In this document: one piece after another, positions 1 through 64,000 of the stretch
How the letters are laid out: each line of letters begins with the position of its first letter
Position numbering within the stretch: position 1 is the stretch's first letter
Assembly (NCBI GenBank): GCA_028821605.1
Contig: JAPPFM010000017.1
Location: 1 to 64,000 of the forward strand
DNA from: Candidatus Poribacteria bacterium
GTDB taxonomy: Bacteria; Poribacteria; WGA-4E; WGA-3G
Length of the DNA stretch: 64,000 nt
Reading direction: 5' to 3'
Notes under the pieces: generated by a model
Database searches by the model: none
Told to the model about the DNA's origin: nothing
The model's input: only the letters and a program-made list of their open reading frames with translations
Program-made: the position numbers and the translations under genes

Positions 1-2
1 CA

Positions 3-332
3 GGCGCAGCCGCCGAGGGCGCGATGACTTTTGTCGGATGGGGTGCCGCTGTTGATACGCCACAAAATCAAGCGTTTGTGGAAAATTATACCGCCCAATT
101 CGGCATGGCACCCAGCAACTTCGCTGCGCGCGCGTATGCCGCATTTCATATTCTCGCGGAGGCGATCGAGAGGGCACACTCAACCGATTCTGCAGCGATT
201 CGAGACGCGCTCGCAAGTATCAGAGATTTTGACACAATTTTAGGGAAATTCTCTTTTGATGCTAACGGGGACGCAGTCTACGATCCCAAGGTTCTGGTTG
301 TCAAAGACAGCGAATTGCTCCTCTTTCAGTAG
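3..332 (+). CDS. ABC transporter substrate-binding protein, C-terminal part (cut by window edge)
   Basis: This is the last ~110 residues of a periplasmic ligand-binding protein of the Leu/Ile/Val-binding type. The frame is open back to the first bases, so the start lies outside the window. Over 102 residues from the in-frame Met at 24 it matches the next gene at 82 positions by eye count, including GAAAEGAMTF and RDFDTILGKFSFDA. It is therefore a tandem paralogue that should capture an amino acid or similar small solute for an ABC importer. No permease or ATPase gene for it is in view. Family assignment is good; substrate is unknown. Confidence 0.8.
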   Translation, partial: GAAAEGAMTFVGWGAAVDTPQNQAFVENYTAQFGMAPSNFAARAYAAFHILAEAIERAHSTDSAAIRDALASIRDFDTILGKFSFDANGDAVYDPKVLVVKDSELLLFQ

Positions 333-523
333 CCATGATAATAGGTTGACTGTCTGGTTCATATAAAGTATAATCATCCAACGTGAGTTCAACTTAAACG
401 CGTAGGTTCGGTGGTGTACCTAAGGACGCAAGACAGAAGTTTGCGCTACAAAACCCCGTGGGCATCAACGCCTTTGTGTGGAAAACAAGGGCTGCATACC
501 TAAAATCTGATAGGAACTTTATT

Positions 524-1690
524 ATGAATACTAAAAAATTCACACTTTTCGCATTTCTATTTGTAATTACTGGACTAATTGCCGGATTCTCCGCGTGTGA
601 GCGAGTTTCCCAGGTTGTTCAACCCACCACATCCCAGATGACGAAGACCAGTGAAGAAATTTCCGTCGGTGTCGTTTTACCTCTGACAGGACGGCTCGCT
701 GACTCGTTCGGCATCCCAATTTCACAAGGCTTTGAATTGGCACTCAGCGAGATTAACCTTGTGCATCCCAATGGAACAAAACTCAATTTTATTATTGAAG
801 ATGGTCAGAGCACTATAGATGGCGCAGTTGAAGCCTTCAATAAACTGATTCACCAGGACGGGGTATCTGTTATCCTCGGACCTGCTACCTCAAGTCAAAC
901 TGAGATGGCTTTTCCAATAGCACAAGAAAATCAGATTGTGGCGATTAGTCCGACATCCTCTGCCCGCGGTCTCAGCGCACTGAGTGATTTTGTTTTTCGC
1001 GTCGCGCTGACTACAGATATACTTATCCCCAGCGGCATTGAGGTAACACACACAAAACTCGGTTATCAACGCGCCGCTACAATGTACGATGAAACCGATC
1101 TTTTCTCCACCGATGGGGACGCGTCCGTGCAGGAAGTCCTTGCTGCGAAAGGGGTTGAGGTGATAACTACTGAAACCTTCCAAGGTGGAGATACCGACTT
1201 TTCTGAACAATTAACCCGAATACAGACCCTGAATCCCGATGTTATTTTTGTCTCTTGCTTATCGCCGGAAAAGCCTGGGATCCTCATGCAAGGGCATGAA
1301 CTCGGTATATCCGCGCCTTTTATCGTGCGCACATTGACTGCAACAGAGGTGCAGACCGCTGGTGCAGCTGCCGAAGGGGCGATGACTTTTGTGGGGTGGG
1401 GTGCCGCTGTTGATACACCGGAAAATAAAGCATTTGTGGAAAATTATAGTGCCAAATTCGGTATGAAACCGAACAACTACGCCGCGCGTTCGTATGCAAC
1501 CCTCCATATCCTTGCGGAGGCGATCGCGAATGCACACTCAACCGATTCTGCAGCGATTCAAGACGCGCTCGCAAATATCAGGGATTTTGACACAATTTTA
1601 GGGAAATTCTCTTTTGATGCTCACGGGGACGCGGTCTACGACCCGAAGGTTCTGGTTGTCAAAGATGGTAAATTGGTACGCTTTGAGTAA
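524..1690 (+). CDS. Branched-chain amino acid-type ABC transporter substrate-binding lipoprotein
   Basis: A 388-residue type I periplasmic binding protein (Peripla_BP_6/LivJ-like). I chose the ATG at 524, not the longer frame from 458, because it gives a hydrophobic signal (residues 6-22) ending in FSAC, a plausible lipoprotein cleavage site at Cys25, and has AGGA upstream. The mature part opens with the family pattern VGVVLPLTGRLADSFG, continues with ILGPATSSQTEMAFPIAQ and ends with FSFDAHGDAVYDPKVLVV. It likely delivers a ligand to an ABC permease encoded elsewhere. It is the second of two tandem copies; their C-termini are about 80 percent identical, so the duplication is fairly recent or under exchange. 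The substrate could be an amino acid, a urea-like compound or an aromatic acid. Confidence 0.85.
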   Translation: MNTKKFTLFAFLFVITGLIAGFSACERVSQVVQPTTSQMTKTSEEISVGVVLPLTGRLADSFGIPISQGFELALSEINLVHPNGTKLNFIIEDGQSTIDGAVEAFNKLIHQDGVSVILGPATSSQTEMAFPIAQENQIVAISPTSSARGLSALSDFVFRVALTTDILIPSGIEVTHTKLGYQRAATMYDETDLFSTDGDASVQEVLAAKGVEVITTETFQGGDTDFSEQLTRIQTLNPDVIFVSCLSPEKPGILMQGHELGISAPFIVRTLTATEVQTAGAAAEGAMTFVGWGAAVDTPENKAFVENYSAKFGMKPNNYAARSYATLHILAEAIANAHSTDSAAIQDALANIRDFDTILGKFSFDAHGDAVYDPKVLVVKDGKLVRFE

Positions 1691-1746
1691 TCCGCGGCTG
1701 CATGTATTGAAACGGGCTGCCTTGAAAGATGCCGAAATGCTAAAGG

Positions 1747-2616
1747 GTGGAAGGTTTGGAGAATGTATTAGGTCAGTTTTACACTAAATCAGCGGTCGCT
1801 GGAGTCTGTTGGGAGCATTTCACGAACACACTTTCAACCCTAAATCTGAATCTCAGCGATCTCTTTTTCGTGGAACCTGCTGCTGGCACGGGTGCGTTTT
1901 ACAAACTCTTACCCTCAAAGAAACGATTCGGCATCGATCTCGTCCCTAAATGTAAGGATGTGAAATCCCAAGACTTTTTTAGCGTCACCGATTTTCCGTC
2001 CGCACCCAAAGATACTGCGATCATTGGTAATCCGCCATTCGGCAAACGCGGAAAATTAGCGATAGCCTTCTTCAATCATGCAGCCCATTTGGCGGACATC
2101 GTCGCGTTTATTGTGCCTGTTAATTTCCGCAAGTTTACAACTCACAAACAGCTTGATCCGAGCATGCGTTTTATCAGCAAATTGCCACTTCCAAGGGATG
2201 CTTTCCACCTTGATACAGGCAAGTCGTATTCGGTAAATACAGAATTTCAAGTATGGACCCGTTTAGAAAGTACGCATCATGACATGCGTCAATATAAACG
2301 TCTGCCGATCTGTCACCGAGATTTTCAGATATGGCAGTACAACAACACACCTGATGCTTTGAAAGTCTTTCGGAACCTCTTTGATTTTGCCGTGCCGTGT
2401 CAAGGGTGGCAGGATTATTCCCGTAGGGAAACGGAGGAAAGGCAGTGTGAACGGAATAAACAGTGGATGCTTCTGAAAGCGAAAAATCCGACTGTCTTAG
2501 TACGGCTGATGGAGATTGATTATGAACGGTTAGCACAAGAATGCGCTACGGCTGTCCCGGGCTTTCGGAAGGGGGATTTGGTGAAGGTATATACGGAAAA
2601 TTATGAGAATCTATGA
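1747..2616 (+). CDS. Orphan N6-adenine DNA methyltransferase-like protein
   Basis: A SAM-dependent methyltransferase of the gamma/TaqI-like type. Visible motifs are LGQFYTK at residues 8-14, the SAM-binding motif I EPAAGTGAF at 43-51, and the adenine-amino catalytic motif NPPFG at 95-99. These together are characteristic of N6-adenine methylases. At about 289 residues it has room for only a small target-recognition region after residue ~150. No restriction endonuclease or specificity subunit adjoins it, so it looks solitary. The listed start is GTG; TTG at 1756 is possible and better spaced from AAAGG at 1742. The catalytic class is well supported; the target site is unknown. Confidence 0.75.
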   Translation: MEGLENVLGQFYTKSAVAGVCWEHFTNTLSTLNLNLSDLFFVEPAAGTGAFYKLLPSKKRFGIDLVPKCKDVKSQDFFSVTDFPSAPKDTAIIGNPPFGKRGKLAIAFFNHAAHLADIVAFIVPVNFRKFTTHKQLDPSMRFISKLPLPRDAFHLDTGKSYSVNTEFQVWTRLESTHHDMRQYKRLPICHRDFQIWQYNNTPDALKVFRNLFDFAVPCQGWQDYSRRETEERQCERNKQWMLLKAKNPTVLVRLMEIDYERLAQECATAVPGFRKGDLVKVYTENYENL

Positions 2617-2706
2617 AAGACTTATGAGATTAACAGATAGTCCTTGATTAGATGTTCTGATAATTATAGCAAATCTTAAAATCATTAGAACTTTGGTTCA
2701 GATACG

Positions 2707-3915
2707 CTACCGGAATCGTTCAGGTCGATAAGGCGCAAACCAATCCACCCGAATATCATCCGCAATTTCCAACGTCGCCATTTCACCCACCAAAGGTGCC
2801 AGCGTCACACCACTGTGCATTAAGGCAATATACAAATTTTCCACTGCTTCGGTGAACCCAAGTACTGGAAATCCATCAAGCGGCATCGGACGGTAGCCAA
2901 CCGGTGTTGGGATCGCCTCGGCATCTGCTATTGCTGGCAGATAGGTCTTGGCACGAGCAAGAAGTGCATCGGCGTGCTGTTGTGAATCATCTCGGTTTAT
3001 TCCTTCTTGGGTGCCTTGCCCGATTCTGAGACTCCCATCGGTTAATTGTCGTAGATGCAGGTGCTGATGGTTTTCATCTATCGATGGTGCATGAACAATT
3101 GATACGTTATGTAAAACTTCGGCGCACGGCGTTGTTTTAATTACAATCCCTGGGCTTCGTTGTTGCGGGATGTGTATCTGTGCTAAGGATGCGAGTTCGG
3201 TTGTCTGCACACCGCTCGCTAAGACTGCGACATCACACGGAAATTCGGCATCGGTGGTTTTGACAGCAGTGATACTGCCGTCGCGAATGACGAACCCTGT
3301 GACGTTGGTTTTGGGATGCACGGCCGCACCCGCCTCGCATGCACGCTGAAGGCAGACATCGATGAACTTATCGGTTTCAATATGAATGTCTGCTTCGGAG
3401 AAGGATGCGGCTTCCACGGTACCGGGGTATAGATCGGGTTCAAGTGCCAACATCTCGTCAGGGGTAATGAGCCGACACGGATATCCCCATGTCTGAATTT
3501 GTCGGGTACGGTCACGCAGCTGTAGGGCGCGTTGCGGATTGTTTTCCCACCGTATTTCACCCCCATAATGAATACCAATATCAGCATCAAGTTGATGTGC
3601 CAGCCGGTACCACATATCTAACGAACGCCGATTGAGGGTGTGATATTCACGCGGATCTTTCCCAAAAGCGTTCGCCCACGCAAATGAGTGTCCAGATGCG
3701 CCCGCGCCGGGGATATCGCGTTCCAGAAACGTTACGGCGATACTGTCTCGTCGGGATAGATGATAACCGAGTGCGGCACCGATGATACCCGCTCCTACTA
3801 TCACAACTTTTTTCTGCTGGAGACTTGAAAAAAGACCTGAATTTTTGTTTGGCAATTTTTTAACGACACTAAAAAGAGTTAATAACTGAAAAATTTTAGC
3901 GGTGTGCTGCGACAA
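2707..3915 (-). CDS. FAD-dependent oxidoreductase, DAO (glycine/D-amino acid oxidase) family
   Basis: A flavoprotein with the dinucleotide-binding motif VVIVGAGIIGAALGYHLS at about residues 37-54 and the ASGHSFAWANAFG segment typical of the DAO superfamily. The C-terminal YRPMPLDGFPVLGF and MHSGVTLAPLVGEM blocks are the conserved FAD-closing region. It should oxidise an amine or amino acid, or act as a sarcosine or glycine oxidase-like dehydrogenase in the cytoplasm. The predicted TTG start at 3915 overlaps the next upstream gene by 20 nt, suggesting translational coupling. The first ~33 residues are atypical, so a start just before the FAD motif is also possible. The substrate cannot be read from sequence. 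Confidence 0.8.
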   Translation of the reverse strand: MSQHTAKIFQLLTLFSVVKKLPNKNSGLFSSLQQKKVVIVGAGIIGAALGYHLSRRDSIAVTFLERDIPGAGASGHSFAWANAFGKDPREYHTLNRRSLDMWYRLAHQLDADIGIHYGGEIRWENNPQRALQLRDRTRQIQTWGYPCRLITPDEMLALEPDLYPGTVEAASFSEADIHIETDKFIDVCLQRACEAGAAVHPKTNVTGFVIRDGSITAVKTTDAEFPCDVAVLASGVQTTELASLAQIHIPQQRSPGIVIKTTPCAEVLHNVSIVHAPSIDENHQHLHLRQLTDGSLRIGQGTQEGINRDDSQQHADALLARAKTYLPAIADAEAIPTPVGYRPMPLDGFPVLGFTEAVENLYIALMHSGVTLAPLVGEMATLEIADDIRVDWFAPYRPERFR

Positions 3916-4516
3916 TAAACCCTGTTAAGCCTGCAAGCAACAGTTGAAAACCAGTTTGATAAAACAGCATTAGAAACGGTTGGCAAAGCGCAATCAGACC
4001 CAGCGCGATTAGACCGACCGAAATTTGTTCGCACAAGGTTTTCTGTGAAAAAACAATTGAGAAAACGGTTACTCCGGGCAGCAGCAGGTGTAGAGCAGTA
4101 CTATTAAGTAATGGAGAGAAAGGTTGGTAAAGGAAAACAATACCGATACAGGCAAAGAGTGCTGAGACAATACTCGCCGGACGCTTCGCAGTTGTTGTCA
4201 TGCCGAACGCAATAGCACAGGCGAAAAGTATATGAAAAGTTGAGCCGCGCAGGATTGAGGGGACAGGTAGATAGAGAAACCCAAGACCGATCACTAAACC
4301 TATACCGGATATAACGGAGATTCGTTGTTTATTCTCAAAAGCAGTACCAGCGAGAATCGCAGCAATACTCAGCAGCACCAACGAGATGCCCTTCAGCAGA
4401 ACAGCGTTTTGAGCAATAAGCAGTGGGAGCGGTGAGATGCCCTCTACATAAAGAAAGATGATACCAAGTACGAAGAATCCGATTGCAAGCAGCTGATTCC
4501 GTTTTTCTTTTGCCAT
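3896..4516 (-). CDS. Multi-pass membrane protein, unknown function
   Basis: A 206-residue protein made almost entirely of hydrophobic segments, about eight, with short basic loops such as ENKQR and TTTAKRP. The segments look like internal repeats: blocks with FLYVEG, FLYLPVP and FLYQPFS recur at similar spacing, suggesting a duplicated two-helix unit. It lies directly upstream of, and overlaps, the FAD oxidoreductase, so they are probably co-transcribed. I do not recognise a family. No charged catalytic motif or transporter signature is visible. Confidence 0.6.
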   Translation of the reverse strand: MAKEKRNQLLAIGFFVLGIIFLYVEGISPLPLLIAQNAVLLKGISLVLLSIAAILAGTAFENKQRISVISGIGLVIGLGFLYLPVPSILRGSTFHILFACAIAFGMTTTAKRPASIVSALFACIGIVFLYQPFSPLLNSTALHLLLPGVTVFSIVFSQKTLCEQISVGLIALGLIALCQPFLMLFYQTGFQLLLAGLTGFIVAAHR

Positions 4517-4572
4517 AGCGATTTTTCGATACCTATGGAGGTGGCACTTTTAGCCTCGTTTGTCCGCGCCCA

Positions 4573-5043
4573 TCAATCTTTCCGTTTTAGCAGGCGGTTT
4601 ACCCAAGTTTTGGATTGTTCCTCTGTTAATTGACTTTTCAACTTGTCAACCTCCGCTGACAACTCCAGTTTTTCGGCTTGAAAGGATTCAATCGCTTCCT
4701 GGAGTTGCGTATTTTCGGCAATAAGTGCTTGATTCTCCCCTTCCAATTTGTCGCAGGTTTCCCGTAGATGTGTTATATGAAAAACCTGGCAGCTGAGGTT
4801 TTCGATGATGTCATCTGTTGGAATGTTATAGGTGAGTTTTTTTATTAGCAATGCGAGACCGTCAATGCGTAACTCAATTTGTGGTTTTGGACTATCTCTT
4901 GGGTTTTCGGATCGAGCAGAGACAACGCGTAGATACGGTTCAATATCAATGTCTCTCCGTTCTAACGTTCGGTTGATGATTTCTTCTTCCACACCTATTA
5001 TTTCCGTGATTTTGGAAGGGTTTATGTAAAGGTCCACTCTCAA
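4573..5043 (-). CDS. Hypothetical protein with C-terminal coiled coil
   Basis: A 156-residue protein in two parts. Residues 1-75 look globular and contain an IELRIDGLALLIKKLTY segment. Residues ~90-145 form a strongly heptad-patterned coiled coil (KLEGENQALIAENTQLQEA and following), ending in a basic tail, LLKRKD. It could be a small scaffold or oligomerising protein. The start is TTG at 5043 or GTG at 5037; AGGG upstream fits the GTG better. No family recognised. Confidence 0.55.
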   Translation of the reverse strand: MRVDLYINPSKITEIIGVEEEIINRTLERRDIDIEPYLRVVSARSENPRDSPKPQIELRIDGLALLIKKLTYNIPTDDIIENLSCQVFHITHLRETCDKLEGENQALIAENTQLQEAIESFQAEKLELSAEVDKLKSQLTEEQSKTWVNRLLKRKD

Positions 5044-5170
5044 ATTTCCCTAAGTATATTTTTATGTATGAAGATGAATACTGTTGTTTGCTCTGAAAAT
5101 AGAGACAAGAAAATCATAACATGTGCCAAAATATTTGGCAAGGTAAAGTGTGGGTGTGTCTGTAGATGCG

Positions 5171-5204
5171 GTTTTGGCGCGCTTGCAAAGCGCGCCGACA
5201 AAAC
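5171..5204. repeat. Intergenic palindrome (GCGCTT/AAGCGC type)
   Basis: Arms GGCGCGCTT and AAGCGCGCC surround the 3-nt loop GCA. Outside them GTTTT and CAAAAC extend the pairing after a 2-nt bulge. It sits in the 192-nt gap downstream of the coiled-coil gene's start and beyond the PhyH stop. It has the same build as the palindromes at 7923 and 30048. Confidence 0.75.
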
Positions 5205-5235
5205 AGATTCGAGATGCGACGGAAAAGACAAAATT

Positions 5236-5973
5236 CTATGAAATTCCATCCCAATATTTCCACATATCGTCAGGGGTTTCAAACTTAATCTGGTCCAAAT
5301 CTTTTCGGCGGTACCGAGAGATGAGCGCGATTCGGACGTTGCGACCACAGTTGGAACCAGCCGTGTGGCTCATTTGATGATGCCAGAAACAGACATCACC
5401 TGCCTCGCCTATGAATTCGTAACTCGGGCCCAAATCAAACGGAGCGATACCACCCGGAAGGCTATCCAAGTCGTGATGTCTAAAGTATTCTGCCCAAATC
5501 CGATGGCTTCCGGGCCAGACCGTAAATCCGCCACCCTGTTTTTCAACTGTGTCAAGATAGACGGTAGCACCGAGCGTGAAGGAACCGACAACACCTTTAG
5601 GCACACCGTTCGTCGGAGTATGATAACCGTCAAGGTGTCCCATAGGTTCACTCCATTTTCTATTTGGGTCTGGAAAATTGATGTGCGGTCCTGCTCCGCC
5701 ACCGGTGTTCAATTTGCCCTCGCCAACGAGCTCCTCTGCCATAGCAAAGACCCGGTTGTCATATGTTGTCCCGCTGATAACATCTTCGCTGCCAATGGGC
5801 ACTGTACGATAACCCTTACGAATCCAGGACTCTGGGTCGTCTCTATTTTCTTCCAGCTCTTCCCAAAGTCTGTCAAGTGCGGCATCAATCGCTTCCTGTT
5901 CCAGCGCGCCGCGGACGACCAGATAGCCGTTTTCTTTAAAGAACGTTTTGTCCGCTTCCGTTAAATATGCCAT
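5236..5973 (-). CDS. Phytanoyl-CoA dioxygenase (PhyH) family protein
   Basis: A 245-residue Fe(II)/2-oxoglutarate-dependent oxygenase. The iron-binding facial triad is visible: His113 and Asp115 in GHLDGYH, and His203 in HQMSHTAGSN, followed by Arg211/Arg214 that could hold 2-oxoglutarate. The N-terminal FFKENGYLVVRGAL is the usual PhyH opening. I chose ATG 5973 over the longer frame because GGAGG lies 9 nt upstream. The family hydroxylates small organic substrates; the substrate here is unknown. It lies just downstream of the mandelate-racemase-like gene on the same strand, so the two may act on the same sugar or acid. A second, divergent PhyH gene is at 24976. Confidence 0.85.
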   Translation of the reverse strand: MAYLTEADKTFFKENGYLVVRGALEQEAIDAALDRLWEELEENRDDPESWIRKGYRTVPIGSEDVISGTTYDNRVFAMAEELVGEGKLNTGGGAGPHINFPDPNRKWSEPMGHLDGYHTPTNGVPKGVVGSFTLGATVYLDTVEKQGGGFTVWPGSHRIWAEYFRHHDLDSLPGGIAPFDLGPSYEFIGEAGDVCFWHHQMSHTAGSNCGRNVRIALISRYRRKDLDQIKFETPDDMWKYWDGIS

Positions 5974-6125
5974 GGTTCCGTTCCTCCCAAAATTTTTGAT
6001 AATTTCCCCGCCTGCCGCCAATCAAACATCGTTGGAAAAAAGCCTTCCAACGCATCAATCTTACCTCCTACGAAATTCACAACGATTCGGCATTGTAAAT
6101 TACCAAGGCGGTATTCGAAGTACTA

Positions 6126-7250
6126 CTATGCACGGACCTCAAATCCATTCTCTTCACGCGCTTTCTGGTAAGGTCCTTCCTCTATATTCAACCCAAAACC
6201 AGGACTTTGTGGCACATTTACATAACCGTTGGATATCGAATAATCGGAATCGTCTATACCCGGAGTCGTCGCATGATCCCATTCTGTGAACTCAAACCGC
6301 TCTACCTTCGCTGCAAGGTGACAGGTGACGAAATTGCCGTAGTAGCCGCCATAGTGATGTGGTGCTGTGCCAACGTCCGCCGCGTCTAACTCCGGACCGA
6401 GTTCGAGCCAGCGTGAGAAACCGGGGTAAAAAATATCGTATTGCACGATGTCAATGAGTCCATCTTTTGCCCAGTCTACCAAATTCGGTGAGGCACCGCC
6501 TTCGCCATCTGCGATACGCGTTCCTAAACCTTCGGCGTTCAACCATTCCTTTAGCAAACTATAAACGCGGGCATCTTCATGGAACGCTTCTTCCATCCAA
6601 TAAACGTTTGCATCAGCAGCTCCACCTAATACCTGCTTAGTAAGGTTGAGGTTATAGCCGTTGTTTGCGTCTATTAAAATCGAAGCATCGGGTCCGACAA
6701 CCTCGCGAACAGCACGAATAACATCGATATCCCGTTGTGTTCCTTTGTCGAGTGGCATGTGCATCGCGCCGCGCCCTACCTTGATTTTGTAAGCGTTATG
6801 TCCGCGTGCCTTTCCCTCTAATGCCTCAGACGCAATAAGTGCCGCCGCTTCAGCATTGTCTTCAAGGTGCAAATCATCAATATAGAGCGAGGTATCGTAA
6901 CACGGGGCGCGAAATTCTCCATTCTCTCCAGAAAGCATCGCATAGACCGGTTTTTGCGCCAAATTCCCCACCAGATCCCAGAGTGGATACTCCAACATTC
7001 TGAATTCTTCGGTGACACCACTTTCTGCATTGAAAGCATCGCTGAGTTGAAACCCAACGATTGCTTCCGCTTTTTCGCGCGAAATCGGCGAAAATCCAAA
7101 ACCACTGGCACCATCCGTCGTCGTTAGGCGTGCGATAGCGGGACGGACATACAACCCATGTTCACCGAGTCGCGAGTTGCAGCCAGCTTTGCGAGGGCGT
7201 TCACCTGTCAAGCGTGCCCATTCAATTCGTTCGATTCTTACATTTTCCAC
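6126..7250 (-). CDS. Mandelate racemase/muconate lactonizing enzyme family protein (acid sugar dehydratase-like)
   Basis: A 374-residue enolase-superfamily enzyme. It has the KxK base pair Lys155/Lys157 in YKIKVGRG, metal ligands Asp194 (DANNGYN), Glu220 or Glu221 (WMEEA) and Glu250 (DGEGG), and a His298/His299 pair in APHHYGG. The N-terminal capping domain is complete. This layout resembles sugar-acid dehydratases, which abstract the proton alpha to a carboxylate and eliminate water. The start is GTG at 7250, with GGAGG 9 nt upstream. It is probably co-transcribed with the downstream PhyH gene. The exact substrate is not readable. Confidence 0.85.
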   Translation of the reverse strand: MENVRIERIEWARLTGERPRKAGCNSRLGEHGLYVRPAIARLTTTDGASGFGFSPISREKAEAIVGFQLSDAFNAESGVTEEFRMLEYPLWDLVGNLAQKPVYAMLSGENGEFRAPCYDTSLYIDDLHLEDNAEAAALIASEALEGKARGHNAYKIKVGRGAMHMPLDKGTQRDIDVIRAVREVVGPDASILIDANNGYNLNLTKQVLGGAADANVYWMEEAFHEDARVYSLLKEWLNAEGLGTRIADGEGGASPNLVDWAKDGLIDIVQYDIFYPGFSRWLELGPELDAADVGTAPHHYGGYYGNFVTCHLAAKVERFEFTEWDHATTPGIDDSDYSISNGYVNVPQSPGFGLNIEEGPYQKAREENGFEVRA

Positions 7251-7373
7251 TCTTACCGACCTCCGTGGGTATCGTTTTAGCAGTGCCGTTTTAGTTAAAA
7301 GGAGAGGCGCGATCCTATGTTTATATAGGAAGTTGCGCCTTAAAAAAATAATTAAATCTTGTAGAATAAGCCG

Positions 7374-7883
7374 CTATAATTGTGTTTCCAGGAGTGCCAG
7401 ACTTGCGGGGTCCAACCTATGGTAGTTCTCAATTTCATAGCGATTGCCATCGGCATCTTTAATAAGCACCCGTCCGTTTTCAAGGCTAACGACATCGTAT
7501 CGGGTGCGCATGCCAAAGGTTACTGGACCACGGTTGGTCTCCACCACCCACCGCGTAACACCAAATTCGCCCTCAAGTTCATGGATTTTGGTGATTTTCG
7601 GCATAAAATACCGCTTCTGCAACTCTGACACGAGGATTTCCGCCGACTCTCGCGGTAACTGTCTGATGTCCTGAATAATACCGATTTCTTCGCCTTCGCT
7701 ATCCAACAGTGTGATATATTTGTTAGAATCAGTGAGTGGGAAGGATCGGATTGCTTCAACATTTGTGTGGCTTGTGCCATCCGGCAGTTCAACCGTGAGT
7801 TCTTCAAACGAATCTCGCGCAATTTTGACCTTGGGGGCATCAAGGAACTGCACCTCATCGGTTATCGGCGTAGCTTCCTGCAT
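7374..7883 (-). CDS. DUF1854 domain protein
   Basis: A 169-residue protein matching the DUF1854 pattern as I recall it: an N-terminal YITLLDSEGEEIGIIQDI block, then RYFMPKITKI, then a central block with GEFGVTRWVVETNRGPVTF, then VLIKDADGNRYEIENY. Proteins of this family are usually encoded beside an ABC exporter, and here the large exporter lies 79 nt upstream on the same strand. NCBI names some homologues as cyanophycin-metabolism-associated, but no cyanophycin gene is in this window, so that role is not supported here. AAGGAG lies 10 nt before the ATG. It is probably a cytoplasmic partner of the exporter; mechanism unknown. Confidence 0.75.
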   Translation of the reverse strand: MQEATPITDEVQFLDAPKVKIARDSFEELTVELPDGTSHTNVEAIRSFPLTDSNKYITLLDSEGEEIGIIQDIRQLPRESAEILVSELQKRYFMPKITKIHELEGEFGVTRWVVETNRGPVTFGMRTRYDVVSLENGRVLIKDADGNRYEIENYHRLDPASLALLETQL

Positions 7884-7922
7884 AACGTGGTTTCTCCTTC
7901 TTCTATAGCAGCGAGGGGCAGT

Positions 7923-7941
7923 GTGCGCTTAGAAAGCGCAC
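7923..7941. repeat. Intergenic palindrome (GCGCTT/AAGCGC type)
   Basis: Arms GTGCGCTT and AAGCGCAC pair perfectly around the loop AGA. It lies in the 79-nt gap between the ABC exporter and the DUF1854 gene, so in their joint transcript it would form a hairpin between the two reading frames. It could modulate the relative expression of the two genes. Confidence 0.75.
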
Positions 7942-7962
7942 TCTACAAAAATATGTTGTTAC

Positions 7963-10419
7963 CTACAAGGCACGAATTTTTGACAATTCCGTCTGCTTCT
8001 CACACAAAACTGCGTAAGTACCTTCCTTGGCAAGAAGTTCTTCATGCGTGCCAATTTCATCGACTTGCCCATCTTTCAACACGACTAACCGGTCAGCATA
8101 CTTGAGCGTAGAGAGTCGGTGCGCGATGGCAAATACGGTGCGACCGCGGACGAGCCGTTCCAACGCTTCCTGAATATTCGACTCGGTTTCTGTGTCTACG
8201 GACGATGTCGCTTCGTCTAAGATAAGGATTCTTGGGTCTTTCAGAATCGCGCGGGCGATAGAAATCCGCTGCCGTTCGCCGCCAGACACGCGAGCCCCAC
8301 GTTCACCGACCATTGTATCGTAACCATCGGGGAATTTGATGATAAATTCATGGGCATTCGCAGCTTTCGCTGCGGCGATAATCTCATGTCGAGAAGCACC
8401 CGGTTTCGAGTAGCCAATATTTTCAGCTATCGTCCCTTGGAACAGAAATGGGTCTTGAAGCACCACACCTACCTGTTGCCGCAGTGCTTTCAGTTTAATG
8501 TCTTGGGTATCATGCCCATCAATCTCTATTGAACCTTCACTTGGATCATAGAAGCGGGTAATCAGGTTAATCACGGTGCTCTTTCCAGCACCGCTGTGTC
8601 CGACGAGTCCAATCATCTCGCCTGCTTCTGCCCGGAAACTGATACCGTTGATAGCGTTCTTTTCTGTGTCGTAAGAGAAATAGACATCCTTGAATTCGAC
8701 ATCCCCTTTGATCTTTTCAAGGGTGACCGCGCCTTCTCTGTCCGCAACACTTGGCGGAGTGTCTATGATTTCAAATACTCGTTCAGCAGAAGTTGCGGCT
8801 CGGATGAAGCGTTCGTTCATCTGGCAGAGCGTGTAGACGGGTCTGAAGAACCGTCCCATTAATGCCTGGAACATAAAAAGTTCGCCGAGCGTTAACAGTC
8901 CATTGAAGATTTGTGAACCACCAATCAACCATATCAGGATAGAACCGGAGAAGATAATAAACTCCATGATCGGACGATAGAGTGTCCACAACTTCGCTGC
9001 ATTCATTTCGCCATCGAATACCTGATACGTCTTTTCGCTAAATCGGTTTACCTCGTAGCGTTCGCGCGCAAAGGCTTTGACGACCCGTACACCGGGGATG
9101 GTACTTGCCAATATCGTACTAATGTCGGCGTACCGCTTCCATAGCACGGAAAACACCTTGCCCATCTTTTTCCCAAAGAAGATGGTAAAGAAAATAAGGC
9201 ACGGCACCGGAATCAACGTCCATGCAGCCAGTTTCCAATTGGTAAGGAACATAATAGCACAGATATTGATGAGCGTCAGCGAATCCCCGATGAGATCTTG
9301 CAACCCGTTTGCAATGAAATCCCGAAGTCTCCCCACATCCTGTGTGATTCTTGACATCAGGTTACCGGTGTCGCGCTGATTGTAAAAATCTAATGAGAGC
9401 GAGTTGAGATGCTCGTATGTTTCGTTCCGAAGTCTGCGCGTGATATTTTGACCTACCCACGCCATCATATAACCCCGTACAGCACCAGCACCCATGGTGA
9501 AAACGTTGAAACTGACCATTAAAATGATAATGGTGATAAGGTGTCCCCAACTTCCAGCCACAGGAAGCATCAGCCACCCTGAAACACCTTCAACCATCCC
9601 GCTAAGTAGTCCCCATGTCGGCTCTGGAATCGGCTCACCAGTTGCGGTTAACGTAGCCCCACTTACCCTACTTTGTGCTGGAGAAAGGATATTATCAACG
9701 ACCTCCTTACTCAGGACAGCTGGAAACAGCGAAACGAGCCGGATAACCATCATCAAGGCAAGGGCGGGAACGGCGACGTGCCAAAAGGGGAATGAATATT
9801 TAATGAGCCGGAAAATGAGTTTCCCTTTTTCAACACAATTAACACAAACGCCAGACCAGCGAGGTAGCGGTTGTCCGCATTTTTCGCACTTGTTTTTATT
9901 TTTTCCCCAACCTTGCGGACGATGCTGTTTCTCGTGTTCAACATCTGGGTTAGCATCTTGGACGAGCGTTTCCAATTCAGGCGTTGCTAACTCAAACTTT
10001 GGCGAGACACGGCGTGAATAGCGTGCAACTTCCGTGGCATCTTCGGACGTTCTGATCTTGAGGATATTGTTGCCGTACATCTCAACGATCTCAACAGCCT
10101 CAACTGAGGCGAGTGAAATCTCACGAAGTTGGTGTTCCGGCGCACCGTTTTGATTGAAAGCGAGGAGTCGCCTATCAGTGGCAATTACCCAATCTTTACC
10201 ATAATTGCCATCAAATCGGAGGTCGGTTGAAACAGCGACTTTAATTTCTTCGCCGCTTGCAAGTAGTTCGTGTGCCCGTGTTTCCAATTCCTCGGGCATT
10301 TCTTCCATTGTTGTTAACTCTTCGTTAGCTTGTTCGTCGGATGCGGGCTGTCCGTTAGAAGGGCCTTTCCGTAGAAATGTGCGCCTCACATCGGATGACT
10401 TCGACATTATCCCGCGCAT
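7963..10419 (-). CDS. ABC exporter with N-terminal PH-like domain and zinc ribbon
   Basis: An 818-residue half-transporter with fused membrane and ATPase domains. The membrane domain (about residues 205-520) contains the intracellular-loop motif FYNQRDTGNLMSRITQDV. The ATPase domain has Walker A GHSGAGKST near 606, the signature VSGGERQR near 713 and Walker B ILILDEATSSVD near 733. Unusually, ~200 residues precede it: a YokE/PH-like beta domain (about 40-150, with DWVIATDRRLLAFN) and a zinc ribbon with CEKC and CVNC about 12 residues apart. It should dimerise and export a lipid, peptide or other solute. It is paired with the DUF1854 gene, a known neighbourhood. GGGGG lies 9 nt before the ATG. 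Substrate unknown. Confidence 0.85.
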   Translation of the reverse strand: MRGIMSKSSDVRRTFLRKGPSNGQPASDEQANEELTTMEEMPEELETRAHELLASGEEIKVAVSTDLRFDGNYGKDWVIATDRRLLAFNQNGAPEHQLREISLASVEAVEIVEMYGNNILKIRTSEDATEVARYSRRVSPKFELATPELETLVQDANPDVEHEKQHRPQGWGKNKNKCEKCGQPLPRWSGVCVNCVEKGKLIFRLIKYSFPFWHVAVPALALMMVIRLVSLFPAVLSKEVVDNILSPAQSRVSGATLTATGEPIPEPTWGLLSGMVEGVSGWLMLPVAGSWGHLITIIILMVSFNVFTMGAGAVRGYMMAWVGQNITRRLRNETYEHLNSLSLDFYNQRDTGNLMSRITQDVGRLRDFIANGLQDLIGDSLTLINICAIMFLTNWKLAAWTLIPVPCLIFFTIFFGKKMGKVFSVLWKRYADISTILASTIPGVRVVKAFARERYEVNRFSEKTYQVFDGEMNAAKLWTLYRPIMEFIIFSGSILIWLIGGSQIFNGLLTLGELFMFQALMGRFFRPVYTLCQMNERFIRAATSAERVFEIIDTPPSVADREGAVTLEKIKGDVEFKDVYFSYDTEKNAINGISFRAEAGEMIGLVGHSGAGKSTVINLITRFYDPSEGSIEIDGHDTQDIKLKALRQQVGVVLQDPFLFQGTIAENIGYSKPGASRHEIIAAAKAANAHEFIIKFPDGYDTMVGERGARVSGGERQRISIARAILKDPRILILDEATSSVDTETESNIQEALERLVRGRTVFAIAHRLSTLKYADRLVVLKDGQVDEIGTHEELLAKEGTYAVLCEKQTELSKIRAL

Positions 10420-10591
10420 AAATTAAAACCCCCACAGATTAAAAGGCGTGGTTTATCAGCCTATATTAAACAATTAAGACATTTTATTTAACGTCAAATA
10501 TAGGAAAAGGGTTAAATTAAAATACAAAAAATTGACGAAAAGGTATAAATATGCGCGAAATTGGTGGATTTAACGGCTTGTAACCTCAAAT

Positions 10592-11008
10592 TTATGGGTT
10601 AGGTGGAGATGTACAAATTAACACTTCCATAGACTCATCACCTGTATTTTCGATGCCATGCTCACACCAGGGTGGGAGATGGATAAATGTACCCGCCTCG
10701 ACAGGGACCTTTTCACCAGCGAGGGTCATTACCCCTTTTCCTTTTAGAATGACGTAGCATTCCTCGGTATGGTGACTCCCCGGTTCAAGAACGACATGTG
10801 GCGGCACAAAAAACATCACTAATCCCAAGTTTTGTGCAGGCGCGTTCGGATTCGCTGGGTGCACGACACGCACACCGATACCGTCGCAACCCGAGTACTT
10901 TACAGGCACACCGTCTTGGACTGTGACAACGTTCGCTTGCACCTGATGCGCAGGCTTCGGAATGGGAGGTTCTCCTTGATACCCTTTGAACATCGTAATT
11001 TTTGCCAT
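10592..11008 (-). CDS. Cupin-domain protein
   Basis: A 138-residue single-domain cupin. The two conserved cupin motifs are visible: GSHHTEECYVILKGKG (metal-binding His-His-Glu) and GTFIHLPPWCEHGIEN (His). It begins right after AAAGGAG. Such small cupins bind a metal and act as isomerases, dioxygenases or sugar-binding proteins. Nothing in the immediate context fixes the substrate. It stands alone, with 172 and 270 nt of non-coding DNA on either side; the right gap holds a palindrome. Confidence 0.8.
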   Translation of the reverse strand: MAKITMFKGYQGEPPIPKPAHQVQANVVTVQDGVPVKYSGCDGIGVRVVHPANPNAPAQNLGLVMFFVPPHVVLEPGSHHTEECYVILKGKGVMTLAGEKVPVEAGTFIHLPPWCEHGIENTGDESMEVLICTSPPNP

Positions 11009-11134
11009 TTTTATCTCCTTTGTGATATGGTAGAGTTCACAGTTATTTCAACATTACGGGAAGGCAAGGATACAATCCTCGCCAGCAGCGGTGAGGGTTT
11101 CCTTTACTATAATAACGCAAGTTGCCATCTTTGT

Positions 11135-11157
11135 AGCATAGACTGTTAGTCTGTGCT
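11135..11157. repeat. Intergenic palindrome
   Basis: Arms AGCATAGACT and AGTCTGTGCT pair with one wobble around the loop GTT. It is located between the SDR stop and the cupin start, a 270-nt gap in which I see no gene. Confidence 0.65.
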
Positions 11158-11278
11158 TGTGCATCGGCAAACTAACAATGGACGCTGTGAAATGCCACGG
11201 ATAATCAACCTCGTTGCCTAAATCTTGTCCGTAGCAACCTGGGGTATAATAGTAGGCACACGGTTTGTGCCATCATAT

Positions 11279-12097
11279 CTACCAATCCCGTGTGTAGCCA
11301 GCGGTCCAGCCACCATCTACCGTGAGGATGGTCCCGTTGATATAGCTCGCATCTGGCGATACCAGAAATAGCACTGCTGCTGCCATTTCCGTCGTTTCTC
11401 CCGGTCGTCCGAGTGGAATGTGTGATAGTAGACTTGCGGCGTTTTCCGTGTAAGCACCGTCGTCCCCATAAAAGAGTGCCTCCGTGCCGCGCGTCAGGGT
11501 TGAACCGGGCGCAACAGCATTTACCAAAATCCCTTCAGGGCCCAATTCCAACGCCATTGAGCGCGTCAAGTTCGCAACGCCTGCTTTCGCCGCGACGTAA
11601 GCACTCTGCAAGCGCAGCGGCACCAATCCGGCGATAGAACTGATATTAACAATGCGTCCAGTGGCATTCTCAGAACCAGATCTGCTATGGGATTTAAGGA
11701 TATAAGGGATAACGGCACGACTCGTCTTAAAAACGCCTGTGAGGTCTATCTCTACGATCCGCTGCCAATCCTCTAAGGTGTATTGATGAATCGGCACCCT
11801 ATCGCTTCGGGTGTTAATCCCCGCATTATTTACGAGAATCTCGATTTTCCCGAAATGCGCCGCAATCTGAGCAGCGACATCCTCCATTTGTGCTGCGTCT
11901 GTTACGTTGCCCTCCACAAACAGACAGGTTCCACCCATTTTTTTTATCTCTTCGGTGGTTTTCATACCTGCTTGTGTGTCAATATCTACAATTGCCACGT
12001 GTGCGCCATTGTCAATCAGCGCGTCTACAGTAGCGCGACCGATGCCGTTCGCACCCCCCGTAACAATTGCGACTTTTCCGTCAAGTGCAACCTTCAT
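11279..12097 (-). CDS. Short-chain dehydrogenase/reductase (SDR)
   Basis: A 272-residue classical SDR. It has the NAD(P) motif TGGANGIG near residues 13-20, NNAG in ILVNNAGINTR, the catalytic Ser in VNISSIAGL and the YxxxK motif in SAYVAAKAG. The C-terminal INGTILTVDGGWTAG is typical of 3-oxoacyl-ACP or sugar-type reductases. I chose the ATG at 12097 because AAGGAG precedes it by 6 nt and the family begins just before the glycine motif; the longer frame back to 12217 has no support. It should oxidise or reduce an alcohol or ketone with NAD(P). Substrate unknown. Confidence 0.85.
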   Translation of the reverse strand: MKVALDGKVAIVTGGANGIGRATVDALIDNGAHVAIVDIDTQAGMKTTEEIKKMGGTCLFVEGNVTDAAQMEDVAAQIAAHFGKIEILVNNAGINTRSDRVPIHQYTLEDWQRIVEIDLTGVFKTSRAVIPYILKSHSRSGSENATGRIVNISSIAGLVPLRLQSAYVAAKAGVANLTRSMALELGPEGILVNAVAPGSTLTRGTEALFYGDDGAYTENAASLLSHIPLGRPGETTEMAAAVLFLVSPDASYINGTILTVDGGWTAGYTRDW

Positions 12098-12155
12098 ATT
12101 ATTCTCCTTTTCCATTTCAGGGTTTCTGTAGAGGCGAAGCTTTCTTTTTTCGCAC

Positions 12156-13853
12156 CTACGACGTGGTTGGCGAAGCGTCACGCGATTCGTGAAACTTGCG
12201 GAAAGCGGCGACACCATAGAACAACAAGACGATTAAGATTGTACCACCGGCAATTCCCATCGCTGAGGAGATGCCAAGCGCAGCAGGAAGATAACCGCAA
12301 ATCAAAGCGATGGTTGCGACGGTAAGACTGTAGGGGAGTTGTGTTCGGACATGGTGCAGCGGATCGCAGCTACTGGCGATGGAACTGAGGATTGTTGTAT
12401 CTGAAAGTGGCGAGCAGTGGTCCCCGAAGATAGCACCGTCCAACACCGCACCGAGGCAAATGATCGTCGTTAATCCGTAACTCCCATTGTCAAGCGAAAA
12501 TGCCACTGGAATAGCAGTAGGAATCAGGATTGCCATTGTGCCCCAACTCGTACCGGTAGCGAAAGAGGCCACGGACGCGCATATAAAGACGAGAAGTGGA
12601 AACCAGAGGGGTGACACAATATCACTGAGCATCGTCGCGAGAAATTGCCCCGTCATCAGTCTATCGCAGCTCGCTTTTAAGCCCCATGCCAATAACAGAA
12701 TACTCAACGGCGTGAGACTCCCCTTTACACCATTCCAAACGACAGGAAGGATGTCTGAGAATCGTAGTTTTGAGAGCCAACGTGCGCAGACGATTGCAAC
12801 GATAAACCCGCTCGCGGCGGCACAAGCGAGAATCTTGACGTTGTCTGCCCCTGAAAGCGCGTCCCGCCATGCAGTGAGTGAGAAGATGGATCCTGTGCCT
12901 TTGCCATCTATCCAGAAACCACCTAACAACAATCCGAAAAGCGTTAGAAGGGGTAAAACGGCTGAAAAAGGTTGTGTGACAGCGTCTGGCAAGCTGGTGA
13001 AAGACGCGGTGTGTCCGAGTGCCTTGGCATCCGAAGCAGCAACATCGCCTGTTCTCCGCGCACGCGTTTCCGCTTTGTGCATCGCACCATAGTCCCTACC
13101 ACTGATTGCATTGACAATGACAAAAATAATGGTCAGGATACAGTAAAATCGGAAACCGAGCGCATCGAAGAACATCGAATATCCATCACGTTCAAGCCCA
13201 ATCGTCTTCGCTATATCCTCAAAGAGACCCACCTCATAACCAATCCACGTGCTAACGAACGCGAGACCGGCAATTGGTGCGCTTGTGGAATCCACAAGGA
13301 ACGCCAATTTTTCGCGGCTGACGCGATGATGATCGGTGAGTGGACGCATCGTCGGACCCACGAGCATAGCGTTGGAATAATCCCCAATAAAGATGAGAAT
13401 CCCCATCAAACCCGTGATGAATTGTGCTGAACGTGGTCCCTTTGCAAACTGGGAAAGCCATACGATAACCCCACCGATGCCACCGGACGCTACCACAACA
13501 GAAATCGTCGCCATAATGAGACACACAAACAGAACGACCCAGAAGTTAAATAGATCCACGCCATCATTGCCGATGCTCACAGCACGGGTGAACCACATTA
13601 CCTCAGTCAAGAGATCGCTTGGGGTAGCACCTTTTTGGAACCACGACAGCAGGATTCCAACACCTACCGCTATACCGAGGCTCGGCAGTAATCGGGTTGT
13701 CACGATTGCTAATGTGACAGCAAGTAGCGGTGGAAGGACGCTGTACCATACAAGGGTTTCGGCATCACTGACCTGCTCTGCACGCCACTTAAAAATGAGG
13801 CTAAGCCCCAAAAAGATTAAAAAGCCGATAGCAAATTTCAGTTTAGAATTCAT
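12156..13853 (-). CDS. Na+/H+ antiporter NhaC family protein
   Basis: A 565-residue polytopic membrane protein with about 12 hydrophobic segments. Family-typical blocks include ATGTSWGTMAILIPTAIPVAF and GAVLDGAIFGDHCSPLSDTTILSS, which characterise the NhaC/ArsB-like group of sodium, malate-lactate or amino-acid exchangers. It should exchange Na+ for protons or a solute across the inner membrane. ATG 13853 has AAGGA 5 nt upstream; the ATG at 13868 has only a 2-nt spaced GAGGA. It is transcribed divergently from the sugar kinase gene. Confidence 0.85.
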   Translation of the reverse strand: MNSKLKFAIGFLIFLGLSLIFKWRAEQVSDAETLVWYSVLPPLLAVTLAIVTTRLLPSLGIAVGVGILLSWFQKGATPSDLLTEVMWFTRAVSIGNDGVDLFNFWVVLFVCLIMATISVVVASGGIGGVIVWLSQFAKGPRSAQFITGLMGILIFIGDYSNAMLVGPTMRPLTDHHRVSREKLAFLVDSTSAPIAGLAFVSTWIGYEVGLFEDIAKTIGLERDGYSMFFDALGFRFYCILTIIFVIVNAISGRDYGAMHKAETRARRTGDVAASDAKALGHTASFTSLPDAVTQPFSAVLPLLTLFGLLLGGFWIDGKGTGSIFSLTAWRDALSGADNVKILACAAASGFIVAIVCARWLSKLRFSDILPVVWNGVKGSLTPLSILLLAWGLKASCDRLMTGQFLATMLSDIVSPLWFPLLVFICASVASFATGTSWGTMAILIPTAIPVAFSLDNGSYGLTTIICLGAVLDGAIFGDHCSPLSDTTILSSIASSCDPLHHVRTQLPYSLTVATIALICGYLPAALGISSAMGIAGGTILIVLLFYGVAAFRKFHESRDASPTTS

Positions 13854-13913
13854 CAGCGTCCTTGGCATGTTCCTCTTTAGGTTTGTGGGATTTATCTGTT
13901 CTCGCTTGTGTGT

Positions 13914-13942
13914 ATCATAGCAGTTTTTGGTGTCGCTTGCAA
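13914..13942 (-). promoter_or_regulatory. Possible promoter for the NhaC-type gene
   Basis: On the minus strand, TTGCAA (13937-13942) and TATGAT (13914-13919) are separated by 17 nt, about 60 nt before the NhaC start. Moderate match only. Confidence 0.35.
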
Positions 13943-14018
13943 GTCTAAACTGTCAAAGGCATTCCAACGTTGAACAGACAGTGAAACGTGTGATAGCGGA
14001 TTGGAAGAAAGCTGCCCC

Positions 14019-14048
14019 TTGACAATCGCACTGCATGTCAACTATAAT
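14019..14048 (+). promoter_or_regulatory. Consensus promoter for the sugar kinase operon
   Basis: Perfect TTGACA at 14019-14024 and perfect TATAAT at 14043-14048, spaced by 18 nt. The predicted transcript start is near 14055, leaving a leader of about 40 nt before the ATG at 14094. Confidence 0.75.
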
Positions 14049-14093
14049 TGTCAAAAATCGTTAAAAGAATTAAAAGAATAGGAATGCGTCGTG

Positions 14094-15038
14094 ATGAACC
14101 ATACAACACCGAAAGTTACCGTTGTTGGCAGTTTGAATGTCGATCTGGTGTGCCACGCGATGCGCCGACCAGACAAAGGAGAAACGCTCATCGGTGATGC
14201 TTTTGATATTTTCACGGGTGGGAAAGGATTTAATCAAGCAACCGCTGCCGCACGATTAGGTGCTGATGTCACGCTTATCGGAAGTGTTGGTGCGGATCTT
14301 TTCGGAGATATGCTGCTCACAGCGACAGAAAATGAACATATTGACAGCAAGTTTGTCACAAAACGTACGGATGTTGGTACAGGTATTGCGACTATCGTCA
14401 TTGAACCGGATGGCGACAACAGCATTATCGTCGTGCCGCGCGCAAATATGGCACTCACAACAGCGGATATAAATGCCGCTGCCGATTGTATCGCGGACGC
14501 GGATGTACTCCTTTTGCAATTAGAAACACCGATTGCAGTATCTGAACACGCTGCAGCAATTGCTAAGAGACACGACACACGGGTAATATTAAATCCCGCA
14601 CCGGCGCAACCGCTACCGGATAGCCTTTTAGGATACGTTGATATTCTCACACCAAACCAATCCGAGACGGAGTTGCTATCGGGGATGAAGGTGAGTAATC
14701 ACGAAGAGGCGTACCGTGCAGCAGAGGTGCTACGCGCTCGGATGGTGGATACCGTAGATGCTGCTGTCGTGCTAACGCTTGGAGAGCAAGGTGCATTGAT
14801 GTTGACAGCCACATCATCTGAACATATCTCCGCGCTGCCTGTTGAACCTATAGATACTACAGGCGCAGGCGATGCTTTTTGTGGCGCACTCGCAACCGCC
14901 TTGGCGAGCGGTGAAACCTTACGTTCAGCAGTTGCGTTTGCAAATGCCGCTGGCGCGGCAGCGGTCACTGTTACGGGTGCAACACCTTCAATGCCGACAC
15001 GCGCGAAAATTGAATGTCTATTAGAATCTAAAAAATAA
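14094..15038 (+). CDS. rbsK: Ribokinase-like PfkB-family sugar kinase
   Basis: A 314-residue PfkB carbohydrate kinase that phosphorylates a sugar with ATP. The ribokinase pattern is clear: GSLNVDLV at the start, GGKGFNQATAAARLG in the sugar-binding region, NPAPAQPLP in the middle, and the anion-hole/catalytic motif DTTGAGDAFCGAL near residue 253. Length matches ribokinase. A GTG at 14091 is adjacent, but the ATG at 14094 is preferred (AGGAA about 9 nt upstream). It is first in a row of four same-strand genes and has a consensus promoter. D-ribose is the best guess; another pentose or nucleoside is possible. Confidence 0.8.
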   Translation: MNHTTPKVTVVGSLNVDLVCHAMRRPDKGETLIGDAFDIFTGGKGFNQATAAARLGADVTLIGSVGADLFGDMLLTATENEHIDSKFVTKRTDVGTGIATIVIEPDGDNSIIVVPRANMALTTADINAAADCIADADVLLLQLETPIAVSEHAAAIAKRHDTRVILNPAPAQPLPDSLLGYVDILTPNQSETELLSGMKVSNHEEAYRAAEVLRARMVDTVDAAVVLTLGEQGALMLTATSSEHISALPVEPIDTTGAGDAFCGALATALASGETLRSAVAFANAAGAAAVTVTGATPSMPTRAKIECLLESKK

Positions 15039-15091
15039 AAATTTTAGGGTAGAGAAACCGTATTCTGTAGTTCATCAAAAGGAAAAATAAA

Positions 15092-18049
15092 ATGAAGAAA
15101 ACAGTGCTACATCCCATATTTATTGTGCTAATTGTATGCTTAGGATTCAATACATCTTTCCTACAAATTTCCTCCGCGGCGGAAAAATGGGAATTGAACA
15201 TGAGAAAAGACTTCACAAAGGTGTTGCGGGAGAAGAAAAAGCCAGCGGAGAAACATCGCGAACTCATCCTCAAGTGGCAGAAACAGGGACGACTTTCCAC
15301 ACTTCTGACGCTTTATACAGCGGCGAATGAGAATCGCCAGTCGCAGCAGCCCTCATCTCCCAAAATCAAGGCAGGGTTCTACTACGGCTTAGGCTACGTA
15401 CATGCCCTCCAAGCTGCAAAAACCGGTGAAGAACCGAATACTGCAATTATCCATTTGCAACGCGCTCTTGAGATTGAACCGGAACTATTTTGGGCACGTT
15501 TCAACCTTGGTGGTATCTATCAGGAACAGGGCAAAGACGAATTGGCACTTGCTGAATTTGAGTCTTGCATCGATTTAAATCCGAGTTACTACCCTCTTTA
15601 CTATCGCATCGGTGAGATTCACTTGAAACAGGAGCATTACACAGAGGCACTCCACGCCTTTGATTCAGCACGGAAATTGAATCGGAAGTGGGAGTATCCG
15701 CAATACGGTATCGGTTTAGTCTACTTCGCGCAAGGTGAGATAGACCGCGCCCGAGAGGCATTTGAGAATATTACCCGTCAAAAAAAGAAGTTCGCTCCCG
15801 CCTACTTCAAACTTGGACAGGTACTTGCCACGGAAGGTTTCTTTGATGATGCATTGAAAGAATATGCCAAAGGGTCCCAACATCAAGACTACTCAGGACA
15901 GGTGCTTTACGAGTTAGCGGTTATCTTCGATGAAAAAGGCAATACAGATGGAGCAATTCGGCTATATCAACGCACTATTGAGGTTGAACCAAACCATGCG
16001 AAGGCACATTTCGCGCTTGGAGAAGTCCTCTATGCGAGTGGTGATACCGTGGCAGCAGTCCAACACTATCAACAGGCATTGTCCCTCTCGCCAGGCACTG
16101 AAGACACTTTCTATAAACCGCTCGAACCTTACTTCGTAGGATTGATGACCCCGGACGAAGCGATGCCGCTTTTAGAAAAAGCGATGCTTGTACTCCCTGA
16201 TGATCCACGCTCTCACTTTTATGCTGGCATCATTGAGGCGGACGCAGGTAACATCGAAAAGGCTATTGAACATTACGAAAAAACACTTGAAATTATTGAG
16301 GCGGACGCGAGTTACCTACAAATCGAACTCCCTTTGGGCAACTTTAATGATGTTTATTTCAAACTCGGCGAACTTCATCACCAACAGGGAGATGTAAATA
16401 CTGCTGTCGCCTACTTTAAACGTGCATTGGAATTAAATCCAGAATTGGCAGACAGATTTATCACACAGGGACAAAGTGCTTTCGATGAAGGTAACTATCA
16501 AGAGGCAATTGAACCTCTAAATACACACCTCCTGCTGTTTCCAGAAGACGTTAGTGCTACCTATCTGCTGGGACAAAGCTACGAGGCTGATGGCGATACA
16601 GATAACGCACTCGTTTTTTATCAGCGCACCTTGGCATTAGAGCCACAGCGACCAGATGTGCTTTTCAAAATGGCTCACATTTATCGAGGACGCGAGGCGC
16701 ATCAACAGGCGGTTGACACCTTACAACGAATTATTGAAATCGCGCCTGAAACGACTGAAGCACACTATCTGATGGCACTCTCTTATCTTTCACTAAAGCA
16801 ACCTAATGAGGCACTATCCGCATTTCTTGCGACTGTTCGGTTGCATCCTGACGATGTCGCAGCGCATTATCATGCAGGCATTCTATTTGAACAGCAGGAT
16901 GAGATAGACAACGCCATTGCGCATTACGAAAAAACGATTACGCTTGATACAACGCTACTTGAAAACGACATAGGTCGTAGCTTACAAATCCCCTTGCCGG
17001 GCGTTGAAGCGACGGAAGCGGAACCTTTTTTCCGGCTCGGTACAATCTATCGTGAACGCAATGACGAGGATAATATCATCCGTGTCTATCAACCAGCATT
17101 GGAAATAGAACCCGCGCATCCAGAACTCCATCACCTCCTTGCTGTTATCTTTGAGAAGCGGGACGAACGCGAGAATGCGATTCGGTACTACGGATTAGCG
17201 AATCAGTACGATCCCGAAAGATTTGACTGGCACTATAGTTACGCACGCGTGCTTGACCGACATGCTGAGACGCTGGGAGATGACTATCATCAACATGCTG
17301 AGATGGCTGTCGAGGAGTATTCTACAACCATTGCGCTGAATCCGGACTATGTAGATGCCTACTTTTATCGCGGGATGCTTACGCTTCGTTATAGACAGAT
17401 AGGCAAAACACTTTATCGCTATAGCCAAATTTTAGAAGACTTCAGGCAAGTGGCTGAATTCCAACCCAGAAATCGTGAAGCAAATTACCAACTCGGTGTC
17501 ATTTATCTTGAGATTGATCGGCATCGTCTCGCCAAAGAAGTTTTTAAGAAGATGCTCTCCTATGCGCCAAAATATAGGGGTATCCATCTGCATCTGGGAC
17601 GGATTGCGGAATGGGAGCAGGCATGGAAACAGGCAATTCAGCACTATGAAGCGGAAGCCGCGCTTATTCCACAACCGCCTGAAGAAGACGACGATATTGC
17701 AGCTAAAACGTATCAACGTCTCGGTAATCTCTACTATGCACACGCCTTAGATTACAATGCGGCGAAAGAGACGCTGGAGAAAGCATTGGCTTTAGATGAC
17801 ACGCATGTGCCTACGCTTCTCAACTATGGCAATAATCTTTTCAGTATGGATTTACTCGGTGCAGCTGCAGAGCAATTTGAACGCGTGATACAACTGGAGC
17901 CCGGCAACTTGACAGCAAACTATAACTTGGCATTGATGTATGAATATACAGAAAAGAACGCACAAGCGAAAGCACAGTGGCAACGTTTTCTTGACCTCGA
18001 TCCACCAGAACAGTGGAAAAATGAGGCAAAAAAACACCTAAACCAATAA
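15092..18049 (+). CDS. Large secreted or periplasmic TPR protein
   Basis: A 985-residue protein with an N-terminal signal sequence (MKKTVLHPIFIVLIVCLGFN, cleavage probably after SSAAE) followed by roughly 20 tetratricopeptide repeats to the end. Repeat signatures recur every 34 residues, for example FNLGGIYQEQGKDELALAEF, YKLGELHHQQGD-like and NYNLALMYEYTEKNAQA. It is a protein-protein interaction scaffold outside the cytoplasm, perhaps in envelope assembly or polysaccharide export. AAAGGA precedes the ATG. It follows the kinase by 53 nt and precedes birA by 5 nt, so co-transcription is likely. No catalytic domain seen. Confidence 0.85.
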   Translation: MKKTVLHPIFIVLIVCLGFNTSFLQISSAAEKWELNMRKDFTKVLREKKKPAEKHRELILKWQKQGRLSTLLTLYTAANENRQSQQPSSPKIKAGFYYGLGYVHALQAAKTGEEPNTAIIHLQRALEIEPELFWARFNLGGIYQEQGKDELALAEFESCIDLNPSYYPLYYRIGEIHLKQEHYTEALHAFDSARKLNRKWEYPQYGIGLVYFAQGEIDRAREAFENITRQKKKFAPAYFKLGQVLATEGFFDDALKEYAKGSQHQDYSGQVLYELAVIFDEKGNTDGAIRLYQRTIEVEPNHAKAHFALGEVLYASGDTVAAVQHYQQALSLSPGTEDTFYKPLEPYFVGLMTPDEAMPLLEKAMLVLPDDPRSHFYAGIIEADAGNIEKAIEHYEKTLEIIEADASYLQIELPLGNFNDVYFKLGELHHQQGDVNTAVAYFKRALELNPELADRFITQGQSAFDEGNYQEAIEPLNTHLLLFPEDVSATYLLGQSYEADGDTDNALVFYQRTLALEPQRPDVLFKMAHIYRGREAHQQAVDTLQRIIEIAPETTEAHYLMALSYLSLKQPNEALSAFLATVRLHPDDVAAHYHAGILFEQQDEIDNAIAHYEKTITLDTTLLENDIGRSLQIPLPGVEATEAEPFFRLGTIYRERNDEDNIIRVYQPALEIEPAHPELHHLLAVIFEKRDERENAIRYYGLANQYDPERFDWHYSYARVLDRHAETLGDDYHQHAEMAVEEYSTTIALNPDYVDAYFYRGMLTLRYRQIGKTLYRYSQILEDFRQVAEFQPRNREANYQLGVIYLEIDRHRLAKEVFKKMLSYAPKYRGIHLHLGRIAEWEQAWKQAIQHYEAEAALIPQPPEEDDDIAAKTYQRLGNLYYAHALDYNAAKETLEKALALDDTHVPTLLNYGNNLFSMDLLGAAAEQFERVIQLEPGNLTANYNLALMYEYTEKNAQAKAQWQRFLDLDPPEQWKNEAKKHLNQ

Positions 18050-18054
18050 CACCT

Positions 18055-18732
18055 ATGGATGTTACGCATCTGCGTGCGACGCTTCAGACTGCTTTTATTG
18101 GATGCCAGACCGAATACCACTCGCAAGTTACCTCTACCAACGACATCGCCATTACGCGTGGGAAGACTGGTGCAGCAGAGGGAACCCTCATCATTGCGGA
18201 GCACCAGACCGCTGGACGGGGAAGATACGGCAGGAGATGGGAGGCTCCATCGGGAAAGTGTCTCCTTGTGTCCGTTGTGCTTAGGCATCGCTTGCTGCGC
18301 GATCAAGTTACACTTCCAAATCTCATTGGAGCAATTGCGATTGCACAGGCAATTCGCACAACGCACAAACTTGACGCACGAATTAAGGCACCTAACGATG
18401 TCCGTATCAAGGAAAAAAAGGTGGCAGGCGTACTCACAGAACTCGCTTACGATGACCAGCAGCACCCCTTTTTTGTCTTGGGCTTTGGCGTGAATGTCAA
18501 TAGCACTTTAGAGGATTTCCCACGCGAACTACGTGAAACGGCAACCTCCGTGCGGATAGCAGCTGCCCGTGTGAGAAATCGGGACACTGAGGTCTGCCGA
18601 ACCTCGCTGCTACAAGTTATACTTTGTCAATTGGAAGAGACCTACTTGCAATTGAAAAGGAGTGAGACAGATTTAATCATGCGTCAGTTTGAGGAGTTAC
18701 AGGAAAGGACATCACATGAAGGTGATCGTTAG
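18055..18732 (+). CDS. birA: Biotin--[acetyl-CoA carboxylase] ligase, short form
   Basis: A 225-residue biotin protein ligase that makes biotinyl-AMP and attaches it to the carboxylase carrier lysine. It shows the STND block (VTSTNDIAITRG), the biotin/AMP-binding loop GRGRYGRRWEAPSGK and KAPNDVRIKEKKVAGVLTEL. It lacks the N-terminal helix-turn-helix domain of the E. coli repressor form, so it is a non-regulatory ligase. The C-terminal domain is shortened: the frame ends soon after the catalytic core. It starts 5 nt after the TPR gene and overlaps the DUF523 gene by 17 nt. Confidence 0.85.
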   Translation: MDVTHLRATLQTAFIGCQTEYHSQVTSTNDIAITRGKTGAAEGTLIIAEHQTAGRGRYGRRWEAPSGKCLLVSVVLRHRLLRDQVTLPNLIGAIAIAQAIRTTHKLDARIKAPNDVRIKEKKVAGVLTELAYDDQQHPFFVLGFGVNVNSTLEDFPRELRETATSVRIAAARVRNRDTEVCRTSLLQVILCQLEETYLQLKRSETDLIMRQFEELQERTSHEGDR

Positions 18733-19153
18733 TGCTTGTCTCTTGGGTGTTCGCTGTCGATACGATGGCGGTGACAGTCGAAATGAAACAGCGATGAAAC
18801 AGAAGGAAACGTCTGAACTCATTCCTGTCTGTCCCGAAGAGGCTGGCGGGTTGCCAACGCCGCGTCCTCCGGCAGAAATTGTCGGCGGCGATGGAGAGGA
18901 TGTCCTAAACGGTAAGGCAAAAGTTATAACTGTTGATGGGACAGATGTGACTGATGCATATTTAAAGGGTGCCCATCACGCCTTACAAGTCGCACAGGCA
19001 CACGGGGCAACACAGGTGATTCTCAAAGCGAGAAGCCCGTCTTGTGGCTGCGGAGACATTTACGACGGCACTTTTTCAGGGGCCCTTACGTCCGGCGACG
19101 GCGTGACCACAGCACTCCTGAAACGACACGGCATTACCGTTACTTCGCTGTAG
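18716..19153 (+). CDS. DUF523 family protein
   Basis: A 145-residue protein of the DUF523 family. It has the Cys-containing start SACLLGVRCRYDGG, the CPEEAGGLPTPRPPAEI block and KARSPSCGCGDIYDGTFSG, where the clustered cysteines probably bind a metal or Fe-S centre. Function is not established. I chose ATG 18716 because the family begins exactly with MKVIVSACLLG and AGGAAAGG lies just upstream; the longer frame from 18689 lies within birA. It overlaps birA by 17 nt, implying coupled translation. Confidence 0.85.
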   Translation: MKVIVSACLLGVRCRYDGGDSRNETAMKQKETSELIPVCPEEAGGLPTPRPPAEIVGGDGEDVLNGKAKVITVDGTDVTDAYLKGAHHALQVAQAHGATQVILKARSPSCGCGDIYDGTFSGALTSGDGVTTALLKRHGITVTSL

Positions 19154-19180
19154 TTTCTACCAACGGTGTTTAATCCACGT

Positions 19181-19954
19181 TCAAGAAATAAGACTTTGAA
19201 CCTGTTGTCCTATATCGGGACTCCGCATCAAAGACTCACCGACAAGCATCGCCTGCACATTTGCTTCCTGCAGCCTCGTAACGTCTTCACGCGAATAGAT
19301 ACCACTTTCACTTACCACAACCCTGTCCGTCGGGATAGCCTCACGTAATCGGAACGTTGTTGCGATGTCCGTGTGGAATGTGCGCAAATCTCGGTTATTG
19401 ATACCGATAATCTGTGCATCCACGTCCAACGCAACAGCCAATTCTTCTCGTGTATGTACCTCTACCAGACACGCCAGCGACAACGATTCTGCGACATTCA
19501 TAAACGTCCGCAATTCTGATGCTGTCAATGCCGCTACAATCAGTAAGATAGCATCCGCCCCGGCGACGCGGGCTTGGTAGATGTGGTAAGCATCAATCGT
19601 GAAATCTTTTCTGAGCAGTGGTACGTCAACGATTTCTCGAATTGCCCGCAAATAGGCGAGTTCGCCTGCAAAAAAATGTCTGTCCGTAAGCACGGAAATG
19701 GCAGCAGCACCGTTTTCAACGTAGGTTTCGGCAATTGACACCGGATCGAAGTCTTCGCGGATAATGCCTTTACTGGGTGATTTCTTCTTCACCTCTGCGA
19801 TAAGTTTGACAGTATCGCCACCCGTAATGGCATCGCGAAAATCCCGCGTTGGTGGAAGGTTTGAAATCTGATCTTCCAACTTCGCGAGCGGTACTTGCCC
19901 CTGTTCAGTTATCAGTTCTTTCCGCTTATGAGTAATGATTGTGTCTAATATCAA
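19181..19954 (-). CDS. trpC: Indole-3-glycerol phosphate synthase
   Basis: Catalyses ring closure of CdRP to indole-3-glycerol phosphate in tryptophan synthesis. The TIM-barrel motifs are present: IAEVKKKSPSKG (catalytic Lys), DFDPVSIAETYVENGAAAISVLTD, LLRKDF, GINNRDL and VSESGI. About 257 residues, normal size. The longer frame begins with GTG at 19969, but a TTG at 19954 (GAGG 9 nt upstream) would give an N-terminus M-ILDTIITHKRKEL, matching the usual family start, so I prefer it. It follows trpD on the same strand with a very short gap. Confidence 0.9.
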   Translation of the reverse strand: MILDTIITHKRKELITEQGQVPLAKLEDQISNLPPTRDFRDAITGGDTVKLIAEVKKKSPSKGIIREDFDPVSIAETYVENGAAAISVLTDRHFFAGELAYLRAIREIVDVPLLRKDFTIDAYHIYQARVAGADAILLIVAALTASELRTFMNVAESLSLACLVEVHTREELAVALDVDAQIIGINNRDLRTFHTDIATTFRLREAIPTDRVVVSESGIYSREDVTRLQEANVQAMLVGESLMRSPDIGQQVQSLIS

Positions 19955-19979
19955 TCCGTTATCCCTCACCCATAATAGG

Positions 19980-21020
19980 CTAATTGTTGGACACCGACTT
20001 CAGTCCTTCTAATTTCGCGAGTGCCTCGCCTGAGTCGATGGACTCCGATGCAAGTGCGATACCCGCATCAAGACTATCCACTTTCCCGCTTGCAACGATC
20101 GCCGCCCCAGCGTTTAGCACAACAATATCGCGCTTGGGGCCTCGTTCACCTTTCAGCATATTTACTATGATTTCAGCGTTCTCCTCTGGCGCACCGCCCA
20201 AGAGTGCATCAGGTTCCGCTTTCGGAATTCCGAGTGTTGTGGGATTAAGCGTATAGGTATTGACGGTGCCATTTCGGAGTTCCGAAACGCGTGTCGTTGT
20301 TGTCGTTGTGATGTCATCTAAGCCATCATCCCCATGCACAATAAACGCGTGCTGGCACCCGAGATTGTTGAGAGCATTTGCGTGCGCTTCAGTCAATTCT
20401 GGCGTATAGACACCAATTACTTGTGCCTGTGGTCCCGCTGGATTGGTTAGCGGTGCTATGGCATTGAAAATCGTGCGAATTCCGATTTCTCGCCGCGGTC
20501 CAATAGCATATTTCATTGCACCGTGCAGCACCGGCGCGAACAGGAAACCGATGCCGACCTCATCAATGCATTGCCCAACGTGTTCGGGACCGATTTCAAT
20601 GTTCACACCCAATGCCATCAGCACGTTTGCACTACCACTCTGCCGTGTCACACCGCGGTTACCATGCTTCGCGACCGGTACGCCTGCTCCAGCGGTAACA
20701 ATGGCAGAAGTTGTTGAGATGTTGAAATGGTTCAAACCCGTACCACCCGTACTGCACGTATCGACAAGCCGGGGAACTATCGGTGTGGCTTGTAAGTCAG
20801 GCTCGTGGCGTGTGGGAACAGGCGTGGATTTGGCACGCATCGCACGCGTTGCACCTGTAAGTTCCTCTATTGTTTCACCTTTGAGTCGCAGAGCAGTAAG
20901 AAAACACGCAATTTGTGCGTCTGTCGTCTCACCTTCCATGATCCCGTTCATCGTCTCAACCATCTCTGCTTCGGTTAGGCTATCTCCTGCTATAACTTTC
21001 TGAATTGCTTCACGAATCAC
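19980..21020 (-). CDS. trpD: Anthranilate phosphoribosyltransferase
   Basis: Transfers the phosphoribosyl group of PRPP to anthranilate, the second step of the tryptophan branch. The family motifs are clear: DTCSTGGTGLNHFNIST (PRPP binding), KHGNRGVTRQSGSANVLMALG (anthranilate binding) and NPAGPQAQVIGVY. It has 346 residues, full length. The start is GTG at 21020 with AGGAGG 8 nt upstream. It is first of the trpD-trpC pair. The rest of the pathway is not in the window. A strong minus-strand promoter lies just upstream. Confidence 0.92.
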   Translation of the reverse strand: MIREAIQKVIAGDSLTEAEMVETMNGIMEGETTDAQIACFLTALRLKGETIEELTGATRAMRAKSTPVPTRHEPDLQATPIVPRLVDTCSTGGTGLNHFNISTTSAIVTAGAGVPVAKHGNRGVTRQSGSANVLMALGVNIEIGPEHVGQCIDEVGIGFLFAPVLHGAMKYAIGPRREIGIRTIFNAIAPLTNPAGPQAQVIGVYTPELTEAHANALNNLGCQHAFIVHGDDGLDDITTTTTTRVSELRNGTVNTYTLNPTTLGIPKAEPDALLGGAPEENAEIIVNMLKGERGPKRDIVVLNAGAAIVASGKVDSLDAGIALASESIDSGEALAKLEGLKSVSNN

Positions 21021-21051
21021 GCAGTATTCCTCCTAAAATATGATGCCTACA

Positions 21052-21080
21052 ATTATAGCAAATCTTCACAGACATTTCAA
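21052..21080 (-). promoter_or_regulatory. Promoter for trpD-trpC
   Basis: Minus strand: TTGAAA (21075-21080) and perfect TATAAT (21052-21057) separated by 17 nt, about 30 nt from the GTG start. No leader peptide or attenuator is visible in such a short leader. Confidence 0.7.
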
Positions 21081-21179
21081 GAACGACATCTGAATCTAAT
21101 CCAGAAGAAACTTGCAATTTATCTTCAGATGGTATAATATATCAAGGCGCGTTCCATATAAAAAGGTAGTTCTCTTGTA

Positions 21180-21200
21180 CCACAAACCGTGAGTTTGTGG
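21180..21200. repeat. Intergenic palindrome
   Basis: Arms CCACAAAC and GTTTGTGG pair perfectly around CGTGA, 65 nt before the GNAT gene start. Confidence 0.65.
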
Positions 21201-21264
21201 CATTTGGCGTATAATCCTTCAAACTCACCCTTGTGTAAACGAATTTATAAAAAGAAACAAAAAG

Positions 21265-21729
21265 ATGATCCGAAACTATAAACCGAACGACCTGCAAACC
21301 CTTCGACAGATCACTGCTATCTGTTTCGAGAAAGTGTCTATAGACAAAAACATCGAAGACCGATTTGGGCGTATTGGTGATATGGACTGGAAAGAACGCA
21401 AAATGTCCCATATCAATGACGATACAGAAGCAAACCCAGACGGGGTTTTTGTGGCGGAAGTGAACGGCGAGATTGCTGGTTATATTACAACCCGAATTAA
21501 TGACACAACTCGAATTGGCAGTATACCGAACCTCGCTGTGCTACCACAGTTTCAACGCCGCGGTATCGGCAGACAGTTGATTGAAAAAGCGTTAGCATAT
21601 CTGCAGTCGGAAGGAATGCTTTATGCCCGCATTGAAACTTTGGAACAGAATCCCGTAGGTACAAGTTTTTATCCGTCCATGGGCTTCACAGAAATTGCAA
21701 GGCAGATTCACTACATCCAACCGCTGTAG
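21265..21729 (+). CDS. GNAT family N-acetyltransferase
   Basis: A 154-residue acetyltransferase. It contains the acetyl-CoA pyrophosphate-binding motif QRRGIGRQLIEKALAYLQ (motif A) preceded by the beta-strand SIPNLAVLP, and a C-terminal NPVGTSFYPSMGFTEIAR (motif B region). It opens with IRNYKPNDLQTLRQI, the usual GNAT beginning. It may acetylate a protein N-terminus, antibiotic or small amine. The gene stands alone on the plus strand. Substrate unknown. Confidence 0.85.
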   Translation: MIRNYKPNDLQTLRQITAICFEKVSIDKNIEDRFGRIGDMDWKERKMSHINDDTEANPDGVFVAEVNGEIAGYITTRINDTTRIGSIPNLAVLPQFQRRGIGRQLIEKALAYLQSEGMLYARIETLEQNPVGTSFYPSMGFTEIARQIHYIQPL

Positions 21730-21850
21730 GATGCAGTTGTCAGTTAACAGTACGCTGTGAAACAAAATGTGATGAATCAAAGCATCTCTTAACTGAGTAT
21801 TGAGTACTGAATATTATTAACAGATTATACAACAAGGGCAGCAACTTGGG

Positions 21851-23776
21851 TTAAAATAGGAACCGGTACATGGGTTGGTTCGTCGTAATTCCTATGAGGC
21901 TCCAGACGCTGCCGACGATGAATTCGCCTAAGATTAAACCCAAGAAGAACGGAATAAGTTTTCGATGCGCGCTTACACCACCGTGTCGAAGGATAATCCA
22001 TTTGATGACTGAGCTTACGAAAATGGAGAACCAGAATACATTCATCGACCAGCTGCTGGAGATAGCGAACCCAGCAGGATGAAAGGGCCACCAAAAAAGC
22101 CGCATCCGCATTATCATCAGAAAACCGGTAATGAGAAAACCGAGACACATTGCTATAGTTGCTGGTACATCCGGTGCTCTCGGCGAAGTCAGCCAACTTT
22201 GAAGTCGGTTGAAGGGTCGCCCTGCGAACCAGTCGCGCGCACCCTCAATATAAGAGATATGATAGAATGCCCAAAATGAGGCAAAGGTCCCAATAACGAT
22301 TGCAACGCACATCGCAATCAGTAACCGTCGATTGGAAATTCCTGTCCGTTCCGCTAATTTAAACCCCTCCAAGATGTGTGGCATCGGATGCCCACGATAG
22401 GCACGGTTGAAGAAGAAGAGATACGCCATTATGGTTAAGTTGTGCGGACCGAGCAGCCGTGTTCCAAAAATGCGAGGCATCATCTCATCGGGTCCAATAA
22501 AGTGCAAATCGTGGACAGGCGACCCGAGTTCTGCACGCATTCGGGTCACTGCTGTGGAAATAGCGTAGTAAATGCCGAAAAACACGAGGATTACCCAGAT
22601 AGACATTCCTGCTGTTTTGCAAAAGCCAACGATAAAGACGAGGCTTGCGATAAGTCCTAACACTGTCACTCGATACGACATCGGTTCTTCTGAATCGTCA
22701 ACACGTGGATCGTTTCTAAATAACTTGCGTCCAACCAGCGCGAGGTGTTTTCGCGTCGCTACAATTGCGATAACAAACAATCCGAGATATGCCCCGAAGG
22801 ATTGTTCATCAGTGAAAGGGAAGTTCGGCATGCCCCGTACGCCTAAAGCATCTCCGAAGATCCGTTCTGCCTTCCAAAATAGGTAGAAAAACCAGCATGA
22901 GAATGACAAGTCAAGTGGAATAAAGAAAGCAATGCCTACTGCAAATGGAAACACGGCTATCGGAGTCCATCCGATTGCACTCCACGGTTTCTGTGTAAAG
23001 AATGGACGGAGGTCATAAAGCCTCCCACCCAAACTCGGCACTGTCGGATACAGATAGTGAAGTCCATTGAGGATGTCAATTGCGCCAGCGAGACCGAAAC
23101 CGAGCCATATCATCTTGTTTGTCAACAAGTTTGTTCTGCCACCACTTGTCAATTCAAGCGGTAGTTGGATAATAGGATAACTCAGTTTTTCATGTTCTGT
23201 CCACTGTTTCCGGACGAGGCTGTTGATACACACCATCAGGAATACCATCGCGCATAGGAAGCCACCCCAGACAACAGTCGTCGTTAGCCATCCTTGTACG
23301 GTTTCCCATTGGTAAAAGGTTGTTTCGCCGCGGTAGTATTCCGTTAAGAAAGGTCTTTCCTTGACAGCCATCCAATCCGGGATATACCGATGAAACAGGT
23401 CTGCCCAGTCATTTTCTGGTGTTGCGTACCAGAAAGCGTACGGAATCATCGGAATCAAGACGCGAAGGATATCGTGTCCTGCAAGCGAGGAAGCGATCGA
23501 CAACATAATGTAAATCGTCAGCAATTCACCTTGCTGTATTGCAACCGCTGGTGCTATCCGTACCAAGAAGAGGTTAACACATACAATAACAAAGATGCAG
23601 AAAATGACGTTAAAGTAGAGGGAAATAGTGGTCGGATACCCTTGCCCAGCAGAGTCCAGAATCCAGTACATATTCGGGATAATAAGGACAGTCCCGAGTA
23701 GGAGAGCTCGCCATGATGCTCCAAATCTGGAGGGTTGTCTTGATTTATGAGGTTCTGAGGTTAATTCGCTTTTCAA
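21851..23776 (-). CDS. Large polytopic membrane protein (DUF6785/DUF6784-like)
   Basis: A 641-residue inner-membrane protein with about 14 hydrophobic segments and little soluble sequence. Blocks such as EHEKLSYPIIQLPLEL, RMRAELGSPVHDLHF and FFNRAYRGHPMPHILEGFKLA resemble the large membrane proteins catalogued as DUF6785/DUF6784 in Planctomycetes and Poribacteria; I recall this from family descriptions and cannot verify it here. The overall layout is transporter-like, distantly recalling oligopeptide transporters, but that is only a suggestion. The predicted start is TTG at 23776. No neighbouring gene indicates a substrate. Confidence 0.65.
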   Translation of the reverse strand: MKSELTSEPHKSRQPSRFGASWRALLLGTVLIIPNMYWILDSAGQGYPTTISLYFNVIFCIFVIVCVNLFLVRIAPAVAIQQGELLTIYIMLSIASSLAGHDILRVLIPMIPYAFWYATPENDWADLFHRYIPDWMAVKERPFLTEYYRGETTFYQWETVQGWLTTTVVWGGFLCAMVFLMVCINSLVRKQWTEHEKLSYPIIQLPLELTSGGRTNLLTNKMIWLGFGLAGAIDILNGLHYLYPTVPSLGGRLYDLRPFFTQKPWSAIGWTPIAVFPFAVGIAFFIPLDLSFSCWFFYLFWKAERIFGDALGVRGMPNFPFTDEQSFGAYLGLFVIAIVATRKHLALVGRKLFRNDPRVDDSEEPMSYRVTVLGLIASLVFIVGFCKTAGMSIWVILVFFGIYYAISTAVTRMRAELGSPVHDLHFIGPDEMMPRIFGTRLLGPHNLTIMAYLFFFNRAYRGHPMPHILEGFKLAERTGISNRRLLIAMCVAIVIGTFASFWAFYHISYIEGARDWFAGRPFNRLQSWLTSPRAPDVPATIAMCLGFLITGFLMIMRMRLFWWPFHPAGFAISSSWSMNVFWFSIFVSSVIKWIILRHGGVSAHRKLIPFFLGLILGEFIVGSVWSLIGITTNQPMYRFLF

Positions 23777-23886
23777 ATTGCGTGGTGCTTCCTCTCTATA
23801 GCACGTTTATAGGCTCGGAAATAAAAATCAAATCGGAGCTTTCGTTAAAGATTATCTCAATGACTGTTGAGAAAAACTCTGCATCG

Positions 23887-24837
23887 TTACGGCTCGATCC
23901 CGCTGCCATTTTCCAACATTTGCGCGAAGGTTTCAAGACTGTACGTTCGTAAAACTTCACGACGCAATTCTTTGAGACGTTGCAGGGTTTCAACACTTTC
24001 AAGCATTGGCTTCAACTTTTCCACATCTTTAGCAGAAAATCGAACCTCCAGTGCTTCAAGAATACCTTCAATGATGCTTTCTCGGGCACCTTGTTCAATG
24101 CCTTGTTCAATGCCCAGTTTTTTGAAGTATTGGACAACATCTGATTGCATGAGGATTTCCTCCGGTATAATTTCACGAATGTCATCAAAGTTGAAGATGA
24201 CGTTACATAAGATAGCCATAGAGGCAAGATAATTCGGCTTGTCCGCCATGTCCATCGGGATAGTTTCTGCAACTTCAATGCAGTGTCGCAACCATTCTTT
24301 AGAACCCATCTCCTCTGGCGGCTTCATTAATGGTGCGAATGGGATGAGTCCTTTCAACTTTGCCTCCAGAATGTCTTGCCCCTCTATCTCAGAGAGTCTG
24401 ATTACCTTGTATTTGATGGTAATCTCGTACCCTGGACCGTCTTGGACGTATTCCCCCGGATCATTGAGACCCGCATCCGGATGAAAATAGATGACATGCG
24501 AATAGATAGGTATTCCAAACGTCCGAATCCCTAAACCAACGTAGCCTGCTACGCGGTGCGGCATCGGTATCTGCCTGCTATCGTGCGTCTGAAGTTCGAG
24601 ATGCACGATAACTTCTTTTCCGCGGACCCTCGCGTGTATGAAACTATCGGCACGATACCAATTCACTGTCGGCTGTTCTGTTTCAAGAACCCGAATTACC
24701 TCAGCATCCTGTGTGCCAAGACTGAATCTGATTAGGTCATTCGGATCCCCTCGAATGACGTTTTTTGTCACTGTATCATATCGACCACTCGGAAAATCGG
24801 ACGCGTCGGGCTCAGGTTGCTCTATATTTTCTTCCAT
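23887..24837 (-). CDS. Rpn/PD-(D/E)XK-type nuclease-like protein
   Basis: A 316-residue protein resembling the Rpn (recombination-promoting nuclease, formerly YhgA-like transposase) group. The likely PD-(D/E)XK core is Asp64 in YRADSF followed by VIVHLELQTH with Glu81 and Gln83. Residues ~190-235 and 260-310 are helical, the latter with LGIEQGIEQGARESIIEGI, a segment often seen at the C-terminus of these proteins. I chose ATG 24837 because AAGGA is 8 nt upstream; the frame extends to 24918 without support. It is divergent from the PhyH gene. Activity is inferred only. Confidence 0.7.
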   Translation of the reverse strand: MEENIEQPEPDASDFPSGRYDTVTKNVIRGDPNDLIRFSLGTQDAEVIRVLETEQPTVNWYRADSFIHARVRGKEVIVHLELQTHDSRQIPMPHRVAGYVGLGIRTFGIPIYSHVIYFHPDAGLNDPGEYVQDGPGYEITIKYKVIRLSEIEGQDILEAKLKGLIPFAPLMKPPEEMGSKEWLRHCIEVAETIPMDMADKPNYLASMAILCNVIFNFDDIREIIPEEILMQSDVVQYFKKLGIEQGIEQGARESIIEGILEALEVRFSAKDVEKLKPMLESVETLQRLKELRREVLRTYSLETFAQMLENGSGIEP

Positions 24838-24879
24838 ATTAAGTTTCCTTACAGAGTCAATTAGAAAAATAAAATTGCT

Positions 24880-24909
24880 TTGAAATTTTTTCGGTATGTC
24901 TTGTATAAT
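24880..24909 (+). promoter_or_regulatory. Promoter for the second PhyH gene
   Basis: TTGAAA (24880-24885) and perfect TATAAT (24904-24909) are spaced by 18 nt, with about 60 nt of leader before the ATG at 24976. Confidence 0.55.
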
Positions 24910-24975
24910 GCATAGCATGATTTGAATTTCAATCGCCAGATAGAGGTTACTTCCAACACACTAAAGGATAACACC

Positions 24976-25812
24976 ATGGATACAATAACAGATCTTGATC
25001 CAGCAACAGTCTTTACACCAGAGCACAAAGAATTTGTCGAAAACAATGGGTATTTGCTGATTAAAAATGCTTTGCCCCCTGATGTTGTCGCGGAAATTGA
25101 TGCTGCTGTTGACGAGGTTTATGCCAAAGAGGAAGCCGCGGGCAGACTTGAGAATGGTGGTAAATTAAACCTCCGTAACTGCATCACGCACCACGAGGCA
25201 TTCCTTCAACTCCTTGATTGGCAAAAAACGGTGCCGCTCGCCTACGGCGTGCTCAATTGGAACGTACAGATGATTACGTCACACCTTATTGTACTCCCCT
25301 CAAAAGAGGAGCCGCCTCCTGAGGTGAGGAACCGCATCGGCTTGCACCGCGACGGTGGCACATCTCATGCTGAAATGCAGGAACCCCACCCTCGCATTAT
25401 GCTCAAGATTGCTTACGCTATCAGCGACCAATCCGATCCTGCCTCTGGCGCGACCGTGTTGGTTCCAGGGAGTAACCGGTTGACGGGTAGACCACCACTT
25501 GATCCAGATACAGGTTGGGCGCGCGGTGCTATCTCTATGAATGTCAACGCCGGAGACGCGTTTCTCTTTGAGCAACGGACATGGCACGGTATAGGGCACA
25601 ATTGGTCTGGGATGCCCCGCAAAACTATTTTTATGGGCTATGCCTATCGCTGGGTCAAACCGATGGATTATATCACGATGCCTGATGAGCTGGTTGCCAA
25701 ATGCAATCCGATCCAGAAACAGTTGATTGGGGTTGTCAGCGATCCACTCAGTTATTATCTACCGAAAGACCAAGATGTACCACTGCGAGAATTGCTCAGT
25801 TCGCAGGATTAG
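24976..25812 (+). CDS. Phytanoyl-CoA dioxygenase (PhyH) family protein
   Basis: A 278-residue Fe(II)/2-oxoglutarate oxygenase. The iron ligands are His124 and Asp126 in LHRDGG and His204 in TWHGIG; Arg215 after the distal His fits the 2-oxoglutarate contact. FVENNGYLLIKNALPP is the family start and SGATVLVPGSN the conserved core strand. ATG 24976 follows AAAGGA; the longer frame to 24922 contains the -10 region's downstream sequence and has no ribosome site. It differs clearly from the PhyH at 5236 (HxD spacing, length), so it probably acts on another substrate. Confidence 0.85.
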   Translation: MDTITDLDPATVFTPEHKEFVENNGYLLIKNALPPDVVAEIDAAVDEVYAKEEAAGRLENGGKLNLRNCITHHEAFLQLLDWQKTVPLAYGVLNWNVQMITSHLIVLPSKEEPPPEVRNRIGLHRDGGTSHAEMQEPHPRIMLKIAYAISDQSDPASGATVLVPGSNRLTGRPPLDPDTGWARGAISMNVNAGDAFLFEQRTWHGIGHNWSGMPRKTIFMGYAYRWVKPMDYITMPDELVAKCNPIQKQLIGVVSDPLSYYLPKDQDVPLRELLSSQD

Positions 25813-25853
25813 TTAGCAAGCCGATACTCCACAATAAGGATGCGTGCTACTCC

Positions 25854-26759
25854 CTATTCAAGTTGGCTTTTGAGTGAAAGGCTATAGTCAAGCAGCGCGT
25901 TGGCATACGGTATGTTGTGGAGTCCGTACCCACTATCGCCTTTAACCATGTCGTAGTTCAGTTTTGCGTCCAGATAGGCTTGCGAAGTTTTATCAGGCGC
26001 AGCGTCAAGTATCTTTTTAACGGCTTGCATCTTTGATTCTATTTCGGCGCGGTATTGTGGTAACTTCGTTTCCATGTTGTTATCAGCACTATCGTGACAG
26101 CCTGAAGTACTACATGTCGAGAAGTCTGCAATGAATGTGTGGCCTCCGTGTAGCGCAACTGTCTCTGGATCCTCTTTTGCCATGTGGCAATGTACGCATC
26201 GCTTCTTCATTGCGCGCACGTGCGGCGACGGCATCCGTTTCACACCGGCACCCTCACGTCCAAGGAACATCTCCGATTGTGATTGGTGAACGATACCTGC
26301 CCCCGCGCACCCACAGTCCATTTTATGGCAGTTGACGCATAATTTTTTTGCAGGCTTCACCAATAAGTGTTCCTCTTTACTTGTGTGGGAATGGCACGAA
26401 GAACAAGCAACAGCGTTCACCGCTGTCTCTATATTGTAAGTATGCCCTGGATAAACCCTATCACTGAAGACTTCGTAGCCAGAGGAGTGACAACTCAGGC
26501 ACGAGGTTTGGACCTCGTACGGACCTTCAATCAGATTGACAAGAGCGTGTGAGTGCCCCGCGTGCTGCCATTCTTGATAGGCGGGTTCGGTTGCATGGCA
26601 TTTGCTGCAACCCTCAGCAAACGGTGTTTTTGTGTTAAGTGCAACGTTCTCTATAGGTGCTGCGTGCAGTGTTCCGATTTTGTCGTAACCACAAACCGCA
26701 AAAAGGGCAATCGTTCCCATCAGTAGGGACAAGCTTAAAAATAAGAAAACCTGTTTCAT
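25854..26759 (-). CDS. Multihaem cytochrome c (six predicted haem sites)
   Basis: A 301-residue exported cytochrome. After a hydrophobic signal (residues 4-22) there are five CxxCH sites, at Cys51, 87, 119, 141 and 188, and one CX4CH site, CSTSGCH at Cys216. Distal His residues, for example HAGHSH and LHGGH, could be axial ligands, so several haems may be bis-His. The region after ~230 is haem-free and helical. It is an electron carrier or a subunit of a periplasmic reductase, loosely like cytochrome c554/NrfB-type proteins. The ccm genes at 32-43 kb could make it functional. A strong promoter lies upstream. Confidence 0.85.
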   Translation of the reverse strand: MKQVFLFLSLSLLMGTIALFAVCGYDKIGTLHAAPIENVALNTKTPFAEGCSKCHATEPAYQEWQHAGHSHALVNLIEGPYEVQTSCLSCHSSGYEVFSDRVYPGHTYNIETAVNAVACSSCHSHTSKEEHLLVKPAKKLCVNCHKMDCGCAGAGIVHQSQSEMFLGREGAGVKRMPSPHVRAMKKRCVHCHMAKEDPETVALHGGHTFIADFSTCSTSGCHDSADNNMETKLPQYRAEIESKMQAVKKILDAAPDKTSQAYLDAKLNYDMVKGDSGYGLHNIPYANALLDYSLSLKSQLE

Positions 26760-26839
26760 GAGTTTTAATTATCCTCGTCCAATTTCTCTTTTAAATCAGT
26801 GAAACTATGTCGTTGACTGAATAGCCTTGATGATTAAAT

Positions 26840-26868
26840 ATAATATCCGATTTTGTGAAATATGTCAA
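26840..26868 (-). promoter_or_regulatory. Promoter for the multihaem cytochrome
   Basis: Minus strand: perfect TTGACA (26863-26868), 17-nt spacer, TATTAT (26840-26845), leaving a leader of ~75 nt before the ATG at 26759. Confidence 0.65.
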
Positions 26869-26887
26869 TACTTTTTAGTGTTAGAAA

Positions 26888-26927
26888 CCCACGAGTTACG
26901 TCCTTAACATTTCGTCAAACTCGTGGG
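26888..26927. repeat. 10-bp inverted repeat upstream of the DUF1080 gene
   Basis: Arms CCCACGAGTT (26888-26897) and AACTCGTGGG (26918-26927) are perfectly complementary with a 20-nt spacer. It lies between the divergent cytochrome promoter and the DUF1080 start and could be an operator or a dispersed palindrome. Confidence 0.6.
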
Positions 26928-26968
26928 ATGACTTCGATCTGGAGATCGAGACTGTAGGAGGGACTTTG

Positions 26969-27649
26969 ATGTCTCAATCTGAAAACGGAATTGAACTTTT
27001 CAACGGTAAGAACATGAATGGTTGGCTCGCTCGAGGCGGTGCGCCACAACATGAATGGGATGCTGCTGGCAGCGTTGAGCTCAATCCAGACGATGCGAAA
27101 CTGCTCACAACGACAGCAGGTGAAGGGATTTTTTACAACGGTGCTACCGGACGGACGCTTGATATCTACACCAAAGCCGAATACGGTGATTGTGAATTAC
27201 ATGTAGAATTTATGGTGCCACAAGGCTCTAACTCTGGCGTTTACCTCATGGGCAGATATGAGATCCAAATATTGGACAGTTGGGGTGAAACCGAACTTGG
27301 CTACGGCACCTGTGGCGGTGTCTATTGTCGTTGGATTGACAATCAACCGGTGGATGGTGTGCCACCGCGCGTCAATGCCAGCAAGCCGCCAGGTGAGTGG
27401 CAAACCTACGACATCACTTTCCGTGCACCAAAATTTGATGTCAATGGCAGCAAGATAGCCAACGCTACCTTCGTCAAAGTCGTGTGGAACGGACAGGTAA
27501 TCCATGAAGATGTTGAAGTAGTGGGTTGCACGCGTGGCGCGATGGTGGAGGAAGAAGCCGCTACCGGTCCAGTGCTGTTGCAGGGCGACCATGGACCTGT
27601 TGCCTATCGCAATGTCTACTTAAAATATTTGCCACCGCTCCGTCCTTGA
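26969..27649 (+). CDS. DUF1080 (3-keto-disaccharide hydrolase-like) protein
   Basis: A 226-residue lectin-like beta-sandwich of the DUF1080 family. Diagnostic blocks are IELFNGKNMNGWLARGG at the N-terminus, YGDCELHVEFMVPQGSNSGVYLMGRYEIQILDS and PPGEWQTYDITFRAPKF. Some family members hydrolyse 3-keto-disaccharides, others have no known activity. No signal peptide is evident, so it may act in the cytoplasm. The ATG at 26969 has GGAGG 7 nt upstream. It is followed by a Gfo/Idh/MocA oxidoreductase, which fits a 3-keto-sugar pathway (oxidation at C3 plus cleavage), though that pairing is an inference. Confidence 0.8.
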   Translation: MSQSENGIELFNGKNMNGWLARGGAPQHEWDAAGSVELNPDDAKLLTTTAGEGIFYNGATGRTLDIYTKAEYGDCELHVEFMVPQGSNSGVYLMGRYEIQILDSWGETELGYGTCGGVYCRWIDNQPVDGVPPRVNASKPPGEWQTYDITFRAPKFDVNGSKIANATFVKVVWNGQVIHEDVEVVGCTRGAMVEEEAATGPVLLQGDHGPVAYRNVYLKYLPPLRP

Positions 27650-27801
27650 CGTTGGCAAAAACGGGTTTCCCATGCGGGCTACGCGTTTTGAATGTTAACT
27701 GTTCAAAAGAAACATAGTCCGTAATGAAATGGAGGACGGGTATACGGAAAGCAGCGTTATTAATCATTTACCCTAACCGAACCGCAAGGAACATTAAAAA
27801 A

Positions 27802-28860
27802 ATGCAGAAACTAAAACTTGGTGTTATCGGTGCAGGCGGTATCGTCTGTCGAATGCACCTGCCCGACCTCGCACAGGGCACCGATTTTGAGGTTAGTGTC
27901 ATCGGTGGCAGACGCGAACACCGTCTCAAACATCAATGTCAAGAATTCGATATACCACGCTGGACACAAGATTACGACGCAATCATCGCGGACGATACGC
28001 TTGATGCTATTCTGGTTGGCACACCGCATCCGTTACATGTTTCGTGGGGTGTCAAAGCATTGGAAGCCGGCAAACATGTGCTCATGCAGAAGCCCCTCTG
28101 CGGCGAGATGGATGAGGCGAATCAATTTGTCGAGGCAACTGAAGCGAGTGGCAAAACAGTCATGTGTCTTCCACATTTCAACGCCGCTGTTTACAAAATA
28201 CGCCAATTAATTGCTGAAGAGGCAATCGGGCGCGTTTCCGGGGCAAGAATGCGGAGCAGCCACGGCGGACCAGAAATCTATTACGCAGAGATTCGCGATA
28301 TCTTCGGTGAATCTGGCGATGATTTGTGGTTTTTCGATGCCAAACAAGCGAGTGTGGGCGCGCTTTTCGACATGGGGGTTTACGCTGTTTCCAGTCTCGT
28401 TGCGATGCTCGGCACCTTCAAACGGGTAACCGGCTTCGTTTCTACATTTGACAAACCGACGGAATTAGAGGATGTCGCGACGCTTGTGCTTGAAATGCAA
28501 TCGGGCGGAATCGTCACTGCCGAGACGAGTTGGTGCGATCCGGCACGCACCGGTGAAGGAAGTGTGCACGGCACGGCAGGCAAATTCACGATGCCCGGCA
28601 AAGATGGTGCAACGCTTAGCCAGTGGACACCAACCTCTTACACGCGCGAACATGCTCCCGTTGATGTCAAAGCGATTGACTGTTCAGATGCAGCACCGAG
28701 CGGAATGCACACACATTTCGCCGAGCATATTCGCGAAGGAACACAACCACCGCTCTCAAATGTTTACACAGCACGGCATGTCACTGAGATTTTGCTTGCT
28801 GGACTTGAATCTTCCGCAACGGGTAAGGCAATCGGGCTGACCACAGAAGCGGACAAGTAG
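27802..28860 (+). CDS. Gfo/Idh/MocA family oxidoreductase
   Basis: A 352-residue NAD(P)-dependent sugar dehydrogenase. The Rossmann motif GVIGAGGIVCRMHLPDL is at the start, the catalytic-domain signature MQKPLCGEM (usual EKP replaced by QKP) near residue 95, and the substrate block FDMGVYAVSSLVAMLG near 190. The QKP variant keeps the catalytic Lys. ATG 27802 follows AAGGA; the longer frame runs upstream into non-conserved sequence. It lies 152 nt after the DUF1080 gene, same strand. It likely oxidises a sugar or inositol hydroxyl; which one is unknown. Confidence 0.85.
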   Translation: MQKLKLGVIGAGGIVCRMHLPDLAQGTDFEVSVIGGRREHRLKHQCQEFDIPRWTQDYDAIIADDTLDAILVGTPHPLHVSWGVKALEAGKHVLMQKPLCGEMDEANQFVEATEASGKTVMCLPHFNAAVYKIRQLIAEEAIGRVSGARMRSSHGGPEIYYAEIRDIFGESGDDLWFFDAKQASVGALFDMGVYAVSSLVAMLGTFKRVTGFVSTFDKPTELEDVATLVLEMQSGGIVTAETSWCDPARTGEGSVHGTAGKFTMPGKDGATLSQWTPTSYTREHAPVDVKAIDCSDAAPSGMHTHFAEHIREGTQPPLSNVYTARHVTEILLAGLESSATGKAIGLTTEADK

Positions 28861-28909
28861 TTAACGTGAATTCGATAATGAAGACGAATCCAGCAGACCT
28901 AACACTCGG

Positions 28910-29956
28910 TCATTCTTTCGGAAGTTTGTGTTTTTCTCTCCACCGTGGGTACTCATCTATGAGGAACCCTTTGGGCCAGCCGCCGTAGTAGGCATAGCCG
29001 TTGCGGCGTTCCTGCCCGAGCTCGGAAAACGAGTAGCGGACCACCGAGTCGCGGTCGAGAAAGATTGGACGGTTACTGCCGAGCTCGTAGAAACGCGCCC
29101 AGATAGGTCTCGCGTCGGGATCCGCTACGACCCGCTTATCGTTCTGCCCTTCTGCGTCAGTGAATGTCTCTAAGCGAATCCCATGAATTGTGGCACTCCT
29201 GAACCACTCGGCGGCTCCCTCGACAGCGGCGATGATGGCTGGCGTGGGGTCTTCGACTGACATCAGGAAACGCACGACACCGACGCTTTCGGCACCTGAG
29301 ATTGATGGCGGCTCATAGGAACGCGCCCACGCAGGCGCAAGCGTTTTTTCGTCATGCTGCGCACACCAAGCAGTGAGTTTACCCTCCTGTTTGATCTGCG
29401 TGCGCAGGATGCAGTCAATGCCCTTGGTTACAGCAGCTTTAGCCTTAGTGCGGTACTCCGTTTCCAAAAACTCATAGTCTGAAGATTCAGAGACATCTCG
29501 AAGAAGTTCGAGAATTCGCACCATAGCATTGTCATTAAACGTAATGTGGCGATGATAACCTTTGCTTAGCGGATAAAACTGAGGCCACCCACCATTCGGG
29601 TATTGCGCTTCAAGGATATGGGAAAGACCTTTGAGAAATGCCTGTCGGTAGCGAGGCTCGTTTGTCGCACGAAACGCACGAGCCAGAAACCGTAGTTCGC
29701 CAGTGGTGGCACTGTTGTCGAACGTTCCGTGCAGATCGTCACTTTTGCCATCAAACGGCTCAGATGCCGTGTCTCGATTCTTGGGCCAACTGCCGTGCGG
29801 TGTCTGCCATGTGAGGACGTTGTCGGCAATACGGCGGCCTTCCTCGCTCTGAAACCATTCGGTGGATTGCTTCGTGTATCGGGAAGGAACGGTTGCATCA
29901 GAAGATAACAGAAGCAAAAGGCACAAGACACAGATGACAGTGAGTTGTAACTTCAT
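28910..29956 (-). CDS. Pectate lyase-like protein (polysaccharide lyase family 10)
   Basis: A 348-residue secreted protein with an N-terminal signal (LQLTVICVLCLLLLLSSDAT). The PL10 pattern is evident: ILTWQTPHG-like VLTWQTPHGSWPKN at the start of the helical toroid, EAQYPNGGWPQFYPLSKGY and HITFNDNAMVRILELLRD in the active-site region, and FYELGSNRPIFLDRDS near the C-terminus. It should cleave polygalacturonate by beta-elimination outside the cytoplasm. AAAGGA precedes the ATG. It is the only polysaccharide lyase in the window and converges on the Gfo/Idh/MocA gene, with a 49-nt gap. Confidence 0.85.
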   Translation of the reverse strand: MKLQLTVICVLCLLLLLSSDATVPSRYTKQSTEWFQSEEGRRIADNVLTWQTPHGSWPKNRDTASEPFDGKSDDLHGTFDNSATTGELRFLARAFRATNEPRYRQAFLKGLSHILEAQYPNGGWPQFYPLSKGYHRHITFNDNAMVRILELLRDVSESSDYEFLETEYRTKAKAAVTKGIDCILRTQIKQEGKLTAWCAQHDEKTLAPAWARSYEPPSISGAESVGVVRFLMSVEDPTPAIIAAVEGAAEWFRSATIHGIRLETFTDAEGQNDKRVVADPDARPIWARFYELGSNRPIFLDRDSVVRYSFSELGQERRNGYAYYGGWPKGFLIDEYPRWREKHKLPKE

Positions 29957-30047
29957 GAAGATATCCTTTTGTTAGTATTCAGGCTGATTCAACACGCTTA
30001 AGTTGAACTATAGCAAACTGGGTTGGGTCGGAAGGAAAAGAGATGTG

Positions 30048-30084
30048 TTTCATGTAGGCGCGGTTAGAACCCGCCTACATGAAA
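30048..30084. repeat. Intergenic palindrome (GTAGGCG type)
   Basis: Arms CATGTAGGCG and CGCCTACATG, with an inner GGTT/ACC stem around AGA and one bulged C, flanked by TTT/AAA. It lies just beyond the stop of the DUF5069-like gene and could double as a weak terminator. Confidence 0.7.
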
Positions 30085-30095
30085 TATCTGAAGGT

Positions 30096-30542
30096 CTAAT
30101 CTATACTGGCGTGAAATTCATACCAGTCATCAAGGTTGTTGAGATTCACAGCGTCTAAAATAGAGCCGTCGTCTTGAATGCCACTGGCACCGAGGATGCC
30201 CCCACGGGTATCATCGTCGTGATTATAGCCTGAAATTGCAGCGTTCAGTTCGTCGACTGCCGCTTGATCAAAATTTCCGTTTTCCGAAACCCACGCTTCA
30301 AACTGTGGGTAGGTGGGCGAATTGTCGCTGATGTATGCCAGCGTAGCATCCTTGTCCAGTCCGAGTCCATCTAATACCATCTGATCAAAACCCGCGCCGC
30401 AGGCAGGATACTCTTCATTCAGTACACCCTTGGCATCCATGAGCACTTTTGACCAGAATCGTGGAAGATGCAACACCCCAAGGGGTCCTGCAACCCCAGA
30501 ACTAATTGTCGGTATCATTGCTGTTTTCTTCCTTCCAAACAT
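30096..30542 (-). CDS. DUF5069-like protein
   Basis: A 148-residue protein. Blocks LGVLHLPRFWSKVLMDAKGVL and ISDNSPTYPQFEAWVSENG recall the DUF5069 family, a set of small cytoplasmic proteins of unknown function. I place the start at ATG 30542, with GGGAGG 8 nt upstream; the longer frame to 30596 is unsupported. The N-terminus begins FGRKKTAMIPTISSG, without a signal peptide. Isolated by a 140-nt gap on each side. No function can be inferred. Confidence 0.65.
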   Translation of the reverse strand: MFGRKKTAMIPTISSGVAGPLGVLHLPRFWSKVLMDAKGVLNEEYPACGAGFDQMVLDGLGLDKDATLAYISDNSPTYPQFEAWVSENGNFDQAAVDELNAAISGYNHDDDTRGGILGASGIQDDGSILDAVNLNNLDDWYEFHASID

Positions 30543-30685
30543 TCTGTTTTCCTCCCTTACTTTGAACGTTGAGTAATAGGTCGGTATTATCAACATAACA
30601 GGTGTTATTGCCTGCCATGCGAAATTCTACTCTATTATAGCAGCGCGTACAAAAAAAGCAAGAAAAATTTAAATGCTGTTACGAA

Positions 30686-30973
30686 TCACTTAACATCATC
30701 AGGTTTAGCGACTTTAAACTTGAGTTCGCCGGGTTTTATATAACCGAGCCGTTTTCTCGCGAGCCGCTCCTTTGTGAGTTCGTCGTTTTTTAGCATTTCG
30801 ACGCGCTTCTTGAGCCGGTCACGTTCGACTTCCAGTTCTCGGATCTCGGCGCGGTAGGCTTCTTCAAGGATCTGCGCCCGTTGCCAGTCGCTATAACCGT
30901 TCATGAATTGATCAACGCTAACAAGGAGTAATCCAACAGCGATAAGAAGTAAAATTGGACGAAGAATACGCAT
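30686..30973 (-). CDS. ftsB: Septum formation initiator (FtsB/DivIC)
   Basis: A 95-residue bitopic membrane protein: transmembrane helix at about residues 5-22, then a coiled coil (EIRELEVERDRLKKRVEML) and the conserved tail ARKRLGYIKPGE. This architecture is characteristic of FtsB/DivIC, which links early and late divisome proteins at the septum. It lies directly downstream of eno with a 62-nt gap; eno-ftsB is a common arrangement in bacteria, which supports the call. AAGG precedes the ATG. Confidence 0.85.
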   Translation of the reverse strand: MRILRPILLLIAVGLLLVSVDQFMNGYSDWQRAQILEEAYRAEIRELEVERDRLKKRVEMLKNDELTKERLARKRLGYIKPGELKFKVAKPDDVK

Positions 30974-31035
30974 GAAGCGGACCTTTGAAAGTCTTTTGGG
31001 ACAGCAATATGCTGTCCTAATGCAAATGCAAGGAA

Positions 31036-32373
<1,338 letters not shown>

Positions 32374-32417
32374 TTAAGTGTGCTTTCCAAGTTGGCACTC
32401 GAAACATTGCGTCAACA

Positions 32418-33110
32418 CTATTCCTCAATGACAGCATCTGCGAGTAGATACGCGGCTGCCAAAAAGACTAAACTACACCCGATGAGCAGTGCCAACCAAA
32501 ATCCGTTATCTAATCCGCCGGTTACCAAAAGCGAGACGGTGCATTTCGCTCCGCCCATAATAATTGGGATGACGAGAGGAAGTAAAATAACGGAAAGGAG
32601 GCTCTCGCTGCCATTCGCACTTGTGGACATACCAGCTAACAGCACACCGACAGCACAAAAACCGAGTGTCCCGATCCCAAGTACACCGGATAATTTCAAT
32701 AATATACCCACCGTCATCACATCAAGCAAATCCAAAAATTGAAGTGCGATAGGAGTAATGACGATTTCCAATAGGAATAAAAAAACCACATTGCTAACGA
32801 CTTTAGAGAGGTAGAAATTACTCGCATCAACACCGGTCAGTCGTATGCCCTGCAATGCACCGTGTGAGCGCTCTGCTGTGAATGAACGATTTAAGGTAAT
32901 AATTCCTGCAAAAACAAATGCTGCCCAGAGGACACTGGCAGTCAGTTTGCCACGTTCTCCCTTTTCAGGGAAAATCGGACCAAACGCGAAAGCGAAAATG
33001 AGAACAACTAATATGCTGAAGACGAAGACTAATACAAACGTCTCTTTTGAACGGAATTGAAGTCCAAGGTCTTTGCGAATCAACGCGCCAATTTGACGGA
33101 GTGCCTTCAT
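32418..33110 (-). CDS. ccmB: Haem exporter protein CcmB
   Basis: A 230-residue integral membrane protein with six hydrophobic segments, the usual CcmB layout. Family blocks are IRKDLGLQFRSKETF near the N-terminus, LWAAFVFAGIITLNRSF, GALQGIRLTGVDASNFYLSKV and LLLPLVIPIIMGG-like segments. With CcmA it forms the ABC part of the cytochrome c maturation system that releases haem-bound CcmE. It follows ccmA directly and precedes eno. Confidence 0.9.
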   Translation of the reverse strand: MKALRQIGALIRKDLGLQFRSKETFVLVFVFSILVVLIFAFAFGPIFPEKGERGKLTASVLWAAFVFAGIITLNRSFTAERSHGALQGIRLTGVDASNFYLSKVVSNVVFLFLLEIVITPIALQFLDLLDVMTVGILLKLSGVLGIGTLGFCAVGVLLAGMSTSANGSESLLSVILLPLVIPIIMGGAKCTVSLLVTGGLDNGFWLALLIGCSLVFLAAAYLLADAVIEE

Positions 33111-33183
33111 GTTTGTCTCAATTTTCTGCCAGCCATCAAGTGTTAGTAGCCAAAAGACGTTTTACGGCGCAAGAACCCAACAG

Positions 33184-33885
33184 TTAAGAATTTAACCTCT
33201 CTTCATACATAAACAGCAATGTCTCTGCTGTAATTTCATCTCTCTGCGCGACCTCCTCCAATTCTCCATTTATCATAAAGAGGAACCTTGTGCCTGCAAG
33301 ATAGCCCAACTCTGTATTATGTGTTGTGATGATAATACCCTTGCCATTTTGTTGTTCTTGCGCGATGCGCTCCAGAACAAACTGCCTGGCAGAAGCATCC
33401 AATCCAGAGAAGGGTTCATCAAGTAATAAAACTGAAGGTTGATGGAGAAGTGCTCTGGCAATCATAAAACGCTGCGTCATGCCACGTGAGAAGATGTGCA
33501 GAGGTTCATGGGCGAAATGCCGCAAGCCGACTTCAGTGAGGAGCGTCATACAGCGGTGTTCTAACTGCTTAACGCCGTACATCCGTCCAAAAAACTTGAG
33601 ATTCTCGTAAGGACTGAACGCCGGATAAGCGAGATTCTCATGAATAAGGACACCCAATCCACTACGCACGTCCGAGTAATTGGCGATTGCGTCCGTTCCT
33701 TCAATCTCAAGATCCCCGGATGTCGGCTTCAGAAGCGTCGCGAGAATCTTGATGAGCGTCGTTTTACCAGCACCGTTGGGACCGAAAATCGTGACCACTT
33801 CGCCGCGATTAACCGAAAGCGTGGCCTCTTTGACGATTGCGCGATTTCCAAAGTCCTTTGTGAGTTGAGAAGCACGAAGGCGCAT
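33184..33885 (-). CDS. ccmA: Haem exporter ATP-binding protein CcmA
   Basis: A 233-residue ATPase of the Ccm ABC complex. It has Walker A GPNGAGKTTLIK, the signature FSRGMTQRFMIARALL and Walker B VLLLDEPFSGLD. The FSRGMTQR form, rather than LSGGQ, is typical of CcmA-like ATPases. ATP hydrolysis drives release of the haem chaperone CcmE. I placed the start at ATG 33885 on conservation (MRLRASQLTKDF); the longer frame to 33948 lacks support. It sits between korB and ccmB. Confidence 0.88.
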   Translation of the reverse strand: MRLRASQLTKDFGNRAIVKEATLSVNRGEVVTIFGPNGAGKTTLIKILATLLKPTSGDLEIEGTDAIANYSDVRSGLGVLIHENLAYPAFSPYENLKFFGRMYGVKQLEHRCMTLLTEVGLRHFAHEPLHIFSRGMTQRFMIARALLHQPSVLLLDEPFSGLDASARQFVLERIAQEQQNGKGIIITTHNTELGYLAGTRFLFMINGELEEVAQRDEITAETLLFMYEERLNS

Positions 33886-33925
33886 GGTGTGGACGACCCT
33901 GTGGTAGGCAATAAAAAAAGGCAGT

Positions 33926-33945
33926 GGGCGGGATACAACCCGCCC
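33926..33945. repeat. Palindrome between korB and ccmA
   Basis: Arms GGGCGGG and CCCGCCC pair around ATACAA. It lies between the korB stop and the ccmA start, so the korAB-ccmAB transcript would carry this hairpin at the gene junction. Confidence 0.65.
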
Positions 33946-34009
33946 CAACAGCCAATATCACAAATCAAACGGATAGACGAGCACGATGCCCCATCGTCCC
34001 CGTTCCTTT

Positions 34010-34915
34010 TTACATCATTCTTTGGATGATTGCGTCGCCCTGTTCCTGGGTGATGCCGAGCGGTTGATGTACTATAGGACCATTTTCTAACACGGGTTCC
34101 ATTTGATCCAATGACTGGCGGCTCGTATCATGGTAGAACAACCCAAGCTGCGTTTCATGACCCGTCTTGACCGCTTGCTCAAGTGCAGCGGCTCTGTCAC
34201 TTGTGTCATGGTTTTCAAGAGATTGGACCCGCTCCTTCCAATAGTCGAAAATCTTCATTTTCTCCTTCTTCCAAGTCACACAAGGACTGATAACGTCAAT
34301 GAACGCAAATCCCTTGTGTTGCATCCCGTTATATATCAATTCCGCGAGTTGTTTGCCTTCAGAACTAAATGCTCTTGCGACATAAGTCGCACCCGAGACA
34401 ATTGCCATCGCAACCGGGTTCAGAGGGGTCTCTAAATTACCGAACGGCGTGCTTTTCGTCTGTTCCCCTACTATAGTGGTCGGTGAGGCTTGCCCAACAG
34501 TCAACCCATACGTCTCGTTATTCATGACAATGTAGAGGAGATCAATATTTTTTCGCATCGTATGAATGAAATGATTTCCGCCGATACCGTAACCATCACC
34601 ATCACCACCGGTGACAACAACATTCAACTCATGATTGGCAAATTTAGCACCCGTTGCGACTGCTAAAGCGCGACCGTGTAGCGTATGCATCCCGTACGTT
34701 TTGACATAACCAGGGAGGTTAGAAGAACACCCGATTCCACTTACAGTCAGGTGATCATGATTGCCACGACCGAGTTTCGCATAAGCGTTTTGTAGCGCAT
34801 TAAGAACACTAAAATCACCACAGCCGGCACACCAATCGGGATTAACATCACCTTTAAAATCTCGCGCTGTAGGTGCTCCTTGAATAGGTCTTTCTCGTCT
34901 TGCTCGTCTCGCCAT
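34010..34915 (-). CDS. korB: 2-oxoacid:acceptor oxidoreductase subunit beta
   Basis: A 301-residue TPP-binding subunit of a ferredoxin-linked 2-oxoacid oxidoreductase (2-oxoglutarate type most likely). Evidence is the metal/TPP block DWCAGCGDFSVLNALQNA at the N-terminus, the TPP motif GGDGDGYGIGGNHFIHTMRKN with IVMNNETYGLTVGQASPT, and DVISPCVTWKKE. ATG 34915 is preferred since AGGAGG lies 9 nt upstream; the ATG at 34924 abuts the Shine-Dalgarno. It is 18 nt downstream of korA and gives reduced ferredoxin plus an acyl-CoA. Confidence 0.9.
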   Translation of the reverse strand: MARRARRERPIQGAPTARDFKGDVNPDWCAGCGDFSVLNALQNAYAKLGRGNHDHLTVSGIGCSSNLPGYVKTYGMHTLHGRALAVATGAKFANHELNVVVTGGDGDGYGIGGNHFIHTMRKNIDLLYIVMNNETYGLTVGQASPTTIVGEQTKSTPFGNLETPLNPVAMAIVSGATYVARAFSSEGKQLAELIYNGMQHKGFAFIDVISPCVTWKKEKMKIFDYWKERVQSLENHDTSDRAAALEQAVKTGHETQLGLFYHDTSRQSLDQMEPVLENGPIVHQPLGITQEQGDAIIQRMM

Positions 34916-34933
34916 CTGATTCATCCTCCTTTG

Positions 34934-36718
34934 TTAGACAACAATCTCTTGATAGGGGACATAAAGATCTGTTTTACTGTTCAAAAGTTCACGGGTGCCA
35001 TCAACAACGTGATGCGGCATAAACGGCTCACCGTCGTATTTGCGGATGTGCCCATCTGCCTTAAAGCCGGTCTCACCCCGTAAAAACCGAGCGAATTGAC
35101 CTGTGTAGTTGCACTCAACGATAATCGAATGCGCAGATTTTGAAAGCACTTCGTTGACGGCATCTTCATCCATCGGATAGAGCCACTTGAAGTGGATATG
35201 GTTGGTCGCAATGCCTGCTTCGTTTAACATTTGTGCTGCTTCACCGATGACACCATGCGTGGATCCCCACCCAATCAAGGTGACTTCAGCATCTTCAGGA
35301 CCCTCCAGAGTCGGAGGTGGGAGCAGTTCAACGATGCCTTCCATCTTGCGTTGCCGTTTCTCCATAATATCACGACGTTTATGAGGATTCGTGAATTCAT
35401 CACTAATCAGACCCCCATCTTCATCATGATCGTCGGTAGCAACAACGTGCATGTGCCCAGGCGTGCCAGGGATAGCACGGGGCGAAATCCCGCTGTCTGT
35501 GATCTGGTAACGCAGATATTGACCATCTGTCTGCCCTTGTGCGGTGATTAATTCCCCACGGTCGATTTTCGGCTGCCAGTTGATAGAATCCGGCACGAAT
35601 GTCGTGCGACCTTCTGCTAAATACAAATCCGTGAGTACCATGCCGGGGCACTGAAACTTGTCAACGAGGTTAAAGAGTTCAGGTATCGTATCAAATCCGT
35701 CCATAATACTGGTAGGTGAAACAACAATTTTCGGAAAATCACCTTGGCTCGCGCCGAGAACTTGCCATAAATCTCCCTGCTCTGTTTTGGTAGGTAAACC
35801 TGTGGAGGGACCCCCGCGTTGAACATTAACAACAACAATTGGAATTTCCATCATACCCGCACTGCCAATCGCTTCGGACATGAGTGCGAAACCACCACCC
35901 GATGTGGCACACATTGCGCGTGCACCGGTGTGTGCAGCACCGATGACCATGTTGACAACGCTGATTTCATCTTCACATTGCCGGACGATAATACCGAGAT
36001 CGCGAGCATTCGGGGCCATCCAGTGGAGAATACCTGTTGATGGACTCATCGGATACGCAGCATAAAACTTGACACCTGCGGATGCACCGCCCATTGCCAT
36101 CAACATATTACCACTACCAAAAGCCAACGGCGGATCCTGTTTCTCAAATTGGACATCGAACGGTGTAAAGTGTTCAGCAGCGTAATCGTAACTTGCCCGC
36201 GCAGCAGCAACGTTCGCATCCACTAAGGCTTGTCCTTTACGTTTGAGGAACGCGCGGATAATGATATCCTCAAGCATGCTTAAATCCACACCGACTAACT
36301 GCAAAGCGACACTGGATGCACAGACATTCAGCATTAACCTTTTTCTATCAGGATCGTTAGTCAATTCTTTATAGGAAATAGGACACAATTGGATGTCATC
36401 ACGTTCCGGTTCTTGTTTGACATCATCGCTGTTATAGATAAGTGCACCACCCGGTGAAACGTGCGGTAAATGCTTCTCTAAACTGTCCCGGTCTAAGGCA
36501 ATAATCAAGTCAATTTTGTCGCCATGGTTGGCGATCGGTTCAGAACTGATTCGAATAGTCAGGAAGGAGTGACCGCCGCGGATGAGGGATTGATAGGCGG
36601 TGTAAGTAAAAACGTTCAGCCCATACCGGGCAAAGATTTGGCTGATGCTTTCGCCTGCAGTTTCGATGCCTTGCCCGGGTGCCCCTCCTACGGCGATTGC
36701 AAAGTCATATTTTGCCAT
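34934..36718 (-). CDS. korA: 2-oxoacid:acceptor oxidoreductase subunit alpha (gamma-alpha fusion)
   Basis: A 594-residue subunit with two parts. Residues ~1-180 are the gamma domain (GGAPGQGIETAGESISQIFARYGLN and following). Residues ~200-590 are the alpha domain (NMLMAMGGASAGVKFYAAYPMSPSTGILHWM, QCEDEISVVNMVIGAAHTGARAMCATSGGGFALMSEA, NVQRGGPSTGLPTKTEQGDL). It oxidatively decarboxylates a 2-oxoacid with CoA and ferredoxin, together with KorB. 2-Oxoglutarate is the likely substrate. GGGAG lies 5 nt before the ATG. A minus-strand promoter is found at 36908. Confidence 0.92.
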   Translation of the reverse strand: MAKYDFAIAVGGAPGQGIETAGESISQIFARYGLNVFTYTAYQSLIRGGHSFLTIRISSEPIANHGDKIDLIIALDRDSLEKHLPHVSPGGALIYNSDDVKQEPERDDIQLCPISYKELTNDPDRKRLMLNVCASSVALQLVGVDLSMLEDIIIRAFLKRKGQALVDANVAAARASYDYAAEHFTPFDVQFEKQDPPLAFGSGNMLMAMGGASAGVKFYAAYPMSPSTGILHWMAPNARDLGIIVRQCEDEISVVNMVIGAAHTGARAMCATSGGGFALMSEAIGSAGMMEIPIVVVNVQRGGPSTGLPTKTEQGDLWQVLGASQGDFPKIVVSPTSIMDGFDTIPELFNLVDKFQCPGMVLTDLYLAEGRTTFVPDSINWQPKIDRGELITAQGQTDGQYLRYQITDSGISPRAIPGTPGHMHVVATDDHDEDGGLISDEFTNPHKRRDIMEKRQRKMEGIVELLPPPTLEGPEDAEVTLIGWGSTHGVIGEAAQMLNEAGIATNHIHFKWLYPMDEDAVNEVLSKSAHSIIVECNYTGQFARFLRGETGFKADGHIRKYDGEPFMPHHVVDGTRELLNSKTDLYVPYQEIVV

Positions 36719-36907
36719 CTTGGCTCCCTTCTAATAATTTTTCGTATTCCATTCTGATACCGCAAATACACCACAGTTTGGCTCAATCAATGTAGCGACA
36801 TCAGATGGATGGACAAATAAGCAAATTGATTCGTTTATTAATTACATTGCGATATTTGCACCTTTTTTAAATCTTCATGAACACATAATAACATTCTACT
36901 TTTTTTA

Positions 36908-36936
36908 ATTATACCATATTTAAGTGATTTTTTCAA
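36908..36936 (-). promoter_or_regulatory. Promoter for korA-korB-ccmA-ccmB
   Basis: Minus strand: TTGAAA (36931-36936), 17-nt spacer, perfect TATAAT (36908-36913). It lies in an A+T-rich 316-nt gap (36719-37034) where I see no gene. The predicted leader is about 185 nt; a weak 7-bp inverted repeat (CAATGTA 36788, TACATTG 36843) lies in it. Confidence 0.65.
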
Positions 36937-37034
36937 GTTTTTTAAATCTCTACAAATGCACTATATAGCAGATTTTATAAACCTACATCACCTATCATAG
37001 TGTGTCTATTTAGATTACGACTGGTTATCTCCCA

Positions 37035-37649
37035 CTACGCTTGGTTGGATGCTTCAAGTGCCTGTTTCGCTTCCGGGGTTCCAATTTCTCCCAAGGCAAA
37101 AGCGACATAATTTTGGACCTCTTCGGATTCATCGTCAAGTGCCTTGATAAGCGCAGGTACTGCATCCGCTGCTGCGTCTTCCAGTTTAGCAAGTGTGTAA
37201 GCGGCATAAGACCGCACATCCTCCGATGGATCGTTCAAAGCCTCAATAAGCGCAGGCATCGCACCAATTGCCGCACCTCCCATCAGATTGAGCGCGCGAG
37301 CCGCATATTCGCGGAACTCTTCATTGAGTTTGTCAGATAACGCTTCCACCAAAACCGGTATTGCTGGTTCACCGATACGACTAAGCGTATTACCGAGAGC
37401 GAGTGCATAGTACCTCTCAGCTATCGCCATCTCATCAATGAGCGCAGGTATTGCCGGTTCACCAATAGCAGCCAAGACATCAGTGGCTTGCTCAACCACA
37501 TCCCCAAGATTATCAGCGAGTGCCTCAACAAGTTGCGGTATAGCCGGTTCACCGATAGCAACTAACTCTTTTCTCGCAGCCTCACAGACATCGTCATCCA
37601 GCTCCGACAAATCTTCGATTAAATCGGCTACGATGTGTTCATCGTCCAT
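37035..37649 (-). CDS. HEAT-repeat protein
   Basis: A 204-residue protein of about five HEAT-type helical repeats, with recurring IGEPAIPxLxEAL units: GEPAIPQLVEALADN, GEPAIPALIDEMA, GEPAIPVLVEALSDK, then AMPALIEALNDPSEDVRSYAAYTLAKL and AVPALIKALDDESEEVQNYVAFALGEIG. It is probably a binding scaffold; no catalytic residues are visible. It follows a second HEAT-like gene by 5 nt at the distal end of the ccmE-ccmF-ccmH row, so it may belong to that unit. Confidence 0.75.
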   Translation of the reverse strand: MDDEHIVADLIEDLSELDDDVCEAARKELVAIGEPAIPQLVEALADNLGDVVEQATDVLAAIGEPAIPALIDEMAIAERYYALALGNTLSRIGEPAIPVLVEALSDKLNEEFREYAARALNLMGGAAIGAMPALIEALNDPSEDVRSYAAYTLAKLEDAAADAVPALIKALDDESEEVQNYVAFALGEIGTPEAKQALEASNQA

Positions 37650-37654
37650 CTATT

Positions 37655-38050
37655 CTATTCGCCTTTCTTAACATACGCCAACATTGTGATAAGACGGTCA
37701 GTTTGTTCGGGTCGTAAATACTTATAAAACCATTCCGAAAACTCACGCTCGGCTCTGGTGAGCTCAGCCGTCAGCGTGGGGACGGTGGACTCTCCGATTT
37801 CCGCTAAGACCTCCGCAGCGTGGTTCGCCATCTGTTCCATGTAAACAGGAAGTGCGGACTCTTCGATATGGGTATAGAACTCGGCACCATATCCAGAAAT
37901 ATGCCAGCATTCCTGAGTAAGGACATCAATGAGCTGTGGAATAGCCGGTCTACCTATGGCAATTAATTCTGCCTTTGCGGTATTCCGAACGTTTTCGTCT
38001 ATATGACCCAACATGACTATCAAATCAGTGATGTGGTGTTTGCTATGCAT
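37655..38050 (-). CDS. Short HEAT-like protein with a shared C-terminal tail
   Basis: A 131-residue protein with two or three HEAT-like units (AIGRPAIPQLIDVL, EIGESTVPTLTAELT). Its C-terminus, FYKYLRPEQTDRLITMLAYVKKG, closely matches the tail of the upstream 440-residue protein (YKRLRREQTERLTTLLEEQKRG), although the rest is unrelated. It begins with GAGGGG 5 nt before the ATG and overlaps the upstream gene by 8 nt, so it is translationally coupled. The match suggests a small duplication of a helical segment. Function unknown. Confidence 0.65.
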   Translation of the reverse strand: MHSKHHITDLIVMLGHIDENVRNTAKAELIAIGRPAIPQLIDVLTQECWHISGYGAEFYTHIEESALPVYMEQMANHAAEVLAEIGESTVPTLTAELTRAEREFSEWFYKYLRPEQTDRLITMLAYVKKGE

Positions 38051-39365
38051 TGTTTCCCCTCTTTTGTTCTTCTAAGAGTGTAGTGAGGCGTTCGGTTTGT
38101 TCTCGGCGCAAGCGTTTGTAGACGCGCTCCGAGATTTCCTGCCTCTCGTACTTATCATCGAGATGCGTAATGAATTCAAGCCTTGCGACGCGGACATGCT
38201 CGCGGTCGTTCGGAGTCAGTTTACGAAGCCATCCCGCGTCTGAAGGTGTTGAGGTATTATCAGTATCAGATTCGGTAGTGGTTTTGGCTGTGCGGAGTTT
38301 GAAAAGTGCCGCAACGAAAAAGCCTCCTGTCAATGCTGCGGCGACAGCGATAAGTATTAGCTGCCCGAGGTTAGATGTCTGCTCTGGTAAGGCACCATGC
38401 GCAGTACCCATATTCACGTCAAATGCTAAGTCAATCGCTTTGCCTGCCTCAAACGGCTTTGGCACAGTACTCTGATAATTTAGATAAATGACCCCGTGGA
38501 TTTGTTCGCGTCTGGGTGCCCCGAAAAACTTGGCACGCGGCATAAGACCAACACCTTCAGGGACTAAAAATGAGAGTTTTGATGTGGTGAAATTCAGGCG
38601 ACGGGATAAATCCAGTCCGTCTTTCTCGACATGAAAAATATAAGTGTAGCCTAAGATCGTTCCTCCAGGCGGTAATGGCGTTGTCAGGATAGCGTGATTA
38701 GTGGCAGTATCCATCGTAAGGGCTACTGACGAATGCGGTTGAAAAGCCTCAACACCTTTTGGAAGCGCGAAAAGTGCCCCAACTTTTTGTGTGCCGTGTG
38801 TTGTTCTAAAAGGTAGATCGCTTAGGTTTTCGATCTCAAATACTTCAATAACTGTAACAGCACCGTCTGGCGGGTGGTCCTCAGGTGGAGGTCCAATAAA
38901 GAGACTATGCGTCTTGACACGGACGTGCGTTTTGTCTTCTGTAAACGCCCCGATTTCAAAGTTGATTTTGATATTCGGAGCCCATGTTGACAGCACCAAA
39001 TCTTTCTCAGTGTAGTCTGTGCCTTCGTAGATGGTTGAAACCGTGTAGTGAACACTTGGATTAAGTGGTAAATTCCCGAAACGGTAGTTACCATTTGCAT
39101 CCGTTGTCGTTTCTTGTGTTTCAGCGGTGTCAGCCTTATGTATCGTCAAGGTTACAGGTTGCGAGGCGATAGGTTTCTCGCGTTTTCTGTCAATGACTGT
39201 GCCTTGAATGTCGCCCGATTCTGTTGTTTGCTGAGCATGGAGGGTGGAAAGCCAAAAGAGAAGGGTCAAGGCAACCGTTAGTAAACTACCGATACGCCAC
39301 GCCGGAACATAGCGAATCTGCATGTTGCGTTTTGAACGGTTGTATGAAGATGCGTTAGTGTTCAT
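38043..39365 (-). CDS. Membrane protein with Cna-B/carboxypeptidase-regulatory-like domain
   Basis: A 440-residue protein. A signal or anchor helix lies at residues ~24-42 (IGSLLTVALTLLFWLSTLHA). Next is a carboxypeptidase regulatory-like beta domain (~50-125: GDIQGTVIDRKREKPIASQPVTLTI, NGNYRFGNLPLNPSVHYTV), then a second exported region, a transmembrane helix at ~341-363 and a cytoplasmic helical tail (EFITHLDDKYERQEISERVYKRL and following). The tail resembles the CcmI-like protein upstream (AALADLDEDHETGKLSDTDYQELR). The ATG at 39365 starts just past the upstream stop. It probably serves cytochrome c maturation, by location only. Confidence 0.65.
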   Translation of the reverse strand: MNTNASSYNRSKRNMQIRYVPAWRIGSLLTVALTLLFWLSTLHAQQTTESGDIQGTVIDRKREKPIASQPVTLTIHKADTAETQETTTDANGNYRFGNLPLNPSVHYTVSTIYEGTDYTEKDLVLSTWAPNIKINFEIGAFTEDKTHVRVKTHSLFIGPPPEDHPPDGAVTVIEVFEIENLSDLPFRTTHGTQKVGALFALPKGVEAFQPHSSVALTMDTATNHAILTTPLPPGGTILGYTYIFHVEKDGLDLSRRLNFTTSKLSFLVPEGVGLMPRAKFFGAPRREQIHGVIYLNYQSTVPKPFEAGKAIDLAFDVNMGTAHGALPEQTSNLGQLILIAVAAALTGGFFVAALFKLRTAKTTTESDTDNTSTPSDAGWLRKLTPNDREHVRVARLEFITHLDDKYERQEISERVYKRLRREQTERLTTLLEEQKRGNNA

Positions 39366-39366
39366 A

Positions 39367-39714
39367 TTATGTTTCACGTTGTTGCTGTTTAAATCTCTCA
39401 ATTTCTGCTTCTACATCTGACAAGGATTCGTTTTCGAGTTGTATGATGACGCGCGCCGTCTCTTTCAAGAGTTCTTCACGTAATTCTTGGTAGTCGGTAT
39501 CTGAGAGTTTTCCGGTTTCGTGATCTTCGTCAAGATCCGCGAGTGCGGCGTAGCTGTTTTCGCGTTCCTGAAAGAGGGTTCGCCGCCGTTCTTCAACAAT
39601 TTCCTCTGATGACGCAATAGCTTGCGGCCCCGTTTTCGAGAAAATCGGGAACCCCAGATAGATAAGAAGCAGGATCCCAAAGATTACCATCCATAAAAGT
39701 ACAAGAAACGACAT
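39367..39714 (-). CDS. CcmI-like small membrane protein
   Basis: A 115-residue protein with one N-terminal transmembrane helix (LVLLWMVIFGILLLIYLGF) and a helical soluble part (RENSYAALADLDEDHETGKLSDTDYQELREEL). The latter is the pattern of the CcmI N-terminal region and of similar short proteins next to ccmH. AGAGG precedes ATG 39714. Unlike full CcmI it has no TPR domain. It lies between ccmH and the Cna-B-type gene, so it is likely a cofactor of the CcmF-CcmH haem lyase complex. Confidence 0.65.
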   Translation of the reverse strand: MSFLVLLWMVIFGILLLIYLGFPIFSKTGPQAIASSEEIVEERRRTLFQERENSYAALADLDEDHETGKLSDTDYQELREELLKETARVIIQLENESLSDVEAEIERFKQQQRET

Positions 39715-39776
39715 AAAAACCTCTTTTTCAAAGTACACACGTGAAAATCAATTCAGTTACAAAAAACTTACCGAGC

Positions 39777-40349
39777 TTAACTCTCCCGTTTATACCTTTC
39801 AAGTTCAGTCTCAACCTGCTTGACTGCCTCATCAGAAGGTTGTGATTCCGATGCTACCTGCGCGTCCGCTGTTGCTGATGCCCTCTGCCTTGACTTTCGG
39901 AGCACAACGAAAACAACCCCACCAATTGCAATCAGAATGATCGCCGGCATAACGTAGGCAAGTATGTTAATACCTTCTACAGGCATGACTGCATAATATT
40001 GCGGTCCATAAGTGTCAAGGTAATCCGTGCGAATTTGCTCAACGGCCTCACCAGCGAGTAACCGATCGCGAAAATTGTTCTCAATATTCATTGCCGTGCT
40101 GCACGTACACACTTCAATTGTCTCCCTTACACATCCGCAGTAACAGTAGACTGTAGTTAGCAGCTCCTCTAAATCGGACGTAACCGTGGCATCTTTCATG
40201 TCCTCCGGTTCTACCCCAGCGGTACCTTCTGTCTGTGCATACGCGATGACACTAAAATTGCAAGCAATAATAAGCACAATAACCCGAAGACAATTAAGAA
40301 CTACAGATTCATTGAACAGCATAATGCGATCAAATCTTCCTATTTTCAT
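39777..40349 (-). CDS. ccmH: Cytochrome c maturation protein CcmH, cysteine-rich variant
   Basis: A 190-residue protein with an N-terminal signal or anchor (~18-37), a thiol domain, and a transmembrane helix after LDTYGPQYYAVMPVEGINILAYVMPAIILIAIGG, the conserved end of CcmH. In the standard family the redox motif is LRCxxC. Here the equivalent stretch is VYCYCGCVRETIEVCTC (Cys69, 71, 73, 81, 83), so the pattern is CxCxC plus CxC. Similar CxCGC forms are known from archaeal and Chloroflexi-like systems as I recall. It should reduce the apocytochrome haem-binding thiols. AGGA precedes the ATG. Confidence 0.8.
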   Translation of the reverse strand: MKIGRFDRIMLFNESVVLNCLRVIVLIIACNFSVIAYAQTEGTAGVEPEDMKDATVTSDLEELLTTVYCYCGCVRETIEVCTCSTAMNIENNFRDRLLAGEAVEQIRTDYLDTYGPQYYAVMPVEGINILAYVMPAIILIAIGGVVFVVLRKSRQRASATADAQVASESQPSDEAVKQVETELERYKRES

Positions 40350-40367
40350 GGTCTTATTCCTAACCTG

Positions 40368-42386
40368 TCAAGCGTCTCTATTGCGTTCAGATTTCTCGGC
40401 TATCGCGACGATGCCACCCAATACCATTATAGCAACACCAATCCAGACAACGCCAATCAGAGGGTTGTAATATCCTTGAACGTTCACAACGCCTCCTGTC
40501 TTGACATCCGGTGGGATATTGCCCAATGCAACATAGAGGTCGTTCATACCAAAATGTCGGATCGCTGGTTCCTTTGTAGGTTCTTCATCCGGTTTCGACT
40601 TGTAATAGGCATGAAGTGCGGGTTCCATTGTCCCTATACGTTTCCCGTTCTTTTCAACGTCGAAAATAACGCTGCTCCGAAGATAGTTTCCGTATTCTTT
40701 ATCAAACGCGTCTCTCATTGTGAGTTTATACTTGCCCACTTCCATTGATTCCCCAAGTGTCATACTTTTGGATTCAAGCAGAAAATAGCCTTTCGATCCC
40801 ATAATGCCGATATAGAGGATAACGATACCGATATGGATGATGTAACCGCCGTATCGTCTCTTGTTGCGCTGGATAAGGAGGTTCAAGCCGTTGAGGAGAG
40901 AGGTTTCCTGTCGCTTCGCTCGGAGTTTCGCCCCGCGATAAAATTCAGCAAAGATTGCAGCAAGCACGAAAACAGCAGCAAAACTACAGAGCACTGAGTA
41001 CAACGGAAAAGTATATCCTATTAATGCAAGGAATCCCCAGGTCAAAGCACCGCCGACTAAACCGATAACAAGCGGCAACAAAAACATGCGTTTGAAGTTG
41101 TTAGGCGTAATTTTCTTCCATGAAATGATTGGACCGGCACCCGTTAAGAATAGCAGCAGTATCCCCGGAATGATGACGACTTGATTGAAAAAGGCTTCAG
41201 GAACAGAAGACTTTTCGCCGTTAATCGCCTCGGAGATGATTGGCCATAACGTACCCCAGAGGATAATTAGGGTTAACCCGACGAGGAGCCAGTTGTTCAG
41301 GACAAAGGCACTTTCACGGGAGAGAAGAGCTTCTAAACGATTCGCGCTCTTGAGTCGGTTCCAACGATAGATGATAAGTGCGATGACCCCGGCAGTTGAA
41401 GTTAAGATGAAGCCAAGAAAATACCCACCAATATCCGATTGTGCGAAAGCATGTACCGATGTGATGATTCCACTACGCGTAATAAAAGTCCCTAATAGTG
41501 TAAATTGGAAGGCAAGCGTAATTAGGAGGATATTCCAAAGTTTGAGCATATTCCGCTTCTCTTGGATCATCACAGAGTGTAGATAAGCGGTGCCGAGGAG
41601 CCACGGCATAAAAGAGGCGTTTTCGACCGGATCCCATGCCCAGTAACCGCCCCAACCGAGTTCTTGGTATGCCCAATTGCCACCAAGCGTGATACCGATC
41701 GTCAGAATAATCCACGAAAATAGCATCCATCTACGCGAGCGAAGTATCCAACCGCTTCCGATTCTACCAGATGCGAGTGCACCAACCGCAAACGCAAACG
41801 GGACAGTCAGGCTAATCCAACCGATATATAACGTCGGTGGATGAATCGCCATGAGTGGTGTCTGGAGAAGTGGGTTCATTCCTTGACCGTCGGCAGCGAC
41901 CTGTCCGCCAGGAAACCGAGCGAGTGGATTGTAAACACCTTCAATTAAGCCTGTGACAAGGATGGTGAAGAATAGCTGAACAATAGCGATTGGAATCAGG
42001 GAGTAGTCTGCTAAGGTATCGCCTGTCTGTTTGACACGTTGATAGTTCTGCCAGACGACAATAGCACCAGCACCTGTAAGCACCCAGAGCCAGAGTAGGA
42101 GGGAACCAGACATAGCGCCCCAGAGTGCTGCTATTTTGTAGAACAGGGGTTGCGCTGCGCTCGATACCTCAAAAACATAGCGCATTGAGAAATCATCGGT
42201 GACAAAACCGTAGATTAATGCACCCGTCGCGATACTGATAAGGATGAAGGTGGCAACAACGGCGTTTCTGCCGCTCTGGATGGCACGGGCATTTCGTATC
42301 CACAACCCGAAGCTGAGGAAGCCGATTGCCCACAAACATGAAAGCACAGAAAGGTATATAGCGGCTTGTCCGATTTCCGCAGTCAT
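40368..42386 (-). CDS. ccmF: Haem lyase CcmF
   Basis: A 672-residue polytopic membrane protein. The haem-handling WWD domain is recognisable near residues 244-256 as WGGYWAWDPVENASFMPWLLGTAYLHS-like sequence, where Tyr replaces one Trp of the usual WGGWW. Blocks HPPTLYIGWISLTVPFAFAVGAL and TRSGIITSVHAFAQSDIG are also conserved. It transfers haem from CcmE to apocytochrome c. Length is normal. It sits between ccmE and ccmH, spaced 18 nt from ccmH. GAGGAGG lies 11 nt before the ATG. Confidence 0.9.
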   Translation of the reverse strand: MTAEIGQAAIYLSVLSCLWAIGFLSFGLWIRNARAIQSGRNAVVATFILISIATGALIYGFVTDDFSMRYVFEVSSAAQPLFYKIAALWGAMSGSLLLWLWVLTGAGAIVVWQNYQRVKQTGDTLADYSLIPIAIVQLFFTILVTGLIEGVYNPLARFPGGQVAADGQGMNPLLQTPLMAIHPPTLYIGWISLTVPFAFAVGALASGRIGSGWILRSRRWMLFSWIILTIGITLGGNWAYQELGWGGYWAWDPVENASFMPWLLGTAYLHSVMIQEKRNMLKLWNILLITLAFQFTLLGTFITRSGIITSVHAFAQSDIGGYFLGFILTSTAGVIALIIYRWNRLKSANRLEALLSRESAFVLNNWLLVGLTLIILWGTLWPIISEAINGEKSSVPEAFFNQVVIIPGILLLFLTGAGPIISWKKITPNNFKRMFLLPLVIGLVGGALTWGFLALIGYTFPLYSVLCSFAAVFVLAAIFAEFYRGAKLRAKRQETSLLNGLNLLIQRNKRRYGGYIIHIGIVILYIGIMGSKGYFLLESKSMTLGESMEVGKYKLTMRDAFDKEYGNYLRSSVIFDVEKNGKRIGTMEPALHAYYKSKPDEEPTKEPAIRHFGMNDLYVALGNIPPDVKTGGVVNVQGYYNPLIGVVWIGVAIMVLGGIVAIAEKSERNRDA

Positions 42387-42472
42387 TCGCTTCTGTGCCT
42401 CCTCACTTTTGAGAACAAGTTTTGACTTGCAAGCTGCGTCAAAAGGGTGTTGTTGAACATATTGCTAAGGTG

Positions 42473-42919
42473 TCATTCTGAGATATACGAGGTCTTATCT
42501 GTGGATGTCGCGCTCTCTGCGCCTTCATATTTCGAGGCGCATTTCGTCATGAGTTTGGTAGCGACAACGAGGTTCTGTGTTGCATCGTATTTACCTTCTA
42601 CGAAAACGCTACCACCGTCTTTGAAATTGTCCGGTTTAAGCTGATTCTCGTAAATTATATTGACTGTTGCCTCGGTTTCGCGGTCGCGGACAGCGAAGGT
42701 GAGTTTAAAATTAGCAGCGTCCCATTTGGAACTATCCTCTGCAATGAGTCCATCAACTTGGACCCGTTGATCGTTCACTTCGCTACCAGCTTCCACAAGC
42801 AAAGCAGGCGTGAAATGCCGTATACTCGTGCTTCGAGTCATGGCTATTACCAAAAACGCCATACCACTTAGCAAAATGACACTCGCGACGATCACTTTGA
42901 ATCTTTTCTGTTTTTGCAC
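42473..42919 (-). CDS. ccmE: Cytochrome c maturation haem chaperone CcmE, CxxxY variant
   Basis: A 148-residue OB-fold haem chaperone anchored by an N-terminal helix (VIVASVILLSGMAFLVIAM). The fold is evident from VQVDGLIAEDSSKWDAANFKLTFAVRD, VNIIYENQLKPDNFKDGGSVFVEG and TKLMTKCASKYEG. In most bacteria the haem attaches to His in HxxxY; here the motif is CASKY (Cys127, Tyr131), the cysteine form known from archaea and some sulphate reducers. The start is GTG at 42919, with GGGGGG about 9 nt upstream. It is first of the ccm row and divergent from the aldolase cluster. Confidence 0.9.
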   Translation of the reverse strand: MQKQKRFKVIVASVILLSGMAFLVIAMTRSTSIRHFTPALLVEAGSEVNDQRVQVDGLIAEDSSKWDAANFKLTFAVRDRETEATVNIIYENQLKPDNFKDGGSVFVEGKYDATQNLVVATKLMTKCASKYEGAESATSTDKTSYISE

Positions 42920-42996
42920 CTGAACATCCCCCCATTAATGCGAATCAGTAGGCGCGATTTTTAAGCGTACTGATGAGATAAAACCTTCTCTTTAAA

Positions 42997-43025
42997 ATAA
43001 TACTTGATTTTACACTCAAAATCAA
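42997..43025 (-). promoter_or_regulatory. Promoter for the ccmE-ccmF-ccmH row
   Basis: Minus strand: TTGATT (43020-43025), 17-nt spacer, TATTAT (42997-43002). The -35 hexamer lies in the right arm of the palindrome 43002-43027, and the facing plus-strand promoter has its -35 in the left arm. Confidence 0.5.
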
Positions 43026-43027
43026 GT
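43002..43027. promoter_or_regulatory. Palindromic operator candidate between divergent promoters
   Basis: Perfect 10-bp arms ACTTGATTTT (43002-43011) and AAAATCAAGT (43018-43027) with spacer ACACTC. Both arms contain a -35-like TTGATT for opposite strands, so a bound dimeric regulator could shut off both directions. Whether it is a real operator or a by-product of two overlapping promoters is not decidable by eye. Confidence 0.45.
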
Positions 43028-43033
43028 TAAAAT
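43004..43033 (+). promoter_or_regulatory. Promoter for the aldolase/Gfo-Idh-MocA cluster
   Basis: TTGATT (43004-43009), 18-nt spacer, TAAAAT (43028-43033). The predicted leader of ~120 nt contains the 11-bp hairpin at 43115-43150. Confidence 0.45.
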
Positions 43034-43114
43034 AGAATTAAATTGGAAAATCGTGTGGAATCCTACGTAGTAATACGCTTTGTGAAATCTTCAAGCAAGT
43101 TACAAACGAAAGGG

Positions 43115-43150
43115 GAGATTTGTGAGAATTTTCGGTTTTTCACAAATCTC
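43115..43150 (+). promoter_or_regulatory. 11-bp leader hairpin upstream of the DHDPS-family gene
   Basis: Arms GAGATTTGTGA (43115-43125) and TCACAAATCTC (43140-43150) are perfectly complementary with a 14-nt loop. The hairpin ends 12 nt before the ATG at 43163 and would influence translation initiation. It is AT-rich and followed only by TTT, so an intrinsic terminator is less likely. Confidence 0.55.
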
Positions 43151-43162
43151 TTTGCGAGAAAT

Positions 43163-44110
43163 ATGGAACTGAATTGGCAACACCATCCATGGGCGGGTGT
43201 TTTTCCAGCGACACTCTGTCCCTTTCATGAAGATGAATCAATTGACGAAACTGGATTGCATCAGTATATGCAGGAGCTTGCGAGTGTTCCGGGGATAAAA
43301 GGCGTTGTCTGTAACGGGCACACCGGCGAAATCATGTCTCTCCGATTGCATGAAAGACAACAGGTTACGCGGGTGACCGCTGAGGCTGTTGGCGACAGCG
43401 TTAAAGTTGTTTCGGGAGTTAGCGCGGAAGGAAGCCTTCCAGCAATTGACGATGCACTCGCTGCGAAGGAAGCGGGAGCAGATGCTATCCTGTTGATGCC
43501 TGCACATCATTGGTTGCGTTTTGGAAGGACACCTGAAACGGCAGTCGGTTTCTTTCAAGATGTCGCCGAAGGTGCGGACATACCGATTATTGTTCACCAA
43601 TATCCCGCATGGACGAAAGCAGGATATAGTCTTGAAGAGATGTTAGAGATGGTGAAAATTCCGCAGGTTGTCTGCATTAAAATGGGCACCCGCGATATGG
43701 CGCGCTGGCGATGGGATTATGAACAACTGAAAGAAGCCGCGCCGGATGTCCCGATCTTGACATGTCATGATGAATATCTGCTCGCTTCGCTACTGGAAGG
43801 CAGTGATGGCGCACTCATCGGGTTTGCAGGATTTGTTCCTGAGCTGATGGTTGATGTCGTGCACGCCGCGCTCAATAACGATCTTATCGGTGCACGCAAA
43901 GCGCGCAGTCAGGTGGATTCATTGGCACGAATCGTCTACAATTTCGGAGAACCGAGCAGTGATGCCCACCAACGGATGAAGTGTGCACGTTGGTTGATGG
44001 GAAGATTCCCCTCAATGACAATGCGCCGACCCCTGCGTCAATTGTCCACAACCGAAATAGACAAAATCCGAGCAAGTCTTGAAGCAACCGGCTATCAGTG
44101 CGTTCACTAA
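43163..44110 (+). CDS. Dihydrodipicolinate synthase (DapA) family aldolase
   Basis: A 315-residue TIM-barrel lyase of the DHDPS/N-acetylneuraminate lyase family, which forms a Schiff base between a catalytic Lys and a 2-oxoacid. Visible features are GVVCNGHTGEIMSLRLHERQQV, corresponding to the GTTGE pyruvate-binding block, Tyr in PIIVHQYP and the catalytic Lys in VVCIKMGTRD. The block NGHTGE, not GTTGE, is common in homologues outside lysine synthesis, so this may be a catabolic aldolase. I place the start at ATG 43163; the frame is open upstream, but that part lies in the leader hairpin. It begins a four-gene row. Confidence 0.85.
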   Translation: MELNWQHHPWAGVFPATLCPFHEDESIDETGLHQYMQELASVPGIKGVVCNGHTGEIMSLRLHERQQVTRVTAEAVGDSVKVVSGVSAEGSLPAIDDALAAKEAGADAILLMPAHHWLRFGRTPETAVGFFQDVAEGADIPIIVHQYPAWTKAGYSLEEMLEMVKIPQVVCIKMGTRDMARWRWDYEQLKEAAPDVPILTCHDEYLLASLLEGSDGALIGFAGFVPELMVDVVHAALNNDLIGARKARSQVDSLARIVYNFGEPSSDAHQRMKCARWLMGRFPSMTMRRPLRQLSTTEIDKIRASLEATGYQCVH

Positions 44111-44165
44111 ATTTTAATGCACGTTCACTGCCCAATGCGAGTACTATAAGAATTGGAGGGTCCGA

Positions 44166-45377
44166 ATGTCACGTCTGAAATACGCTTTAATTGGCCACGG
44201 TAGACGCGGCGCAGGGCATCTGTCAACAGCTGCGACACTGAAGGATACCTTTGATATAGTCGCCGTGTGTGATGCACATCCTGAGTCGGCGGAAGCCGGT
44301 GCAGCGAGATTCGGTGTTAAAGCCTATACGGATGTCCGGAAAATGGTTGATGAAATATCACCCGATGTCTGCGATGTCGTTGTGCCTATGCAGCTGCATC
44401 ACATTGTCTCCTGTTACCTCTCACAGTGCGGCATCCCGCACAACGTAGAAACCGGACTCGCACCGACACTCGGTTTGATGGATATGATGATAGCCGACGC
44501 TGCCGAAAATGAGGTGAAACTCCAGACCTCGGAGAACTTTCCCTTCGTTCCTGTGGAACAGTTTGTGTGCAAACTCATTAAGGAAGGCGTAATTGGGAAC
44601 ATCCACAAGTGTTACCGGCTCTTTTCTACAACCGGCTACCATGGACTCGCTGCAATACGGTGCCGTATGGATGCCGCTCCGAAAATGGTCAGCAGCATCG
44701 GGCATACGATGCCTGTTAGGCCCTACGTTGATCGGGCGAAACGAGATTTTAATCGCGAAAACCTTGAGTTCTACGCCATAGATTTCGATAACGGTGGGCT
44801 CGGTATTGCCATGGTCGGCAATAAGAATGGATGCCTCGGACGGAATAAACTTGTCGGTTTTGAGACGTGTGGTGAGCGCGGCACGATTATCACCAACGGG
44901 AATCAGGGTGCCACCGGTGGTGAAACAGTCAACGTTTGTACAGATGAAGACCTGCTAAACGGAGGCAGGGCACAAACCTACGAATTCCAGAGAGAATATA
45001 GTGATAATGGCACTTTGCAACGTATCTTTGTGGAACTCCCAGCGTCTCTTGGTGGCACTGTAGCGTGGGTAAATCCGTATCGGCAGACGGATATCTCGGA
45101 GACAGGTATCTCATTAGCGACAATGCTTGACGGTATCGCACGTGCTGTCCGGGAGGATACACAACCGCTATGGACGGGTGGAATGGGCAGAGCAGACCAA
45201 GAGATGGTGATTGCTGCGCACCGATCCATCCAGACGAATCGACAACCTATCGAACTTCCACTCGAACCCGATCCAGCAGAAGAGGATGCGTTTGATCGCG
45301 ATTTTGAAGCACAGTTCGGTGTTCATCCACGCGAAGATATCGAAAAAGCATTAGAGGTTAATTTTAAGGCACGTTAG
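44166..45377 (+). CDS. Gfo/Idh/MocA family oxidoreductase
   Basis: A 403-residue NAD(P)-dependent oxidoreductase. The Rossmann motif is a variant, IGHGRRGAGHLSTAA, and the usual catalytic EKP is not obvious: the equivalent stretch reads VETGLAPTLG, so the catalytic Lys may be absent. This could mean altered chemistry. GGAGG lies 8 nt before the ATG. It is 55 nt after the DHDPS-family gene, same strand. The C-terminal part includes GGMGRADQEMVIAAHRSIQTNR, a common ending. Probably part of a sugar or polyol pathway. Confidence 0.8.
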   Translation: MSRLKYALIGHGRRGAGHLSTAATLKDTFDIVAVCDAHPESAEAGAARFGVKAYTDVRKMVDEISPDVCDVVVPMQLHHIVSCYLSQCGIPHNVETGLAPTLGLMDMMIADAAENEVKLQTSENFPFVPVEQFVCKLIKEGVIGNIHKCYRLFSTTGYHGLAAIRCRMDAAPKMVSSIGHTMPVRPYVDRAKRDFNRENLEFYAIDFDNGGLGIAMVGNKNGCLGRNKLVGFETCGERGTIITNGNQGATGGETVNVCTDEDLLNGGRAQTYEFQREYSDNGTLQRIFVELPASLGGTVAWVNPYRQTDISETGISLATMLDGIARAVREDTQPLWTGGMGRADQEMVIAAHRSIQTNRQPIELPLEPDPAEEDAFDRDFEAQFGVHPREDIEKALEVNFKAR

Positions 45378-45400
45378 TTGAAATACCTCCAACCAAGGTA

Positions 45401-45422
45401 GGTGCGGTTTCCCAACCGCACC
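45401..45422. repeat. Intergenic palindrome, GGTGCGGTT family
   Basis: Arms GGTGCGGTT and AACCGCACC around TCCC. Two nearly identical copies lie at 50476 and 50757. This copy is in the gap between two Gfo/Idh/MocA genes. Confidence 0.85.
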
Positions 45423-45531
45423 GAGTCTGAAAGAAGAATACTTTGTCGGCAAGGGCCACATACCTGAATCCGATAATCTATTTATGAGAGGACTTGCAAC
45501 AATATCTAAGTACATATAATAGAGGTAAGAG

Positions 45532-46503
45532 ATGAAAGAAATTAAAATCGGATTTATTGGATGTGGTGGCAATGCCAATGGGCACATGAACCAGTTAGCT
45601 GGGATTGAAGGGGCAAATGTTGTGGCTGTCTGCGACGTTCAAGCTGAGCGAGCGCAAAGTGCAGCCGAGAGGCATAATGCAGATCCCTATACTGCACACC
45701 AACATCTACTTGAACGTGATGATTTGGATGCGGTCTATCTGAGTCTTCCAGTCTTTGTTCATGGACAACCGGAACGTGACGTTATTGCGCGCGGCTTACC
45801 GTTTCTTGTTGAGAAACCCGTTGCCATCAATATAGATATTGCCCGTGAACTTGAAGCAGCGGTAGCGAAAGCTGGATTGATAACGTGTGTCGGTTATCAA
45901 CTTCGTTATCTCGGTTCGACGCAGATAACGCAGCAAATCCTGAAGGAAAGAACAATTAACATGATCGTGGGTAAGTACTGGTGCAGTACTGGACACGGCG
46001 ACCCGAACGCGTGGCTCCGTCAGATGAACAAATCCGGTGGTCAACTTGTCGAACAAGCGACACACACAATCGACATGATGCGTTATATGGGTGGCGAGGT
46101 GGAGTCCGTCTATGCGATGCAGGCAAACAGACTTCTTAAAGAGACAGATTGCCCTGATGTCAATAGTGTCGCACTCCAATTTGCAAACGGTGCTGTTGGT
46201 TCATTGACTGCCACTTGGGCTTATGCAGGAGACTGGTCGAACGCGAATGTCTTGGATTTGCTGTATGAGGGAGAACTGTTGAATTGGAATCCATCAAGGG
46301 CCTTGGTGCAGGAAGATGGCGAATGGGTAGATAAGACAGAGCCAAGTCCAACAATCGATGAAGTTTTTGTTGAAGCAGTGCGCAGTGGTGATGCGTCTCA
46401 GATTTTGAGTCCGTATAGCGATGCTGTCAAGACGCTTGAGATATCACTTGCAGCGAATCTCTCCGCGCAAGAGAAAAGGTTAGTAGAGATCTCTTCGCTA
46501 TAG
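45532..46503 (+). CDS. Gfo/Idh/MocA family oxidoreductase
   Basis: A 323-residue NAD(P)-dependent dehydrogenase: Rossmann motif GFIGCGGNANGHMNQLAG at the start, the catalytic EKP block LVEKPVAINIDIARELE near residue 95 and QLVEQATHTIDMMRYMGG (His-x-x-Asp) in the substrate domain. GAGGTAAG precedes the ATG. It is third in the row and retains all active-site signatures, unlike the previous paralogue. Likely oxidises a sugar or cyclitol. Confidence 0.87.
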   Translation: MKEIKIGFIGCGGNANGHMNQLAGIEGANVVAVCDVQAERAQSAAERHNADPYTAHQHLLERDDLDAVYLSLPVFVHGQPERDVIARGLPFLVEKPVAINIDIARELEAAVAKAGLITCVGYQLRYLGSTQITQQILKERTINMIVGKYWCSTGHGDPNAWLRQMNKSGGQLVEQATHTIDMMRYMGGEVESVYAMQANRLLKETDCPDVNSVALQFANGAVGSLTATWAYAGDWSNANVLDLLYEGELLNWNPSRALVQEDGEWVDKTEPSPTIDEVFVEAVRSGDASQILSPYSDAVKTLEISLAANLSAQEKRLVEISSL

Positions 46504-46519
46504 GGTAATAGTTATCAGT

Positions 46520-46600
46520 TCTCGGAGGAGAGGCTGTCAGCCAGCAGCGAACGGCAATCAGAAGGAAAGACCGAAAGCCGACAACTAATGGTTTCCGATA
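46520..46600. repeat. Decayed short-repeat segment
   Basis: A stretch directly after a stop codon containing TTATCAGTT, CTGTCAGCCAGCAGC and GAAAGCCGACAACTAA. Similar words occur at 59065-59160 (CAGCAGTCAGCC, CTGAAAGCCGACTGCTGA) and 21735-21775 (GTTGTCAGTTAACAG). Probably eroded copies of one dispersed element; weak, by eye. Confidence 0.4.
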
Positions 46601-46614
46601 GCCAATAAAAAATT

Positions 46615-47601
46615 ATGGCGAAAAAATATCGGGTGGCGATTGTCGGGTGTGGTGGTATATCTAACGCTCACGGCAATGCGTGGCGAAATCTGCCAGAAAT
46701 CGAAATTGTCGGGGCATGCGATGAAAAATTTGAATCGCTCGCGCGCTTTGCTACCGAATACGATGTCCAAAATACCTATAACGATCTCCGACAGATGTTA
46801 GAGAAACAGCAGCCGGATGTCCTCGTCATTGCGACATGGCCCTCGAGTCATCTTAAAAATGTACTGGAGGCGGTCCGGTGTGGTGTCAAGGGTATCCTTG
46901 TTGAGAAACCGATTGCGGTCAACGCCATACAGTTGGAGCAGATGATTCAGGTTACGGAGCGTGCCGATATCTTATTGATGGAGGCGTTCATGTATCGGCA
47001 TCACCCGTTGACGCTCGCTGTGAAACAGAAGATTGAAGATGGCGCGATCGGGGACGTGCGCTATGCACGCTCTACTTTTTCAACAGGACTCACAGACCGT
47101 CAGAATTGGAGATTACGAGGCGACCTCGGTGGTGGTGCTGTTATGGATTTGGGGTGTTATTGCATCAACATCATTCGTTATCTTGTTGGACGGGAACCAC
47201 AGTCGGTCTGGGCAACAGGCAAATTTGAACCGATTAACAACGTCTGGGAGACGCTGATTGGAACCTTGGACTTTGGCAACGGTATTACTGGACAATTGGA
47301 CTGCAGCTTTGGTTGGACATGGCGTGAATCTTATGAGGTCGCTGGTACAGATGGAACGCTTTTCGTTCAGAGCGCGTGGGGCAATTCGGAAGGTGAGTCA
47401 CACTTTATTGTAAACGGCGAGACTTTTAGTGTTATTGATGGCGTGAATCCCTACGGTGCTGAGATTTTGAATCTCTGTGAAGCGATAGATACAGGTGCCC
47501 CTCTCCATTTACCGATAGAGGACGCGCTCGGAAATATGCGTGTCATTGATGCATTGCACGAATCTGCGCGTACAGGTCAGCACCTCAGTCTCACTGCGTG
47601 A
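46615..47601 (+). CDS. Gfo/Idh/MocA family oxidoreductase
   Basis: A 328-residue paralogue closest to the 1,5-anhydro- or xylose-dehydrogenase-like group: Rossmann motif IVGCGGISNAHGNAWRNL, catalytic block LVEKPIAVNAIQLEQM, MEAFMYRHHPLTLAVKQ (typical of the dimeric dihydrodiol/D-xylose dehydrogenase branch), and LGGGAVMDLGCYCINIIRYLVG. No convincing ribosome site precedes the ATG. It ends the four-gene row. Substrate unknown. Confidence 0.85.
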   Translation: MAKKYRVAIVGCGGISNAHGNAWRNLPEIEIVGACDEKFESLARFATEYDVQNTYNDLRQMLEKQQPDVLVIATWPSSHLKNVLEAVRCGVKGILVEKPIAVNAIQLEQMIQVTERADILLMEAFMYRHHPLTLAVKQKIEDGAIGDVRYARSTFSTGLTDRQNWRLRGDLGGGAVMDLGCYCINIIRYLVGREPQSVWATGKFEPINNVWETLIGTLDFGNGITGQLDCSFGWTWRESYEVAGTDGTLFVQSAWGNSEGESHFIVNGETFSVIDGVNPYGAEILNLCEAIDTGAPLHLPIEDALGNMRVIDALHESARTGQHLSLTA

Positions 47602-47729
47602 AGTCTTGCCTACCAATCGCTGATTGAGCAATTCGTGATGGATGTAAGGAAATAGTCATTCTTTTGGAACTGAGTGAATGCTAATAAAAACCCGATTAAC
47701 CTGTGAGGTCAATCGGTGAAGGAGCCTGA

Positions 47730-50156
47730 TTGCTAAAAATGTTTGAAAAAATGATGAAGTATCCCATTGACGTTTTTCGAGAAGGAAATTTCTCATTTGG
47801 GGTACCGTTACCCGGGCTTCTTATAGCTGTTCTACTCATCGCGCTTTTTGCTGTTACAATATGGGCGTATCGGAGTACACAAGGACGTATCCGACGCGGT
47901 TTCCGAGGTTTTCTCATCTTTCTTCGTGCGGTTGTACTCTGTTTGCTTGCCTTCTGCTTGCTCAAACCCTTCCTAACAATTTATCAGACAAACCCTGATG
48001 ATTCCTATCTATTGGTGATGGTTGACCGCTCTAAAAGCATGCAGATCACTGATTCTATTGATTCGACAACGCGATTGCGCCGAGCCAACGACCTATTGTT
48101 CGCAGAAGAGGACGGACTCCTTGAGAAACTGGATGCTAAGTTCAAAGTCAGACTTTTTGCGTTTGACACTACGGCAAAACGGATTTCCAGCGAGGCATTG
48201 ACAAGCGCAGAGGGCGAGAGTACGGATATTCCACAGGCACTAAACGAAGCACTTGATGATCTACAAGGAATTCCACTTTCTGGTGCTGTCCTGTTAACCG
48301 ATGGTGCAGACAGGAGCGGTGTTGACATCGCAAAGTTTGCAATGCAGATCCGAGAGCGAAAACTGCCGATCCATACCGTCGGCATCGGTGCCGAAGAGGG
48401 TAATCCAGACCTTGAAATTGTCAAAGTGGATGTACCTCGAACAGCGGAAGAAGATTTTCCCGTGGAGATGTGGGTATCGCTGAAACGAAAGGGATTCAAC
48501 GGAAAGAAGGTAAACGTCCAATTGACGAGCAACGGACGAATTCTCAAGACAGAGTCCGTTGATTTGGATGAAGGAACCTCTTGGATGTCACAACTTGGCG
48601 GGACAGATACAACATCTGCACCTAAGACCGGACGCGTGTCGATTAAGTTTACCCCTCGCGAAGCCGGTACCCAAAAGTTTGAAGTGCATGCGGAGTTAGG
48701 AGAAACAGAGGCGGTGCCGCAAAACAACACAAAAACATTTTTACTCAAGGTAGCACCCACCAAGCGTGTAAAAATCCTACTTGTTGATGGTAGACCGCGT
48801 TATGAACTGGGTTTCATAAAACGTGCCCTGAATAACGATCCAAACATCCAATTAACAGATCGATTTTTGAAAAGCATCTCTAATAATGGTCAGAATTACG
48901 GCGGCACTCGCACCGATGTATCACACGATTTCGGTTTTTATCCGGATGATCGGGAAACCCTCTTTGACTTCGATGCCATCATTTTAGGCAATGTGGATGC
49001 CTCCGAATTTACACCGAAGCAGTTGGAGAATACCGTTGAGTTTGTACGCACTCGAGGCGGTGGGTTGCTTATGTTAGGGGGTTCGAGTTCGTTGGGAAAC
49101 CACGAGCTTTCTGGGTCCTATATCAACACGCCGATTGCACAGTGTCTCCCCGTGGAATTGGAACTTGGATCCGCGCCAGCACCGTTAGCACCGAGACGCA
49201 TCCCTCGGTTAACCAGCCGTTCGCGGGCCACCGATAATCAAGGGTATAAATTGCAACTGACACCGGAGGGGAAGGTTGAAAATTTGATGAGATTGGCAGA
49301 TACCCCTACCGAAAACTCGGAACTTTGGAAGATCATGCCCGCGCTAAAAGGATATAGTAAGGTGAAACGCGCGAAAGCAGGAGCCTTGGTTTTGGCGGAA
49401 CATCCAACTGACCGGAATGAATTCGGGAACCGGATCCTCATCGCGACCCATAATTACAATGCAGGACGTGTCATGGTATTTACGCCGCACTCTTCGTGGC
49501 GATGGCGGCTGATACCCTCCCATGAAGAGGATAATCAACGCTTCTGGCATCAAGGGGATAGTCACGAACGGTTTTGGCGACAGGCTGCGAGGTGGTTGAC
49601 AACGGCACCAAAAGAACACCTTAAACTTGATATTGCAAAAACAACTCACGCCCTGAAAGAGCCAGTCGTGATTGAGGTCACCGCTACTGATCCAGAGTTT
49701 CAACCGACTAACAACGCAAAGATTCGAGCTATCGTCGTTGACGAAGAGGGCAAGCGTAAAGAGTTGAGACTTGAGCAGATCCTCGGTAAAGATGGACTTT
49801 ATACGGCACGTTTTATTCCGAATCGATACGGCGAGTACACCGTCATTGCAGCCGGTAGTCTCGGTGGTGAAGACCTGGGTGAGCAGCAAACCCTTTTTGA
49901 GGTAAAGACATCTTACGCCGAATTTAGCGATGCTGAACTTAACGTCGCACTTCTCAAAACTTTAGCTGAGGGGAGTGGTGGGAAGTACTACACAATGGAG
50001 GAAGCAGACCAACTCGTAAAGCAGATTCCACTCGTCGAAAGCGCGACCTCAAAAATTACGGATGTTGACATTTGGGATATACCTCTCATCTTTGGCGCGG
50101 TTATCGCCCTACTTGGGTTCGAGTGGTTCTTAAGGAAACGGGGTGGTTTGGTATAA
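47730..50156 (+). CDS. Membrane-anchored VWA-domain protein
   Basis: An 808-residue protein. Two transmembrane helices (~26-48 and 60-82) precede a VWA domain with an intact MIDAS start, Asp99-x-Ser101-x-Ser103 in VDRSKSM, and GAVLLTDGADRSG. Then comes a beta-sandwich region (~230-350), a glutamine-amidotransferase-like fold (~350-560: ILLVDGRPRYELGFIKRAL, GGGLLMLGGSSSLG) without a visible catalytic Cys, a further beta domain, and a C-terminal membrane helix before FLRKRGGLV. This architecture recurs in Planctomycetes/Poribacteria beside MoxR genes; here MoxR is 9 kb away. The start TTG 47730 has AAGGAG 5 nt upstream. Confidence 0.8.
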   Translation: MLKMFEKMMKYPIDVFREGNFSFGVPLPGLLIAVLLIALFAVTIWAYRSTQGRIRRGFRGFLIFLRAVVLCLLAFCLLKPFLTIYQTNPDDSYLLVMVDRSKSMQITDSIDSTTRLRRANDLLFAEEDGLLEKLDAKFKVRLFAFDTTAKRISSEALTSAEGESTDIPQALNEALDDLQGIPLSGAVLLTDGADRSGVDIAKFAMQIRERKLPIHTVGIGAEEGNPDLEIVKVDVPRTAEEDFPVEMWVSLKRKGFNGKKVNVQLTSNGRILKTESVDLDEGTSWMSQLGGTDTTSAPKTGRVSIKFTPREAGTQKFEVHAELGETEAVPQNNTKTFLLKVAPTKRVKILLVDGRPRYELGFIKRALNNDPNIQLTDRFLKSISNNGQNYGGTRTDVSHDFGFYPDDRETLFDFDAIILGNVDASEFTPKQLENTVEFVRTRGGGLLMLGGSSSLGNHELSGSYINTPIAQCLPVELELGSAPAPLAPRRIPRLTSRSRATDNQGYKLQLTPEGKVENLMRLADTPTENSELWKIMPALKGYSKVKRAKAGALVLAEHPTDRNEFGNRILIATHNYNAGRVMVFTPHSSWRWRLIPSHEEDNQRFWHQGDSHERFWRQAARWLTTAPKEHLKLDIAKTTHALKEPVVIEVTATDPEFQPTNNAKIRAIVVDEEGKRKELRLEQILGKDGLYTARFIPNRYGEYTVIAAGSLGGEDLGEQQTLFEVKTSYAEFSDAELNVALLKTLAEGSGGKYYTMEEADQLVKQIPLVESATSKITDVDIWDIPLIFGAVIALLGFEWFLRKRGGLV

Positions 50157-50475
50157 CTTCATTCGCAGGCGACTTTCTTGCTTCGTCATCCGTTTCTGAC
50201 TGAGATAAATCGTTGGTTGCGATATATGCCCTGCATCCGGAGTTAGACGCATGTCAGAAGACCAATGCCTTGGATAACCTGCTTCTTTGAACCGCTCCAT
50301 TGCCGATTTCTCAAAGGTTAATACTCGTCATAATACAAGCGTATAGCACAGTCTTAAGGGATTATCTAAGTCCTAAAGAAATTGTCCGCAGAGCCATTCA
50401 ATTCTCCATTCTTCCCTCTAATTTTTACCCCCAGGTCAATTTTAGAAAAACACATCCTCGAGCCCAGGCCCGGTA

Positions 50476-50497
50476 GGTGCGGTTTCCCAACCGCACC
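50476..50497. repeat. Intergenic palindrome, GGTGCGGTT family
   Basis: Perfect copy: arms GGTGCGGTT/AACCGCACC, loop TCCC, preceded by GTA as in the copy at 45401. It lies in the repeat-rich 1.5-kb gap 50157-51671. I see nothing recognisable in 50157-50475. Confidence 0.85.
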
Positions 50498-50541
50498 GGA
50501 TTTTTAGAAAGCCATCGCATCGTAACCGATTCCCCTTCAGT

Positions 50542-50710
50542 CCCGTAGGGGGTTTTTGCTTGGGTGTTTCTGCAGCATCTCTGTAGAACCTGAATCCCCA
50601 AATAAGCCAAGCCCCGTAGGGTGTTTTCGCTTGGGCATTTCTGCGTATTGCTTGGAGTCTTTGCTTGGGTGTTTCTGCGTGTTTCTGCGGATTTCTGTAG
50701 CATCTGTAGA
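50542..50710. repeat. Imperfect direct repeats
   Basis: The word TTTGCTTGGGTGTTTCTGC occurs at 50555-50573 and 50660-50678, with a variant (TTCGCTTGGGCATTTCTGC) at 50626-50644. CCCGTAGGG precedes two of them (50542 and 50612). CATCTCTGTAGA and CATCTGTAGA close the ends. These look like decayed units of ~70 nt; the frames reading through them are repetitive by-products. Confidence 0.7.
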
Positions 50711-50756
50711 GATACTGCTACAAAACACCTCGAAAACTCCCTAAATTGACAGTTAT

Positions 50757-50778
50757 GGTGCGGTTTCCCAACCGTACC
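50757..50778. repeat. Intergenic palindrome, GGTGCGGTT family
   Basis: Arms GGTGCGGTT/AACCGTACC around TCCC, with one G-T pair. It lies about 280 nt from the copy at 50476 in the same orientation. Confidence 0.8.
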
Positions 50779-50945
50779 GGATCCCAAAAAAAGCATAAAA
50801 TCCAACAACTTCAGTTTCTAAATGCAGGATCAAGACCAAACGCGCGATATTATCCACATAAATCGGAGGTACAAATCCGGCACATAAGACAGAAATGTCG
50901 AAGATTGAATGCTCCCAAGTCAGATTAAGGCTTTCTTGTTTTTAA

Positions 50946-50974
50946 TTGACAAATTATCAAATTGATCTTATTGT
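50946..50974 (+). promoter_or_regulatory. Possible promoter far upstream of the 1728-residue gene
   Basis: Perfect TTGACA (50946-50951), 17-nt spacer, TATTGT (50969-50974). If used, the transcript would have a ~690-nt leader before the ATG at 51672, or would make a separate RNA. See the structured segments at 51042, 51261 and 51535. Confidence 0.45.
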
Positions 50975-50981
50975 AACTTCT

Positions 50982-51671
50982 TAATGAGGGCAAGTGCCTA
51001 AAAATCCCATTGAAACCTCCGAAAAGGATGTGTGTTTCTCAAAAGCGATGCGCTTTCTCAATAGCGGGCGGGGGCAGGTTTGTAGTCGCGCAATTTTGCG
51101 GCTTACTTGAAGAAACACCAGCAAAAACCCCAAATGCGACGCGCCTCATTGCGCATTGCGTAAATCCTGATAATGTAGGCAACATAAAAAAGTCTGGCAT
51201 TTCAGATACCCAGTATGTATACGCTTCGACAACATGGTGCCACGAACCACACCATCGCTCTGCCTCTGAAAAACTTAACGGAAGGGTCACAAGTGTGAAT
51301 TACCGACACATAGAGGCAAACGTGTCTCGTAATGTCTCAAAGATGCCAACAGCTACGCAACTGAGCGCGCATACTCCTTTGCGTCCGCACGCGCTCGTGC
51401 CGGTAGTTTACAATGTGTTACCATTCGCTTATGTTAGGGTAAGTGTAATTTTTCCCAACATCAATTCACAGATTTGCTTTTGCGCGTGGTGTGCGCTCTT
51501 AGCATCCCGCGACATCGGTAAATGCTGTCCTCGTCCCTTGGCTTCCCACTTTGGGAAACGGAAACCCGCCAAGGGGCTATTTCTGTTGGGTGATGTCCAG
51601 CAAACTTTTTGCACAGCAAACCGCTCGTACTGTGCTGCGAATCGTTTACCAAAATAGGAGATTCTTCATAG
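50982..51671 (+). other. Gene-free leader region with several inverted repeats
   Basis: I see no convincing gene here. A 215-codon open frame (51010-51657) is Cys- and Arg-rich, lacks recognisable blocks or a signal, and looks accidental. Structured elements are AAAGCG-ATG-CGCTTT (51042-51056), TGCCTCT/AGAGGCA arms (51261-51267, 51312-51318) and CCCTTGGC/GCCAAGGG arms (51535-51542, 51568-51575) enclosing TTCCCA/TGGGAA. It may be a long regulatory leader or a non-coding RNA. Confidence 0.4.
51535..51575. repeat. Nested inverted repeat upstream of the large lipoprotein gene
   Basis: Outer arms CCCTTGGC (51535-51542) and GCCAAGGG (51568-51575) enclose an inner hairpin TTCCCA (51543-51548)/TGGGAA (51552-51557) and 10 unpaired bases. 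It lies about 97 nt before the ATG and could be part of a leader fold. Confidence 0.6.
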
Positions 51672-54600
51672 ATGAAAGTTAATCGAATTTTGATGGTCAC
51701 ACTTTTTTTCTTTTCTATCACAGTGCTAATTGGCGCGTGCCAACAGCAGGCGAACGCGGCAGAGTTTATCTTTGATGGATATCGGATTGATGCCCAGCTC
51801 CAATCATACCGCAATAGTTCTGTAAACCAGCACGGTTTCCTCGATTTAATTCAACTCAACTCCAGCGGTGAACTTGAGCTTATGTATGGTATTCAGGAAC
51901 TGTCTGTAACGGACCGGAACGGGATGAAAGTCCCCTGGGAGGAAGCGAAATCTATTCTCTCTCAAGCATTAATGCGGGATCTTCACAAGGATGATTCCCA
52001 ACCCTGGTCTTTGACCGATTGGATTTTGCCAGTAACCAAATTTATCCCTGTGCGAACTGACAGCGGACACATCTTTGAGGTCGTAGCCACTGGTGGTTTT
52101 AGTGAGGTAGGGCATCGTGCTGGTGTTGTAAATACAGTCAAGGCTCATAACTCTCGTGTGGAACTTTATAAGACAGCGATACTTCGCGCAATAGCCATGG
52201 AACAGACGCGCTATTTCTTTGAAGAGGTTCTGAAGGATGATGTCTACACCAAAGCATTAGATTTAGGTGAGAGCGCAGCAAAGTTAGGTTTGGAAGCGGC
52301 AGACTTCACTGACCAGATTGCGACCAGGTACGTTCAGCTGCGCATCCAAAGTGGAGCGACTCAGGCTATGGCACACGGAGCGTCCGCAAAAGTTGTGCAG
52401 CTTATTGGAAACAAAGTGAAAACACGGTTCGCACAAACACTCACAGGCAAGCTTGCTAAGGGCGCGCGAGTTTTCAGGGGAGCGAACAAGATTCTCGGAT
52501 CCATCGGAGTAGCCCTCGAGGTCGTGGCGAATGTCCAAGATCAAACCGAACGGGATCGTATGTTGTTCCAACTCCGCAACGATTTGGTGGTATTGCAGGG
52601 GCTAAATGATATGCTGGCGTTGATGGAAGCACATGTTGAGCTAGGAACTGACTCAGCGATAGGAACTGACCCAGCAATGATCGACGGGATAGAAGCTGCC
52701 CTTTATGAATTAGCCGATCTCAGCAGTTGGCGTTGGGAATCTGTAGGGAAAGGAGTTCTAAAATCATCCCCCGCCGTGTTATCTTATTTGGGGAAGCTAA
52801 CGCTCATAAAACTCGGAGTCGCGGGACCTTGGGGATTTGTAGCTGGACTCGCAATATACCAAACCGGTGAAGCATTTAAAGCATGGAATGAGTGGGAACA
52901 ATCGATTTTGACACTATCAGCCTGCAGGAACTTGGGTAATTATCTACATAGGAGTGGGGGTGTAGAAAATCCAAATTCCCGGATCTTGAAACTCACTCAC
53001 GGACATTTTGTTACGGATCAGGAACCGGGGTTTCCAGTGCGGGAGTTGGTCAGTTTTCGGGCGCGCCTAGCAGCGGAAGGCTCAGCATGGTTTTACAACA
53101 TCATCTGGGCGAAACGTTGGAGCAACTGGTTGAATGCAGCCAACATCGGTGATTCACTCGGAAAAGCACTCCCAGAACTCATTTTCAAAATTAGAACAGG
53201 TCAGGACCCACAAGAGCATTGGAAGACATTAGTAACTGAAAGGGGAACAGCGTTCCGTTACACGCAAGAAGTCTATACTCGTATGCCTATTTTCCTCGAC
53301 CAGTTGAAACAGGTTTACGTGCCCAGACCGACCTCTGAGCCTGAACCGCCCCCCGAATCAACCTCCCTCGCCGATATCGCGCTCATCATTGACAGTTCCG
53401 GCAGTATGAGGAATGAGGATCCGAAGAACTTGCGCAAAGACGCAGCCAGGGACTTTATCGATTTAGCCGGCCCTACAGTCCAAATCGCAATTATTGATTT
53501 GGCCAGTAGAACAGAGACAAGTACACTTGCTCCTCTCACTTTCGCTGATGAAATTGGAAAGATCCAGTTAAAAAACGCAGTTGACCGAATTAACTCTGAT
53601 GGAGGTAATGACATAGCTACAGCACTCCGACAAGGGTTTAATGAGTTGGCTGCCTCTAATTCCAGTGCTAAGAAAGCGGCAGTGCTGCTCACCGATGGGA
53701 AGGATAATTCAAATACGCATCAAGTCGTCTTAGACTATGCCGCACGCGGCTGGTCGGTTTACACGATCGGTTTAGGAGGCGGTGTTGACAGGGAAAACCT
53801 CGAAAATATTGCCGCCGCCACCCCGAAAGGTGAATATTCTTCGGTGGAACTGACCAATCTACAATCCGTCTACAACAAAATTCTTGCCAAAACGACTGGT
53901 CAATCTACACTCGCAAGCTACGCTGGCTATATCAACAACGGGCAGCAAATTACAAGGAAAGTCTTGATTGATAATACCGTAGATCAGGCGAACATTTCCT
54001 GCAACTGGCAGGGGAGTACCATTGAACTCATGCTTATCGATCCAGATGGCACACGGATAACGCCCCGGGATGCCGCCGCGAACCCGCGTATCATTTATCG
54101 ACCCACCGATACCTCTGCCAGCTATACGCTTGAGAATCCAAAACCAGGCGAGTGGCAGATGCAGGCGACTGGGACAGATATCCCGTCTGGTGGAGAATCG
54201 TTTTATCTCGACGTAAGCGCGACTTCGGATTTTTCTACCAATCTTCTCTCCTTAGACTCAAGCTACACAGTTGGCGACACAATTCTGATCGGCATCCGTG
54301 TCGAGGAAAAAACTGGGGATACATTTACCACAGTGTCAGGAGCGATGACTGCTGCCAAAATCGTTCGTCCAGACGGCAGAGTTGATACGCTTAACTTGTA
54401 TGATGACGGTAGTCACAACGATCGCGCGGCGAACGATGGTGTCTATGCCAATAACTACCGCTCCGTCGATAAACAGGGAACATACCTCATCAAAGTGACC
54501 GCCGAAAACGGATTCTCACGTGAGATTCAGGAACAAGTCGTCGTGGGCAGTATTGATAATGTCCTTATTGATGGCAGCACTTTGACTCCCGCTGCTGGTG

Positions 54601-56858
54601 CCGCTCTCAAGCAAGCACCGAGTGTTATCAGTGCAGTGATCTCAGGTCCTGCAGGCAGAATCAACGCCAATTCCATTGTGCTGAAGGTTGATGGGAACAC
54701 TGTCTCACATACTTATGATAGCATAAATCAACTCGTTTCCTATCGGCCGGGCGGTTTATCTGGGAGTTCGCACAATGTAAAACTAAGCCTCCGGGATACA
54801 AGCGGGAATACGATTGAGACGACATGGCAATTTACGATTGAATCAACAGTCACTCCTGCTCTCCATGTGTACTGGGCAGAATATGGTGGTACAATCCTGC
54901 GCGCAAACCTTGACGGCACAAACAAGCAAATTCTCGCTACTGGATTGGGCGATCACCAAAGTATTGCCGTAGACGTTGCAGGTGGAAAAATATATTGGGC
55001 AGATTGGTCATGGGCATTTCTAGGAAATCCCGGAAATGGCAAAATTCAGCGGGCAAACCTTGATGGCACGAACATTCAAGACATCGTCACAAACGAATTG
55101 TTGGGGCCAGCTGATATTGATTTGGATGTTGCAGGCGGAAAAATTTACTGGACGAACGATGATGACGGGGATGGCGACGAGAAAATCCAGCGGGCAAACT
55201 TAGATGGAACAAACGTCCAAGACATCGTCACAAATGAGGAATTGAGTTACTTAAATGGTATCGCCTTGGATGTTACAAGAGGAAAGGTATATTGGACACA
55301 GCTGTATAAAATCCAGCGGGCAAACTTAGATGGAACAAACGTCCAAGATGTCTTCGTTAATCCTGGATTTACTAACATATTTGGTCTCGCGTTGGATGTT
55401 GCAGGCGGAAAGATATACTGGGGGAATCCGGGCAAGGATAAAATCCAGTGCTCGAACCTTGATGGGTCAAACGTTCAAGACATCATCACAGGGGTGAGGT
55501 CGTACAGCATCGCGTTGGATGTTGCAAGCGGAAAGATATACTGGACAGACCCTCGCGCGGATAAAATCCAACGTGCAAACTTGGATGGCTCTAACATACA
55601 AGATGTCCTCATCGGCTTGCTTGATCCAGATGGTATCGCCCTTAGCATTCCCTCACAAACGCCTCCTCCACCGACAGTTCCAGAAGATGTGAGCAGGTCC
55701 AAGGTGCTCTTTTCCGACGATTTTTCCAGTGGCAATTTGGATAAGTGGAAACCACGAGCGAGGATCGGAACGGTGGAAAACGGTGCATTGAAATTAGTCG
55801 GTATTCAAGGCGGGAATTATTCAGTAGACGTTATCAAGGATATATTCCCAACACAAAACTATGCCAGATACGTGCTATCTTTTGACTGGAAATCGACGGT
55901 CAAAGAAACGCCCTACGGAATAAATCATGTATCGGCATATTTTTACGATAGGACCGGTAAACTAATAGGCCAAATGCTCGCTCTGAATACGGGGTTTCCT
56001 AATAGAACGTTTGAAGATCATGGTGGAGATTTGGTACCGGGTCGATATGGCGGGGTGTTCAAAGTGCACGAGTCCTTCGATTGGGAGCGGGTGACGCTTG
56101 ATACTGCAACTGCAGTTCCGCGTCTAAATGTGGCGGATGTTCATAGGATCCACTTAAGAGCGGAGGTGTATAACGATGCCGGTAGTGGCGGAGACCTTTA
56201 CGTCGATAATTTTTCCTTCGCTGGGGTATCGGGGACACCGCGGGTAGTCCGGGAGGATGTGAACGGCGATGGAGTCGTGGATCTCCAAGATACAGCCATG
56301 GTTACCGCGAACTTGGGCCAAACAGGTGAGAATGAAGCCGATGTTAACGGTGATGGCGTTGTCAATGTAGACGATCTCGTGCTGGTTTTGGCAGCGATAG
56401 AAAATGCGCTCGCTGCACCCGCTGTGCGCACACAGCTCCATCAATTGTTCACTGCTAAAGAGGTGCAACAGTGGTTAGCAGAAGCTCGGCTATCGGGAGA
56501 TACCTCACCTGCCTATTTGCGAGGGATTGCTGTGCTTGAGCAGATATTGGCACTCTTGACACCGAAAAAGACCACGCTGTTGGCGAACTACCCGAATCCA
56601 TTCAATCCAGAGACATGGATACCGTATCGCTTGGCAGTACCCGCGGAAGTCACGCTGACCATCTATGCGGTGAATGGACAGGTGGTGCGGACCTTGGCAT
56701 TAGGGCATCAGGCAGCAGGTTTCTATGAGAGCCGGAGCCGTGCGGCGTATTGGGATGGCAGGAACGCACAGGGTGAGTCTGTTGCAAGTGGTATCTATTT
56801 CTATACGCTGTCCGCTGGCGATTTTACCGCAACGGGAAAATTGCTGATACGGAAATAG
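51672..56858 (+). CDS. Very large secreted VWA / YWTD-propeller / dockerin lipoprotein with C-terminal sorting domain
   Basis: A 1728-residue exported protein. It has a signal with lipobox LIGAC (Cys23), a unique helical region (~25-560), a VWA domain (~568-740) with an intact MIDAS (IIDSSGSMRNED) and TDGKDN, then beta domains. Next is a run of YWTD/LDLR-class propeller repeats (~1066-1327) with units such as VYWAEYGG, KIYWADWS, KIYWTNDD and KIQRANLDGTNVQDI. A jelly-roll or CBM-like domain spans ~1345-1510. A two-repeat dockerin (~1529-1580) has DVNGDGVVDLQDT and DVNGDGVVNVDDL, calcium-binding EF-hand loops. The C-terminal ~90 residues, opening NYPNPFNPETWIPYRL and ending KLLIRK, are a FlgD-like/type-IX-like sorting domain. 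It likely binds surfaces or matrix. Confidence 0.88.
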   Translation: MKVNRILMVTLFFFSITVLIGACQQQANAAEFIFDGYRIDAQLQSYRNSSVNQHGFLDLIQLNSSGELELMYGIQELSVTDRNGMKVPWEEAKSILSQALMRDLHKDDSQPWSLTDWILPVTKFIPVRTDSGHIFEVVATGGFSEVGHRAGVVNTVKAHNSRVELYKTAILRAIAMEQTRYFFEEVLKDDVYTKALDLGESAAKLGLEAADFTDQIATRYVQLRIQSGATQAMAHGASAKVVQLIGNKVKTRFAQTLTGKLAKGARVFRGANKILGSIGVALEVVANVQDQTERDRMLFQLRNDLVVLQGLNDMLALMEAHVELGTDSAIGTDPAMIDGIEAALYELADLSSWRWESVGKGVLKSSPAVLSYLGKLTLIKLGVAGPWGFVAGLAIYQTGEAFKAWNEWEQSILTLSACRNLGNYLHRSGGVENPNSRILKLTHGHFVTDQEPGFPVRELVSFRARLAAEGSAWFYNIIWAKRWSNWLNAANIGDSLGKALPELIFKIRTGQDPQEHWKTLVTERGTAFRYTQEVYTRMPIFLDQLKQVYVPRPTSEPEPPPESTSLADIALIIDSSGSMRNEDPKNLRKDAARDFIDLAGPTVQIAIIDLASRTETSTLAPLTFADEIGKIQLKNAVDRINSDGGNDIATALRQGFNELAASNSSAKKAAVLLTDGKDNSNTHQVVLDYAARGWSVYTIGLGGGVDRENLENIAAATPKGEYSSVELTNLQSVYNKILAKTTGQSTLASYAGYINNGQQITRKVLIDNTVDQANISCNWQGSTIELMLIDPDGTRITPRDAAANPRIIYRPTDTSASYTLENPKPGEWQMQATGTDIPSGGESFYLDVSATSDFSTNLLSLDSSYTVGDTILIGIRVEEKTGDTFTTVSGAMTAAKIVRPDGRVDTLNLYDDGSHNDRAANDGVYANNYRSVDKQGTYLIKVTAENGFSREIQEQVVVGSIDNVLIDGSTLTPAAGAALKQAPSVISAVISGPAGRINANSIVLKVDGNTVSHTYDSINQLVSYRPGGLSGSSHNVKLSLRDTSGNTIETTWQFTIESTVTPALHVYWAEYGGTILRANLDGTNKQILATGLGDHQSIAVDVAGGKIYWADWSWAFLGNPGNGKIQRANLDGTNIQDIVTNELLGPADIDLDVAGGKIYWTNDDDGDGDEKIQRANLDGTNVQDIVTNEELSYLNGIALDVTRGKVYWTQLYKIQRANLDGTNVQDVFVNPGFTNIFGLALDVAGGKIYWGNPGKDKIQCSNLDGSNVQDIITGVRSYSIALDVASGKIYWTDPRADKIQRANLDGSNIQDVLIGLLDPDGIALSIPSQTPPPPTVPEDVSRSKVLFSDDFSSGNLDKWKPRARIGTVENGALKLVGIQGGNYSVDVIKDIFPTQNYARYVLSFDWKSTVKETPYGINHVSAYFYDRTGKLIGQMLALNTGFPNRTFEDHGGDLVPGRYGGVFKVHESFDWERVTLDTATAVPRLNVADVHRIHLRAEVYNDAGSGGDLYVDNFSFAGVSGTPRVVREDVNGDGVVDLQDTAMVTANLGQTGENEADVNGDGVVNVDDLVLVLAAIENALAAPAVRTQLHQLFTAKEVQQWLAEARLSGDTSPAYLRGIAVLEQILALLTPKKTTLLANYPNPFNPETWIPYRLAVPAEVTLTIYAVNGQVVRTLALGHQAAGFYESRSRAAYWDGRNAQGESVASGIYFYTLSAGDFTATGKLLIRK

Positions 56859-56859
56859 G

Positions 56860-56943
56860 TTCCGTTTGTCAGGTATAACACGAGGGCAGGGAGTTCTTAT
56901 GGCTCCCTGCTTTTTTGTCACGATTTCCACTTGACAAACGGAA
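56860..56943. repeat. 12-bp inverted repeat enclosing a terminator
   Basis: Arms TTCCGTTTGTCA (56860-56871) and TGACAAACGGAA (56932-56943) are perfectly complementary. They flank the terminator hairpin 56886-56910, and the right arm overlaps the -35 hexamer of the next gene. The left arm starts 1 nt after the stop codon of the large gene. Confidence 0.7.
56886..56916 (+). terminator. Rho-independent terminator after the large lipoprotein gene
   Basis: Arms GCAGGGAG (56886-56893) and CTCCCTGC (56903-56910) around a 9-nt loop, followed by six T (56911-56916). It ends the transcript of the 1728-residue gene. Confidence 0.85.
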
Positions 56944-56959
56944 TATTAAAGCGTACAAT
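56931..56959 (+). promoter_or_regulatory. Promoter for the Uma2 gene
   Basis: Perfect TTGACA (56931-56936), 17-nt spacer, TACAAT (56954-56959), 40 nt before the ATG at 57000. Confidence 0.65.
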
Positions 56960-56999
56960 GATTCTTATCAGAAATTCGCTATGAGACATCAAAAGAGAG

Positions 57000-57575
57000 A
57001 TGAAAGACATGACACAACAAGAACTTCACGAAATCGCAGAAGGCATTCGCTCACCGGAACAGGTTTCTATGACATTGGCGGAATTTCTTGAGAACGATGT
57101 AGACGGATATGAATACGTTAAAGGAGAATTAGTGCCAATGTCTCCACCAACAAGGATACATAGCAAGATTAGTGTTAACGTTATCCGGCATTTGGATCAG
57201 CATGTGCGTGAGAATCAGTTAGGGGAGGTACATGTAGAGGCAACTTTTCAGGTCGGTGAACGTGGACTGAAGCCAGATGTGGCGTTTGTTTCAACGTCCC
57301 GGTTGGGTGGAGACGAAAACAAAGGTTTCCCGATACCTCCCGATCTGGCGATTGAGGTCGTTTCGCCGACAGACGTTCAGTGGCGTGTTGCAGACAAAGC
57401 GTTTGCCTATCTGAACGCAGGAACGCGTCTCGTCTGGGTTCTGGATCCCCGTTCCAAAACGGTGACGGTCTATCGTTCGGAGAGAGACATCGCGCTGCTC
57501 ACATTTGAAGACACACTCACGGGTGAGGATGTTGTACCGGGGTTTACCTGTCCGGTTTCACAACTTTTTGAGTAG
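57000..57575 (+). CDS. Uma2 family (DUF820) putative nuclease
   Basis: A 191-residue protein of the Uma2 group, a PD-(D/E)XK-fold family that is abundant in Poribacteria and cyanobacteria and often of unproven function. Signature blocks are LAEFLENDVDGYEYVKGELVPMSPP, GLKPDVAFVS (Asp93), DLAIEVVSPTD (Glu119) and AYLNAGTRLVWVLDPRSKTVTVY. It has a near-consensus promoter of its own and is followed at 128 nt by the sulfatase on the same strand. No partner gene is clear; the target is unknown. Confidence 0.85.
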   Translation: MKDMTQQELHEIAEGIRSPEQVSMTLAEFLENDVDGYEYVKGELVPMSPPTRIHSKISVNVIRHLDQHVRENQLGEVHVEATFQVGERGLKPDVAFVSTSRLGGDENKGFPIPPDLAIEVVSPTDVQWRVADKAFAYLNAGTRLVWVLDPRSKTVTVYRSERDIALLTFEDTLTGEDVVPGFTCPVSQLFE

Positions 57576-57702
57576 TGTTCTGTCCAGTCTAAAATTGAGG
57601 CTGGTAGGTTGGATTGAACGCATTGAAACCCAACACAACCACCTCCTACAAATCCAATTACTGATTTCGATTGTCAAATTTCATCAGGGTACACGGAGAA
57701 TC

Positions 57703-59061
57703 ATGAACAATTCTTATAAAAGCGTTATGTTTGTCATTGCTGACGATTGGAGCCGCATCGCGAAATGCTACGGAAATGATGTTATCCGAACACCGAATAT
57801 TGATGCCTTTGCGGAGCGCGGGGTTGTATTTGATTACGCATTTTGCACAAGTCCCTCGTGTGCAGTGAGTCGCGCGTGCATTCTTACGGGGCAGCACAGT
57901 CATACACATGGACAATATGGGCATTGCCACGGCATTCATGGGTTCCGCACACACGAGTATATGCAATCGGTGCCAAAAATTCTGAAGGCACACGGATTTG
58001 CAACGGCGTGTATCGGAAAAAAACACGTTGAGCCTGAGAGTGTTTACCCCTTCGATTTTGAACCGAGGGTCGACAATCGCAGTCCTGTAGACCTGGCAGC
58101 AAAGGTTACGCAATTTCTGACCGAGAACGCGGACAGCCCCTTCTATCTCCATATCGGCAGTGGCTACCCGCATCGTGCAGGTAAGGGATTCGGAAACGAT
58201 AGGACACACCCGGGTATTGAACCCCGCGCTTACGCCCCAGAGGAAATTATTGTCCCGAATTTTCTGCCGGACGTACCTGCTGTCCGTGAGGACCTCGCTG
58301 ATTATTACGAGAGCGTTTCGCGATGGGATGCTGTAGTAGGCGCGGTTTTGGAAGCACTTGACGCTTCTGGACGCGCAGATGAAACCCTTGTTTTTGTTAC
58401 AACAGATCACGCAATGCCGTTTCCCGGTGCGAAGGCATCCAGTTTTGACAGTGGACACCACTGTCCGCTGCTGATCTCCAGTCCTACGCAACAGAAGCGC
58501 GGTTTCCACAATCAGGCACTCGTCAATTGGGTTGACTTTTGTCCGACGATGTTAGATTGGTGTGGTGTTTCACACCCGGATGCGGAAGACGCACTTCCGG
58601 GCAGCTCAATTCTCTCAATTCTTGAAGATGACAGCGCACACCCCGGCAATGGTGATTGGGAGGAAACCTACTTCTCTCACTGCTTCCACGAGGTGACGAA
58701 TTACTATCCATACCGTGTGTTACGCGGCAGGCGATATAAATACGTTCGCAACCTGGCATATCAACTGGAGACACCGCTCCCGAGCGACCTGTTCCGTTCA
58801 ATTTCATGGACTGCGGTCCGGAATGACAACGTTCAGCAGCTTGGCGAACGGCAGCGAGTGGATTTTCTACAGCAGGGTCGTGAAGCATTGTTCGATATGC
58901 AGAACGATCCAGCAGAGTCGCAAAACCTCATAGACGCACCAGAGTTACAGGACGTAGCCAACGAGATGCGCCGAAAGGTTATTGAATTCAGACAGAAAAC
59001 TCAGGACCCTTGGCTGGAGCAGTCCTTCCAAGAAGGCGAAACACAACCTTTTTTCACGTAA
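57703..59061 (+). CDS. Sulfatase family protein with atypical active-site motif
   Basis: A 452-residue alkaline-phosphatase-fold sulfatase. Metal ligands are Asp14/Asp15 (VIADDW) and the DHAMPFPGAK block. The formylglycine motif, normally C/S-x-P/A-x-R, is CAVSR here (Cys53 to Arg57, in SPSCAVSRACILTGQHSHTHG); Val replaces Pro. The rest of the signature (Arg, then LTGQ) is intact. I chose ATG 57703, with GGAGA upstream; the 66 residues before it are not conserved. No signal peptide follows this start, so the enzyme may be cytoplasmic. Substrate, probably a sulfated sugar, unknown. Confidence 0.8.
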   Translation: MNNSYKSVMFVIADDWSRIAKCYGNDVIRTPNIDAFAERGVVFDYAFCTSPSCAVSRACILTGQHSHTHGQYGHCHGIHGFRTHEYMQSVPKILKAHGFATACIGKKHVEPESVYPFDFEPRVDNRSPVDLAAKVTQFLTENADSPFYLHIGSGYPHRAGKGFGNDRTHPGIEPRAYAPEEIIVPNFLPDVPAVREDLADYYESVSRWDAVVGAVLEALDASGRADETLVFVTTDHAMPFPGAKASSFDSGHHCPLLISSPTQQKRGFHNQALVNWVDFCPTMLDWCGVSHPDAEDALPGSSILSILEDDSAHPGNGDWEETYFSHCFHEVTNYYPYRVLRGRRYKYVRNLAYQLETPLPSDLFRSISWTAVRNDNVQQLGERQRVDFLQQGREALFDMQNDPAESQNLIDAPELQDVANEMRRKVIEFRQKTQDPWLEQSFQEGETQPFFT

Positions 59062-59064
59062 TAG

Positions 59065-59160
59065 CCATCAGCAGTCAGCCATCAGAGTTGTGATTTTTAC
59101 CATACAATTCACTGTCACAACTGCTCTTTGCCGGCGGCTGAAAGCCGACTGCTGACCGCC
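59065..59160. repeat. Nested inverted repeat, eroded dispersed element
   Basis: Outer arms TCAGCAGTC (59068-59076) and GACTGCTGA (59147-59155), inner arms GTTGTGA (59087-59093) and TCACAAC (59115-59121). It lies between the sulfatase and MoxR genes. Words are shared with 46520-46600. Confidence 0.55.
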
Positions 59161-59168
59161 ATTAAAAC

Positions 59169-60161
59169 ATGCAAAACTACGATTTAGAGGCAATGAATGC
59201 CCGCATCGAAGCGGATAGTGGGTTTATACAGCAGATTCTCACAGAGGTAGGAAAAGTTATCGTCGGGCAAAACGCGCTGCTGGAGAGACTCGTTATTGGG
59301 TTGCTCTGCAACGGGCATATTCTACTCGAAGGGGTACCTGGACTTGCAAAGACAACCGCCGTGAGCGCGCTCGCTCAGACAATTGACGCTTCCTTCAATC
59401 GCCTGCAGTTTACACCCGATCTACTCCCTGCTGACCTTGTCGGTACACTCATCTACGACCAACACAAGGGCGATTTTTACACGAAGAAGGGACCCATTTT
59501 TGCCAACGTTATCCTTGCTGATGAGATAAACCGTGCACCCGCCAAAGTCCAAAGCGCGCTCCTTGAGGCGATGCAGGAACGACAAGTCACGATTGGGGAC
59601 ACCACCTATCCGCTCGACGACCCATTTCTCGTTCTGGCGACCCAAAATCCGATTGAACATGAGGGCACCTATCCATTGCCTGAAGCGCAAGTGGATAGGT
59701 TTATGCTGAAAATTAAGGTTGACTACCCTTCGCATGCAGAGGAGTTGCAAATCCTTCGGCGGATGACAACCGAAGAGGTCTCCTCTATTCAACACGTGAT
59801 TGCCCCGAAAGATATTATTCGGTTCCGAGAGGTCGTCCGAAACATCTATATGGCAGAGCAGTTAGAGAACTATATTGTAGATTTGGTGTGTGCGACGCGG
59901 GCACCAGCAGCGTATCAGTTAGATGAACTCAGCACGTTGATTGAATACGGCGCATCACCCCGCGCGACTATTTTCCTCGCCTTTGCTGCGAGGGCGAGAG
60001 CATTCCTCTCCCAGCGGGGTTATGTCACCCCTGAAGATATCCACGCAGTTGGGATGGATGTGCTAAGACACCGAGTTATTATCAGTTATGAAGCGGAAGC
60101 AGACGGACGCGATGTCGAGAGCATCATCTCGCAAGTATTCGCGAAGATTGAGGTTCCTTAG
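59169..60161 (+). CDS. MoxR family AAA+ ATPase
   Basis: A 330-residue AAA+ ATPase of the MoxR type, chaperones that remodel or load metal/cofactor-dependent or VWA-containing proteins. Walker A GVPGLAKTT (residues 55-63), Walker B ILADEINRAPAKVQSALLEAMQERQVTIG (~114-142), sensor 1 LATQNPIEHEGTYPLPEAQVDRF and sensor 2 region GASPRATIFLAFAARARAFL. MoxR proteins usually work with VWA proteins; two are encoded here (47730 and 51672), but the typical DUF58 partner is missing. No strong ribosome site before the ATG. Confidence 0.9.
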   Translation: MQNYDLEAMNARIEADSGFIQQILTEVGKVIVGQNALLERLVIGLLCNGHILLEGVPGLAKTTAVSALAQTIDASFNRLQFTPDLLPADLVGTLIYDQHKGDFYTKKGPIFANVILADEINRAPAKVQSALLEAMQERQVTIGDTTYPLDDPFLVLATQNPIEHEGTYPLPEAQVDRFMLKIKVDYPSHAEELQILRRMTTEEVSSIQHVIAPKDIIRFREVVRNIYMAEQLENYIVDLVCATRAPAAYQLDELSTLIEYGASPRATIFLAFAARARAFLSQRGYVTPEDIHAVGMDVLRHRVIISYEAEADGRDVESIISQVFAKIEVP

Positions 60162-60209
60162 CTAGACATTACAAGATGTTACATTGGTTTCTATATAGAT
60201 AATGTAAGT

Positions 60210-60238
60210 TTGACAACTCCGTGTGGATAGGGTATAAT
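60210..60238 (+). promoter_or_regulatory. Consensus promoter for the toxin-antitoxin pair
   Basis: Perfect TTGACA (60210-60215), 17-nt spacer and perfect TATAAT (60233-60238). The predicted start near 60245 gives a ~115-nt leader before the toxin ATG. Confidence 0.7.
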
Positions 60239-60249
60239 TCTTTCCGAAC

Positions 60250-60268
60250 ACATTTTGAAGGAAAATGT
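60250..60268 (+). promoter_or_regulatory. Palindrome downstream of the toxin-antitoxin promoter
   Basis: Arms ACATTTT (60250-60256) and AAAATGT (60262-60268) around GAAGG. Its place just downstream of the transcript start fits an operator for autoregulation by the antitoxin, which is usual for such modules. Inferred only. Confidence 0.45.
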
Positions 60269-60358
60269 AAATTATCTTATAACATGGAGTCACGCAAGGT
60301 CCAATCACTCGGGTGTTTATGAGATCAATCCCAGCACAATTTGGATTAAGCACCGATA

Positions 60359-60697
60359 ATGCATAATGCACATCCGCGAGAACTGGAAGTCTATCAAACT
60401 CCAAATGGGCGAGAACCTTTCACCGAGTGGTTGGAATCCCTACGAGATCTCAGGGTCCGCAGGCGGATTCAGGCACGACTGGACTCCCTCAAGATTGGCA
60501 ATTTTGGAGATTTCCAATCTGTTGGAGATGGGGTTTTTGAACTACGCCTCCACTTCGGGGTAGGTTATCGGATCTACTATGGCGAAATTCGGAATACCAT
60601 TGTTCTCCTACTCTGGGGCGGTGGTAAGTCAGGGCAAACGCGGGACATCAATCGTGCAAAAACCTATTGGAGGGAATACAAGGAGGCACATCTATGA
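60359..60697 (+). CDS. RelE/HigB-like type II toxin (addiction module killer protein)
   Basis: A 112-residue toxin of the phage-derived Gp49/HigB-like group: EVYQTPNGREPFTEWLESLRDLRVRRRIQARLDSL, then GDFQSVGDGVFELRLHFGVGYRIYYGE and VLLLWGGGKSGQTRDINRAKTYWREY. These are the usual RelE-superfamily beta-sheet and Arg/Tyr residues for ribosome-dependent mRNA cleavage. The antitoxin gene follows with a 4-nt ATGA overlap. A consensus promoter lies upstream. Toxin-first order is typical of this family. Confidence 0.88.
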   Translation: MHNAHPRELEVYQTPNGREPFTEWLESLRDLRVRRRIQARLDSLKIGNFGDFQSVGDGVFELRLHFGVGYRIYYGEIRNTIVLLLWGGGKSGQTRDINRAKTYWREYKEAHL

Positions 60698-61044
60698 GAA
60701 AAATGAGGACCTTCAGCGAATACCTCATGGAAATACTTGCCGACCGCGAGGAAGCAATTGGTTTTATTGAAGCACTGTTGGAGGAGTATCATACTTTCGG
60801 AAGTACTGCTGCATTGCTACATGGGCTGCGAACCGCCGTAGAAGCACAGGGCGGGGCTTCCAAACTTGCCGAGCAAACCGACATCTCCCCAGAAATTCTC
60901 TCGAAGGCACTTGATAATAATGAGACACTGCAGATAGATACCCTCACGATAATTCTCAAAGCCTTCGGATGTAGGCTGTCGATAGAACCATTAGAAGCCG
61001 TGATCTCGGCGGAATCCGCGGAGTACTCTGATGTTGCAGATTAG
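60694..61044 (+). CDS. Antitoxin, addiction module antidote protein with HTH
   Basis: A 116-residue antitoxin paired with the RelE/HigB-like toxin. The C-terminal half is a helix-turn-helix (HGLRTAVEAQGGASKLAEQTDISPEILSKALDNNE) that would bind the promoter; the N-terminal segment (MRTFSEYLMEILADREEAIGFIEALLEEY) probably binds the toxin. I chose ATG 60694, which overlaps the toxin stop (ATGA) and has AAGGAGG just upstream. Expected to neutralise the toxin and repress the operon. Confidence 0.88.
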   Translation: MRKMRTFSEYLMEILADREEAIGFIEALLEEYHTFGSTAALLHGLRTAVEAQGGASKLAEQTDISPEILSKALDNNETLQIDTLTIILKAFGCRLSIEPLEAVISAESAEYSDVAD

Positions 61045-61125
61045 GGAGAATTGATTTTTTATCTTCCCGAGTTCGCTAGCGCGATGGAAGCACGCGCGGC
61101 GCATAATTGAATTCATTCATCTCTT

Positions 61126-61151
61126 GTAGGGCGTTTCTAAAGCACGCCTAC
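61126..61151. repeat. Imperfect intergenic palindrome (GTAGG type)
   Basis: Arms GTAGG and CCTAC close an imperfect stem with GCG and CACG around TTTCTAAAG. It lies just beyond the argG stop. Confidence 0.5.
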
Positions 61152-61168
61152 CACTAATTCGTTGCCCA

Positions 61169-62419
61169 TTATTCCTTTGTCTGTCCAGCGACAGCCGATG
61201 CGCGTGCTCCTACGCCGAGTACTGCTAAGAAGCCTTCCGAATCGGCGTGGTCGAAATCGCCGATTGCTTCCATGGAAGCGGTCTCCTCAGAGTAGAGTGA
61301 GTGCGGTACGCCTCCTGCAGCGTGGAATGCTACATTTCCTTTGTAGAGCACTACCGTGAGGGTACCACTCGCCAAATCGGTCAGCGGTTGGATAGAAGAT
61401 AGTAGTGCGTGTGTAGCAGCATCAAACCAGTAGCCTTGATAAATCTGCTCTGCGATTGTTTTGGCTACGCCATCAAAGTGTCGGCGCGCACGCCTATCTA
61501 AAATCAGTTGGAGTAGATACTCGTAACACTTCCCAAGCAATTCCATCCCCGGAGATTCATAAACGCCGCGGCTTTTAATCCCGACAAACCGATTTTCAAC
61601 GGTGTGAATGCCGATACCGACACCGTTTCGTCCACCGATGCGGTTTGCTTCTAACAAACTCTGAAGTGCCGTGACAGGGCTTCCGTTGACTTCTACAGGT
61701 GTTCCACGGGCAAAGGCAACGGTAAAGTGTTCTACGTCATCAGGTGCATTTTTCGGATGGACTCCCATGCCGGGGTTGATGAACCCTGCCGGCGTTTTCA
61801 GCGATTCAAGTCGTCCGGCTTCGTGCGTGAGTCCAAGGAGATTTGCGTCGGTTGAGTAGGGTTTTTCGTGTGTGGCGGTAATCGGTAGGTTGTGTGCTTG
61901 GCAATAGTCTATCATCTCTTTCCTGCCGCCGAACTTTTTCAGGAATTCAGCGTCTCGCCATGGCGCGTAGACAGCAAATTGGGGATTGAGCATATTCGTG
62001 GCGAGTTGAAACCGTACTTGATCGTTGCCTCTACCGGTTGCGCCGTGTGTCAAGATGGAAATACCGCGCTTTTCCATCTCCGGCAGGAGTGCTTTCACCG
62101 TAACGTGTCGCGCAATACCTGTCGTATTCCAGTAGCCGCCTTCATACATCGCTTGGCACTGGATGAGTCGGATCCCATCTTCTGCGAGTGCGTCTTTCGC
62201 ATCTACAATAATAGCGTCTTCGGCACCACATGCCAACATCCGTCCCCGGATTTCGGAAACGTCTCGTTCATCAGGTTGACCGAGGTCCGCCGTAAAACAG
62301 ACGACGTTGACTCCGTTATCGACTAACCATTTGGTAATAGTGCAACTGTCTAAACCTCCCGAAACGGCAGCACCAATCGTTTTTCCTTTTAATGTATCAA
62401 TATTCAAAGTAATCTCCAA
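61169..62419 (-). CDS. argG: Argininosuccinate synthase
   Basis: A 416-residue ATP-dependent ligase that joins citrulline and aspartate in arginine synthesis. It has the PP-loop AAVSGGLDSCTITKWL (SGGLDS at 19-24), VVCFTADLGQPDERDVSEI, LTHGATGRGNDQVRFQLA and ENRFVGIKSRGVYESPG, all family-defining. Length is normal. The start codon is TTG (62419) with no good Shine-Dalgarno. It stands alone; argH is not in the window. Confidence 0.95.
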   Translation of the reverse strand: MEITLNIDTLKGKTIGAAVSGGLDSCTITKWLVDNGVNVVCFTADLGQPDERDVSEIRGRMLACGAEDAIIVDAKDALAEDGIRLIQCQAMYEGGYWNTTGIARHVTVKALLPEMEKRGISILTHGATGRGNDQVRFQLATNMLNPQFAVYAPWRDAEFLKKFGGRKEMIDYCQAHNLPITATHEKPYSTDANLLGLTHEAGRLESLKTPAGFINPGMGVHPKNAPDDVEHFTVAFARGTPVEVNGSPVTALQSLLEANRIGGRNGVGIGIHTVENRFVGIKSRGVYESPGMELLGKCYEYLLQLILDRRARRHFDGVAKTIAEQIYQGYWFDAATHALLSSIQPLTDLASGTLTVVLYKGNVAFHAAGGVPHSLYSEETASMEAIGDFDHADSEGFLAVLGVGARASAVAGQTKE

Positions 62420-62713
62420 GGTATTGTGTATTAAATTATGACGGAATTATACCACTTTTCGGCGCGGCTTGCAAACCAATATTGGAGTGAAGATATAAAA
62501 CAGCAAAATGTTTGAGTTGCGGAAAGCAGCAGAAAATATTATAATATTCGATAGGAGTCCCTTATATACTTATCACATAAATATTATTATTTTATATGAT
62601 AAATTTCTGATAACTACTAAGTGCTGCTGACTGGTATGGCTACGGCGCAAGATTTCCAACTTCGCCAGTGTTGCACTATCCATAATTATACTAACATTTT
62701 TTAGGAGGTTTTC

Positions 62714-63193
62714 ATGAAAACCCATAATAATGGCAATCAGTTACCGAAGGAGACAAAACTGGCGTACGCGTATTATAAACTGTACCGTGATATGCCAGCA
62801 GAGGAACGTTCTTTGCGGGTGCTATGTGAACGCGAAGTGAACGGTAAAAAAAGATCTATTTCGCTACTTGGGCGTTGGTCGAGTGAACACAATTGGCAAG
62901 AGCGAATTGCGGTTTATGACGCTGAAGTTGAGCGTGCTGCATATCAAGAAAAATTGGCTCAACGGCAGGCAGAGGTCGAGGCGTTTATAGATGAAGATAT
63001 GGCGATCTCCATCAAATTCCAAAAACTTTGCAAGACGCGGCTTGAGGAATTGGACCAAGCCGGGAAGGATATGGATTGTAAAGAACTACGTCAATTGGCG
63101 TTGACGTATAAAGAATGTCGGGAGTGGTTAAAGAACCTGATAGGAATTTTGGAAGAGGTAGAGGATGAAGAAGAAGAAACGTCAGAAGATTAA
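62714..63193 (+). CDS. Possible phage terminase small-subunit-like protein
   Basis: A 159-residue protein. The block SLLGRWSSEHNWQERIAVYDAEVERAAYQEKL is the pattern I know from phage terminase small-subunit-like proteins, with an HTH-like N-terminal part, a helical middle (~75-135) and a very acidic C-terminal tail (EEVEDEEEETSED). AGGAGG lies 5 nt before the ATG. It overlaps the next gene by 29 nt. With no other phage gene visible it could be a prophage remnant, a gene-transfer-agent part or an unrelated helical protein. Confidence 0.45.
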   Translation: MKTHNNGNQLPKETKLAYAYYKLYRDMPAEERSLRVLCEREVNGKKRSISLLGRWSSEHNWQERIAVYDAEVERAAYQEKLAQRQAEVEAFIDEDMAISIKFQKLCKTRLEELDQAGKDMDCKELRQLALTYKECREWLKNLIGILEEVEDEEEETSED

Positions 63194-64000
63194 TTTTCAT
63201 GAGTTCCGTTATCCGAAGCGGTTGAAGTCAAAGGTGGCCTTGATGTCTCCAGAACGACTCGGTGAATTGTATACGGAATGGGTCGATTTTGTTCGGCAGT
63301 TTACTCTGTGTAGTGGCGGTGAATGGTATATTGATTTCTGTAATGACGAGTTTCGCGAGTGGTTTGATAGTGATGACTGTTGGTGGTCAAAGAGGGATGA
63401 TATCCTCGCGTTTCGTCGGTGGTATGAAAAGAACAAGGAGGTGTTGACATCCGCAGCATTTCAACATTATAAGGTGGAACGAAAGGCACAGAAAGCAGCA
63501 TTACATAAGCGGTTTTATTCCTTAGATCCTATCAAATACCATTATGAGATTTCTCTTGGTTATATCGGTAGATGGTTGACTATTCTTGAGAGATGGTATA
63601 AAGAGGAGGTAGTGACATACAAACTGGCGCAGGCTTTGCTTTTGGAGGTTGCAATGACTGAATTCGTCTTTTTACGAGAGACAGCATCTGTGCGGGAGAG
63701 TCAGGAATATAAGGAGTGGTTTCTGGTGGATGAGGCGAATGATCTGTTTCCACAGATGCGCAATAGAGGTCCACAGGACTGGAAATGGCAGGCATTGAGA
63801 TCGAGTAACGATTGCTATTGGGGGGACAGGGAACAGGCAGAGTTGATTGTTTCGGCGGTGCGTGCACGGGTCTCCTCTGGAAATCCTGATGAAGAAATTC
63901 TCGGTTTGATAGCGGCGGAACATGCGCGGTTTTCATCAAGTGATCTGGATTTTGAATATTACCGGTCGTCAGTGATTGCGTCTTGTTTTTCTTCTGATTC
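63165..64000 (+). CDS. Unrecognised protein, runs off the window
   Basis: An open frame of 278 complete codons from ATG 63165 to the last base without a stop. It begins MKKKKRQKINFHEFRYPKR and continues with a Trp-, Tyr- and charged-rich sequence (LGELYTEWVDFVRQF, WYIDFCNDEFREWFDSDDCW, WYKEEVVTYKLAQALLLEV). Codon use is like its neighbours and it overlaps the terminase-like gene by 29 nt, which favours a real, coupled gene. No family recognised; with the upstream gene it may belong to a phage-like module. Confidence 0.6.
   Translation, partial: MKKKKRQKINFHEFRYPKRLKSKVALMSPERLGELYTEWVDFVRQFTLCSGGEWYIDFCNDEFREWFDSDDCWWSKRDDILAFRRWYEKNKEVLTSAAFQHYKVERKAQKAALHKRFYSLDPIKYHYEISLGYIGRWLTILERWYKEEVVTYKLAQALLLEVAMTEFVFLRETASVRESQEYKEWFLVDEANDLFPQMRNRGPQDWKWQALRSSNDCYWGDREQAELIVSAVRARVSSGNPDEEILGLIAAEHARFSSSDLDFEYYRSSVIASCFSSD

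What the first reader, a model, noticed from the sequence alone, without database searches (positions are those of the whole stretch)
42997..43162. Palindromic divergent promoter plus an 11-bp leader hairpin between ccmE and the aldolase cluster
A perfect 10-bp palindrome carries the -35 hexamers of two facing promoters, which would let one dimeric regulator act on both directions. The plus-strand leader also has a perfect 11-bp hairpin ending 12 nt before the start codon, suggesting control at translation.
Basis: seen in the sequence. Interest (0 to 1): 0.55.

Follow-up and report, generated by a model that had tools for sequence, protein, structure and literature searches.

The report
Interlocked divergent promoters beside ccmE
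In Poribacteria, two predicted promoters that point in opposite directions share one almost unchanged 39-base stretch of DNA beside a cytochrome-assembly gene; the arrangement is real and conserved, but it fits a known kind of overlapping promoter, and no special link between the two flanking genes was found.

Summary
Both features are real. The inverted repeat 43002-43027 (10-bp arms, 6-bp centre) holds the -35 hexamers of two overlapping divergent sigma70-like promoters: plus TTGATT-18-TAAAAT, minus TTGATT-17-TATTAT. It is present in 36 of 36 genus genomes (35 perfect), and the pair as a whole once per genome in 52 of 58 family genomes. In these, 42995-43033 is nearly invariant except its centre, while the flanks drift. 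In the sister genus the perfect symmetry is broken in 15 of 15 copies, yet both promoters persist. The pair goes with ccmE: in 6 of 15 sister-genus copies the right-hand gene is not the aldolase, and G072 (aldolase, no ccmE found) lacks it. That weakens 'one regulator for ccmE and aldolase'; a dimeric regulator is neither shown nor excluded. The leader hairpin is supported as an RNA structure (96% of cells paired, compensatory changes) that pairs the strong Shine-Dalgarno; it was found at this locus in 14 of 38 genus genomes. Best reading: mutually exclusive RNA polymerase binding at an interlocked promoter pair, plus a lineage-restricted SD-pairing leader. New member of a known kind; modest interest.

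The parts
42995..43033 (.). 39-bp conserved block: two interlocked overlapping divergent promoters
   Evidence: Mean identity 0.98 and 0.99 on the two sides of the 6-bp centre in 52 genomes, against 0.56 and 0.64 in the flanks; exactly one copy in 52 of 58 family genomes
43002..43027 (.). Inverted repeat ACTTGATTTT-N6-AAAATCAAGT; invariant arms in the genus, variable centre
43004..43009 (+). -35 hexamer TTGATT of the aldolase-side promoter
   Evidence: position 43008 is T in 37 of 37 genus copies, C in 13 and A in 2 of 15 sister-genus copies
43028..43033 (+). -10 hexamer TAAAAT of the aldolase-side promoter (spacer 18)
   Evidence: each position kept in 51 or 52 of 52; TTGAY-N17-19-TAWAAT occurs 351 times in G000 against 29 for the reversed control
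43020..43025 (-). -35 hexamer TTGATT of the ccmE-side promoter
   Evidence: invariant in 52 of 52
42997..43002 (-). -10 hexamer TATTAT of the ccmE-side promoter (spacer 17)
   Evidence: TATCAT in 2 of 52, otherwise invariant
42473..42919 (-). ccmE (cytochrome c maturation), GTG start, first gene of the leftward ccm group
   Evidence: Pfam PF03100, 8.1e-19, above its cut-off; NCBIfam CcmE models match below their cut-offs
43163..44110 (+). DHDPS-family aldolase/lyase, first gene of the rightward group (substrate unknown)
   Evidence: Pfam PF00701, 3.3e-34; all 7 NCBIfam matches below their cut-offs
43109..43153 (+). Leader RNA structure: outer helix 43109-43113/43149-43153 (pairs AAAGG of the Shine-Dalgarno region) and inner helix 43119-43128/43137-43146
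   Evidence: 13 leaders: 96.4% of 194 cells paired, 10 cells changed on both sides, 0 of 500 shuffles reach either value, slid versions 45-59% paired; structure predicted on the same alignment
43111..43118 (+). Strong Shine-Dalgarno AGGGGAGA at the 5' base of the hairpin
   Evidence: -8.3 kcal/mol with anti-SD, against -3.0 for the best site next to the ATG
43122..43172 (+). Possible short leader ORF (GTG, 16 codons) overlapping the aldolase start; frame not conserved
   Evidence: in 10 of 13 hairpin leaders the ORF has 8-16 codons and ends within 15 nt of the presumed start; in L008 and L009 it runs on for 35 and 37 codons, and in L039 it is in frame with the aldolase

Best explanation
The block 42995-43033 is an overlapping divergent promoter pair in which each promoter's -35 lies in the other's spacer. 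RNA polymerase can bind in only one orientation at a time, firing left into the ccm genes or right into whichever gene lies there (the aldolase here). The dyad is mainly the visible trace of two identical -35 elements placed symmetrically. It belongs to ccmE rather than to a ccmE-aldolase partnership. Shown: sequence, conservation, linkage to ccmE. Inferred: that both promoters fire, and that they exclude each other. In some species, this one included, the aldolase mRNA leader also folds into a hairpin that pairs its strong Shine-Dalgarno and so should lower translation until it opens (structure supported by covariation; effect on translation inferred).
For: 52 of 58 family genomes carry exactly one copy of the pair. 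Conservation falls off close to the outer edges of the two -10s. The spacers keep their lengths in the copies compared, with a one-base loss inside one -10 (G069). In G000 TTGAY-N17-19-TAWAAT occurs 351 times against 29 reversed controls, and TTGAYTTT-N14-16-TAWAAT 36 against 0, so these hexamers and the TTT after the -35 are ordinary promoter sequence in this organism. In 6 of 15 sister-genus copies another gene lies to the right; G072 has the aldolase, no ccmE found and no pair, and in G071 none of the three was found. The leader hairpin has compensatory changes. Steric exclusion of opposing polymerases at promoters that share DNA is described in PMC12825309 (passages and Introduction read).
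Against: No transcript start is mapped, so neither promoter is proven active. Positions outside the hexamers (43003, 43010-43011, 43018-43019, 43026-43027) are 94-100% conserved, more than hexamers strictly need, which leaves room for a bound protein. The 15 sister-genus copies were chosen by a pattern allowing two mismatches, so their identity is inflated; of the 37 genus copies, 36 came through their aldolase neighbour. The scan's best-scoring plus-strand site was a different one. In PMC12825309 basal activity at all five bidirectional promoters tested was too low for competition, so exclusion may matter little.
Confidence: 0.7

Rival explanations
1. The dyad is the operator of an unidentified dimeric regulator that covers both -35 elements and shuts (or orients) both promoters together. 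It is compatible with the promoter pair.
For: Arms invariant in 35 of 36 genus genomes while the 6-bp centre takes nine forms; positions outside the hexamers 94-100% conserved; one site per genome, as for a dedicated operator.
Against: 15 of 15 sister-genus copies have C or A at 43008 without a matching change at 43021; TTGAYTTT is itself a common promoter element here; of nine neighbouring ORFs given to Pfam none matched a regulator family, one having no match at all; a single site leaves no regulon from which to infer one.
Confidence: 0.3
2. Only the ccmE promoter is functional; the plus-side hexamers persist as an upstream AT-rich element of the ccmE promoter, and the aldolase is read from elsewhere.
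For: The block follows ccmE, not the aldolase; the minus -35 is invariant (52 of 52) while the plus -35 varies at 43008.
Against: Each plus -10 position is kept in 51 or 52 of 52 at 18 bp; G061 of a third genus keeps TTGACT-18-TAAAAT before the aldolase without the minus promoter (read by eye).
Confidence: 0.15
3. The leader hairpin is a split ribosome-binding site: it brings the upstream Shine-Dalgarno close to the ATG and so helps translation, as in phage T4 genes 25 and 38.
For: In 13 of 13 aligned hairpin leaders the site 5' of the hairpin binds anti-SD better than the one next to the start (-4.6 to -8.9 against +0.6 to -4.2 kcal/mol); in 5 leaders without the hairpin a Shine-Dalgarno (-5.3 to -7.1) sits directly before a GTG start. 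Precedent: PMC3014915 (passages).
Against: The conserved outer helix pairs the Shine-Dalgarno itself. Weak sites next to the ATG also occur in leaders without the hairpin, for instance +0.3 in L020, L021 and L023, and the eroded hairpin of L031 has the stronger site near the ATG (-4.2 against -3.5).
Confidence: 0.2
4. The dyad is a chance inverted repeat.
For: Four such repeats occur in the window against 0.77 expected, so single cases mean little.
Against: Conservation in 52 genomes.
Confidence: 0.01

Closest known systems
Bidirectional promoters of E. coli (PMC12825309; passages and Introduction read)
   Same: One short pseudo-symmetric DNA stretch can start transcription both ways and hold one RNA polymerase at a time
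   Different: Those share the -10 element, with starts most often 18, also 10 or 23, bp apart; here the -35s interlock, the -10s are on the outside, and the predicted starts are about 50 bp apart
Overlapping divergent promoters with a common operator, such as E. coli bioA/bioB with BirA (recalled; the search listed no paper on it)
   Same: Divergent overlapping promoters over a dyad
   Different: No regulator identified here; symmetry not kept in the sister genus
SoxR/MerR-type promoters (PMC12825309, passages)
   Same: A regulator can sit within a shared divergent promoter region
   Different: Spacers here are 18 and 17 bp, not over-long
T4 gene 25/38 split ribosome-binding site (PMC3014915, passages)
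   Same: Hairpin between Shine-Dalgarno and start codon
   Different: Here the Shine-Dalgarno is itself paired

Membership tests
Overlapping divergent sigma70-type promoters | A -35/-10 pair with 16-18 bp spacing on each strand, sharing the same DNA | tested here: met
Overlapping divergent sigma70-type promoters | Transcription starts in both directions | not testable with these tools
   No RNA data
Bidirectional promoter (definition in PMC12825309) | Starts either side of or within one shared -10 element | tested here: not met
   The -10s lie apart, at 42997-43002 and 43028-43033
Dimeric-regulator operator | Dyad symmetry conserved across orthologous sites | tested here: inconclusive
   Kept in the genus, broken at 43008 in 15 of 15 sister-genus copies
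Dimeric-regulator operator | A cognate regulator binds | not testable with these tools
   No candidate identified
MerR-type promoter | Over-long spacer (19-20 bp, recalled; 19 bp for soxS in PMC12825309) with the dyad inside | tested here: not met
   Spacers 18 and 17
SD-sequestering leader hairpin | Conserved pairing that covers the Shine-Dalgarno | tested here: met
   Outer helix 92.3% paired in 13 leaders, 3 of 5 pairs with changes on both sides; the structure was predicted on the same alignment, and the leaders were chosen because they show the hairpin
SD-sequestering leader hairpin | Opening the hairpin raises translation | not testable with these tools
   Needs a reporter
Known Rfam families | Match to a covariance model | tested here: not met
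   No match in the window at gathering scores or in 42900-43250 at E up to 1
T4-type split ribosome-binding site | Free SD 5' of the hairpin, brought to 5-11 nt from the start | tested here: inconclusive
   The position fits, but the Shine-Dalgarno is paired in the conserved structure

The most novel reading that the evidence does not exclude
A distinct class of bidirectional promoter that interlocks through its -35 elements rather than sharing a -10, kept for the sake of ccm expression across a bacterial family, with the dyad also serving a dedicated single-site dimeric regulator that sets which way RNA polymerase faces.
Probability: 0.15. Interest if true: 0.55.

Novelty: new member of a known kind. 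Interest (0 to 1): 0.36.

Why it matters
It is a deeply sampled natural case (52 genomes) for asking whether steric competition between interlocked promoters is used in regulation, in a little-studied phylum. It also warns that a perfect dyad between two genes can be the sum of two -35 elements rather than proof of a shared regulator.

Tried and rejected
A regulon of the dyad: the core GATTTT-N6-AAAATC has 5 sites in G000 (reversed control 1) and sites in 49 of 60 genomes (list truncated); I did not trace these to genes, so a wider regulon is not excluded for a degenerate site. The sites in G000 with 2-3 mismatches are three copies of one repeat and one site that looks coding (read by eye). 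Rfam: nothing. A conserved leader peptide: the frame differs between the window and its two nearest relatives, so it is not claimed. The same promoter outside the family: upstream of ccmE in 13 of 14 order-level genomes (G047 had no ccmE match; G046's is in pieces) no interlocked pair was scored; only sites beginning TTG with 16-18-bp spacing were considered, and L216 and L217 had separate promoter-like sites. In several of these another gene seems to lie close upstream of ccmE; it resembles hemD from recall, not translated or tested. Papers: bioA/BirA promoters, -35-sharing promoters (one paper listed, not read), ccm promoters (4 listed, none read) and Poribacteria promoters (10 of 33 listed) gave nothing on this arrangement in titles or abstract starts; this is no proof that it is unpublished.

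Full report
Observation. The sequence is as described. The inverted repeat 43002-43027 has two perfect 10-bp arms around a 6-bp centre. Its arms hold TTGATT on each strand, each followed at 18 (+) or 17 (-) bp by a -10-like hexamer on the far side, so the two promoters occupy the same DNA and point away from each other. The scan's best plus-strand score went to another site, TTTACA-18-TAGAAT (10 of 12 against 9), which I set aside because its bases vary between relatives. The leader hairpin is perfect over 11 bp at its base and ends 12 nt before the ATG at 43163. In shuffled intergenic sequence a perfect 10-bp repeat appears in 19 of 3000 and two in 0 of 5000; the whole window holds 4 such centres against 0.77 expected, so the repeat alone is not proof. 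The interlocked geometry occurs once in the window and in 0 of 100 shuffles.

Host and genes. Left: ccmE, then ccmF and ccmH (Pfam). Right: a DHDPS-family enzyme and three GFO/IDH/MocA-family oxidoreductases. No NCBIfam cut-off was reached by the five proteins tried, CcmE included, so the aldolase's substrate is unknown.

Conservation of the dyad. Of 60 genomes searched with up to two mismatches, the 36 of the genus all have it (35 perfect, G033 with one mismatch); of the 24 others one (G040) has a two-mismatch site and the rest none. Further matches in the genus genomes carry two mismatches. A longer pattern covering both promoters, two mismatches allowed, finds exactly one copy in 52 of 58 family genomes: 37 of 38 in the genus, 15 of 18 in sister genus g19, 0 of 2 in g18. 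The six without it: G080 (contig begins inside the aldolase, no ccmE found), G065 (aldolase and ccmE on separate contigs; 122 bases before the aldolase; the region before ccmE was not examined), G071 (neither gene found; aldolase threshold 1e-60), G072 (aldolase, no ccmE found), G060 and G061 (g18, ccmE present).

What is conserved. Over these 52 copies, 42995-43011 and 43018-43033 average 0.98 and 0.99 identity, the centre 0.71, and the flanks 0.56 and 0.64. Of the genus copies, 36 of 37 came through their aldolase neighbour; the 15 of g19 were picked by the pattern, which inflates their identity. The sister genus has C (13) or A (2) at 43008 where the genus has T (37 of 37), while the symmetric partner 43021 never changes. 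Thus both -35s persist but the perfect symmetry does not. This fits promoter constraint better than a strict two-fold operator, though it does not exclude one: positions outside the hexamers are 94-100% conserved. In G000, TTGAY-N17-19-TAWAAT occurs 351 times against 29 for the reversed control, and TTGAYTTT-N14-16-TAWAAT 36 against 0, so these elements look like this organism's ordinary promoters.

Which gene owns it. In g19, 8 of 15 copies have the aldolase start 264-401 bp from the ccmE start, and in G063 the aldolase is the first plus-strand ORF of at least 100 aa, 0.9 kb from the promoter. In the other 6 that first ORF is an HD-domain protein followed by an AIR-synthase-like gene (G064, G066, G075), an SNF2-type helicase (G067), or a CotH-ankyrin protein (G073, G076) (Pfam for G066, G067 and G073; the others by likeness of the printed sequences). 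Whether those 6 have the aldolase elsewhere was not searched. ccmE adjoined the site in 15 of 15. G072 keeps the aldolase without a ccmE match and lacks the pair. The element therefore follows ccmE. In 13 other genomes of the order no interlocked pair was scored upstream of ccmE.

Leader hairpin. Thirteen genus leaders chosen because they show the hairpin were aligned. The RNAalifold structure is paired in 96.4% of 194 cells, with 10 cells changed on both sides; 0 of 500 shuffles reach either value, and slid versions give 45-59% paired. Shuffles do not correct for relatedness, and the structure comes from the same alignment. The 14-pair stem drawn from the window alone does less well (84.4%). 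The outer helix pairs the AAAGG of the upstream Shine-Dalgarno region. A covariance model finds the structure at this locus in 14 of 38 genus genomes, 13 of them its own training rows; the only other match at E up to 0.1 was weak and off-locus (G023, E 0.07); 135 candidates were scored per genome. Among 34 further loci it also gives a faint match at the leader of L032 (E 0.083). On a tree of 36 genus aldolase genes with 3 outgroup rows the hairpin label needs 8 changes, at least 5 forced by well-supported branches, and lies in several separate branches; an ancestral hairpin lost repeatedly is the simplest reading, though the direction of change is not tested (labels assigned by eye; L050 left out as truncated). 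Ten leaders carry a repeat-like insertion instead, and in five the aldolase starts directly at a GTG. In 13 of 13 aligned hairpin leaders the site 5' of the hairpin binds anti-SD better than the one next to the start, but weak sites near the start also occur in leaders with the insertion.

Mechanism. Shown: a single, ccmE-linked, strongly conserved block with two interlocked promoter sequences; an RNA hairpin with compensatory change in some species. Inferred: both promoters fire; polymerases exclude each other; the hairpin lowers aldolase translation. Open: any regulator.

Known kinds. E. coli bidirectional promoters are defined by a shared -10, with starts most often 18, also 10 or 23, bp apart (PMC12825309, passages and Introduction read); this site fails that test, with predicted starts about 50 bp apart (taking 7 bp from -10 to start). 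It is best called an overlapping divergent promoter pair. T4 genes 25 and 38 give a precedent for hairpins between Shine-Dalgarno and start (PMC3014915, passages), but here the Shine-Dalgarno is paired.

Verdict. Observation confirmed; interpretation partly supported; a new member of a known kind with good comparative support and modest interest.

Noticed in passing
L004, L005, L006 around 1250-1660 (G000 contigs C58, C8, C44); also L145 (G005): A repeat of about 410-480 bp, 85-87% alike between the three copies, in L004 with a promoter-like TTGATT-17-TATGAT followed by a strongly folding unit (-40.9 kcal/mol for 110 nt); no Rfam match up to E 1 and no tRNA. A possible multi-copy small RNA or mobile element.
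   Followed up: partly
L080, L082, L085, L087-L092 and L170, just downstream of the plus promoter: These sister-genus copies, which precede the aldolase, carry a perfect 12-bp palindrome ACGGAATTCCGT; it is absent from the printed stretches of L177 and L180, where the right-hand gene differs (read by eye). A candidate operator of the aldolase.
   Followed up: no
L010, L016, L017, L020, L021, L023, L024, L028, L030, L033 upstream of the aldolase: A repeat-like insertion (TTGTCAGTTATCAG... to ...GATAGCC, read by eye) stands where other leaders have the hairpin; it looks like a small non-autonomous mobile element.
   Followed up: no
window 42944-42974: A second inverted repeat (10 bp, 90%) in the ccmE leader; conservation not measured.
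   Followed up: no
L209 (G049 ccmE): The ccmE match in G049 reads through one in-frame TGA.
   Followed up: no
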